Virus record (IMG/VR): IMGVR_UViG_3300027878_000012
Location: 1 to 29,351 of that record
Direction: 5' to 3' (one strand)
DNA: 29,351 bases
Origin: a virus
Shown piece after piece: positions 1 to 29,351 of the stretch; within the stretch, counting starts at the first letter, position 1, and every line of letters begins with the position of its first letter. The position numbers were made by a program, and so were the translations under genes. Under the pieces are notes generated by a model. The model saw only the letters and a program-made list of their open reading frames with translations, made no database searches and was not told where the DNA came from.

Positions 1-338
1 TCAACCCGATTGACTGGGCTGCCGTTCGGTTGTCCCGTGAGTCTGCCGTGACGGGCAACGTCAACCCTGGCGGCTACCTGTACGGCCCGCCGTCAGTGTC
101 GGGGCCGATGACGCTGTGGGGCCGCCCTGTGGTCGAGAGCATCGGCATGACGCAGAACACCATGCTGGTTGGCGACTTCCAGATGGGGTGTTCACTGTAC
201 GACAGGGAGCAGAGCGCCATCCGCGTTGGCACGATCAACGACCAGATGATCCGAAATATGCAGACGATCCTGGCCGAAATGCGAATTGCATTCGCTGTGT
301 TTCGGCCCACGGCTTTCTGTCGCGTGACTGGGGTTTGA
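1..338 (+). CDS. Major capsid protein, HK97 fold (C-terminal part)
   Basis: The gene enters from the left edge; the first complete codon is at position 3. About 111 C-terminal residues are visible, beginning NPIDWAAVRLSRES. They include the GGYLYGPP segment, the stretch GRPVVESIGMTQNTMLVGDF and a closing EMRIAFAVFRPTAFCRVTG. This order is typical of the A-domain end of HK97-type phage major capsid proteins, which form the icosahedral shell. The neck genes directly downstream support the call. The start codon lies outside the window, and the internal TTG at 30 is not a real start. Confidence 0.85.
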   Translation, partial: NPIDWAAVRLSRESAVTGNVNPGGYLYGPPSVSGPMTLWGRPVVESIGMTQNTMLVGDFQMGCSLYDREQSAIRVGTINDQMIRNMQTILAEMRIAFAVFRPTAFCRVTGV

Positions 339-348
339 CCGAGTCGCA

Positions 349-546
349 ATGATGACACAGTGGCGGGTGGGCAGTAAGGGGCTTCGGGTCATCCACACGG
401 AGGGCTCGGAGAGCCTGCTGCCTGCCGGCACTGTTCTCCATGAGCTCCCCGGCCGCTACGAGGGCACGCTGGTGCTGATCGGGCGGCCGGGCACCTACGA
501 CGACAAGATGCTGATGGCTGGGGAATACGAGGTGAAGCGTGGTTAG
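349..546 (+). CDS. Small head-region protein of unknown function
   Basis: 65 residues starting at the first of two adjacent ATG codons (349 or 352); no strong ribosome site is visible. The sequence is soluble and beta-prone, with GRYEGTLVLIGRPGTYDD in the middle and a basic end (EYEVKRG). It lies between the capsid gene and the connector gene and overlaps the connector start by 8 bases, so it is probably co-translated and linked to head completion. No family is recognised. Confidence 0.6.
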   Translation: MMTQWRVGSKGLRVIHTEGSESLLPAGTVLHELPGRYEGTLVLIGRPGTYDDKMLMAGEYEVKRG

Positions 547-1120
547 TTACACCGACGCCAGCCAGATCGCGAACTACCTGGGCGTCACATTGACGGGCGC
601 GCAGCAGACACAGGCAGGGGTGTTGGCCGACGCGGCAACCGCCTGGATCGACCGCTACACCGGCCGCTCGTGGCAGGCGACCAGTCCCGTCACTGACGAG
701 CTTCACACGGTCCAGGGGGACACGGTCTACCTGAACCGCCGGCCTGTGCTGGCGGTATCTGCCGTCAAGACGCGCGCGGTCTACGCTGACGCGCCGCTGA
801 CCACGCTGGCCGTGTCGGAGTGGGAGTTGCTGGACGCGCCGAACGGCGTGCTCCGCATCCTCGGGTGGGCCGGCACGGGCAGTCTGGCGACCGTCACCTA
901 CACGCACAGCGCCACCGACGCGCCGGACGACGTGCAACTGGCCGCCGCCATGATCGCGGCGTCCTGGCTGTCTCAGACGCTCAGGCCATCGACGGACGGG
1001 ATCGAGAGCCTGGCCGTGGGTCAGAACGATATCGCCATCAAGTTCAGTGCCTCCCGTGGGAATGTTCCAAAGGAAGCACTGTCGATCCTGGCCGGCTACC
1101 GATCCATCGTCATCGCTTGA
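539..1120 (+). CDS. Head-tail connector (adaptor) protein, gp6-like
   Basis: 193 residues from GTG 539, overlapping the previous gene. The N-terminal helical part (YTDASQIANYLGVTLTG, then AATAWIDRYTGRSW) resembles the gp6/gp15-type adaptors that bind below the portal. The central part is beta-rich (VYLNRRPVLAVSAVKT, VTYTHSATDAPDDVQLAAAM). The pattern of a bound helix, a P-V-L-A-V strand and then a long helix is known for phage head-tail connectors. Its place directly after the capsid and before the head-closure gene fits. The family is inferred from pattern and order only. Confidence 0.7.
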   Translation: MVSYTDASQIANYLGVTLTGAQQTQAGVLADAATAWIDRYTGRSWQATSPVTDELHTVQGDTVYLNRRPVLAVSAVKTRAVYADAPLTTLAVSEWELLDAPNGVLRILGWAGTGSLATVTYTHSATDAPDDVQLAAAMIAASWLSQTLRPSTDGIESLAVGQNDIAIKFSASRGNVPKEALSILAGYRSIVIA

Positions 1121-1131
1121 GGGAGACGACC

Positions 1132-1317
1132 ATGCCGATGATCCTGATTCGACACCCGAAGACTGACGCCGAGTACCAGATCGAGTCTGGAGACTTCAGG
1201 CGGCGCAAGCTGGCGACGGACAAGGACGGCAACCCGCAGACCTACGCAGAGGCCGGCTACCGCATCGTGTCTCTCGCGGACGGCCAGCCCTACCACGAGC
1301 CGAAGAAGGACGACTGA
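1132..1317 (+). CDS. Small neck-region protein of unknown function
   Basis: 61 residues from ATG 1132, preceded by GGGAGACG at 1121-1128, a good ribosome site. The N-terminus reads MPMILIRHPKTDAEYQIESGDF and the protein ends acidic and basic (YHEPKKDD). Small proteins of this size often sit between adaptor and stopper genes in siphoviruses, but no domain is recognised. The next gene begins two bases after its stop codon. Confidence 0.6.
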   Translation: MPMILIRHPKTDAEYQIESGDFRRRKLATDKDGNPQTYAEAGYRIVSLADGQPYHEPKKDD

Positions 1318-1319
1318 CT

Positions 1320-1670
1320 GTGGCGACCCCGCTCGACTTCCTCCGCTCGCTGACCGCGCAGCACCGCCCTGACTCGTGCGTGATTCAGCGCGCCACCAGC
1401 ACGACGGACGGCGACGGCACCAGCAGCACCTACGCGACGCTGGCAACGGTGTCGTGTCGGGTGTCTCGGATCGGCAGCGGCGGCACGGAGGGCGTCAACG
1501 GCTCGGGCGGCGTGCAGGCAATCGGACAACGGCGCATCAAACTGCCGCCCGAGACAGACATCACTACGAAGGACCGCATCGTCTGGTCAGGCTTGACGCT
1601 CGAAGTGGTGGACGTGCAACACGCCAGCAACGAAACCGAGCGGACGGTGATCGTGCGCGAGATTAGCTGA
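1320..1670 (+). CDS. Head closure (stopper) protein, SPP1 gp16-like
   Basis: 116 residues from GTG 1320. The layout is that of phage head-tail joining or closure proteins: a short N-terminal helix, a strand near CVIQRATSTTDGDGTSSTYATLATVSCRV, a loop region, then KLPPETDITTKDRIVWSGLTLEVVDVQ and an EVRT-like C-terminal strand. 'KDRIVW.G..LEVVDV' is the familiar closing motif of this family. It would seal the connector after DNA packaging. Position and motif agree; no homology search was possible. Confidence 0.7.
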   Translation: MATPLDFLRSLTAQHRPDSCVIQRATSTTDGDGTSSTYATLATVSCRVSRIGSGGTEGVNGSGGVQAIGQRRIKLPPETDITTKDRIVWSGLTLEVVDVQHASNETERTVIVREIS

Positions 1671-1824
1671 GATGCAGATTGAAGCCACGGCCGCCGGCTG
1701 GGAACCGGCGACCGTGGGGGCAGCGCCAAGCCGTGGAAGGGCCGGACGCTACACCCATATAGGTACGCGAGGCCCGCAGATGTTAGGCGCACCAGCAGTG
1801 CACCACCTCAGGAGCTTTGACAGC

Positions 1825-2253
1825 GTGACGACACGTATTGCAGTTTTGCTCACGATTGGTCTGCTGGCCGTACTCCTGACCTGCGTTGCGCTGGCGACGC
1901 TGTTTGCGGGCGACATCTCGGAGCGGTCAGGGGCAATCGTGAGCACGGTCCTCGGGGCGTTCTCCTCGACTCTGGCCGTGCTGCTGCTATTTCTGAGGGT
2001 CGAGACGGTCAACGGGAAGGTGGACGAAGCCGCATCGAAGGCGACGCTTGCTGCTGATAAAGCGTCTGTGGTCGAGACGAAAGTGGACCGGGTCCACGAG
2101 GACATGCTGAACGGGGGGATGCGCGAAAACATCCGCAAGGCGATATCTGAGGACCGTCACGCGCAGCGCAACCGCGACACGGTCACGCTCAACCGCGCCG
2201 AGCTTGACGAGTTGAAGCGGCGCGCGGCAGAGCGGGAGCGGCCGGGTGTCTGA
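1825..2253 (+). CDS. Two-helix membrane protein with coiled-coil tail
   Basis: 142 residues from GTG 1825, chosen because AGGAG lies 10 bases upstream (1810-1814). An open frame extends back to ATG 1672, but its extra 51 residues look non-natural and have no ribosome site. Two hydrophobic segments follow the start (IAVLLTIGLLAVLLTCVALATLF, and AIVSTVLGAFSSTLAVLLLFL). They are followed by a charged helical region (KVDEAASKATLAADKASVVETKVDRVHEDM) that could form a coiled coil. The topology is holin-like, but the size and coil are unusual for one. The region 1671-1824 holds a small hairpin (CGCCGG/CCGGCG, 1692-1710) and nothing else I recognise. Confidence 0.6.
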   Translation: MTTRIAVLLTIGLLAVLLTCVALATLFAGDISERSGAIVSTVLGAFSSTLAVLLLFLRVETVNGKVDEAASKATLAADKASVVETKVDRVHEDMLNGGMRENIRKAISEDRHAQRNRDTVTLNRAELDELKRRAAERERPGV

Positions 2254-2863
2254 GTCGGGCGGCGTTGGCGGCGGCGGTCTGAACCCGATGAGCGGGCCGG
2301 GCGATTCGCGGCCAACTCCAGATCCAACGCTCTTGACGATATCCGCGATTGACAGAGCCGTCAACTCGCTGGAACGGGTGATCGACACGCGCCTTGACGC
2401 GATGGACAAGGCGCTGGCGCTGTTTGAGTCGTCTATCACCCGGCTGCCGACCTCCGTAGACACGCAAGTCGGGCATCTGAAAACGCTGCATCAGGAGAAG
2501 TTCCTCAGCGTTCAGAAGCAGTTTGACGAGCGGGACGTGCGAACCGAACAGACCAGCCGAGACAGCAAGGTGGCGGTGGACGCAGCCCTGCAAGCGGCCA
2601 AAGAGGCCGTGACGGAACAAAACCGATCATCGGCGCTGGCGATTGCGAAATCGGAGGCGGCAACCATCAAGCAGATCGACCAGCAGGGCGTACTGATCCA
2701 GACCGGCACCGGCGCGCTGAACGACAAGATCGACGACTTGAAAAGTCGGCTGACCCTGCTCGAAGGGCGCGGGGCTGGGATGTCTCAGAGTTGGGGCGTC
2801 GTCGTTGCGGTGATTGGCGTCTTGATGGGAGTCGCTGGGATCGCCCTGGCGGCCTCGCGGTAA
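2246..2863 (+). CDS. Coiled-coil protein with C-terminal membrane anchor
   Basis: 205 residues from GTG 2246, overlapping the previous stop by 8 bases. After a Gly/Pro-rich head, residues 35-175 are almost all heptad-friendly helix (SAIDRAVNSLERVIDTRLDA, then KIDDLKSRLTLLEG). The end is one membrane helix (WGVVVAVIGVLMGVAGIALAA). It could pair with the preceding coiled-coil membrane protein. A tethered or spanin-like role in lysis is possible, but there is no lipobox or signal peptide. Function unknown. Confidence 0.6.
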   Translation: MSESGGVGGGGLNPMSGPGDSRPTPDPTLLTISAIDRAVNSLERVIDTRLDAMDKALALFESSITRLPTSVDTQVGHLKTLHQEKFLSVQKQFDERDVRTEQTSRDSKVAVDAALQAAKEAVTEQNRSSALAIAKSEAATIKQIDQQGVLIQTGTGALNDKIDDLKSRLTLLEGRGAGMSQSWGVVVAVIGVLMGVAGIALAASR

Positions 2864-2876
2864 GGGGGTACGGAGC

Positions 2877-3059
2877 GTGATTGCTGCACTCATCGTTGCC
2901 ATCATCGTCATCATCGTCGTGTTCGTCATCGCGCACATCATCGTGCGGTACACACCGATCCCCGCTGAGATCGTGTGGCTGGTGTATCTGGTGGCCGCGC
3001 TCGTGTCCATCCTGGTTCTATGGCGGGTGATCGCGCCGCTGATCGGGCCGCTGCCATGA
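2877..3059 (+). CDS. Small two-helix membrane protein, holin-like
   Basis: 60 residues from GTG 2877 with GGAG close upstream. Nearly the whole protein is hydrophobic: helix 1 (IAALIVAIIVIIVVFVIAHII), a short polar turn around RYTPIPAE, then helix 2 (IVWLVYLVAALVSILVLW). This is the size and topology of a class II holin, but the same shape occurs in many unrelated phage membrane peptides. Its last codon overlaps the next start (ATGA). The endolysin is 8 kb away, so a holin role is a guess. Confidence 0.55.
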   Translation: MIAALIVAIIVIIVVFVIAHIIVRYTPIPAEIVWLVYLVAALVSILVLWRVIAPLIGPLP

Positions 3060-3475
3060 CAGCGACAGAGCAGCGCGCCTTCAAGAACCTGCTGATCTAC
3101 ATCGGGATTGCGGTAGCGAACATGGCCGCCATCGCGCTTGCTGCTGGCGTGGCTGGCGGGTCGCTGGTCGGGTTCCGCGACGGCGATCCGTTCGCGGTGG
3201 CAGGGCCGTCGATGGCCGCGCTGCTGGCCGTGGTGACGCCGATCCTGTCCACGTGGCTGGCGAGCAACCGGCCCCGCATCGGCAGTGAGGCTATCGCGGC
3301 GGCGGTTGACGAGCGCCGGCATGCGGGGCAGTCTCGTAAGTCGATGGTCGTCCGCTCGAAGGGCAGCCCGCCGGACGCTGACGAGGTGATGACGCCGTCG
3401 CAACTCAAACAGGTGTCGGACGAGATCGAGCGCCGGCTGCGCGCGGACGCGGACGAGACGGCCCCTCATGGCTAA
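3056..3475 (+). CDS. Membrane protein with two helices, holin-like candidate
   Basis: 139 residues from ATG 3056, sharing ATGA with the previous stop. Helix 1 is about residues 9-38 (FKNLLIYIGIAVANMAAIAL and on) and helix 2 about 52-68 (SMAALLAVVTPILSTWLA). The C-terminal half is soluble and charged (IERRLRADADE). With the three genes before it, this makes a block of four membrane or coil proteins inside the neck module. It overlaps the next gene by 8 bases. No family recognised; holin or superinfection-related roles are possible. Confidence 0.55.
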   Translation: MTATEQRAFKNLLIYIGIAVANMAAIALAAGVAGGSLVGFRDGDPFAVAGPSMAALLAVVTPILSTWLASNRPRIGSEAIAAAVDERRHAGQSRKSMVVRSKGSPPDADEVMTPSQLKQVSDEIERRLRADADETAPHG

Positions 3476-3806
3476 GACCACGGTCAGGATCGTGACAAAC
3501 CGCATCCCTGCGATCAGCGCGGCCATCAAGCCTCTGGTGGCCGCCGAGGTGCAGAAGGCCGCTTTCCAGATCGAGGCACGGGCGAAGGCCGTGGTGGCTG
3601 TGGACACGGGCACGCTGCGCCGCTCTATCACGACCGTCATGAGCAATGGAGGGCTGACGGGGGTGGTCGGGCCGAGCGTGTTCTACGGCAAGTTTATCGA
3701 GTTCGGGACGCGGCGCATGGGTGCTAGGCCGTTCATGCGGCCGGCTGCGGAGGCCGTGATGCCGGGCTTTGCGGCGGCTGTCGCGGCTGCGTTGGGCAAG
3801 CTCTGA
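3468..3806 (+). CDS. HK97 gp10-like neck/tail component
   Basis: 112 residues from ATG 3468. The features of the HK97-gp10 family are clear: an N-terminal amphipathic helix, VAVDTGTLRRSI in the middle, and the signature YGKFIEFGTRRMGARPFMRPA near the C-terminus followed by a final helix. Family members act at the head-tail junction or in tail completion. Overlaps on both sides tie it to the neck operon. Confidence 0.8.
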   Translation: MAKTTVRIVTNRIPAISAAIKPLVAAEVQKAAFQIEARAKAVVAVDTGTLRRSITTVMSNGGLTGVVGPSVFYGKFIEFGTRRMGARPFMRPAAEAVMPGFAAAVAAALGKL

Positions 3807-4228
3807 TGCTGGAAGGGCAGCGCGTTGCGTCGTTCGTGTGGGACACGCTGGCCGCCGATACGGGCGCTGGCGGCGTCTCCACGCTCGTGGGCGGGCGCAT
3901 CTACCGTGACCGTGTTCCCCAGACTGCCGCGCTCCCGGCCATCACCGTGACGCTGGTGTCTGCCGTCGATACCAACACCATCGGCGGCCGGCGCGTCAAG
4001 CAGAACGTGCTGGTGGACGTGCGGGTCGTGGCCGATGGCTCGGGCTACCCCAACGCCCTCGCGGACCGCATTGACACGGTGCTCCAGAACGCTGGCGGCA
4101 CCAAGAGCAGCGTCGTCGTCGTGGAACTGGTCCGCGAACAGGTGACGGCGTTCATAGAGGATGACGCCGGCAAGTCGTACAGCCACGTCGTCGCTACGTA
4201 CAGGAGTCCGGCGTACTACGCCGCGTGA
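3806..4228 (+). CDS. Tail terminator / tail completion protein (DUF3168-like)
   Basis: 140 residues from ATG 3806, which shares its A with the previous stop (TGATG). The plan matches tail terminators of the gpU/DUF3168 type: an N-terminal helix (LVGGRIYRDRVPQTAALPAITV), alternating strands (NVLVDVRVVADG), a helix (YPNALADRIDTVLQNA) and a final strand (SHVVATYRSPAYY). The terminator caps the tail tube and joins it to the head. It lies directly before the tail-tube gene, as expected. Confidence 0.7.
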   Translation: MLEGQRVASFVWDTLAADTGAGGVSTLVGGRIYRDRVPQTAALPAITVTLVSAVDTNTIGGRRVKQNVLVDVRVVADGSGYPNALADRIDTVLQNAGGTKSSVVVVELVREQVTAFIEDDAGKSYSHVVATYRSPAYYAA

Positions 4229-4245
4229 GAGAGGGGTGATAGGTC

Positions 4246-5244
4246 ATGCCTGATCGGATGATTGTCCAAGAGGCGGTACAGATCGGGGTGGAATCCACCG
4301 CCGGCACTGCCGTTGTCCCCACGATCCAGTTCGGCGGGCTGTCCGTCGATATTGACACGGAGATTGAGTTCTCAGAGTTCAAGCCGGCCGGGCAACTGGT
4401 CAACTCTATCGTGGCCCCGCTCCGCGAGTGGTCTTCGGGCGAGTTGAGCGGATTTCCGACCTACACCGAACTGCCCTACGTCCTCTCTAACCTGTTCGGC
4501 GCGGCGGTCATCACCACGCCGACCGGCGCGACCCTTGCGCGACAGTGGAAGTGGACGCCCTCGGCAACCGTGCCGTGGACGCCAAAGACCTGGACGATCC
4601 GGCGTGGCGTCTCGGGCGACACGGCCGAGCAAGCGGACTACCTGCTGCTCTCAGGGCTGATGCTGTCGTTCTCGCGGACTGACGACCCCGAGATCGGCGG
4701 CGACCTGTTCGCGCGACGGTTCGACTACGCGGCGACGATGGCGACCACCGGCATCACCAGCCCGGCGCTCATCCCGATCCTGCCTGACCAGATCGACGTG
4801 TTTCTGGACGCGACAGGCGCCGGGCTGGGCGGCACCCAACTGACGCGAGAATTCAGCTACGCGCTGGAGATCTCGGATATGTTCGGAAACATCTGGCCGC
4901 TGAACAGCAGCCTGACATCGTTCGCCGCGCACAGCGTCCAGGCTCCTGACGCGGGCGTGACGCTCCAGCTTGGCAACGACACGGCCGGGCGGGCGATGGT
5001 CACGAACATGCGCGCCGGCTCGACGGTGTTCGTGCGGCTGCGGGCGCAGGGCGCAGCCAGCAGCATCGAGTCGGGGCAGCGGTACTCGCTGATTATCGAC
5101 ACGGCCCTCAAAGTGGTGGACTCGCCATCACGCGACGATCAGGAGGGGCTATCAACGCTGGAGTGGTCGCTGCGGTCGGTGTATGACGCGACCTGGGCAA
5201 AGTGGTTGGAAGTTACTCTAGTGACGACAACTACAGGGCTATGA
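4246..5244 (+). CDS. Major tail protein (tail tube)
   Basis: 332 residues from ATG 4246, with a GAGAGGGG ribosome site upstream. It is a long beta-rich protein with the N-terminal pattern VQIGVESTAGTAVVPT, common in tube proteins of this layout. SGLMLSFSRTDDPEIGGDLFARR and the C-terminal TLEWSLRSVYDATWAKWLEVTLV also fit a tube-forming beta sandwich. It is larger than the usual 200 residues, so it may carry an extra surface domain. It lies between the terminator and chaperone genes and ends 5 bases before the convergent minus-strand gene, with no terminator between them. Confidence 0.75.
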   Translation: MPDRMIVQEAVQIGVESTAGTAVVPTIQFGGLSVDIDTEIEFSEFKPAGQLVNSIVAPLREWSSGELSGFPTYTELPYVLSNLFGAAVITTPTGATLARQWKWTPSATVPWTPKTWTIRRGVSGDTAEQADYLLLSGLMLSFSRTDDPEIGGDLFARRFDYAATMATTGITSPALIPILPDQIDVFLDATGAGLGGTQLTREFSYALEISDMFGNIWPLNSSLTSFAAHSVQAPDAGVTLQLGNDTAGRAMVTNMRAGSTVFVRLRAQGAASSIESGQRYSLIIDTALKVVDSPSRDDQEGLSTLEWSLRSVYDATWAKWLEVTLVTTTTGL

Positions 5245-5249
5245 TGCGA

Positions 5250-5708
5250 CTACTCGTCAGCGAGCGCGGCATCGTACTCGGCAGCCTGCTCAGGGGTCAG
5301 CATCCGCGACACCCTGAGCACGACCGCACCGCGAGTGTAGGTGTACCCGCCGATGACGGGCGCCGCCTCGCTCATCGCGGTCAGGAAGGCGCTGCGCTTC
5401 TGCGCTCCGGCGGGCGTGGGGTAGACCTCCACCGACCCGCCGTCCTCAACGTGCAACTCTCCCTCGATCCACGCATCCAGACGGGTGTCGCGCCAGGTCG
5501 CCTTGCTCGTGTACCCGCCAGGGCGACCGAGCAGATTGTTGGGGTCGGTCGCCGCCGTGAAGACGGCGGCGTCTCCGAGCGGCAGCCCGCGCACTCGCAG
5601 CGTCTCCACGACGGCAACCGCGTCAGGCGTCGTCTGTTGAGCATGGGTGACGGTGTAGGCAGGGGCGAGCAGCGCGATGAGCAGAGCAAGCAACAGATAT
5701 CGAGTCAT
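5250..5708 (-). CDS. Secreted protein on the opposite strand, candidate moron
   Basis: 152 residues, minus strand. The start at 5708 is chosen because GGGAGA lies just upstream; a longer frame to 5750 adds no sensible residues. A clear signal peptide is present (MTRYLLLALLIALLAPAYTV, cleavage likely after THA). The mature part includes VETLRVRGLPLG, DPNNLLGRPGGYTSKATW and a C-terminal LTPEQAAEYDAAL. That exported beta-type domain looks like a host-derived secreted protein, but I cannot name it. It is the only minus-strand gene in the structural operon, the classic layout of a moron expressed from a prophage. It might alter the host surface or exclude other phages; this is inference. Confidence 0.75.
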   Translation of the reverse strand: MTRYLLLALLIALLAPAYTVTHAQQTTPDAVAVVETLRVRGLPLGDAAVFTAATDPNNLLGRPGGYTSKATWRDTRLDAWIEGELHVEDGGSVEVYPTPAGAQKRSAFLTAMSEAAPVIGGYTYTRGAVVLRVSRMLTPEQAAEYDAALADE

Positions 5709-5761
5709 CAGTACATCTCCCTCATCACTGTAACGCGAGGGACGACGCAAGCGGGAGGGTT

Positions 5762-6172
5762 ATGCCGAGGTTGAGCAACATGCTCGGGGAGACCGGGCGC
5801 ATCGAGATTGCGGCCAGCGGTGACGAGCCGCTGGTCGTGGAGTACCGCCGGGGCGTGATGACGCCACGGCTACAGATGCGGCTGTCGTCGCTCCAGACGA
5901 CCGAGGGTGGCGCGGCCACGCCGGCCGGGCTGATGACGATGTGCGAGGTATTCTCGACGCTCATCAAGTCATGGAACCTGACCGACGACGCGGGGGCCGT
6001 GATCCCGACCGACGCTGACAGTCTGGCCGATGTTGACCTGTCGATTCTCACCGCGATCATGACGAAGATCGGAGAAGCCATCGGCCCGGACCCTTTGAGC
6101 GCAAGCGGCTCCAGCAATGGCTTGTCTCAGAGGGCAAGCTTGGAGCCGCTCCCGATTACTACGGCGTCCTGA
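5762..6172 (+). CDS. Tail assembly chaperone G (unshifted product)
   Basis: 136 residues from ATG 5762, with GGGAGGG ending 3 bases upstream. This is the product when ribosomes stay in frame through the slippery site at 6091-6097. The shared N-terminal 112 residues include RIEIAASGDEPLVVEYRRGVMTPRLQMRLSSLQ-type mixed structure and the helical KSWNLTDDAGAVIPTDADSLADVDLSILTAIMTKIG, characteristic of siphovirus G chaperones. G and GT bind tape measure and tube protein during tail assembly. Its place immediately before the tape measure is diagnostic. Confidence 0.75.
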   Translation: MPRLSNMLGETGRIEIAASGDEPLVVEYRRGVMTPRLQMRLSSLQTTEGGAATPAGLMTMCEVFSTLIKSWNLTDDAGAVIPTDADSLADVDLSILTAIMTKIGEAIGPDPLSASGSSNGLSQRASLEPLPITTAS

Positions 6173-6330
6173 TGATCGCGCAGCGGTACAGCCAGGACCC
6201 GCGCACGGTTGCCGAGTGGGAGCCCGAGTGGCTGGCTGCTGCATCGACGGTGATGCAGGCAGAGAACGGGGCTGAGGCCGAGGTGGCGAGGCGGCGCGAC
6301 CGCCGGGCCAAGATGCAGAAGGGCCGCTGA
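5762..6330 (+). CDS. Tail assembly chaperone GT by -1 frameshift
   Basis: A fusion of 189 residues read as 5762-6097 joined to 6097-6330. After ...GPDPL (Leu read from TTG 6095-6097) the ribosome slips back one base and continues ERKRLQQWLVSEGKLG. The T part holds APDYYGVLMIAQRYSQDPRTV and EWEPEWLAAAS and ends RDRRAKMQKGR at TGA 6328-6330, two bases before the tape-measure start. The T frame has no good independent start, which supports production only by frameshift. In lambda and many siphophages the G to GT ratio matters for tail assembly. Confidence 0.75.
6091..6150 (+). promoter_or_regulatory. Programmed -1 frameshift signal
   Basis: CCCTTTG at 6091-6097 fits X-XXY-YYZ exactly in the zero frame (CCT TTG re-pairs as CCC TTT). 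Six bases later AGCGGCTCC (6104-6112) pairs perfectly with GGAGCCGCT (6142-6150). Inside that loop GGCTTG (6119-6124) can pair with CAAGCT (6135-6140), one pair being a wobble, giving a two-stem hairpin. Spacing and stem length suit a stimulator. Confidence 0.8.
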
Positions 6331-6331
6331 G

Positions 6332-9052
6332 ATGCCGGCAGCCGCACAGTTAGAAGTAGTCGTAGGGGCTGACGTAAGCTCCGCGCAGAGCAAACTGTCG
6401 TCGTTCGGGTCGTCGTTCGGCGGGCTGATCGCTGCTGGCGTGGCGGGTGCTGGAGCTGCGGTCGCGGCCGGCGTCGCGGTCGGGGTCAAGGCTGCTGGCG
6501 ACCTGGAGCAATCGGTCGCCAACATCAGCACGATCAAGCCGGAAATCGACACGTCAGCGGTGTTCGCCAGTCTGAACGAGATGAGCACCCGCATCCCGCA
6601 GACGGCCAGCCAACTCGGAGAGTCGCTGTACAACGTGTTCTCGTCAGTCAACGTCACGGCCGAGGAAGGGCTGCGGCTGGTCGAGGGGTTCGCCAAGAGC
6701 GCGGTTGGGGCAGGCACCAGCGCGGAGACGTTCGGGACGGCAGCAATGGGCGTCATGAACGCCTACGGACTGAGCGTTGATGAGGCCACCCACATCAGCG
6801 ACGTGTTCTTCAACACGGTGAATGCTGGCGTGGTGACGGGCGAGGAACTGGCTGCAAGTCTCGGGCCGGTCACGCAGAGCGCGAAGGCGGCCGGCGTCAG
6901 CCTGGACGAACTCGGCGCGATGATCGTGGGCGTCACCAAAGAGGGCGGCCCGGCGGCGCAGAACATCAACAACCTCAACAACATGCTCCAGAAGATCACG
7001 ACGAAGGAAGCGCAGAAGGGGTTCAATGATCTGGGCGTCGCCACCAAGACCGCGACGGGGGAGTTCAGGCCGACCATCGAGGTGATGCGCGACCTGAAGA
7101 CGCGACTGGAGGGCATGACCGAATCGGCCAGGGCGAACGCGCTCCAGACGATCTTCCCCGACGCGCAGGCGCGGCTCGGGGCGATGACGATCATGAGCCA
7201 GATCGACGCGGTGGACGCGGCGCTGGCGACGAATCAGGCTGCTACCGGCTCGGCGGCCAGCGCCTACGAGAAGATGTCCGCCACGTTCAACAGCCAGTCT
7301 AAGTTGCTGGTCAATGGGCTGACGGCGATCCTGACCACGGTCGGCGCGATGCTGCTGCCGATGCTGACGCCGCTCATCACCGCGTTCTCACAGTCGCTGC
7401 CCGGCGCGTTCAACACGGCCAAGGCCGCGTTGTCCGACCTCATGACCATGTTCTCGGGCGGCGGAAGCGGCAGCGGCGCGCTCAACGGCATCCTATCCGC
7501 GATGGGACTCGGCCCCGAGTCCATAGCGATGATCGACGCGGCCATCCTCCAGATTGGCGACGCCTGGCGCACGCTGCAACAGGTGTTCGCTAACGAATGG
7601 TCGCCGGACGCGAGCATCGCGCCGCTGGTCAACGCACTAGGACAGGTGGCGGTGTTCGTGCGCGATCAGGTGCTTCCGGCGTTTACGTCGCTGTTCACGT
7701 TCCTGGGCGCGCACACTGAGATTCTGGCCGGCATTGCGGCATCGTTCCTCACGCTGTTGGCGGCGGGCCCGATCATCGGAGTTGTGACGGGCATCGCGGC
7801 AGCGTTCGCGGCCCTGCTCTCGCCGGTCGTCGCCGTAGCGGCGGTCATCGGCCTGCTGACGGCGGCATGGGTCGGCAACTGGGGGGGCATCCAGGAGATC
7901 ACGTTCGCGGCAATCGCGGCCATCAGCGCGGCCATCAGCACGGGGCTGGCGGCGATACAAGCCTTTTGGGACGCTCACGGGCCGGCCATCATGGCCGCTG
8001 CTGCGACGGCCTGGGAGGGCGTCAAGACGGCCGTTGAGGTCGCCATCGGAGTGATCGGCGCCCTCCTCGACGGGGCGGCGGCACTCTGGGCCGGCGGCCT
8101 TGATGGGGCGTGGGCTGCGATCCTGGGGGCCGTTGATGCTGCCTGGGCCGGCATCGGCGCGAGCGTACAGGGCGGCCTGGACGCCATCGGGGCGGCGATG
8201 CAAACGGCGTGGGACGCCATCACGGGGCAGGTGTCAGCCGCACAACTGGCGATCCAGGCGGCCATCAAAGCGGTGTGGGACTTGATACCCGCCGACATCC
8301 AAGCCGACCTGATCCTGATTGCAAACCATCTGCTGGTGCAGGGTGCGGCGTGGCTGGTGACGATGCAGACGACGGCGCTTGCCATCCAGACCGCCATCGT
8401 GACCACGTTCGGGGAGATTGCGACGTTCGTCTCCACTTGGGCGTCAACCACGATCATGGCTCCGCTGCTGGCCCTGATCGGCACCGCGACGGCTGCCGCG
8501 ACCGAAACGGGCACCGGAATCTGGACGGCGATCACCACCAAACTGGACGAGGTCGTCGCGGCAATGGGTGAGTTTGCAGGCGACGTGCTGGCGTCGCTGC
8601 GCGGGCTGGTCGGCACCGCCAGCGCGGCGGCGGCCAGCATCGGCCAGGGGATCATCGAAGGCATCAGGGGCGCGATCATGGCCGGCGCGCAGAGTATCGC
8701 CAGCGCAGCAGCCAACGTGGTCAGGCGGGCGCTCGAAGCTGCGAAGGCCGCAATCGGCGTGGACTCGCCATCGAAGGATTTCCGCGACGAGGTCGGCAAG
8801 CCCATCGTGCAGGGCGTGATGGTCGGCCTCCAGAAGATGCAGCCGGCGCTGGACAGCATGTTGGGCGGGCTGGTGCAGCCGCCGTCTATGGGCATGAGTG
8901 CGCCGCGCCCACCCGTGCTCGGCTACGGCGGCGGGACCGTCATCAACGTGACGGTGCAGGGCAGTCTGATCCGCGAGCGCGAGCTTGACGCCGTGGTCGG
9001 GCGGGCGGTCGGCAACAACCTACGCCGCAACGGCAGGCTCGGGAGCAACTGA
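6332..9052 (+). CDS. Tail tape measure protein
   Basis: 906 residues from ATG 6332, the longest gene in the window. Residues 1-60 contain a Gly/Ala-rich hydrophobic stretch. Residues about 60-280 match the TP901/PhageMin_Tail domain pattern (AAGDLEQSVANISTIKPEID, ASQLGESLYNVFSSVNV, GLSVDEATHISDVFFNTVNAG). Central hydrophobic helices around 460-520 and Trp-punctuated helical repeats (AALWAGGLDGAWAAILGAVD and following) are typical. The C-terminus has GGTVINVTVQGSLIRE. The protein sets tail length; at roughly 0.15 nm per residue it predicts a tail near 135 nm. The rod also helps DNA entry. Confidence 0.92.
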   Translation: MPAAAQLEVVVGADVSSAQSKLSSFGSSFGGLIAAGVAGAGAAVAAGVAVGVKAAGDLEQSVANISTIKPEIDTSAVFASLNEMSTRIPQTASQLGESLYNVFSSVNVTAEEGLRLVEGFAKSAVGAGTSAETFGTAAMGVMNAYGLSVDEATHISDVFFNTVNAGVVTGEELAASLGPVTQSAKAAGVSLDELGAMIVGVTKEGGPAAQNINNLNNMLQKITTKEAQKGFNDLGVATKTATGEFRPTIEVMRDLKTRLEGMTESARANALQTIFPDAQARLGAMTIMSQIDAVDAALATNQAATGSAASAYEKMSATFNSQSKLLVNGLTAILTTVGAMLLPMLTPLITAFSQSLPGAFNTAKAALSDLMTMFSGGGSGSGALNGILSAMGLGPESIAMIDAAILQIGDAWRTLQQVFANEWSPDASIAPLVNALGQVAVFVRDQVLPAFTSLFTFLGAHTEILAGIAASFLTLLAAGPIIGVVTGIAAAFAALLSPVVAVAAVIGLLTAAWVGNWGGIQEITFAAIAAISAAISTGLAAIQAFWDAHGPAIMAAAATAWEGVKTAVEVAIGVIGALLDGAAALWAGGLDGAWAAILGAVDAAWAGIGASVQGGLDAIGAAMQTAWDAITGQVSAAQLAIQAAIKAVWDLIPADIQADLILIANHLLVQGAAWLVTMQTTALAIQTAIVTTFGEIATFVSTWASTTIMAPLLALIGTATAAATETGTGIWTAITTKLDEVVAAMGEFAGDVLASLRGLVGTASAAAASIGQGIIEGIRGAIMAGAQSIASAAANVVRRALEAAKAAIGVDSPSKDFRDEVGKPIVQGVMVGLQKMQPALDSMLGGLVQPPSMGMSAPRPPVLGYGGGTVINVTVQGSLIRERELDAVVGRAVGNNLRRNGRLGSN

Positions 9053-11124
9053 TGGCGACTACCACGCTCACCTCAGGCATCAACGCCTCGGTGACCACCA
9101 TCCCGGTTGTCACTGTGGCCGGATTCCTCGCTGACGGCCACATCCTGATCGACTCGGAGATCGTCAAATACACCGGCACGTCCGGCGGGAACAGTTTCAC
9201 CGGCTGCATCCGGGGTGTGGCCGGCAGCACGGCCGCCTCGCACCTGATCTCTGCGACCGTCACGGAGTCCTACCGCGTGTCGCATCATGTCGTGATCGGC
9301 ACCACGTCCACCGGCGGCAACGGCACCGGCCTGCTGCTGGCAGAAGGCGGCTACGAGCGGCGGCTAGGCCAGCAGTACGCGGCCAAACTGTCGATAGCCG
9401 GCACCACTCAGGACGACCGTCTCGGCACCCAGTCCTGGCAGGCGTCGTCGTGGAGCGGCGGCGAGGGGCATCTGAGGCATGACCCGGCTAACCCGTCGCG
9501 CTACCGCGCCGGCGCCGGCATCGACACGTTCACGGAGGCTGGCGCGCTCGGACTCGGGCCGTACCTGTCCACGATCAGCGGCGGCACCAGCGCGACGCTG
9601 GCCGTGAACGAGATCAGTTGCCTGCACGCATTCTCCGGGCTGCTGATGATCGGCACCAGCACGGGGCTGGTCTACCAGTGGGACGGAACCACTCTGACGT
9701 TCTGCTACGACACCGGCAAGGCCGGCGGCATCCGCTCGATGATGACCTGGGAATCGTACTTGTACGTCGGCACCGGCACGGACGGGGTTGTGTTCCGCTG
9801 GGTGCGGGCTACGCCGACGACGACCTGGGCAACAAACTTCACCGTTGGGGCGCGCTCAGGGGACACCGTGCGCGGCGTCCACGGCCTCAGCCCGCACGTC
9901 ACAGACGGGTTCTACGCTGGGTACTACGCGGCATCTGAGGACAATTACGCGCTCGTCGGGCAGATCGCCAACACTGGCGGTACTACCGTTCCGACTGTTG
10001 CGCTCAACACTTACGAGAAGTCGGTGTCTCTGATTATCCCGTACCGCGAGAAGCTGATGGCCGTGGTCTACAATGCCACGGATAATTTCTGGCGCTTGTT
10101 CGAGGGCGGCAACGACCCGGACCCGTTGATTTGGACCGCGAAAGGCACGCAGGTTGGGGGGTACCTCAATTGCGCGACCATGCTCAATGACCGGCTGTAC
10201 TTCGGTGACGCGGTGCAGGGCCGAATCTGGCGGTACGACGGCAGCAAAATCACGCTCTTGCGTCAACTCGGCTCCGATCAGGTGCCGTACACCGCGCAGA
10301 TCAAGGGCATTGCTGCGTGGCGCGGCGGCGTCTGGGTCAGCATCGTGGACGTGGACGGCACGATGGGCCTGTTGCGCTACGACGACGAGGACGACTCCTG
10401 GTCGCGGCCGGCAACGGGGCTGCTCGGGACCACGCCCGGCGTGATGGCCGTCTACAACGACCAGTTGCACGTCGTGACCAACGCCACCGGGGCGTCACGA
10501 GTCTGGCGCACCAACGGCACCTATCGAGACGGCGGCCCCGTCGATTCCGGGCTGATCGATGCCAACCTGGGAGGGACGGACAAACTCTGGCAGGGCGTCA
10601 CGGTGCGGCACTCGGCGCTGGCCTCCAACCAGGCGGTGTCGATCTACTACCAACTGGAGGACACCGGCTCGTGGGTGCTGTTGGGGCACAGCGACGTGGA
10701 CAACAGCACGTCCAAATCGCTCGACTTCGCCGCGAGCATCGAGGCGGACCTGATCGCGTTCCGGATGATTCTGAGCGGCACGGCCGGCAGCAGCACGCCG
10801 CTGCGGGTCTACAGCCTGAATGCCCGCTACGTGCCGTCGCCAGGCGTCACGAAAGAGTGGACGTTGCGCGTTCGGATGCTCGGCAACACCGGGCGGTACA
10901 TGCCACTGCGGGACGGCATCACCAGCACGCAGACGGGCGAGCAGATCAGCGCGGCGCTGTGGGCGCTGGTGGACGCGGTGACGCCGGTCAACTACGTGGA
11001 CATCGACGGCACGGTGTCCGAAGTCTTGATTACGGAGTGGCGCGAGTCGGAGGCCAGTCTGCATGTGGGCACCAACGCGCAAGGCTGGGAGCTTGACGGG
11101 CAGTTGACGCTGCGGGAGGTCTAA
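9052..11124 (+). CDS. Tail tip or receptor-contact protein with propeller-like repeats
   Basis: 690 residues from ATG 9052, sharing its A with the tape-measure stop. Residues 1-75 form a beta-rich domain with ILIDSEIVKYTGTSGG and FTGCIRGVAGSTAASH. From about 185 there are repeated blade-like units with a closing W or R: LHAFSGLLMIGTSTGLVYQW, YLYVGTGTDGVVFRW, LNDRLYFGDAVQGRIWRYDG. This suggests a beta-propeller of Kelch or sialidase-like style. The last 150 residues are a separate beta domain. It occupies the position of distal-tail and fibre proteins and is the only large tail protein after the tape measure here. Role inferred from position and repeats. Confidence 0.65.
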   Translation: MATTTLTSGINASVTTIPVVTVAGFLADGHILIDSEIVKYTGTSGGNSFTGCIRGVAGSTAASHLISATVTESYRVSHHVVIGTTSTGGNGTGLLLAEGGYERRLGQQYAAKLSIAGTTQDDRLGTQSWQASSWSGGEGHLRHDPANPSRYRAGAGIDTFTEAGALGLGPYLSTISGGTSATLAVNEISCLHAFSGLLMIGTSTGLVYQWDGTTLTFCYDTGKAGGIRSMMTWESYLYVGTGTDGVVFRWVRATPTTTWATNFTVGARSGDTVRGVHGLSPHVTDGFYAGYYAASEDNYALVGQIANTGGTTVPTVALNTYEKSVSLIIPYREKLMAVVYNATDNFWRLFEGGNDPDPLIWTAKGTQVGGYLNCATMLNDRLYFGDAVQGRIWRYDGSKITLLRQLGSDQVPYTAQIKGIAAWRGGVWVSIVDVDGTMGLLRYDDEDDSWSRPATGLLGTTPGVMAVYNDQLHVVTNATGASRVWRTNGTYRDGGPVDSGLIDANLGGTDKLWQGVTVRHSALASNQAVSIYYQLEDTGSWVLLGHSDVDNSTSKSLDFAASIEADLIAFRMILSGTAGSSTPLRVYSLNARYVPSPGVTKEWTLRVRMLGNTGRYMPLRDGITSTQTGEQISAALWALVDAVTPVNYVDIDGTVSEVLITEWRESEASLHVGTNAQGWELDGQLTLREV

Positions 11125-11126
11125 CG

Positions 11127-11459
11127 ATGGCGACTGATGAGACGTGCGACTACTGCGACGGCTCCGAGATGTATCAAGGGTTGCTGACCCACCGGCCGAC
11201 GTGCGCCACGCTCACCGGCCCGGCCGAGGCGGCAGCCGCGATATCTGGGCAGAGTCCGCGACGGACCGACGCGGACGGCCTGACGGGCTGCCGGTTCTGT
11301 GCGGCGGTTGCTGCGCCGACGAAGCGGCTGTCGTCGCCCGCCAGCCACGAGTTCGGGTGTCCCTGGCGGCGGGCGCGGGCGCTCTACCCTGACGGCGTGA
11401 AGCATGCCGACGCGGCATCCGGGCGGGCGGTGCCGGCGGTGGTGAATCCCAATGCCTGA
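11127..11459 (+). CDS. Cys-rich small protein, two zinc-ribbon-like motifs
   Basis: 110 residues from ATG 11127. The first part has CDYCDG (residues 7-12) with H22 and C26 nearby, and the second has CRFC with H73 and C77. This spacing suggests two small zinc-binding CxxC...HxxxC units. It lies between the tail-tip and endolysin genes and overlaps the endolysin start by 8 bases. No named family. Confidence 0.6.
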   Translation: MATDETCDYCDGSEMYQGLLTHRPTCATLTGPAEAAAAISGQSPRRTDADGLTGCRFCAAVAAPTKRLSSPASHEFGCPWRRARALYPDGVKHADAASGRAVPAVVNPNA

Positions 11460-12285
11460 CTACCGCGCCGCAAATACGAAACCCCTGCGAGGCATCGACG
11501 TTGCGTCACACCAGGGCCGCCCCGATTGGCAAGCCGTGGCAGCGTCAGGTGTCACGTTTGGCATCAGCAAAGCGACCGGCGGGACGTGGTACACGAACCC
11601 CACGTTTCCGGATAACTGGCTCGGGATGAAGGCGGCCGGACTCGTGCGGGGCGCGTACCACTACGCCTTTGAGTCGAGCGGCCAGCCGCTACCCGGCGAC
11701 GGCCCCGAGGCTGAGGCCGACTACTTCCTGACGGCGCTGGCTCGCGCCGGCGGCATCCTGCCCGGCGACCTGCTGGTGCTCGACATCGAGGATGGCAACG
11801 GGCCGCTCGGGGACTGGTGTTTGCGATGGCTGCGGCACGTTGAGATGAACACGGGCGTCAAGCCGCTGGTCTACACCGGCGCGTGGTTCAGCGTGCCGCA
11901 CGGCCTGGGCGCGGTGCCTGCGCTGGCCGAGTTCCCGCTGTGGCTCGCTGCGTACCAGGATGCCATGCCGGCCGCGCCGCCGCCGTGGTCAGTGGTCAGC
12001 ATGTGGCAGCACAGCAGCACGGGCCGCGTCCCGGGGATCGCCGGTGACGTTGACCTGAACCAGTTTCGAGGGAGCCGCGCCGACCTGCTGGCGCTCGGCA
12101 AGCCGGGGGCGGTAGCGCCGGCTCCGGCCGTTGACGAGCTAGCCGACGTGCGCCGGCGGCTGGCCGAGGCGGTGTCGGCGTTGGGCTACGCGAGCGGTGA
12201 CGTAGCTGACGCTGCCGATGCGGTTGCGAGCGCAGCTACAGCACTGGCGAACACGCTGCGCTCGCTCAGGCCGCCAGCCGCGTAA
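11452..12285 (+). CDS. Endolysin, GH25 muramidase
   Basis: 277 residues from ATG 11452. The GH25 lysozyme fold is plain: GIDVASHQG with Asp16, the substrate-side GAYHYAF, the catalytic DIED (Asp111, Glu113, Asp114) and the closing MWQHSSTGRVPG..GDVDLNQF near 184-205. It cleaves the glycan strand of peptidoglycan. The catalytic domain ends about residue 213. A Pro/Ala linker and a helical tail (ELADVRRRLAEAVSALGYAS..) follow, perhaps for wall contact or oligomerisation. No signal peptide is seen, so release needs a holin. None lies next to it. A strong terminator follows. Confidence 0.92.
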   Translation: MPDYRAANTKPLRGIDVASHQGRPDWQAVAASGVTFGISKATGGTWYTNPTFPDNWLGMKAAGLVRGAYHYAFESSGQPLPGDGPEAEADYFLTALARAGGILPGDLLVLDIEDGNGPLGDWCLRWLRHVEMNTGVKPLVYTGAWFSVPHGLGAVPALAEFPLWLAAYQDAMPAAPPPWSVVSMWQHSSTGRVPGIAGDVDLNQFRGSRADLLALGKPGAVAPAPAVDELADVRRRLAEAVSALGYASGDVADAADAVASAATALANTLRSLRPPAA

Positions 12286-12306
12286 GGAGGGCCTCCTGGT
12301 GGTGGT

Positions 12307-12340
12307 GCCCCTGCCGCTGTTGTGAGCGGCAGGGGCTTTG
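12307..12340 (+). terminator. Intrinsic terminator after the late operon
   Basis: GCCCCTGCCGCT (12307-12318) pairs perfectly with AGCGGCAGGGGC (12325-12336) around a 6-base loop, followed by TTTGTCGTT. On the minus strand no U-run follows, so it acts on plus-strand transcripts from the tail and lysis genes. Confidence 0.85.
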
Positions 12341-12356
12341 TCGTTGGGGCGGGCGG

Positions 12357-12527
12357 TTAGCGATACGACTTCTCGTCATCCGCCCCGACGATCTGAAGCC
12401 ACGACGGCCAGCAGTGGGAGCAGAGCGCCTCGTTGTCATGCGTGAGATTGGTGTCCTCCCACGCGATAGCCTTGTGGCACCAATCGCACTGCGTCGCTCC
12501 GGGTGGGTGCTGGATCGTCGTTGCCAT
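12357..12527 (-). CDS. Small zinc-ribbon protein, leftward
   Basis: 56 residues on the minus strand from ATG 12527; GGGAG lies 8 bases upstream and decides the start over a longer frame to 12635. Two CxxC pairs are present (CDWCHKA and CSHCWPSW), about 20 residues apart, a classic zinc-ribbon layout. It is the only gene expressed by the leftward arm of the mirror-image promoter pair, so it is probably regulated together with the rightward early genes. It ends facing the late terminator. Function unknown. Confidence 0.6.
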   Translation of the reverse strand: MATTIQHPPGATQCDWCHKAIAWEDTNLTHDNEALCSHCWPSWLQIVGADDEKSYR

Positions 12528-12570
12528 CTTCGTCTCCCTGGCGGCTGCGCCGCTCTTGCTGTCTGTAGAT

Positions 12571-12599
12571 ATCTTACTACGCCCCGTAGCAAAACACAA
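12571..12599 (-). promoter_or_regulatory. Leftward promoter
   Basis: Reading the minus strand, -35 TTGTGT (12594-12599) and -10 TAAGAT (12571-12576) are 17 bases apart. The operator at 12577-12589 fills the spacer next to the -10. The boxes are weak by consensus, but the mirror copy on the other side makes the call credible. Confidence 0.5.
12577..12589. promoter_or_regulatory. Operator O1
   Basis: CTACG-ccc-CGTAG is a perfect 5+3+5 dyad. A second copy is at 12655-12667. Each one abuts the -10 box of its own promoter, the position of a repressor that blocks polymerase. GATATC lies just outside (12568-12573). Confidence 0.65.
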
Positions 12600-12606
12600 T
12601 ACTCCA

Positions 12607-12628
12607 AAGTGCCCAATATGGGCCACTT
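12607..12628. promoter_or_regulatory. Central dyad between the divergent promoters
   Basis: GCCCA-ATA-TGGGC (12611-12623) is a perfect inverted repeat, extended by AAGT on the left and CACTT on the right. It sits between the two -35 boxes and could be a binding site for an activator or a third regulator. Confidence 0.4.
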
Positions 12629-12644
12629 CGCGCACTCTACCCTA

Positions 12645-12673
12645 TTGCAGTATGCTACGTGGCGTAGTAAACT
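12645..12673 (+). promoter_or_regulatory. Rightward early promoter
   Basis: -35 TTGCAG (12645-12650), 17-base spacer, -10 TAAACT (12668-12673). The spacer's last 13 bases are operator O2. Transcription would start near 12680, 24 bases before the ATG at 12704. Confidence 0.5.
12655..12667. promoter_or_regulatory. Operator O2
   Basis: CTACG-tgg-CGTAG, the same half-sites as O1 in mirror position, 78 bp away centre to centre. GATATC lies outside it at 12674-12679, as it does for O1. Confidence 0.65.
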
Positions 12674-12703
12674 GATATCAGATCAGACGCAGGGAGCGCG
12701 GAC

Positions 12704-12958
12704 ATGGCACGAATGATCGGGCAGGCAACAGAGCAGGACGCAGTAACAGCAGCAATTAGCAGCGTGATCCTAGACGTTGAAGCACCCACGGTGGTTCAGG
12801 TTAGCGCGGCGTTGAGCGAGTACCGCCACCATGCCCCGAAGAGCATCGGCGCTGCTGTCTACGGCTGGATGGTCGAAGACTGCGGCGAGCGCGAAGAGGG
12901 ACGCCGTTACAACCTGATCTGCCGCGCGATCCGCGCGGCGATGCAGCGGGCAGCGTGA
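12704..12958 (+). CDS. Small early protein of unknown function
   Basis: 84 residues from ATG 12704 with AGGGAG about 8 bases upstream. First gene of the rightward operon behind operator O2. The sequence is mostly helical (EQDAVTAAISSVILDVEAPT, then VVQVSAALSEYRHH, then YNLICRAIRAAMQRAA) and could be a small helical DNA-binding or adaptor protein. No motif is certain. Its stop overlaps the next start (TGATG). Confidence 0.6.
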   Translation: MARMIGQATEQDAVTAAISSVILDVEAPTVVQVSAALSEYRHHAPKSIGAAVYGWMVEDCGEREEGRRYNLICRAIRAAMQRAA

Positions 12959-13158
12959 TGAGCCGCCGAGGACAGCGGTTCCTGGGCTGCCCCGACTGCG
13001 GCAAGCGGGGTGTCTATTATCAGTCTGGTAGCCATCAGGACGGCGGCTACCAGTGTCGCTACTGCGACTTCTGGGTCTACGAGATAACGACCGACCGCAT
13101 AGACAAGTTGAATACGGAGCGCCTGAACGCGGCGAATCCTGAGATGGCACGCGCATGA
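12958..13158 (+). CDS. Zinc-ribbon protein
   Basis: 66 residues from ATG 12958, coupled to the previous stop. CPDCGKRG (N-terminal) and CRYCDFW (residues about 32-38) form a CxxC...CxxC zinc ribbon of about 20 residues. The C-terminal helix (DRIDKLNTERLNAANPEMA) is charged. It shares ATGA with the next gene, a helix-turn-helix protein, and may act with it. A GTG at 12955 is an alternative start. Confidence 0.65.
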   Translation: MSRRGQRFLGCPDCGKRGVYYQSGSHQDGGYQCRYCDFWVYEITTDRIDKLNTERLNAANPEMARA

Positions 13159-13382
13159 CGCCTGACGAACTCCGCACGCGCCGCAAGGCCCTCCGCTTCA
13201 GCCAGCAAGGCCTGGCCGAGGCGCTCGGCGTGACTCAGCACACCGTCAGCCGGTGGGAAGAAGGCAAGATAGCACTGACAGCGCCGCGATCCTTCTGGCT
13301 CGACGCCGAGATGAAGCGGATCGAGCGGAAGGCGCACCCGCCGAAGCGCCGCGCCCGCCACCAGGAGAACGAAGCACCATGA
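13155..13382 (+). CDS. XRE-type helix-turn-helix regulator (Cro-like)
   Basis: 75 residues from ATG 13155. The HTH is clear: TPDELRTRRKALRFSQQGLA, EALGVTQHTVSRWEEGKIAL, with the recognition helix around TQHTVSRW (residues about 28-36). The tail is basic (KRRARHQENE). Size and position suit a Cro- or repressor-type regulator of the rightward operon. It is a candidate binder of the CTACG operators upstream, as is the leftward XRE gene at 14223-14408; the sequence does not decide which. Confidence 0.85.
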   Translation: MTPDELRTRRKALRFSQQGLAEALGVTQHTVSRWEEGKIALTAPRSFWLDAEMKRIERKAHPPKRRARHQENEAP

Positions 13383-13552
13383 CCCTCGACAGATGCTCCG
13401 GCTACTGCACCGATTGCGGCGGGCCACTTGGAGCGAACCGCTGGCGCTGCGCCGCCTGCCAGCTCGCAGCACGACGCGCGATCATGCGCGCCGGCCCGGG
13501 CCAGGTCGTCAAGCCGTCCGACGTGGCGGCTGCGCGGGAGGATGCCACGTGA
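13379..13552 (+). CDS. Small zinc-finger protein
   Basis: 57 residues from ATG 13379, overlapping the HTH gene's stop. CSGYCTDCGG (residues 6-15) and CAACQLAARR (24-33) form a short zinc ribbon. Ends with VVKPSDVAAAREDAT. Ends at TGA shared with the next GTG start. Function unknown. Confidence 0.6.
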   Translation: MTLDRCSGYCTDCGGPLGANRWRCAACQLAARRAIMRAGPGQVVKPSDVAAAREDAT

Positions 13553-13755
13553 CGGTATACATCTCATCAGTCACCTGCGCGTGCGGCAGGGACATGCTAT
13601 CGGCGCATGAGCTGTGGACCTGGGGCAGTCTGACCTGCGAGTGCGGGGCGATCGCCACCATTCAGCAGGACGGGACCGGCCGAGCCTTCGTCTCGTGGCT
13701 AGGGCCGTTCGTTGATCTCGACGTGGCGGCAGAGATACGGCCGGGGTGCCGGTGA
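13549..13755 (+). CDS. Small Cys-rich protein
   Basis: 68 residues from GTG 13549, coupled by GTGA. CACGRDM and CECGAI (CxCG pairs about 20 residues apart) suggest another zinc knuckle. The rest is beta-prone (ATIQQDGTGRAFVSWLG). The C-terminus overlaps the next start. No family named. Confidence 0.55.
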   Translation: MTVYISSVTCACGRDMLSAHELWTWGSLTCECGAIATIQQDGTGRAFVSWLGPFVDLDVAAEIRPGCR

Positions 13756-13958
13756 GCAGCGCGCAGCACGAGCAGTACGCCATCGCATTGCAGCGGCTCG
13801 CCAGTCAGTGCGAGGCGAATGCGGCCAGCGTCAGGCGCGGGGCGTACCCTCGCTACCCGCACGACCGCATTGAGGCCGTGCGCGCAGCCCTGGAGGCGCT
13901 GCTGCTGGAGTTGGCGACGGGCGATGCTCGCGTCACGCAGCGCGACGCGGTACAATAA
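13752..13958 (+). CDS. Small helical protein, last gene before the tRNA-like RNA
   Basis: 68 residues from GTG 13752, whose first bases overlap the previous stop; GTG 13746 is an alternative. The protein is almost wholly helical (SAQHEQYAIALQRLASQCEA, then RIEAVRAALEALLLELATG). It may be a coiled-coil or dimeric helper. Three bases before its stop a TACAAT box occurs (13951-13956), possibly for the RNA gene downstream. Confidence 0.55.
   Translation: MSSAQHEQYAIALQRLASQCEANAASVRRGAYPRYPHDRIEAVRAALEALLLELATGDARVTQRDAVQ
13951..13956 (+). promoter_or_regulatory. Possible -10 box for the tRNA-like gene
   Basis: TACAAT is close to consensus and 50 bases before the RNA 5' end. No good -35 box is visible, so it is weak. 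Confidence 0.25.
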
Positions 13959-14005
13959 CCCCTGTGCGCCGGTATCCAGGCTGAGGCGCGGCGCGCGTGT
14001 CTCAG

Positions 14006-14113
14006 GCAGCGGTCGTGTAGGGGCATCACAGCCGGGGTCCGTGTCGCAACGCCAGATATGGCGCGGACGAATCGGTCTGGCAATCGCAGGTTCGATTCCT
14101 GCCTGCTGCACCA
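14006..14113 (+). tRNA. tRNA-like RNA with enlarged anticodon limb
   Basis: The acceptor stem is GCAGCGG (14006-14012) with CTGCTGC (14103-14109), one wobble pair, then A and encoded CCA at 14111-14113. The D arm GTG/CAC carries A14, G18G19 and A21 equivalents. The T arm is GCAGG-TTCGATT-CCTGC (14086-14102). The anticodon stem GCCGG (14031-14035) pairs with CTGGC (14077-14081). Instead of a 7-base loop there are 41 bases folding into GTCCG/CGGAC and CGCCA-GATA-TGGCG. Total 108 bases. No normal anticodon with U33 can be placed, so it may not decode. It could also be an attachment site copied from a host tRNA 3' end. Confidence 0.55.
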
Positions 14114-14117
14114 CCAG

Positions 14118-14145
14118 CGCCCCGCTCGCAACAATGAGCGGGGTG
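14118..14145 (+). other. Hairpin after the tRNA-like RNA
   Basis: CCCCGCTC (14120-14127) pairs with GAGCGGGG (14136-14143) around an 8-base loop, extended by two more pairs. No U-run follows, so it is probably a processing or pausing structure rather than a terminator. Confidence 0.45.
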
Positions 14146-14185
14146 GCCGGTGTCAGCGCGCCTGCCATGCGTAGGAGTGCGTAAC

Positions 14186-14218
14186 GAGGCCGTCCAGCAA
14201 TGGGCGGCCTCAGTCTTT
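14186..14218 (+). terminator. Intrinsic terminator of the control operon
   Basis: GAGGCCGTCCA (14186-14196) pairs with TGGGCGGCCTC (14201-14211), one wobble, with a GCAA tetraloop. AGTCTTTGCGTT follows. It separates rightward transcription from the convergent leftward operon ending at 14223. Confidence 0.7.
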
Positions 14219-14222
14219 GCGT

Positions 14223-14408
14223 TCAGGCCGGGGCGCGCTCCAGCCTCGACAGTTCGCGCTCCAGCCACGCGGCGCGCAGGTGCGTGATGGAGACCTTCCC
14301 GGACTCCCACCGCGCGTAGTTCTGCTGGCTGACGCCCGTCGCGTCGGCCACCTGCTGCTGCGTGAGATGGAGCGCCTTGCGGCGCTCCCGTAGTTCTATG
14401 TTGGTCAT
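14223..14408 (-). CDS. XRE-type helix-turn-helix repressor candidate
   Basis: 61 residues on the minus strand, sharing ATGA with the gene before it. The HTH is complete: NIELRERRKALHLTQQQVAD, ATGVSQQNYARWESGKVSI, then ITHLRAAWLERELSRLERA as the final helix. It closely resembles the rightward HTH protein at 13155 in layout, suggesting a repressor/anti-repressor pair working on shared sites. It is the last gene of a three-gene leftward operon. Confidence 0.8.
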   Translation of the reverse strand: MTNIELRERRKALHLTQQQVADATGVSQQNYARWESGKVSITHLRAAWLERELSRLERAPA

Positions 14409-14683
14409 GCGACGGCCGCTACGTGCACGGTCCAGCCGGCTGCTCGCGCCGGCTCGATCAGGTCCGCGCCACTCGCTGCGGAATCGCCCAGAATAAGCGT
14501 CACGCCGGGCAGATCGGCGGGGCCGTATACCGTGCCATCCTTCACCAGAACGGGCAGGCCGCGTGATGCCGCCGGATGATCCGTGGTCAGTTCGGCGGCG
14601 GCGTCGTCGAGAAACGTGCGGAACGACACCCCGAGGTCGAGCGCCTCAATCAGGCCGTCAACGTGGATGATGTGGCTTGTCAT
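14405..14683 (-). CDS. Small protein of unknown function in the leftward operon
   Basis: 92 residues from ATG 14683 (minus strand), chosen because GGGAGAG lies just upstream and the ATGA overlap couples it to the gene before. Sequence features: HIIHVDGLIEALDLGVSF, a helical middle with FLDDAAAELTTDHPAASRG, then VLVKDGTVYGPADLPGVTLI. Predicted mixed alpha/beta, soluble. Between an unknown Cys-motif protein and an XRE repressor, so probably part of the immunity or control operon. Confidence 0.6.
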   Translation of the reverse strand: MTSHIIHVDGLIEALDLGVSFRTFLDDAAAELTTDHPAASRGLPVLVKDGTVYGPADLPGVTLILGDSAASGADLIEPARAAGWTVHVAAVA

Positions 14684-14949
14684 CAGTACTCTCCCAGCCC
14701 GCACTCGCCATCGTCGCCCATCCGACCGCAGCCACGGCAGGCCTTGCCGCCGCGTGCGTAGAGGCTGCGGTCAGCGGTGCGGCGTACCGTTTCCTGCCGA
14801 ACTTCCCACCCGATGATCTCGCCGCGGCCTGCCGCTCGTGTTGCGTCTTCATACTGGCTGCGGAGCTTCGAGCCGGTGATCGCCATCTGCTTGACAATCG
14901 CCTCAATCGTGCCGTCTGGCCGCTGCACTCTAATCGTCGTCGTCGCCAT
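14683..14949 (-). CDS. Small protein with C-terminal zinc motif, first leftward gene
   Basis: 88 residues from ATG 14949 (minus strand) with GGGGAGA upstream. N-terminal beta strand pair (TTTIRVQRPDGTIEAIV), a helical middle (GSKLRSQYEDATRAAGRGEI), and a C-terminal CRGCGRMGDDGEC knuckle. First gene behind the leftward promoter at 14996-15024. The downstream gene overlaps it by ATGA. Function unknown. Confidence 0.6.
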   Translation of the reverse strand: MATTTIRVQRPDGTIEAIVKQMAITGSKLRSQYEDATRAAGRGEIIGWEVRQETVRRTADRSLYARGGKACRGCGRMGDDGECGLGEY

Positions 14950-14968
14950 CGTTCCGTCTCCCCTGTCT

Positions 14969-14992
14969 GGTGTGGGCCGCTTGCCTCACACC
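14969..14992. promoter_or_regulatory. Inverted repeat over the leftward start point
   Basis: GGTGTG (14969-14974) and CACACC (14987-14992) with 12 bases between them span the expected +1 of the leftward promoter, the position of an operator. GGTGTAGG also occurs at 15011-15018 in the promoter spacer. Confidence 0.4.
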
Positions 14993-14995
14993 CTT

Positions 14996-15024
14996 ATAAT
15001 ACATCATGCTGGTGTAGGATGCAA
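14996..15024 (-). promoter_or_regulatory. Leftward promoter of the repressor operon
   Basis: Minus strand: -35 TTGCAT (15019-15024), exactly 17 bases, -10 TATTAT (14996-15001). Five of six -10 bases match consensus. Transcription begins near 14989 and reaches ATG 14949. Confidence 0.7.
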
Positions 15025-15108
15025 CCCCTCTAACCCGCCAATCCGAGCAATCTTCGGAAACTCGTAGCCGCCCAAGCCGTCGCCCCAATCCCGCAAGCTC
15101 GCGCCCGG

Positions 15109-15137
15109 TTGGCGCTGGAGGTATCAGTAAATGTGAT
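15109..15137 (+). promoter_or_regulatory. Rightward promoter for the RHH gene (candidate)
   Basis: TTGGCG (15109-15114), 17-base spacer, TGTGAT (15132-15137). Four of six match in each box. It lies upstream of the dyad at 15156-15177 and the RHH gene. Confidence 0.35.
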
Positions 15138-15155
15138 AGCTTGTCGTGGTCCTAA

Positions 15156-15177
15156 AGTGCCACCTCTGGTGTACACT
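15156..15177. promoter_or_regulatory. Dyad upstream of the RHH gene
   Basis: AGTGcCACC-TCT-GGTGtaCACT, with CACC-TCT-GGTG a perfect dyad. It starts 39 bases before the ATG. Small RHH regulators commonly bind such sites and repress themselves, so this is a candidate autoregulatory operator. Confidence 0.45.
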
Positions 15178-15194
15178 GAGGGGGTGGAGGGCAG

Positions 15195-15371
15195 ATGGCT
15201 AAAATACGGACGACCGTGTTTCTGACGCCAGACGACCGCGAGGCCGTCGAAACGATTCGCGACGCCCGCATGGCCGACTCGGACGGCGCAGCGATTCGGT
15301 ACGCGATCAGGGTCGTGGCGGCGTTGGTGCGGGACCAACGCGAGGACCGCGAGGCTACCAGAGCATCATGA
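15195..15371 (+). CDS. Ribbon-helix-helix regulator
   Basis: 58 residues from ATG 15195, with GGAGG seven bases upstream. The N-terminal strand KIRTTVFLTPDDREAVETI and the two helices DGAAIRYAIRVVAALVRDQ give the Arc/CopG pattern (strand contacting the major groove, then two helices). It should dimerise and bind operator DNA. It follows a candidate promoter and a dyad, so self-control is likely. It ends at 15371, and a terminator for the opposite strand follows. It is shorter than the usual 60-codon cut-off. Confidence 0.7.
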   Translation: MAKIRTTVFLTPDDREAVETIRDARMADSDGAAIRYAIRVVAALVRDQREDREATRAS

Positions 15372-15394
15372 CGGCGCAATCCTGCGCGGACACA

Positions 15395-15428
15395 GAAAAG
15401 CGCCGATCAGCGACGAACTGACCGGCGC
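15395..15428 (-). terminator. Leftward-facing intrinsic terminator
   Basis: GCGCCG-A-TCAG (15400-15410) pairs with CTGA-C-CGGCGC (15418-15428). On the minus strand it is followed by TTTTCT (15394-15399), so it stops transcription moving leftward. No leftward gene precedes it; it would block antisense transcription into the control region. Confidence 0.6.
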
Positions 15429-15445
15429 GAAGGAGAACGGATCTG

Positions 15446-15787
15446 ATGCCCATTGTAGCGCATTCCCCGACCCTGACGACCACGCTGGCGTACCAGCACG
15501 CGACCACGCTGATGGCCCCGGCCTACGAGGCGATGCCCGACAGCGAGTGCCGCCGCCTACAACGGACCGTCGAGTGGCTGGCGCGGGCCGGCAAGCTCGA
15601 TCAGGCCCGCGCGCTGGTGGCCGACGAGATCAGACTGATCTGCCTGTCGCGGGAGATCACGCGACACATCTCCGAGTGCCCCGTCTGTGCGGACGGCGGC
15701 GAACTCTACTGCCTCGACCTGGAGCGGATGGACCGCCGAGAGGCAGGCATCGCAGCGCGCGGCGCTCAGGCGGGAGGGGGCATCTGA
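15446..15787 (+). CDS. Early protein of unknown function with a zinc knuckle
   Basis: 113 residues from ATG 15446; AAGGAG upstream (15430-15435). Mostly helical (SECRRLQRTVEWLARAGKLD, then ALVADEIRLICLSREITRHI), then CPVCADGGELYC, a CxxC...C motif, and a basic end. First gene of the large coupled operon that runs to 19011. Stop overlaps the next start (TGATG). Confidence 0.65.
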   Translation: MPIVAHSPTLTTTLAYQHATTLMAPAYEAMPDSECRRLQRTVEWLARAGKLDQARALVADEIRLICLSREITRHISECPVCADGGELYCLDLERMDRREAGIAARGAQAGGGI

Positions 15788-15978
15788 TGGCGACTGAGAC
15801 GACCTCCAGTGCAGCCGAGGCCCGCGACGCATGGCTGGCGGCGCGCCACGTCTGCATCGCGCACGAGCGGCAGCACGGCTGCCAGGTCGTGACCTGCGAG
15901 ACGGCCCGCGACCTGGACGAGGCCGCGTGGGCCGCGTTGGGCGGCTACGGCAACCTCGTCCAGGGGGGTGCGCTCTGA
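15787..15978 (+). CDS. Small early protein
   Basis: 63 residues from ATG 15787. Helical N-terminus (TSSAAEARDAWLAARHVCIA) then HERQHGCQVVTC. Cys and His occur together (C25, H28, H32, C34, C39), which might bind metal. Coupled at both ends by TGATG. No family recognised. Confidence 0.55.
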   Translation: MATETTSSAAEARDAWLAARHVCIAHERQHGCQVVTCETARDLDEAAWAALGGYGNLVQGGAL

Positions 15979-16292
15979 TGCCGTGTTGGGTCGAGCGCAT
16001 GGAGATGGACCCGCGCTACGCCTACCGAGAGGACACCTACGACCGCGACGCGCCCCTGTGGCACGCCGACTGTGACGCAGCCTGTATTGCCGAGGAGGCG
16101 GCGCACGAGGCGTTCGGCGGCTGGGGCGGGTGCAGTTCGCACAGTGTGTGGGGCTGCCCGATGTCCACCTGCTTTGTCCGCACGGCGCAGGCCATGTGCG
16201 TGCGGGACAAAGGCCACACCGGGGCGCACGAGTTCGCGCCGCAGAACGAAATCGCCATCGAGTTCCCCGCCGCGTTGGAGGCCCGCTCGTGA
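15978..16292 (+). CDS. Cys/His-rich small protein
   Basis: 104 residues from ATG 15978. Nine cysteines across the protein with His nearby (ADCDAACIAEEAAHEAF, GGCSSHSVWGCPMSTC, MCVRDKGHTGAH). The final part MCVRDKGHTGAHEF resembles the CxxxxxHxGxH zinc element seen in small phage proteins. Soluble; function unknown. Ends by GTGA overlap with a tiny membrane peptide gene. Confidence 0.6.
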   Translation: MPCWVERMEMDPRYAYREDTYDRDAPLWHADCDAACIAEEAAHEAFGGWGGCSSHSVWGCPMSTCFVRTAQAMCVRDKGHTGAHEFAPQNEIAIEFPAALEARS

Positions 16293-16369
16293 TCGACATC
16301 GACGTGTGGACGAGCGCCACGTTCGGCGCGATCCTCGGCTGTGTAGTTGCGCTGTGGTGGCTCTCATGA
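16289..16369 (+). CDS. Tiny membrane peptide (26 residues)
   Basis: MIDIDVWTSATFGAILGCVV-type peptide from GTG 16289, coupled by GTGA to the gene before and by ATGA to the gene after. One hydrophobic helix (FGAILGCVVALWWL). The exact overlaps on both sides argue it is translated; its role is unknown. Confidence 0.5.
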   Translation: MIDIDVWTSATFGAILGCVVALWWLS

Positions 16370-16590
16370 CACTCCGAACGCTTCTCCGATCCCTGCTGAT
16401 CCTGCCCACCGTCACCCCTGACCGGCGGCGGCACGTCTACCCGCCCACAGTCGGCTACGTGGCCGGCGCGGCGTGGCTCGACGCGCAGTACCCAGACGCC
16501 TGGGGCTGGTACACGAGCGGGCTGATCGAACTCCAGGTGGCCGCCTGGCTGGCGCGCCGCGAAGACGTGCGCGCGGAGGGGGTTCTGTGA
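16366..16590 (+). CDS. Small early protein
   Basis: 74 residues from ATG 16366. The N-terminus is hydrophobic (LRTLLRSLLILPTVT), perhaps a membrane-associated or amphipathic helix, followed by YPPTVGYVAGAAWLDAQYPD and a charged helix (WLARREDVRAEGVL). A closely related ending, RREDVRQEGRVL, is found at the C-terminus of the next gene, the methyltransferase, so the two gene ends share a repeated segment. Confidence 0.55.
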   Translation: MTLRTLLRSLLILPTVTPDRRRHVYPPTVGYVAGAAWLDAQYPDAWGWYTSGLIELQVAAWLARREDVRAEGVL

Positions 16591-17162
16591 CGAAGTACCG
16601 AACAATCGTTGCCGACCCGCCGTGGCTTGTCCAAGCTGGCCCGCGTAGCCTTCACGATCCTCATGAGCGGTCACGCCCACTGCCGTATATGACTATGACG
16701 GTTGAGCAGATCGAATCGCTTGCGGTGGCGCAGATTATTGAGGCAGACGCTCACCTGTACATCTGGACGATCAACGCCTACGTAGAGGCGGCCTACAGGA
16801 TCGCCCGTGCGTGGGGGTTCAAGCCGTCAACGCTGTTGGTGTGGGCGAAGTCCCCGAAGGGGCGAGGGCTAGGCGGGACGTTCTCGACTGCTACCGAATA
16901 CGTGCTTTTCGCTCGGAGAGGATCGCTGCCAGCTACTGCACGGGTGGACCGGAATTGGTGGCAGTGGCCTCGCCGCCACCACTCTGAGAAGCCAGAACAC
17001 TTTATTGACATGGTGGAACAGGTTTCGCCCGGCCCCTATCTGGAGATGTTCGCTCGGCGGCACCGTCTCGGTTGGGATGTGTGGGGCAACGAGTCTGCCA
17101 ACACCGCAACGCTGGAACAGCCGCGCCGCGAAGACGTGCGGCAGGAAGGGCGGGTGCTGTGA
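16587..17162 (+). CDS. MT-A70 family adenine methyltransferase
   Basis: 191 residues from GTG 16587, coupled to the preceding stop. The catalytic DPPW is at residues 10-13. Other family marks are HLYIWTINAYVEAAYRIARA, the GGTFSTATEYVLFARRG segment, HSEKPEHFIDMVEQVSPGPY and the closing LEMFARRHRLGWDVWGNE. These fit N6-adenine methyltransferases using S-adenosylmethionine. In phages such enzymes usually methylate DNA, protecting it from host restriction or marking it for control. No partner endonuclease is next to it, so it is a solitary methylase. Target site unknown. Confidence 0.9.
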   Translation: MTKYRTIVADPPWLVQAGPRSLHDPHERSRPLPYMTMTVEQIESLAVAQIIEADAHLYIWTINAYVEAAYRIARAWGFKPSTLLVWAKSPKGRGLGGTFSTATEYVLFARRGSLPATARVDRNWWQWPRRHHSEKPEHFIDMVEQVSPGPYLEMFARRHRLGWDVWGNESANTATLEQPRREDVRQEGRVL

Positions 17163-17341
17163 ACCCTCACGAGGCGTTCTGCCCAGACTGCCACGCAACG
17201 ATCTGCCTGCGGTGCGTCGCGCTCGACACGCGGTCTGACCCAAGCGGCTTGGACGGCTGCTCGGACTGCGCGCGCTTCATGACGCGCATACGTCGCGCTC
17301 GGCGCGACCACATCAAAAAGGACCACGCCGATGGCGGTTGA
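17159..17341 (+). CDS. Zinc-finger protein
   Basis: 60 residues from GTG 17159. CPDCHATICLRCVA (residues 8-21) and CSDCARF (34-40) provide two to three Cys pairs, followed by a basic helix (FMTRIRRARRDHIKKDH), suitable for nucleic acid contact. Coupled to the methyltransferase by GTGA and overlapping the next gene by 11 bases. Confidence 0.6.
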   Translation: MNPHEAFCPDCHATICLRCVALDTRSDPSGLDGCSDCARFMTRIRRARRDHIKKDHADGG

Positions 17342-17831
17342 GTTAGCACAGATCCCCGCCGAGCGGACCTTTCGCGGCCCTGGCTGCTCGACGGACTGCC
17401 GCGTGATTCGCGCCCTTGTGCCCACTGTGTTCGGGCGCACCGAGTTGATGCTGCACGACCCTAGCAGCCACGAGGCTTACGGCATGTCGCAAGGCGCGGA
17501 GTTCGGCGCAGGGTTTCACGACGTGGAAACCGGGCCGCTGCTGGTGCGGCTGGCCGCTGGCGAGGCGTTCGTGGATGGAAAACTGATCCTCCTGACGCCG
17601 AAAGAATGGGAGCTGCTCAGTCTGCTGGCCCGCCGCCTTGATAAGGTGGTACTGAACACCGATACCCTCGCCCTGATCTGGCCGTGGTACGAACAGCAAA
17701 CTGCGCCGCATCCGCGCCACATTTTGCGCGTCACGCTGTCACGGGTCCGCGCCAAACTCGGCCCTGCCGCCTACCTGCTGGAAACCAGAGTCGGCCGAGG
17801 GCTGCTCCTGCGGCGCGAGGCGACCCTGTGA
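17331..17831 (+). CDS. Orphan winged-helix regulator (OmpR/PhoB C-domain type)
   Basis: 166 residues from ATG 17331. Residues about 65-165 match the Trans_reg_C winged helix of response regulators: LLVRLAAGEAFVDGKLILLT, TPKEWELLSLLARRLDKVV, then HILRVTLSRVRAKLG as recognition helix, then the wing LLETRVGRGLLLRRE. There is no receiver domain; the first 60 residues are unlike one and contain two Cys (CSTDC). A phage regulator using this fold without phosphorylation is uncommon. It may activate middle or late genes. Family call is firm, role inferred. Confidence 0.8.
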   Translation: MAVELAQIPAERTFRGPGCSTDCRVIRALVPTVFGRTELMLHDPSSHEAYGMSQGAEFGAGFHDVETGPLLVRLAAGEAFVDGKLILLTPKEWELLSLLARRLDKVVLNTDTLALIWPWYEQQTAPHPRHILRVTLSRVRAKLGPAAYLLETRVGRGLLLRREATL

Positions 17832-18256
17832 GCGGCAAGCCGATGGCCGACAGCGGCAAGCCCACTGCCCGATGGCGCGGGCCTGCCGCGTACAAAAACG
17901 CCGCGCTGCCGCCGCACGCAGAGGACGCGCGGCGGTGGGCGGCGTTCTGCGCGAGCCTCGGAGATCGGATCGCGAAGATCCGGGCCGACGAGGCCCCGCT
18001 GCTCTGCCCGACGTGCGGGTCCACCGCGCCGCTGGTGGTGACGCGGAAGACGTGCCCCGCGTGCCAGGAGGACTTGCCGCTGTCGGCGTTTGGGCGCAAC
18101 CGCTCGCGCCACGACGGCGTAGAGGCTTACTGCCGCGCGTGTCTGAAGCCCGGCCGGGCGGCAAAGTGGCAGCAGTATAAGCGGCGCAAGGCGGCGACTG
18201 GGCCTCCAACGCACTCGCCGGCAGGCCGCGAGCCGCTCGATGGGGGCGGGTCGTGA
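17828..18256 (+). CDS. Zinc protein resembling the endonuclease VII zinc module
   Basis: 142 residues from GTG 17828. Two zinc-type units: CPTCGSTAPLVV, and KTCPACQEDLPLSAFGRNRS followed by DGVEAYCRACLK. The second is the C-x2-C ... L..F ... DG...YC..C pattern known from the start of recombination endonuclease VII and related HNH proteins. The catalytic half of such nucleases is not seen, so this may be a stand-alone DNA-binding zinc module. Coupled on both sides by GTGA. Confidence 0.6.
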   Translation: MSGKPMADSGKPTARWRGPAAYKNAALPPHAEDARRWAAFCASLGDRIAKIRADEAPLLCPTCGSTAPLVVTRKTCPACQEDLPLSAFGRNRSRHDGVEAYCRACLKPGRAAKWQQYKRRKAATGPPTHSPAGREPLDGGGS

Positions 18257-18396
18257 GCGGCGCGCGGCCCGCAATCGACTGGGTGTGTTTGGCGACCTGG
18301 TTGGCGGTCGCAGTCGTCAACGTGGCGTGGATCGCGATCCTGTTGACGGCGTTGATTGCCGTTACCGACGTGCTACGCGGGCTGGTGGCACCGTGA
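18253..18396 (+). CDS. Small membrane protein (47 residues)
   Basis: Starts at GTG 18253, overlapping the previous stop, and ends at 18396. The sequence from residue 10 (WVCLATWLAVAVVNVAWIAI, then LLTALIAVTDVL) is one or two membrane helices. The overlaps at both ends support translation. A holin-like or signalling role cannot be judged. Confidence 0.55.
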   Translation: MSGARPAIDWVCLATWLAVAVVNVAWIAILLTALIAVTDVLRGLVAP

Positions 18397-18560
18397 CCGC
18401 AGCCGTGGCGATCCCGCTGGGCGTGCGGCTGGCGCTGGTGTACGCGGACGGCCAGCGCCGGGAAACCGTCGTGAACTGGCTCCGCAACGGCTGGGCGGTG
18501 TGCGACGGCGGCTGGCAGGTGCGCGTGTCTGCGGTCGTGAGGGTGGAGGTGCTGTCATGA
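18393..18560 (+). CDS. Small early protein
   Basis: 55 residues from GTG 18393, coupled to the membrane peptide gene. Beta-prone (GVRLALVYADGQRRETVVNW, then WQVRVSAVVRVEVL), with a GWAVCDGGW centre. It could be a compact beta protein; no family recognised. Confidence 0.5.
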   Translation: MTAAVAIPLGVRLALVYADGQRRETVVNWLRNGWAVCDGGWQVRVSAVVRVEVLS

Positions 18561-18829
18561 CGCCAGAACGGGGGCGGGAACTGCTCGCACGGCTCAGTGT
18601 CGAGGAGCGCGCTGCGCTAGAGGCCGGCCCCTGGTGCAGATCAGCCGAGCCAAAACTGCGACCGCAGCGCAAGGCTCGGCCGGCAGGGTTGCACCGATTC
18701 ACGCCGTGCCGCATCTCGACGAACGACGGGCTGCTGGTGCGATGCGTGTCCGGATGCCAGGAAGAGCGCCACCGCGTTCGGGCAGCACTGATGGGCGGGT
18801 CCCCGCGTAGCCCGAGGGGTGCGGCATGA
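18557..18829 (+). CDS. Small protein with paired cysteines
   Basis: 90 residues from ATG 18557 (ATGA overlap). The N-terminal helix MTPERGRELLARLSVEERAA precedes a basic middle and Cys at PWC, TPC, VRCVSGC, with downstream CQEERHR. Possible metal site. Ends overlapping the next start by 4 bases. Confidence 0.5.
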   Translation: MTPERGRELLARLSVEERAALEAGPWCRSAEPKLRPQRKARPAGLHRFTPCRISTNDGLLVRCVSGCQEERHRVRAALMGGSPRSPRGAA

Positions 18830-19011
18830 CGCCAGTCGAGCGGGCACGGGAGTGGTATCTGCGCCAGGGCGAGCGGACGCGCCGCGCACTCTCGGTCTGC
18901 GAGGTGGGGGGCCAGTGCCCGATATGCGCCAGGTGGGCTGTTCGAATCGAGTCCGCCAGCGTGGCGCTGGACATGGCGGTGGCCGCGGCGTTCACGGAGC
19001 GGGCACCGTGA
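18826..19011 (+). CDS. Small zinc-knuckle protein, last gene of the early operon
   Basis: 61 residues from ATG 18826 (ATGA overlap). A helical start (MTPVERAREWYLRQGERTRR) is followed by CEVGGQCPICARW, then a helix (ESASVALDMAVAAAFTERA). The N-terminus resembles that of the preceding gene. It ends 11 bases before the convergent leftward regulator gene. Confidence 0.55.
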   Translation: MTPVERAREWYLRQGERTRRALSVCEVGGQCPICARWAVRIESASVALDMAVAAAFTERAP

Positions 19012-19022
19012 CAGGCCGCGCG

Positions 19023-19232
19023 TCAGGGGGCCGGGGCGTCGCCGGCGGGGGGCTGGGCTGTTTTGCGGGGGCGGCCGCGCTTTCGGTCGAGCCTTTGGAA
19101 CTGCTCGAAGTCGGAACGGCGTATCAACCAATCCCGCCCGAACTTCTCAGCCGGCAGTCGCCCCGCAGTGATCTGTCGCCACACGATGGTCTTCGAGACG
19201 CCGAGAGCAACGGCGACTTCTTCGGTACGCAT
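19023..19232 (-). CDS. Excisionase-type HTH regulator with AT-hook
   Basis: 69 residues on the minus strand from ATG 19232; GGAGG (19238-19242) sits five bases upstream and rules out the longer frame to 19280. MRTEEVAVALGVSKTIVWRQ ITAGRLPAEKFGRDWLIRRS is the winged HTH_17 pattern of excisionases and MerR-like proteins. KRGRPRK at residues 51-57 is an AT-hook core, followed by a Pro/Ala tail. The AT-hook suggests binding to the AT-rich, dyad-bearing region between this gene and the Rad52-like gene. Likely a repressor or activator of the replication operon and of itself. Confidence 0.75.
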   Translation of the reverse strand: MRTEEVAVALGVSKTIVWRQITAGRLPAEKFGRDWLIRRSDFEQFQRLDRKRGRPRKTAQPPAGDAPAP

Positions 19233-19245
19233 CAAATCCTCCGAC

Positions 19246-19254
19246 ATAACGTCA
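19246..19254. promoter_or_regulatory. ATAACGTCA site, left copy
   Basis: Exact inverted mate of TGACGTTAT at 19295-19303. It lies in the 5' leader of the leftward regulator, next to its ribosome site. Confidence 0.5.
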
Positions 19255-19293
19255 GCATAGCTAAATGTAGTGTACGGCAAAAGTTATACACGG

Positions 19294-19322
19294 TTGACGT
19301 TATCGGTCATAAACGTTATTAT
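19294..19322 (+). promoter_or_regulatory. Strong promoter of the replication operon
   Basis: -35 TTGACG (19294-19299), 17-base spacer, -10 TATTAT (19317-19322), one mismatch each. TGACGTTAT overlaps the -35. ATAAACGTTAT lies at 19309-19319 in the spacer and -10. Transcription starts near 19329. Confidence 0.8.
19295..19303. promoter_or_regulatory. TGACGTTAT site, right copy
   Basis: Perfect inverted copy of the site at 19246-19254, 49 bp away centre to centre, and overlapping the -35 of the rightward promoter. A repressor bound here would silence the operon. The HTH/AT-hook protein encoded next door is the natural candidate. Confidence 0.5.
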
Positions 19323-19339
19323 TAGACATGGGGGGTGTC

Positions 19340-20077
19340 ATGAACAACGACGTTTACGAGCGACTAGCGGACCGATTCCCGGCCGATGCGCACAAGACGC
19401 GCAAGCAGGGCAGTAGCGATCTCGTCTACGTGACCGGCGAGATGGTGATAGAGCGCCTGAATCTGGTTCTTGGCTTTGACGGCTGGTCATTCGAGGTCAA
19501 GGCCGTGACGGTGCTCGAAGACGAAGTATGGGCCAGCGGCAGACTGACGGTCTATACGACGGACCGGACCATTGTCAGGGAACAGACCGGCGGCCAGATC
19601 ATCAACCGGATGCGCGGCACTCCGCCGGTCCTGGCGCAGGCAGCCGAAGGCGACCGTCCGGCGGTTGAAGCGCGGCCAGCGGTCAAGGGCAGCATCATCG
19701 AGATCGCCAACGACATCAAGGGCGCGATCACGGATTGCTTGAAGAAGTGCGCCACGCTGATTGGCGTCGGAGCGTACCTGTACGACGGAGACGAGCGACG
19801 CGAAGTGCAGGCCGAGATGCGGGCGCAGTCACGCGGCGGTAACAAGCCGACTGCGGGACCGCCTGCTACTACTGACGATGCGCCCAAGCCGATGAAAACG
19901 AAGGCGCAACTGGTGGACGACCTGAACCGAGGGATCGCGATGGCGAAGACGCTCGGTCTGGACCCGGCCGACGTTGACGCCACCACGATGGATCGCGTCT
20001 CCATACAGGAGGTGATTTCCGCTCTGGCGAAGCAAATCAAGATCGTCAAGGCTGCGACTGCTGAGGCTGCGTCATGA
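19340..20077 (+). CDS. Rad52-like single-strand annealing protein
   Basis: 245 residues from ATG 19340. This start is chosen because the promoter puts the RNA 5' end near 19329 and GGGGGG (19330-19335) precedes it; ATG 19328 would leave no leader. Rad52 features: VYVTGEMVIERLNLVLGFDGWSFEV, the strand VWASGRLTVYT, a beta hairpin, then the helix IIEIANDIKGAITDCLKKCATLIGVGAYLYDG, which is diagnostic. The C-terminal region is flexible, then helical. It should anneal complementary single strands during recombination. Forms a coupled unit with the primase-type gene. Residues about 150-180 are disordered. Confidence 0.8.
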   Translation: MNNDVYERLADRFPADAHKTRKQGSSDLVYVTGEMVIERLNLVLGFDGWSFEVKAVTVLEDEVWASGRLTVYTTDRTIVREQTGGQIINRMRGTPPVLAQAAEGDRPAVEARPAVKGSIIEIANDIKGAITDCLKKCATLIGVGAYLYDGDERREVQAEMRAQSRGGNKPTAGPPATTDDAPKPMKTKAQLVDDLNRGIAMAKTLGLDPADVDATTMDRVSIQEVISALAKQIKIVKAATAEAAS

Positions 20078-20775
20078 GCGTCGCTTACGAGTACATCGAC
20101 CCGATGGAGTGTATGCATTGCTTCACGGGGCAAGGCCCGCATCAAGAATGGCACGGCACGAGAGCCGACTACCTGAAGATCGGTGACGAGTTGACCGCGC
20201 GGGCGCGCGCGAGGAACCGCGACGAAGTGCGGTTCATGACGGACGAGATTCTGGTCGGTTACGGGCAGCGGCTACGGCGGCAACTCGCCGTAGCCGCTGC
20301 TGACGGGTGGGACGAGATCGCCTCGGGGCTGGTGGCCGAGTGGCTCGAGGACGTGGAGAAGGAGTGGCGGTGGCGCACTCGCGCCGCGTCGCTTGGGTCC
20401 GTTGCCGTGCAGCGCGAGGGCGCATCCTGGGCTGACCGCGTTGACACCATCAAGCGCATGACGGACCTGTCTCTGCTGATTGCCTACGAGGCGCGTGACG
20501 CGCGGCCTGTCGGTACGCGGGGCTGGAAGTGCGCGTGCCCGTTCCACGACGACAAGACGCCCAGCCTGGACATTGACACGCGGAAACAGGTGTGGCTCTG
20601 CCGTGCCTGCGGCGTGGGCGGTGACGCCATCACCTACGCCGAGCTGAAGTACAGCCTGTCGTTCGCGGAGGCCGTGAGACACCTGGAGGACCGGCTCGGG
20701 ATAAAGCCGCCGCCAGAGGCACGAGCAATCCCGAGAGGAGGCCGGAGGCCGCTCGGAGCGGCGATCCCGGGGTGA
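20074..20775 (+). CDS. CHC2 zinc-finger primase-type protein
   Basis: 233 residues from ATG 20074 (ATGA overlap). Residues about 145-205 match the zinc domain of DnaG-type primases: CACPFHDDKTPSLDI with C155 and H158, then WLCRACGVGGDAITYAEL with C176 and C179, then SLSFAEAVRHLEDRLG. The N-terminal 130 residues are a separate helical domain with C13, C16 and H23. There is no Toprim domain, so it is not a full primase. It may recognise DNA for the ATPase encoded next. Confidence 0.8.
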   Translation: MSVAYEYIDPMECMHCFTGQGPHQEWHGTRADYLKIGDELTARARARNRDEVRFMTDEILVGYGQRLRRQLAVAAADGWDEIASGLVAEWLEDVEKEWRWRTRAASLGSVAVQREGASWADRVDTIKRMTDLSLLIAYEARDARPVGTRGWKCACPFHDDKTPSLDIDTRKQVWLCRACGVGGDAITYAELKYSLSFAEAVRHLEDRLGIKPPPEARAIPRGGRRPLGAAIPG

Positions 20776-22154
20776 GCATGGAAGACGCCCTGACCTACGA
20801 CGAGTCTGCGCTCCCGACGCTGCCGGGGGCCGATGTTGACGTGCTGGAGCCGTTCGGCCTCGGCTGGCGCTGGAAGTGGCGGCGCGACAAGACCTGGATA
20901 CGGATGACCTTTCGAGGAATGCGGAAGGGAACCAGCGGACCAAATGCGGAGATCACCGTTGAAGGGGGCGTGCCGCAAGTCGGTATCAAGGGCGTGCTGA
21001 CCGTCGAACGGTTGTCACTTGGGGACGGTCGCGGGCGGGCTAATCTCGCTAACCGTTTGAGCCAGCGGACGGGTGAGGGAGACGACGCGCCAGTGTCGTG
21101 GCGCAACCTACTGGACGGCATTTGCTCGCGCATCCTGAAGGAGCAGCAGCGCGGGCCGGAAGTCCGCACCATCGGTACCTCCGACGAGAAGGCGACGAAC
21201 TGGCTGATCGAGGGACTGGTCGAGGAACACCAGACCACGTCGGTCTACGGAGACGGCGAAGTCGGCAAGTCATGGCTCGGGCTAGCTGCCTGCGTCTCGT
21301 TGGCGTCGGGCGTCGAGATCATCCCTGGCTGGAAACCGACCCGACAGGTGCGTTCGCTCTACCTGGACTGGGAGACGGACCACGAGACGCTGAACAAGCG
21401 CGTCAGGATGATCTGCCGAGGGGCCGGCATTCCGTACACACCGATCAGCTACGTCTCGCCGGATGGACCCCTGGCCGACCAGGTCGAGTGGCTGCTTGAG
21501 CGGGTCCACGACGAAGACATCGAGTTCATCGTCGTGGACTCCGTCGAGGCGGCAATGGCCGGCAGCAAGAGCGATGGCGGCGACATGAACGACGCTGCCG
21601 CAAAGGTCAATCAGGTGCTGCGGAAGATCGGGAAGTCGGCGGTCCTGGTCGATCACGTCAACGCCGTCAACGCCCAGTCGAAGGGCCTGGCGGGCAAAGC
21701 TTACGGTTCCATATTCAAGCGGAATTGGGTTCGCATTAGCTTTGAGGTCAAGCGCGTCCATGATGGAACGGACGGCGAGAAGCATGTCGGCGTGTACTGC
21801 ACCAAGCGTAACAACGGGCCGCGCTATGACGCCCGTGGGCTGCGCTGGACGATCAACGAGGAGTCTACTTCGTGGTCAGACGAGGCCATCAGCGAACCGG
21901 AATTGGCGGCGGCGTTGCCCGTGAAGCGGCGCATGGAAATCTGCCTCAACGAGGAGTCGCCGCTGTCGCAGACCACGCTCGCGGAACGGTGCGAGACGAC
22001 TCTCACCAATGTTCGGGTGGAATTGTCGCGGGACAAGGGGAAGTCGTTTCGGAAGCTCGCAAACGATCTTTGGGAGCTTGCGCCGGCCAGTCGCCCGCGC
22101 TTCGAGGTGGTCAACGCGGCTCGCGGCGACGAGGAGGAACTGCCGTGGGTGTGA
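20772..22154 (+). CDS. RecA-fold replicative ATPase (RepA/AAA_25-like)
   Basis: 460 residues from GTG 20772, coupled by GTGA; ATG 20778 is an alternative. Walker A is GDGEVGKSW at 160-168. The following strand carries LYLDWETD, Walker B-like is EFIVVDSVEAA (251-261), and VLVDHVNAV (291-299) is the sensor region. The order fits the RepA/AAA_25 helicase family used by plasmids and phages for replication. N-terminal 130 residues and C-terminal 120 are extra, the last with a winged-helix feel (LSQTTLAERCETTLTNVRVELSR). The gene ends at the repeat cluster that may be its origin. Confidence 0.75.
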   Translation: MSMEDALTYDESALPTLPGADVDVLEPFGLGWRWKWRRDKTWIRMTFRGMRKGTSGPNAEITVEGGVPQVGIKGVLTVERLSLGDGRGRANLANRLSQRTGEGDDAPVSWRNLLDGICSRILKEQQRGPEVRTIGTSDEKATNWLIEGLVEEHQTTSVYGDGEVGKSWLGLAACVSLASGVEIIPGWKPTRQVRSLYLDWETDHETLNKRVRMICRGAGIPYTPISYVSPDGPLADQVEWLLERVHDEDIEFIVVDSVEAAMAGSKSDGGDMNDAAAKVNQVLRKIGKSAVLVDHVNAVNAQSKGLAGKAYGSIFKRNWVRISFEVKRVHDGTDGEKHVGVYCTKRNNGPRYDARGLRWTINEESTSWSDEAISEPELAAALPVKRRMEICLNEESPLSQTTLAERCETTLTNVRVELSRDKGKSFRKLANDLWELAPASRPRFEVVNAARGDEEELPWV

Positions 22155-22161
22155 CCGCTCA

Positions 22162-22303
22162 GATTACAGATTCCCGATTACATGTAATTACAAGCCCGTT
22201 TTGTAATCAGGAAAGGCCGATTACAACCCGTAATTACAACCCAGGCTCTGTAATCTCATTACAAGATGGCCCTGTAATTACATGTAATCGGCCTGTTGTA
22301 ATC
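22162..22303. repeat. GATTACA/TGTAATC cluster, candidate replication origin
   Basis: About a dozen heptamers of NATTACA or TGTAATN on both strands, starting at 22162, 22176, 22183, 22186, 22202, 22219, 22232, 22249, 22257, 22273, 22276, 22283 and 22297. GATTACATGTAATTACA at 22176-22192 recurs as its perfect inverse at 22273-22289. TGTAATTACA is itself a palindrome. The stretch is AT-rich in a GC-rich genome. An iteron-like block between a RecA-fold replication ATPase and SSB is what an initiator-driven origin looks like. An open frame from GTG 22151 crosses it, but the repeats argue it is not coding. Confidence 0.65.
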
Positions 22304-22343
22304 GGCCCACTCGTTATAGGCGGTTCGGCGTCTTCACATTTCG

Positions 22344-22391
22344 CTACTAGGGCTTATAGAAAGACTACGTCTTTCCTACGTATACCCTACG
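22344..22391 (+). repeat. CTACG direct repeats and hairpin beside the origin cluster
   Basis: CTACG occurs at 22365, 22376 and 22387, exactly 11 bp apart, with a related CTACT at 22344. GAAAGAC-TAC-GTCTTTC (22359-22375) is a perfect 7-pair hairpin. CTACG is also the half-site of the operators at 12577 and 12655. Confidence 0.45.
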
Positions 22392-22420
22392 CCACCGCTG
22401 AGAAAAACTCGGAGCCGGTG

Positions 22421-22564
22421 ATGCCGCCGCGTTCGACCTTCGATGTGGTCCGCGAGCGCCAGCCGAAGTGCTGCCCCGATTGTACATCACCGCTGATAGC
22501 GCCGCTATTCGAGGGCGAATGGTGGGACTGCGCCGCCTGCGATTTTCGATGGGAGAACATCTGA
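22421..22564 (+). CDS. Small zinc-ribbon protein
   Basis: 47 residues from ATG 22421; GGAG at 22411-22414 is 6 bases upstream. CCPDCTSPLIAPLFEGEWWD plus CAACDFRW is a clean CxxC...CxxC zinc ribbon. A longer frame back to GTG 22151 would cover the repeat cluster and add 90 unlikely residues, so the short start is preferred. Coupled to SSB by TGATG and so probably co-expressed with it. Confidence 0.6.
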   Translation: MPPRSTFDVVRERQPKCCPDCTSPLIAPLFEGEWWDCAACDFRWENI

Positions 22565-22989
22565 TGTTGAACTGCTCGCTGATTGGAAACATCGGTGGCG
22601 ACTGCGAACTGAAGTACAGCGCCAGCGGGGCGGCATTCCTGAGGTTGAACGTCGCCACCAACGGCCGAGTCCGCACCCAGGCGGGCGAGTGGGAGGACCG
22701 GACCGAGTGGGTGCGCGTGACCGTGTTCGGCCAGCGCGCAGAGTCGCTGTCAACCCTGTTGAAGAAAGGCCAGCGGATCTACGTCAGCGGCCGGCTTGAG
22801 GCGCGGCCCTGGACCGGCAAAGACGGCCAGGAGAAAGCCGGCCTGGAGGTCGTCGCGGAGACGGTGGAGTTCATGAGCAGCCGGCAGGACGACGACGCCC
22901 CGCGCCAGCAGCCGGCACGGGCAGCACGGCCAGTTGCATCGGCGGTGGTGCATGACGAGCTTGAAGAGCTTGACGGGCTGCCGTTTTAG
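22564..22989 (+). CDS. ssb: Single-stranded DNA-binding protein
   Basis: 141 residues from ATG 22564, sharing its A with the preceding stop. OB-fold of bacterial type: CSLIGNIGGDCELKYSASGA, FLRLNVATNGRV, EDRTEWVRVTVFGQRAESL, LKKGQRIYVSGRLEARPW. A Gln/Ala-rich linker follows, ending in the acidic tail DELEELDGLPF, which recruits partner proteins. Acts at replication forks and in annealing with the Rad52-like protein. Alternative ATG 22549 would add five residues. Confidence 0.95.
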   Translation: MLNCSLIGNIGGDCELKYSASGAAFLRLNVATNGRVRTQAGEWEDRTEWVRVTVFGQRAESLSTLLKKGQRIYVSGRLEARPWTGKDGQEKAGLEVVAETVEFMSSRQDDDAPRQQPARAARPVASAVVHDELEELDGLPF

Positions 22990-22997
22990 GAGCGCAG

Positions 22998-23861
22998 ATG
23001 AAAATCTACCTTGCTGGCAAGATGAATGATGAGCATGGATCGTGGCGGGATGCTGTCGTCGGCAGTTCGATCAACCGATTTGCCGAGGCCGATCTGCCGC
23101 GATGGAAGTTGATGCGGGACGTAGGCCTGGACGGGTGGAATGGCGAACGGGTCTGCATACCGTGGCCCGTAGTCAGCAACCGCTTCGTGCTGAATGTCCA
23201 CGACTACACGGGGCCGTACCGGACTGATGTCAAGCCTGACCAGCTGGAGTGGAAAAACTTCGGCGAGTTCCACGGCTCGGTAGTCCAGGGCTGCCACGGA
23301 GCATCGAACGGTGAAGAGGACGGCCTGATCGTTTCTCAGTGCATCCAGGCGATCACGCGGGCCGACATGGTTTTCGCCTACATCAACAGCCCCGATTGCT
23401 TCGGCACGCTCGTTGAACTTGGAATAGCTCGCGGTATGGGCATCTACACCGTGGCCGCATTTGATGATGCGGCAGAGTGGGACTGGTCGGACTACTGGTT
23501 CGTGAAAAACCTCGTCAATGCCACGGTGACCGCCCCGCCATCGGTGTCCGTTGGGGAGAAGCCGGAACTCCCAGAGCTGTCCACATGGGCCTCGTTTGAC
23601 TCGGAGCCGATGCAGGAGTGGAATAAGCGCCGGGACGCCGAGACTGCACGGATTCGCGGAATGGTGTTGGAAGCCGTGCTCCAGTGGACGGCCAGACCAG
23701 ACCGCCCCGCGCCGATATCACTGGTGCGCGCAGAGGACACGGAGCCGTACATTCGAGCAATCCAAGAGGCGGCTCAATCATTCAGTCAGATTTCCCGATG
23801 GTCGTCTGATCCGCGCGTCCGCAACGAAGCACAACGGATGCTCAAGCGGATCACCGCATGA
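22998..23861 (+). CDS. Nucleoside 2-deoxyribosyltransferase-like protein
   Basis: 287 residues from ATG 22998, with TAGGAG upstream. KIYLAGKMNDEH at the N-terminus is the family's first strand-loop. SQCIQAITRADMVFAYINSP followed by CFGTLVELGIARGMG (about 113-148) is the strand, helix and Glu140 of the active site. Such enzymes cut and transfer base-deoxyribose bonds; distant members hydrolyse nucleotides in defence and signalling. The long charged C-terminal part (190-287) is unusual. A role in nucleotide salvage or counter-defence is inference; the fold is fairly sure. Confidence 0.75.
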   Translation: MKIYLAGKMNDEHGSWRDAVVGSSINRFAEADLPRWKLMRDVGLDGWNGERVCIPWPVVSNRFVLNVHDYTGPYRTDVKPDQLEWKNFGEFHGSVVQGCHGASNGEEDGLIVSQCIQAITRADMVFAYINSPDCFGTLVELGIARGMGIYTVAAFDDAAEWDWSDYWFVKNLVNATVTAPPSVSVGEKPELPELSTWASFDSEPMQEWNKRRDAETARIRGMVLEAVLQWTARPDRPAPISLVRAEDTEPYIRAIQEAAQSFSQISRWSSDPRVRNEAQRMLKRITA

Positions 23862-24058
23862 GCGACGCACCAGCAGCCGCCCCCGCGCATCACCAGACGC
23901 ACACCAAGCGCCTCGTCACGCGGCCAACCCACCCTGCGCCCTATCTCGCGCGGTGCCTGGTTGCGGAGTGCCCGTGGATCGAACGCTTCGCAACGAAAGC
24001 CGCTGCAGACGCCTCGGCGGCGCGGCACACCGCCGAGAGGGGAGAGCAGACAGCATGA
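23858..24058 (+). CDS. Small protein with C2H2-like motif
   Basis: 66 residues from ATG 23858 (ATGA overlap). His-rich start (AHHQTHTKRL), then CLVAECPWIERFATKAAADA..H (C33, C38, H57), a spacing seen in short phage C2H2-like zinc elements. Coupled to the next gene. Function unknown. Confidence 0.55.
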   Translation: MSDAPAAAPAHHQTHTKRLVTRPTHPAPYLARCLVAECPWIERFATKAAADASAARHTAERGEQTA

Positions 24059-24327
24059 GCGGCGACGACATCACCACGACCAGCCTACAGGCGTGGAACA
24101 CGCGGCGCGAGGTCGTTTTGACCGTCACGCCCGAGGGCCGCGTCGTCCCAGGCCCAGGCATGGCGATGGACGACGTCGCCCGCGAGTTCCTGGCCGCGTG
24201 CAACTCGCACACCATGGACTTGGAGGCCGAAGTCACGCGGCTCCGGGCGTCGGTCAGCCACCTGACCGAATTGCTGACGGGCTACGGCGACGACGACTAT
24301 GCCGCCGTCGAGGGAGGCACCCCGTGA
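24055..24327 (+). CDS. Small protein with coiled-coil helix
   Basis: 90 residues from ATG 24055. Beta start (REVVLTVTPEGRVVPG), then a long helix including LEAEVTRLRASVSHLTELL. The helix resembles those in the genes at 24324, 26351, 27463 and 28317, so these may be relatives. Ends in acidic DDDYAAVEGGTP; the tail overlaps the next start by GTGA. Confidence 0.6.
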   Translation: MSGDDITTTSLQAWNTRREVVLTVTPEGRVVPGPGMAMDDVAREFLAACNSHTMDLEAEVTRLRASVSHLTELLTGYGDDDYAAVEGGTP

Positions 24328-24791
24328 GCGACGTCCGAATCCTGGAGGCACGGTGGTACGTGCTCCGCAACGATCTGATTGGCGGGTGGGCGGTGGCAAC
24401 CTGCGAGGCCGAGGCGTTGTCGGAGTGCCCGGCGCGCCTCGGCTGCTGCGTGGTAGCGGACCTGTTCACCGAGTCTGTCGCGCACTACATCGCGGATCTG
24501 CACAACGCAACGATTGGCGAGTCGCACACCACGACTCTGGAGGCCGAGATCGCCAGCCTGCGGTCGCGGGTGGCCGAGCTGACGGCGCTCAGGGATCGGT
24601 GCTTTGAAATCATGGAGGCCGACGAGGCCAACCGTTTGGCGCTCGATGCGGTACTGGATTGGGCGCAGAATCGCGGCTACCTGGACGCCGACTACGCCGA
24701 CGAGGATTACCCCAGAGGCGATCGCTTGTGGGTGGCGATGCTGGTCGCGCTCCGCGCGCTGGCAGCGCCGGCGCAGGAGGGGGCGAGTTGA
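24324..24791 (+). CDS. Coiled-coil protein of unknown function
   Basis: 155 residues from GTG 24324. The N-terminal part (RILEARWYVLRNDLIGGWAV, with CEAE and LGCCVV) leads into a helix TTLEAEIASLRSRVAELTAL, then an acidic region DYADEDYPRGD and a helical end. The gene end is a 19-base segment (24765-24783) repeated at 25016-25034 in the next gene. TTGA overlap couples it to the following TTG start. Confidence 0.6.
   Translation: MSDVRILEARWYVLRNDLIGGWAVATCEAEALSECPARLGCCVVADLFTESVAHYIADLHNATIGESHTTTLEAEIASLRSRVAELTALRDRCFEIMEADEANRLALDAVLDWAQNRGYLDADYADEDYPRGDRLWVAMLVALRALAAPAQEGAS
24765..24783 (+). repeat. Gene-end repeat family D, copy 1
   Basis: GCGCCGGCGCAGGAGGGGG, 19 bases, identical to 25016-25034. 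Encodes the end AAPAQEG and contains the AGGAGGGGG that serves as ribosome site for the next gene. Confidence 0.8.
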
Positions 24792-25045
24792 ACACATGCC
24801 CGCACGCGGCGGAACACACGCTGACGCCGACGGGCTACGTGGCGGCCCAGTCATGGGCGGCCGCCATGCTCAAGGCCCGCTGGCGTCAGGATCGGTGCCG
24901 AGGGTGCGGCCGGTACGAGATGTGGACGCCGCCGTATCCCGACGCGCCGCTGCCGAGATATCAGGATTGGGCGTTCGGGTGTTTCAACTGCGGGAGCGAG
25001 GCCGCCGAGCTGCCCGCGCCGGCGCAGGAGGGGGAGGCATCGTGA
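24788..25045 (+). CDS. Zinc-type small protein with TTG start
   Basis: 85 residues from TTG 24788. TTG is chosen because AGGAGGGGG lies upstream and TTGA overlaps the previous stop; no ATG lies in this frame near the start. CRGCGRYEMW and FGCFNCG are two CxxC or CxC pairs. Ends EGEAS by way of the repeated gene end at 25016-25034. Function unknown. Confidence 0.55.
   Translation: MNTCPHAAEHTLTPTGYVAAQSWAAAMLKARWRQDRCRGCGRYEMWTPPYPDAPLPRYQDWAFGCFNCGSEAAELPAPAQEGEAS
25016..25034 (+). repeat. Gene-end repeat family D, copy 2
   Basis: Identical to 24765-24783. In both copies the repeat supplies the upstream gene's last residues and the following gene's ribosome site. Confidence 0.8.
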
Positions 25046-25296
25046 GCAAACTGGCGTATCTGTGTGTGCGGTGCGAGGGCTGCGAGCGGGCATTGCCATT
25101 CGCGCGGATCGCGCGGATCGGCACCGCGCCGTACTGCCCGCCCTGTCACGCGGCAGCGCTGGCGTGGGAAACCCGCACGCTCGACTGTTGCGACCATCCG
25201 GCCAACGAACACAACGTTTTCGGCTGCATGATCGAGATCAAAGACGGCGCTGCCTTTTGCCCGTGCCCGCCGCCCTCACTGGCGAACCAGCCATGA
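25042..25296 (+). CDS. Cys-rich zinc protein
   Basis: 84 residues from GTG 25042. Cys pairs CVRCEGCER, YCPPCHA, LDCCDHPANEH and FCPCPPP. The last two resemble the C..H..NEH...C element of small phage zinc proteins. Coupled by GTGA and ATGA. It may bind nucleic acid or protein; unknown. Confidence 0.55.
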   Translation: MSKLAYLCVRCEGCERALPFARIARIGTAPYCPPCHAAALAWETRTLDCCDHPANEHNVFGCMIEIKDGAAFCPCPPPSLANQP

Positions 25297-25718
25297 CCGG
25301 CCCTCGGCGCACGAGCAACGGCGTGGCCGCGACGCGCAGGGCGGGAGTTGGCCCAGGATCGCGCACAGCGGCCCCAGGAGCCGCCAAACTGCCACGGCAG
25401 GCAGAAAAGGACTGGCAGGCCACGGTGCTGGCCTACGCGCGCCTCATGGGCTGGCGCGTCTGGCACGACGTAGCCACCAACACACCGCGCCGCTGCGGCT
25501 CATGCGGGGCCGTCCGTCAGACCCCGCGCAACGTTGCTGGCTGGCCCGATCTGGTTTTGATCCGGCGGCCCGACATCGTGTTCGCCGAGTTGAAGCGCGA
25601 CGGCGAGCATCCAAGCCCCGCGCAACAAGCGTGGATTGACGAACTGCGCGCCTGCGGGATGCGCGTTTACGTGTGGCCCCCGGCCGCCTGGGCTGAGGTT
25701 GAGGAGGTACTACGCTGA
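25293..25718 (+). CDS. VRR-NUC nuclease
   Basis: 141 residues from ATG 25293 (ATGA overlap). The VRR-NUC core runs from residue 36: QAEKDWQATVLAYARLMGWR, with E38, then VAGWPDLVLIRRPDIVFAEL with GWPD (83-86) and ELK (99-101), then PSPAQQAWIDELRACG. These give the E-D-ExK-Q catalytic layout of this PD-(D/E)xK nuclease group, which acts on branched DNA or flaps. An extra CGSC (68-71) may bind zinc. With Rad52-like protein and SSB it forms a recombination set, although it is 4.9 kb away. Confidence 0.88.
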   Translation: MTGPRRTSNGVAATRRAGVGPGSRTAAPGAAKLPRQAEKDWQATVLAYARLMGWRVWHDVATNTPRRCGSCGAVRQTPRNVAGWPDLVLIRRPDIVFAELKRDGEHPSPAQQAWIDELRACGMRVYVWPPAAWAEVEEVLR

Positions 25719-25954
25719 TGCGCTTGGCTAAACCACTGCTGTTTGACGACACGTACACCGGGCCGCGATGGCGCTACGGCCACCAGTACCGACACTTCGC
25801 GTGCCGACCGGACGGATTCATCCTCGACACGAAGGCAGTGTCGGACGATCCGCGCTGCCCGTTCGGAACCATCGACTACGCGCGCGAACTGACTGCTGAC
25901 GAGGTGGCGACGCACCAATTCGTGCCGTTCGGCCTGGTGGAGGGAATCGCATGA
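25718..25954 (+). CDS. Small protein of unknown function
   Basis: 78 residues from ATG 25718 (TGATG). Aromatic-rich (YTGPRWRYGHQYRHFACRPD, then CPFGTIDYARELTADEVATH). Reads like a compact beta/alpha fold; no family recognised. Coupled at its end by ATGA. Confidence 0.55.
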   Translation: MRLAKPLLFDDTYTGPRWRYGHQYRHFACRPDGFILDTKAVSDDPRCPFGTIDYARELTADEVATHQFVPFGLVEGIA

Positions 25955-26232
25955 AAGAGCTGCTGCTGACGCTGGACGAGGACGGCCACGGCGTCGCGAT
26001 ACACCGTGGCCGCACCTACGCGGTGCGGGGCACGTACGACATGCAGTCCGTCCACCACGTAGGCACGGTCAGCAGGGATGTCCTCCACCTAACGCTGACG
26101 CTGGGTGCCCTACTGGACGAAGTGGAGCAGAGTGCGAAGATCCAGCGCCTGGAGGTTGTCCTCGCTGAAGAACGCGAGAAGCTGGAGCGAATCACGCGGC
26201 TCGCCACCGGGGAGGAGGACGACGAGGCATGA
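25951..26232 (+). CDS. Small protein with C-terminal helix
   Basis: 93 residues from ATG 25951. A beta start (ELLLTLDEDGHGVAIHRGRT, YAVRGTYDM), then a long acidic helix (LGALLDEVEQSAKIQRLEVV, LAEEREKLERITRLATGEED). The helix could dimerise. Coupled by ATGA to a tiny membrane peptide. Confidence 0.55.
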   Translation: MKELLLTLDEDGHGVAIHRGRTYAVRGTYDMQSVHHVGTVSRDVLHLTLTLGALLDEVEQSAKIQRLEVVLAEEREKLERITRLATGEEDDEA

Positions 26233-26348
26233 CCATCCGACACGCACTCATCACGGGCCTCGTGGCGGGAGTTTCTGCGGCAACCGGCGTCGTGATCGGC
26301 GCGCTGCTTGTCGTGCTGAACGAGAGCGTCCGGACGGGGAGGGGCTGA
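26229..26348 (+). CDS. Tiny membrane peptide (39 residues)
   Basis: From ATG 26229, overlapping the previous stop (ATGA). A single membrane helix (LITGLVAGVSAATGVVIGAL, then LVVL) and a basic polar tail. The exact overlap supports translation. Role unknown. Confidence 0.5.
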   Translation: MTIRHALITGLVAGVSAATGVVIGALLVVLNESVRTGRG

Positions 26349-26350
26349 CG

Positions 26351-26815
26351 ATGAGTGACATGAGCAGGCTCATTCCTGAGATTGCCGAGCGCCACGCGCA
26401 CGGTCGCCTGACTGGCTCTGACGTTGGCGTGCTGTTCGAACAGCTCGGGCTGCTCGAATCAGTCAACGCCAGCCTGAGCGCCGCGCTCGAGGCAGCGACG
26501 ACAGCACACGAGGAAGAGCAGGAATCGTGGACCAACGCGATCAACTACCACATCGGGCGATGGGAGCGAGCAGAGGCCGCGCTCGCGGCATCCGAGGCCC
26601 GCGTGGCGGCGCTGAAGATAACTGGCGAGGCGATGGCGTCAGCGATTCAGCAGGGGGTCCGAGAGATTCCACGCGGCGGAATGCGTGGTCAGATCACGAA
26701 CAATCCGGTAGAGATCACCCAGAGCGAGACGTGGCGCAGGTTCACCGATTCGCTGGCTGGCTGGCGCGCCGCCCTCGCGCCAGCAGCCGAGCCGGTCACG
26801 GGAGGGACTGACTGA
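26351..26815 (+). CDS. Coiled-coil protein, family member 1
   Basis: 154 residues from ATG 26351. Long helix in the middle (LESVNASLSAALEAATTAHE, ERAEAALAASEARVAALKIT). ALAASEARVAAL recurs in the gene at 28317 and nearly so in that at 27463. After the helix a glycine-rich region (REIPRGGMRGQITNNP) and the end LAPAAEPVTGGTD, encoded by the 32-base repeat at 26771-26802. May assemble with its relatives; function unknown. Confidence 0.6.
   Translation: MSDMSRLIPEIAERHAHGRLTGSDVGVLFEQLGLLESVNASLSAALEAATTAHEEEQESWTNAINYHIGRWERAEAALAASEARVAALKITGEAMASAIQQGVREIPRGGMRGQITNNPVEITQSETWRRFTDSLAGWRAALAPAAEPVTGGTD
26576..26614 (+). repeat. Coiled-coil module repeat, copy 1
   Basis: 39 bases encoding AALAASEARVAAL. 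Nearly identical at 28569-28607 and more diverged at 27712-27750. All three are in the same frame of three separate genes. Confidence 0.75.
26771..26802 (+). repeat. Gene-end repeat family A, copy 1
   Basis: 32 bases, identical to 29158-29189. Encodes ALAPAAEPVTG at the end of two otherwise unrelated genes; a ribosome-site-like GGAGGG follows. Confidence 0.85.
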
Positions 26816-27018
26816 TGTCTGAACCAGAAGAGCCGCAATGGTTCCCGTCCGGCGGCGGCGCGCACTACTGCACAACGTGTCCTGCGCGTATGACAGGCTT
26901 CCCTGCCTACCGGGCATCAGAGGCGGGGGCGATGATGAGGCACGCGATCTATTGCCGCTGGTGGGCACAACAACTAACAGCCGCGCCGGGCGCGGGCGAC
27001 CAGGGGGAGCAGCCGTGA
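26815..27018 (+). CDS. Small protein with zinc-like pair
   Basis: 67 residues from ATG 26815 (TGATG). HYCTTCPARMTG plus a later HAIYC gives C20, C23, H43 and C47, a CxxC...HxxxC zinc knuckle. The gene end is repeat family B (26980-27009), encoding AAPGAGDQGE. Function unknown. Confidence 0.55.
   Translation: MSEPEEPQWFPSGGGAHYCTTCPARMTGFPAYRASEAGAMMRHAIYCRWWAQQLTAAPGAGDQGEQP
26980..27009 (+). repeat. Gene-end repeat family B, copy 1
   Basis: 30 bases, identical to 27859-27888. Encodes AAPGAGDQGE and carries the AGGGGGAG ribosome site of the next gene. A shorter copy is at 29188-29202. Confidence 0.85.
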
Positions 27019-27272
27019 CCGCACGAAAAGCGCGCAGGCCATCGTTGACGGCGCGGCTCGCGGCGCACGTTGCGCTCGCGACGTTCGCGCTCCAGTCGGT
27101 GATCGCAACCGAGCCTGACGCCGGGCTAGAAGATCCCGCCGAGCGGAAGCGGCAGCGCGCAGCTCGAGCGCCGAAACGGGAGGCGATGATTCCGGCCGTT
27201 GCCCGTCTTGTCGAGGACGGCCTGGCCCTCGCCGCCGAGCAGCAGCAGCGGGCCGGAGGATCGGCGTCGTGA
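27015..27272 (+). CDS. Basic helical protein
   Basis: 85 residues from GTG 27015, coupled to the previous stop. Strongly basic N-terminus (TARKARRPSLTARLAAHVAL), then DPAERKRQRAARAPKREAMI and a helix with polyQ (LALAAEQQQRAGG). Could bind nucleic acid. Coupled by GTGA to the next gene. Confidence 0.55.
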   Translation: MTARKARRPSLTARLAAHVALATFALQSVIATEPDAGLEDPAERKRQRAARAPKREAMIPAVARLVEDGLALAAEQQQRAGGSAS

Positions 27273-27463
27273 CGCTCAATGACCAGGTGCTTCTGCTGCC
27301 GCTGGTCCCCGAGGATCGGTGGGAGACGTTCGCGGATATTGCGGTGCAACTGGGGCGAACGACGCGAGAAATCAAACGACTCATACTGGAGATGCGGGAC
27401 TCTGGCGTCGATATCACGCTGACCGACGCAGCCTGCACGCGACTGGGAGAGGGGGCTTACTGA
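27269..27463 (+). CDS. Small winged-helix-like protein
   Basis: 64 residues from GTG 27269. DRWETFADIAVQLGRTTREI KRLILEMRDSG resembles a helix-turn-helix (helix, turn GRTT, recognition helix), followed by a strand pair (VDITLTDAACTRLG). A small regulator is possible; confidence is moderate. Confidence 0.55.
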   Translation: MTLNDQVLLLPLVPEDRWETFADIAVQLGRTTREIKRLILEMRDSGVDITLTDAACTRLGEGAY

Positions 27464-27894
27464 TGGCGAGTGGCAGTGACCAGCGTATTTGCGGCGTGTG
27501 GAACAGGGGAGCTAGCTGCGTGTACACCCCGCGACACGACGGACCGCACACCAACACAGATCAGCAGGATATACGCCGCCTGACCGCCGCGCTCGCTGAT
27601 ATGACCGCCGAGCGGGATTGGGAGCGTCGTCAGAAGCTTGACCTTGTGGCAGTCGGTCAGGCATTCGTAGACGAAATCAACCGTCTCTTCAGCGAGCGCA
27701 ACGCAAACACCGCCGCGCTCGCGACATCCGAGTCGCGCGTGGCTGAGTTGGAGGCGTCGTTGCGAGCGGTGGACAGCCTCGTGTCGAGCGGTATCTGCGT
27801 TGTTGGGCACAAGGGCAAGACTCGTTACCTGGGCCTGATTGGACGCACCGTCCGCGTAGCCGCGCCGGGCGCGGGCGACCAGGGGGAGGACTGA
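27463..27894 (+). CDS. Coiled-coil protein, family member 2
   Basis: 143 residues from ATG 27463 (TGATG). Begins with CGVWNRGASCVYTPRHDGPH, a C...C...HxGPH element, then helices (LTAALADMTAERDWERRQ; TAALATSESRVAELEASL) paralogous to those at 28317. A beta end, YLGLIGRTVRVAAPGAGDQG, finishes in repeat B (27859-27888). Function unknown. Confidence 0.6.
   Translation: MASGSDQRICGVWNRGASCVYTPRHDGPHTNTDQQDIRRLTAALADMTAERDWERRQKLDLVAVGQAFVDEINRLFSERNANTAALATSESRVAELEASLRAVDSLVSSGICVVGHKGKTRYLGLIGRTVRVAAPGAGDQGED
27712..27750 (+). repeat. Coiled-coil module repeat, copy 2
   Basis: Encodes AALATSESRVAEL, a diverged copy of the module at 26576-26614 and 28569-28607. Confidence 0.6.
27859..27888 (+). 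repeat. Gene-end repeat family B, copy 2
   Basis: Identical over 30 bases to 26980-27009; ends this gene and provides the next ribosome site. Confidence 0.85.
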
Positions 27895-28079
27895 TGGCGC
27901 GATGCGAGTGCGGGCATCGGGTGAATCAACACGACAAAGAGTACGGGTGCCTCAGTGATTCGATCTGGTCGGATTGCGAGCAGCGGTGCGCCCTGACGGC
28001 AGACGAGGCGTATGGGCAGTACGAGGCCCTCGCAGCCGCGCCGGCCACGGGAGGGGCTGATGTCTTGCGATTGCATTGA
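27894..28079 (+). CDS. Small zinc protein
   Basis: 61 residues from ATG 27894 (TGATG). CECGHRVNQHDKEYGC is a CxC..H...H...C type zinc element, followed by C37 and C41 (WSDCEQRC). The C-terminus runs 20 bases into the next gene, unlike its neighbours that overlap by 1 to 4 bases, and ends in the unusual VLRLH beyond the shared gene-end segment. Confidence 0.55.
   Translation: MARCECGHRVNQHDKEYGCLSDSIWSDCEQRCALTADEAYGQYEALAAAPATGGADVLRLH
28032..28060 (+). repeat. Gene-end repeat family C, copy 1
   Basis: 29 bases matching 28285-28313 at all but two positions. The usual TGA at its end is out of frame here. Confidence 0.75.
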
Positions 28080-28317
28080 CATGACAGACGCGGCGCTGGC
28101 CGAACACAACACCGAGTTGGGGTTCGTCGCGATCTCCACAGATCAGGGGTATAGCTACAGGATTGGGCTAGCGACTAACCTCCGCGAGAAGCGGCGCGGC
28201 GCGAAGCCAGCGCGAATCGTCGCGGAGTATTGCCCTCTCTGCGGGGTCAGATATCAGCCAGTCGAGGCGCGTAATGCCCTGGCAGCAGCCGCGCCGGGCA
28301 CGGGAGGGGTTGACTGA
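28060..28317 (+). CDS. Small protein with Cys motif
   Basis: 85 residues from ATG 28060, with GGAGGGG six bases upstream. CDCIDMTDAALAEHNTELGF, a beta middle (FVAISTDQGYSYRIGLATNL), then EYCPLCGVRYQPVE, a clear zinc-ribbon knuckle. Ends with repeat C (28285-28313). Overlaps the previous gene by 20 bases. Confidence 0.6.
   Translation: MSCDCIDMTDAALAEHNTELGFVAISTDQGYSYRIGLATNLREKRRGAKPARIVAEYCPLCGVRYQPVEARNALAAAAPGTGGVD
28285..28313 (+). repeat. Gene-end repeat family C, copy 2
   Basis: Encodes AAAPGTGGV and carries GGGAGGGG, the ribosome site for ATG 28317. Confidence 0.75.
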
Positions 28318-28772
28318 TGAGTGACTACGCGGAGCGCATTGATGATGCAACCAGAGATCAGATCGCCTGCCTGAAAGCCGCGCTGGCGTCAGTGACCGCC
28401 GAGCGGGACAAGGAAATCAAAAACCGAAACGGGTGGCGAGATGCGGCTGGGTCGAACATGAAACACCTCATGCAGGAGATCGAGCTTCGGGACGCCGCAC
28501 TCGTGGCGCTGCAACAGGCACTCGACCACGCGCACGATTCGGCAGCAGACGAGGCATTCAGCCTGACAGCCGCGCTGGCGGCATCCGAGGCCCGGGTGGC
28601 GGCACTGGAGGCGCAACTTCCGAACCCGCAACCGACGTATGCGTACCGTGCGTTCTGGAAGCCGGGATTGGGCTACCCGGAACTGTGCGCCCGCTGCGAG
28701 AAGACCCGCGAGCAGCACGCAGATACACCGGCCACGACGGTCACAGGCACGGGTGACGAGGGCATCGCATGA
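28317..28772 (+). CDS. Coiled-coil protein, family member 3
   Basis: 151 residues from ATG 28317. Helices CLKAALASVTAERDKEIKNR and LTAALAASEARVAALEAQL match those at 27463 and 26351. Residues near the C-terminus add LCARCEKTREQHAD, a CxxC...H knuckle. The chimeric build (shared coil, different ends) suggests module exchange between neighbours. Function unknown. Confidence 0.6.
   Translation: MSDYAERIDDATRDQIACLKAALASVTAERDKEIKNRNGWRDAAGSNMKHLMQEIELRDAALVALQQALDHAHDSAADEAFSLTAALAASEARVAALEAQLPNPQPTYAYRAFWKPGLGYPELCARCEKTREQHADTPATTVTGTGDEGIA
28569..28607 (+). repeat. Coiled-coil module repeat, copy 3
   Basis: Encodes AALAASEARVAAL, matching 26576-26614 at the protein level exactly. Confidence 0.75.
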
Positions 28773-29011
28773 GCAGCCGAGCCTACGGGTCCGGCGTTGA
28801 TCGTGTCTGGCGCGGACCTGACGACTGCATCGTCCGGTCGATGCTCGACGACGACGGCCTGGCCCCGTGTGCCGATCCCGACGACTGCTCACTGTGCGGC
28901 CTGCTTTCGCAGCAGCGGCCTGACGAGACGCGCCGACAGTGGACAGACCGTATCACCGGCCGCGCGCTGCAACTCGCGGCGCTCGTGGACGAAGGAAAGA
29001 CGAGACGATGA
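28769..29011 (+). CDS. Small Cys-containing protein
   Basis: 80 residues from ATG 28769 (ATGA). CADPDDCSLCGLLSQ (residues 34-48) gives a possible zinc site; the rest is acidic and helical (DETRRQWTDRITGRALQLAA). ATGA overlap with the next gene. Unknown function. Confidence 0.55.
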   Translation: MSSRAYGSGVDRVWRGPDDCIVRSMLDDDGLAPCADPDDCSLCGLLSQQRPDETRRQWTDRITGRALQLAALVDEGKTRR

Positions 29012-29211
29012 CCCCTAACGAGATCGAAGCCGGCATCTTGGACGATCTCCTGGACATGCCGCAGGACGATCCCGAGGCCGACGACGCGATCATTGTCACC
29101 TACGACCGTCTGGTCCTCGTGCTAGATCGCTGGCTGCTGCATGGCGGCATTGAGCCGGCCCTCGCGCCAGCAGCCGAGCCGGTCACGGGCGACCAGGGGG
29201 AGGGAGACTGA
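29008..29211 (+). CDS. Small acidic protein
   Basis: 67 residues from ATG 29008. Acidic helical start (NEIEAGILDDLLDMPQDDPE ADDAI), then VTYDRLVLVLDRWLLHGG. The end LAPAAEPVTG DQGEGD joins repeat A to the tail of repeat B, showing that gene ends have been recombined. Confidence 0.55.
   Translation: MTPNEIEAGILDDLLDMPQDDPEADDAIIVTYDRLVLVLDRWLLHGGIEPALAPAAEPVTGDQGEGD
29158..29189 (+). repeat. Gene-end repeat family A, copy 2
   Basis: Identical over 32 bases to 26771-26802. It is followed directly by a partial family B copy (29188-29202). Confidence 0.85.
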
Positions 29212-29351
29212 TGCTGCGCCGACTCGCTGACTGGCTGATCTCACTCGGCGGATCGTGGCACCCGGTCAGGGTGGTGATTGGAGCAGGCCTGTTGCAGATG
29301 GCTCAGGCGCGTTGCCGCTGTGGGTACGAGGGCATCTGGCGCGCTCGTGTC
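29211..29351 (+). CDS. Partial gene with zinc-like start (runs off the window)
   Basis: 47 visible codons from ATG 29211 (TGATG). Amphipathic start (MLRRLADWLISLGGSWHPVR VVIGAGLLQMAQ), then CRCGYEGIW, the first half of a likely zinc ribbon. The 3' end lies outside the window. Confidence 0.55.
   Translation, partial: MLRRLADWLISLGGSWHPVRVVIGAGLLQMAQARCRCGYEGIWRARV

Follow-up and report, generated by a model that had tools for sequence, protein, structure and literature searches.

A compact array of short repeats lies directly behind a RecA-fold ATPase gene in the phage DNA analysed here, and from sequence comparison we propose, with a probability of roughly two in three, that this array is the initiator-binding part of a phage replication origin, read by the upstream RepA-like ATPase through its C-terminal winged helix. 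Computation yielded the array itself, its position, the statistics that tie it to the ATPase and to the helix-turn-helix (HTH) of that protein, and the predicted fold. The whole stretch of DNA that was analysed (the window, below) is a linear virus record from IMG/VR, 29,351 bases long and with 66% GC.

The repeat array and its surroundings

Word counting identified 13 TGTAAT/ATTACA hexamers (6 forward and 7 reverse) within the 142 bp from 22162 to 22303, and zero copies in the remainder of the 29,351-base window. In 20,000 first-order Markov sequences of the same stretch, the corresponding count averaged 0.2 and did not exceed 4. Twelve of the 13 copies extend to the full heptamer TGTAATY/RATTACA, the remaining one being CATTACA, and the AT content of the stretch is 59% compared with 34% for the window, in agreement with the dozen or more 7-base units in about 140 AT-rich bases described in an initial annotation of this DNA. 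The AT richness sits within the repeats themselves, and the AT content of the arrays in relatives varies. A 17-bp inverted repeat, reported as perfect in that annotation, has exactly matching arms at 22176–22192 (+ strand, GATTACATGTAATTACA) and 22273–22289 (− strand), and forms the core of a 49-nt inverted repeat with 80% complementarity (22162–22210 on the + strand and 22255–22303 on the − strand). The latter can fold into a long stem, and folding of the array as single-stranded DNA gave such a stem with z = −8.5 relative to shuffled sequences. The arrangement is more irregular than the palindromic layout claimed initially: the heptamers occur in both orientations with uneven spacing, some being fused as TGTAATTACA. 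The regularity of iterons (mainly direct repeats of ~20 bp, evenly spaced) is absent, the units of the window being 7 bp long and of mixed orientation. No match to the exact 17-mer of the inverted repeat was found among viral contigs, and a search of Rfam returned no meaningful match.

The array begins 8 bp 3′ of the stop codon of the ATPase gene (20772–22154, + strand), whose product matches AAA_25 in Pfam and is our proposed initiator-helicase. Upstream on the same strand lie genes for a Rad52-type single-strand annealing protein of the same operon (19328–20077) and a CHC2 zinc-finger (DnaG-type) protein (20074–20775), both recognized by Pfam. The array had been placed directly after the ATPase gene, which is the case, and before the gene for the single-strand DNA-binding protein SSB (22564–22989, + strand), from which it is in fact separated by a small Zn-ribbon-like ORF with no Pfam match (22418–22564, + strand). 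A deoxyribosyltransferase-like protein is also encoded downstream. In the non-coding flank at 22304–22417, TTATAG occurs twice and GAAAGAC-TAC-GTCTTTC forms a small hairpin; it is possible that this flank is a weak counterpart (fold z = −1.96) of the CTATAG/CTTTAG-centred hairpins of relatives described below. An ORF at 21872–22564 (+ strand, frame +2) is open through the entire array, since the TAA triplets of the forward units are all read in the other two frames, and this open frame is probably due to chance. At the other end of the record, the first bases of the window look like the end of a major capsid protein gene, from which gene order would place the terminase and portal genes beyond the left end. 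Two similar small HTH_3 proteins are encoded ~1 kb apart on opposite strands (13155–13382, +; 14223–14408, −), and the gene at 17331–17831 encodes a phage protein whose only Pfam match is a C-terminal DNA-binding domain of the OmpR type (Trans_reg_C).

In the AlphaFold2 model of the 460-residue ATPase (pLDDT 89.6), an N-terminal beta domain is followed by a RecA-like core and then by the C-terminal winged helix, predicted at residues 384–436 (~21921–22079). When modelled alone, the last domain gave a pLDDT of 86.7, and its fold matches were the winged helices of MarR, ArsR, DtxR and Zalpha, each of them weak, as is usual for so small a fold. Fold comparison of the ATPase matched RSF1010 RepA (1olo/1g8y) with Z ~20, tied with DnaB and RAD51, and PDB profile and fold searches with the whole protein returned general RecA-fold proteins only. 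A prim-pol domain was not matched in the ATPase by Pfam, AlphaFold2 or fold search.

Arrays behind related ATPase genes

Relatives of the ATPase were gathered by protein alone, giving 80 loci from viral contigs and 4 from cellular genome assemblies; no close relatives were detected by single-protein scan of the viral contigs. Homology to the relatives is full-length, and the closest of them (L183), with an ATPase 41% identical to that of the window, is placed as its sister in the ATPase tree. We used a motif-blind test that takes the 6- or 7-base word most repeated over both strands within the 300 bp spanning and following the ATPase stop, and called an array where there were at least 5 copies with a shuffle p ≤ 0.01; up to 30 control windows were scored per locus. 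A significant short-word array was found right behind the ATPase stop at 23 of the 63 non-redundant loci (window included), compared with ~0.6 expected from shuffles, and at each of these 23 loci the array outscored every control window taken from that locus. No significant array followed the gene at the other ~40 loci, some of which carry one near terS, with none found in others; the loci without a detected array behind the gene include one ATPase clade (L200, L211, L213, L221 and L250). At the cellular-assembly loci (two Chloroflexi, one Bathyarchaeota and one Armatimonadota), repeats behind the ATPase were seen by eye in four of four, and two of the four passed the test.

The arrays of the relatives are intergenic, and their words vary among phages, including CGCAAC, CGTAGC, GAAAGC, CGGACA/TCGGACA, TTTAGC, CATGAC/CATGACA, GTTACA, ATCGGA and others; that of L183 is GACGCA (TGCGTC). 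It had been suggested that related phages be searched for the same heptamers beside this ATPase gene: the array is found in the same place, but the spelling differs, each phage group having its own word, so that the initial idea of this particular heptamer defining an origin type finds no support. Conservation of position together with fast-changing spelling fits a site that co-evolves with its reader. The ATPase is the only neighbour found to be constant across distant array-bearing phages; the genes adjoining it vary, and only part of these are annotated. A CHC2 domain was found in only 4 of the 28 records with such ATPases, which argues against the CHC2 protein as a reader of the origin alongside the ATPase, as had been proposed. 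The window CHC2 protein is probably an accessory primase part rather than a constant reader.

GC-rich hairpins recur within or beside the arrays, downstream of the ATPase, and at a number of loci (L185, L188, L251, L254, L260, L340, L341, L345 and L346) GC-rich hairpins or palindromes are centred on CTATAG, TTATAG, CTTTAG or similar sequences. A CTATAG/CTTTAG-like core occurs at 12 of 33 array loci as against 14 of 296 control windows. A perfect stem of at least 8 bp was present within 300 bp of the ATPase stop in 28 of 33 cases and in 31 of 296 control windows, an enrichment that is partly inflated since the inverted repeats themselves make stems, and to which we give little weight. Terminators, priming sites and extruded cruciforms are all possible roles for these hairpins.

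Scanning by DNA pattern for TGTAAT arrays brought up densely packed examples, with units in both orientations, in a single phage lineage (the terL lineage), located just upstream of terS-terL (L127 5527–5746, L061 352–480 and L178 7882–8042, among others). An ATPase homologous to that of the window (E 1e-19 to 1e-31) is encoded in 7 of the 29 array-bearing records. When the genes of the window were compared sensitively with these records, a VRR-NUC-like nuclease was the only shared product detected other than the ATPase. The VRR-NUC-like ORF of the window lies at 25293–25718, and in terL-lineage records it is often near the ATPase gene. One clade of the ATPase tree has its array beside terS, kilobases from the ATPase gene. 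The words also vary among members of the lineage (CTTTAC, GTAATA, ATAACA, GTTATA and TGTAAT); in a small sample of 11 records, word similarity correlated with that of the ATPase winged helix with r 0.53 and with that of TerS with r 0.41 (p 0.008), a slight advantage for the winged helix that leaves TerS a possible reader in this lineage. The motif-first search had initially suggested that the arrays are packaging sites, a reading that we downgraded because the ATPase relatives found by protein carry other words behind the ATPase. The terL-lineage arrays may serve as origin, packaging site or both; our best reading is that in one lineage the origin array has been displaced to a site near terS.

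A tblastn search of 50,697 cultured phages with the window ATPase gave zero matches, and searches with the ATPases of L254, L251 and L199 likewise found no close relatives. Distant relatives in cultured phages are annotated as RepA-like or helicase-primase proteins, and repeats were observed behind several of the corresponding genes (L348 ~4270–4390, L353 ~3772–3900, L354 3512–3776, L356 3533–3800 and L346 3722–3900). They include GCGGGACA repeats in the Escherichia Dhillonvirus phages Gluttony_ev152 and JLBYU60 (host K-12 MG1655), CGGTACA repeats with a CCTATATAGG-centred hairpin in Idiomarinaceae phage 1N2-2 and ATGTCCA repeats in Vibrio phage 1216 (p < 0.005 in each case), as well as ATAATCC repeats in Pantoea phage MED16 (p 0.01). 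In JLBYU60, the phage at L353, the array follows gene 50. Several of the repeat units in cultured phages end in ACA. In BcepGomr the region was similar by eye and not significant, and an array was absent at the matching place behind the distant RepA-like helicases of BFK20, vB_SenS-Ent3, K1ind2 and Acadian. The cultured phages, being distant and few, extend the pattern rather than prove it.

Array words, the winged helix and function

If the winged helix reads the array, then words should be alike where helices are alike. For the 23 words called automatically, word similarity followed similarity of HTH residues 395–425 after removal of the ATPase core, a modest effect among sequences that are themselves related (partial Mantel r 0.287, p 0.0003), whereas the core, given the HTH, added nothing significant (p 0.12). 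The outcome was the same, and the effect again modest, after addition of nine loci with motifs picked by eye, which make up 9 of the resulting 32 (r 0.303, p 0.0003). With a wider span, residues 376–440, the association was weaker (p 0.08, n = 23; p 0.009, n = 32). Individual pairs illustrate this relationship. L209 and L254 have distant ATPases (normalized core similarity 0.25) with N-terminal domains that are barely alike, and nearly identical words (AACCGCAACA and AAGCGCAACA, with CGCAAC in common). The window and L183 have similar cores (0.50) and yet differ in the HTH (0.11) as well as in the word. Across the 23 consensus words, 13 have an ACA/TGT end, compared with 3.4 expected. A conserved intergenic array behind the ATPase gene, with a word that changes with the winged helix of the ATPase, is the expected look of an initiator-read origin. 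On the basis of positional conservation and of the way in which the word tracks the winged helix, the ATPase part of the earlier proposal is favoured. The replication genes around the array (those for Rad52, CHC2, the ATPase and SSB) also speak for an origin.

From these patterns we infer binding, opening, origin function and priming as follows. The winged helix of the ATPase would bind the heptamer, in which the ACA/TGT end is conserved and the rest is variable, and the many copies in both orientations would gather ATPase subunits. The AT-rich, strongly self-complementary stretch would open, possibly extruding a stem-loop, and the helicase would load. Priming would be carried out by the CHC2 protein or another primase, and SSB, encoded two genes downstream, would coat the strands. 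Word and winged helix would change together, leaving each phage group with its own spelling. A broader reading, which we regard as evenly poised, is that these loci represent an undescribed and widespread class of origin in which a RepA-like RecA-fold helicase recognizes its own origin via the winged helix, by means of a private, fast-changing heptamer code with a constant ACA/TGT end, the code of each lineage being set by the recognition helix. Such origins are perhaps also present in archaeal and other mobile elements. Our searches of the open-access literature returned no account of arrays like these following the genes of RepA-like helicases in phages.

Winged helices are typical of repressors, and the array might instead be an autoregulatory site at which the ATPase tunes or stops transcription of the replication operon, with the hairpins as terminators. 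That the arrays follow the end of a gene and frequently come with a GC-rich hairpin (at the frequencies given above, inflated by the repeats) is consistent with such control. However, a dozen or more sites exceed the need of an operator, the reader would be a helicase-type motor, and the terL-lineage array is kilobases from the ATPase gene, beside terS; we therefore consider operon control unlikely. The same position just upstream of terS-terL, and the correlation of the word with TerS in that lineage, would suit a packaging site (pac or cosB) that is read by the terminase small subunit and resembles the pac site of P1, with its hexamers, in layout, and the terminase of the window lies off the contig. 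This reading appears distinctly improbable, given that terminase genes were not found in the vicinity of the window array, that adjacency to terS holds for the terL lineage only, that the neighbour shared by distant phages is the ATPase, and that the word tracks the ATPase winged helix better than it does TerS.

Comparably small weight can be given to binding of the array by a separate protein (a small phage HTH protein, a partition-type protein or a host factor) travelling with the ATPase gene. RSF1010, discussed below, offers a precedent for such a division of labour, and the neighbours of the ATPase vary and are not all annotated. Against this, no neighbour but the ATPase was found to be constant, CHC2 included, and the word follows the HTH of the ATPase itself beyond the core. 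The open frame across the array might be taken to indicate a coding region, or the repeats a chance or low-complexity feature, but the shuffles never approach the observed count and relatives keep an intergenic array with unrelated words, so that we find this explanation scarcely credible. GC skew, put forward in the initial annotation as a check on the origin, shows no inflection at the array, either in the window, where cumulative skew climbs steadily through it, or in the average of relatives; all of these records are fragments.

If the array is an origin read by the ATPase, origins would be predictable from sequence in many uncultured phages for which no replication start has been established, and more than 20 pairs of origin word and recognition helix would make up a natural series in which co-evolution of the two could be followed. 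A RecA-fold hexameric helicase of the DnaB/RepA type would then itself bind the origin as initiator, whereas in other systems this task falls to separate loaders or initiators, or to SF3 helicases. The layout also occurs in cultured E. coli, Vibrio and Idiomarinaceae phages, which makes the proposal readily testable.

Comparison with known systems

The window shares with iteron origins in general a short-repeat array beside a putative initiator gene. The pac site of phage P1 is ~150 bp long, carries clusters of hexamer repeats on both sides and is read by a terminase subunit. The window array likewise consists of short-word clusters over a similar length, but has no terminase gene near it. In phage P4, the helicase of the alpha protein is of the SF3 type. 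Alpha combines in one protein a motor and a winged helix that reads the origin repeats (PMC4234260), as proposed here for the window ATPase. The two differ in that alpha is a TOPRIM primase fused to an SF3 helicase, whereas the window has a RecA-fold motor and a separate CHC2 gene.

In protein type, the nearest systems are RSF1010 RepA and the RepA-like helicase GP46 of lactococcal phage F13 (PMC8965321). The oriV of RSF1010 (IncQ) resembles the window in its repeats and hairpins; its hexameric RecA-fold helicase, RepA, is among the fold matches of the window ATPase, level with DnaB and RAD51. The RSF1010 iterons are long, in contrast to the mixed-orientation 7-bp units of the window, and they are read by a separate protein, RepC, with RepA unwinding the DNA (PMC4234260), whereas in the window the winged helix is fused to the ATPase. 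No RepC-like gene was recognized among the scanned neighbours in the window, the record lacking terminal parts of the genome.

In layout, the Sulfolobus plasmid pRN1 offers the closest precedent. Its replication protein has a winged helix at the end, and its origin, a stem-loop, follows directly behind the gene for that protein; the origin element is functional when moved elsewhere in pRN1 and is described as being without iterons (PMC4234260). A similar stem-loop has been noted behind the replication gene of Bordetella phage BIP-1, for which a pRN1-type origin is proposed (PMC4234260). The Rep protein of pRN1 consists of a prim-pol and an SF3 helicase, whereas the window encodes a RecA-fold AAA_25 ATPase, and the dense heptamer array of the window contrasts with the iteron-free element of the plasmid. 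The two are alike in that the window element also lies directly (8 bp) behind the replication ATPase gene and is capable of forming a stem-loop (z = −8.5), and in that the ATPase, according to AlphaFold2 models and fold matches, likewise ends in a winged helix.
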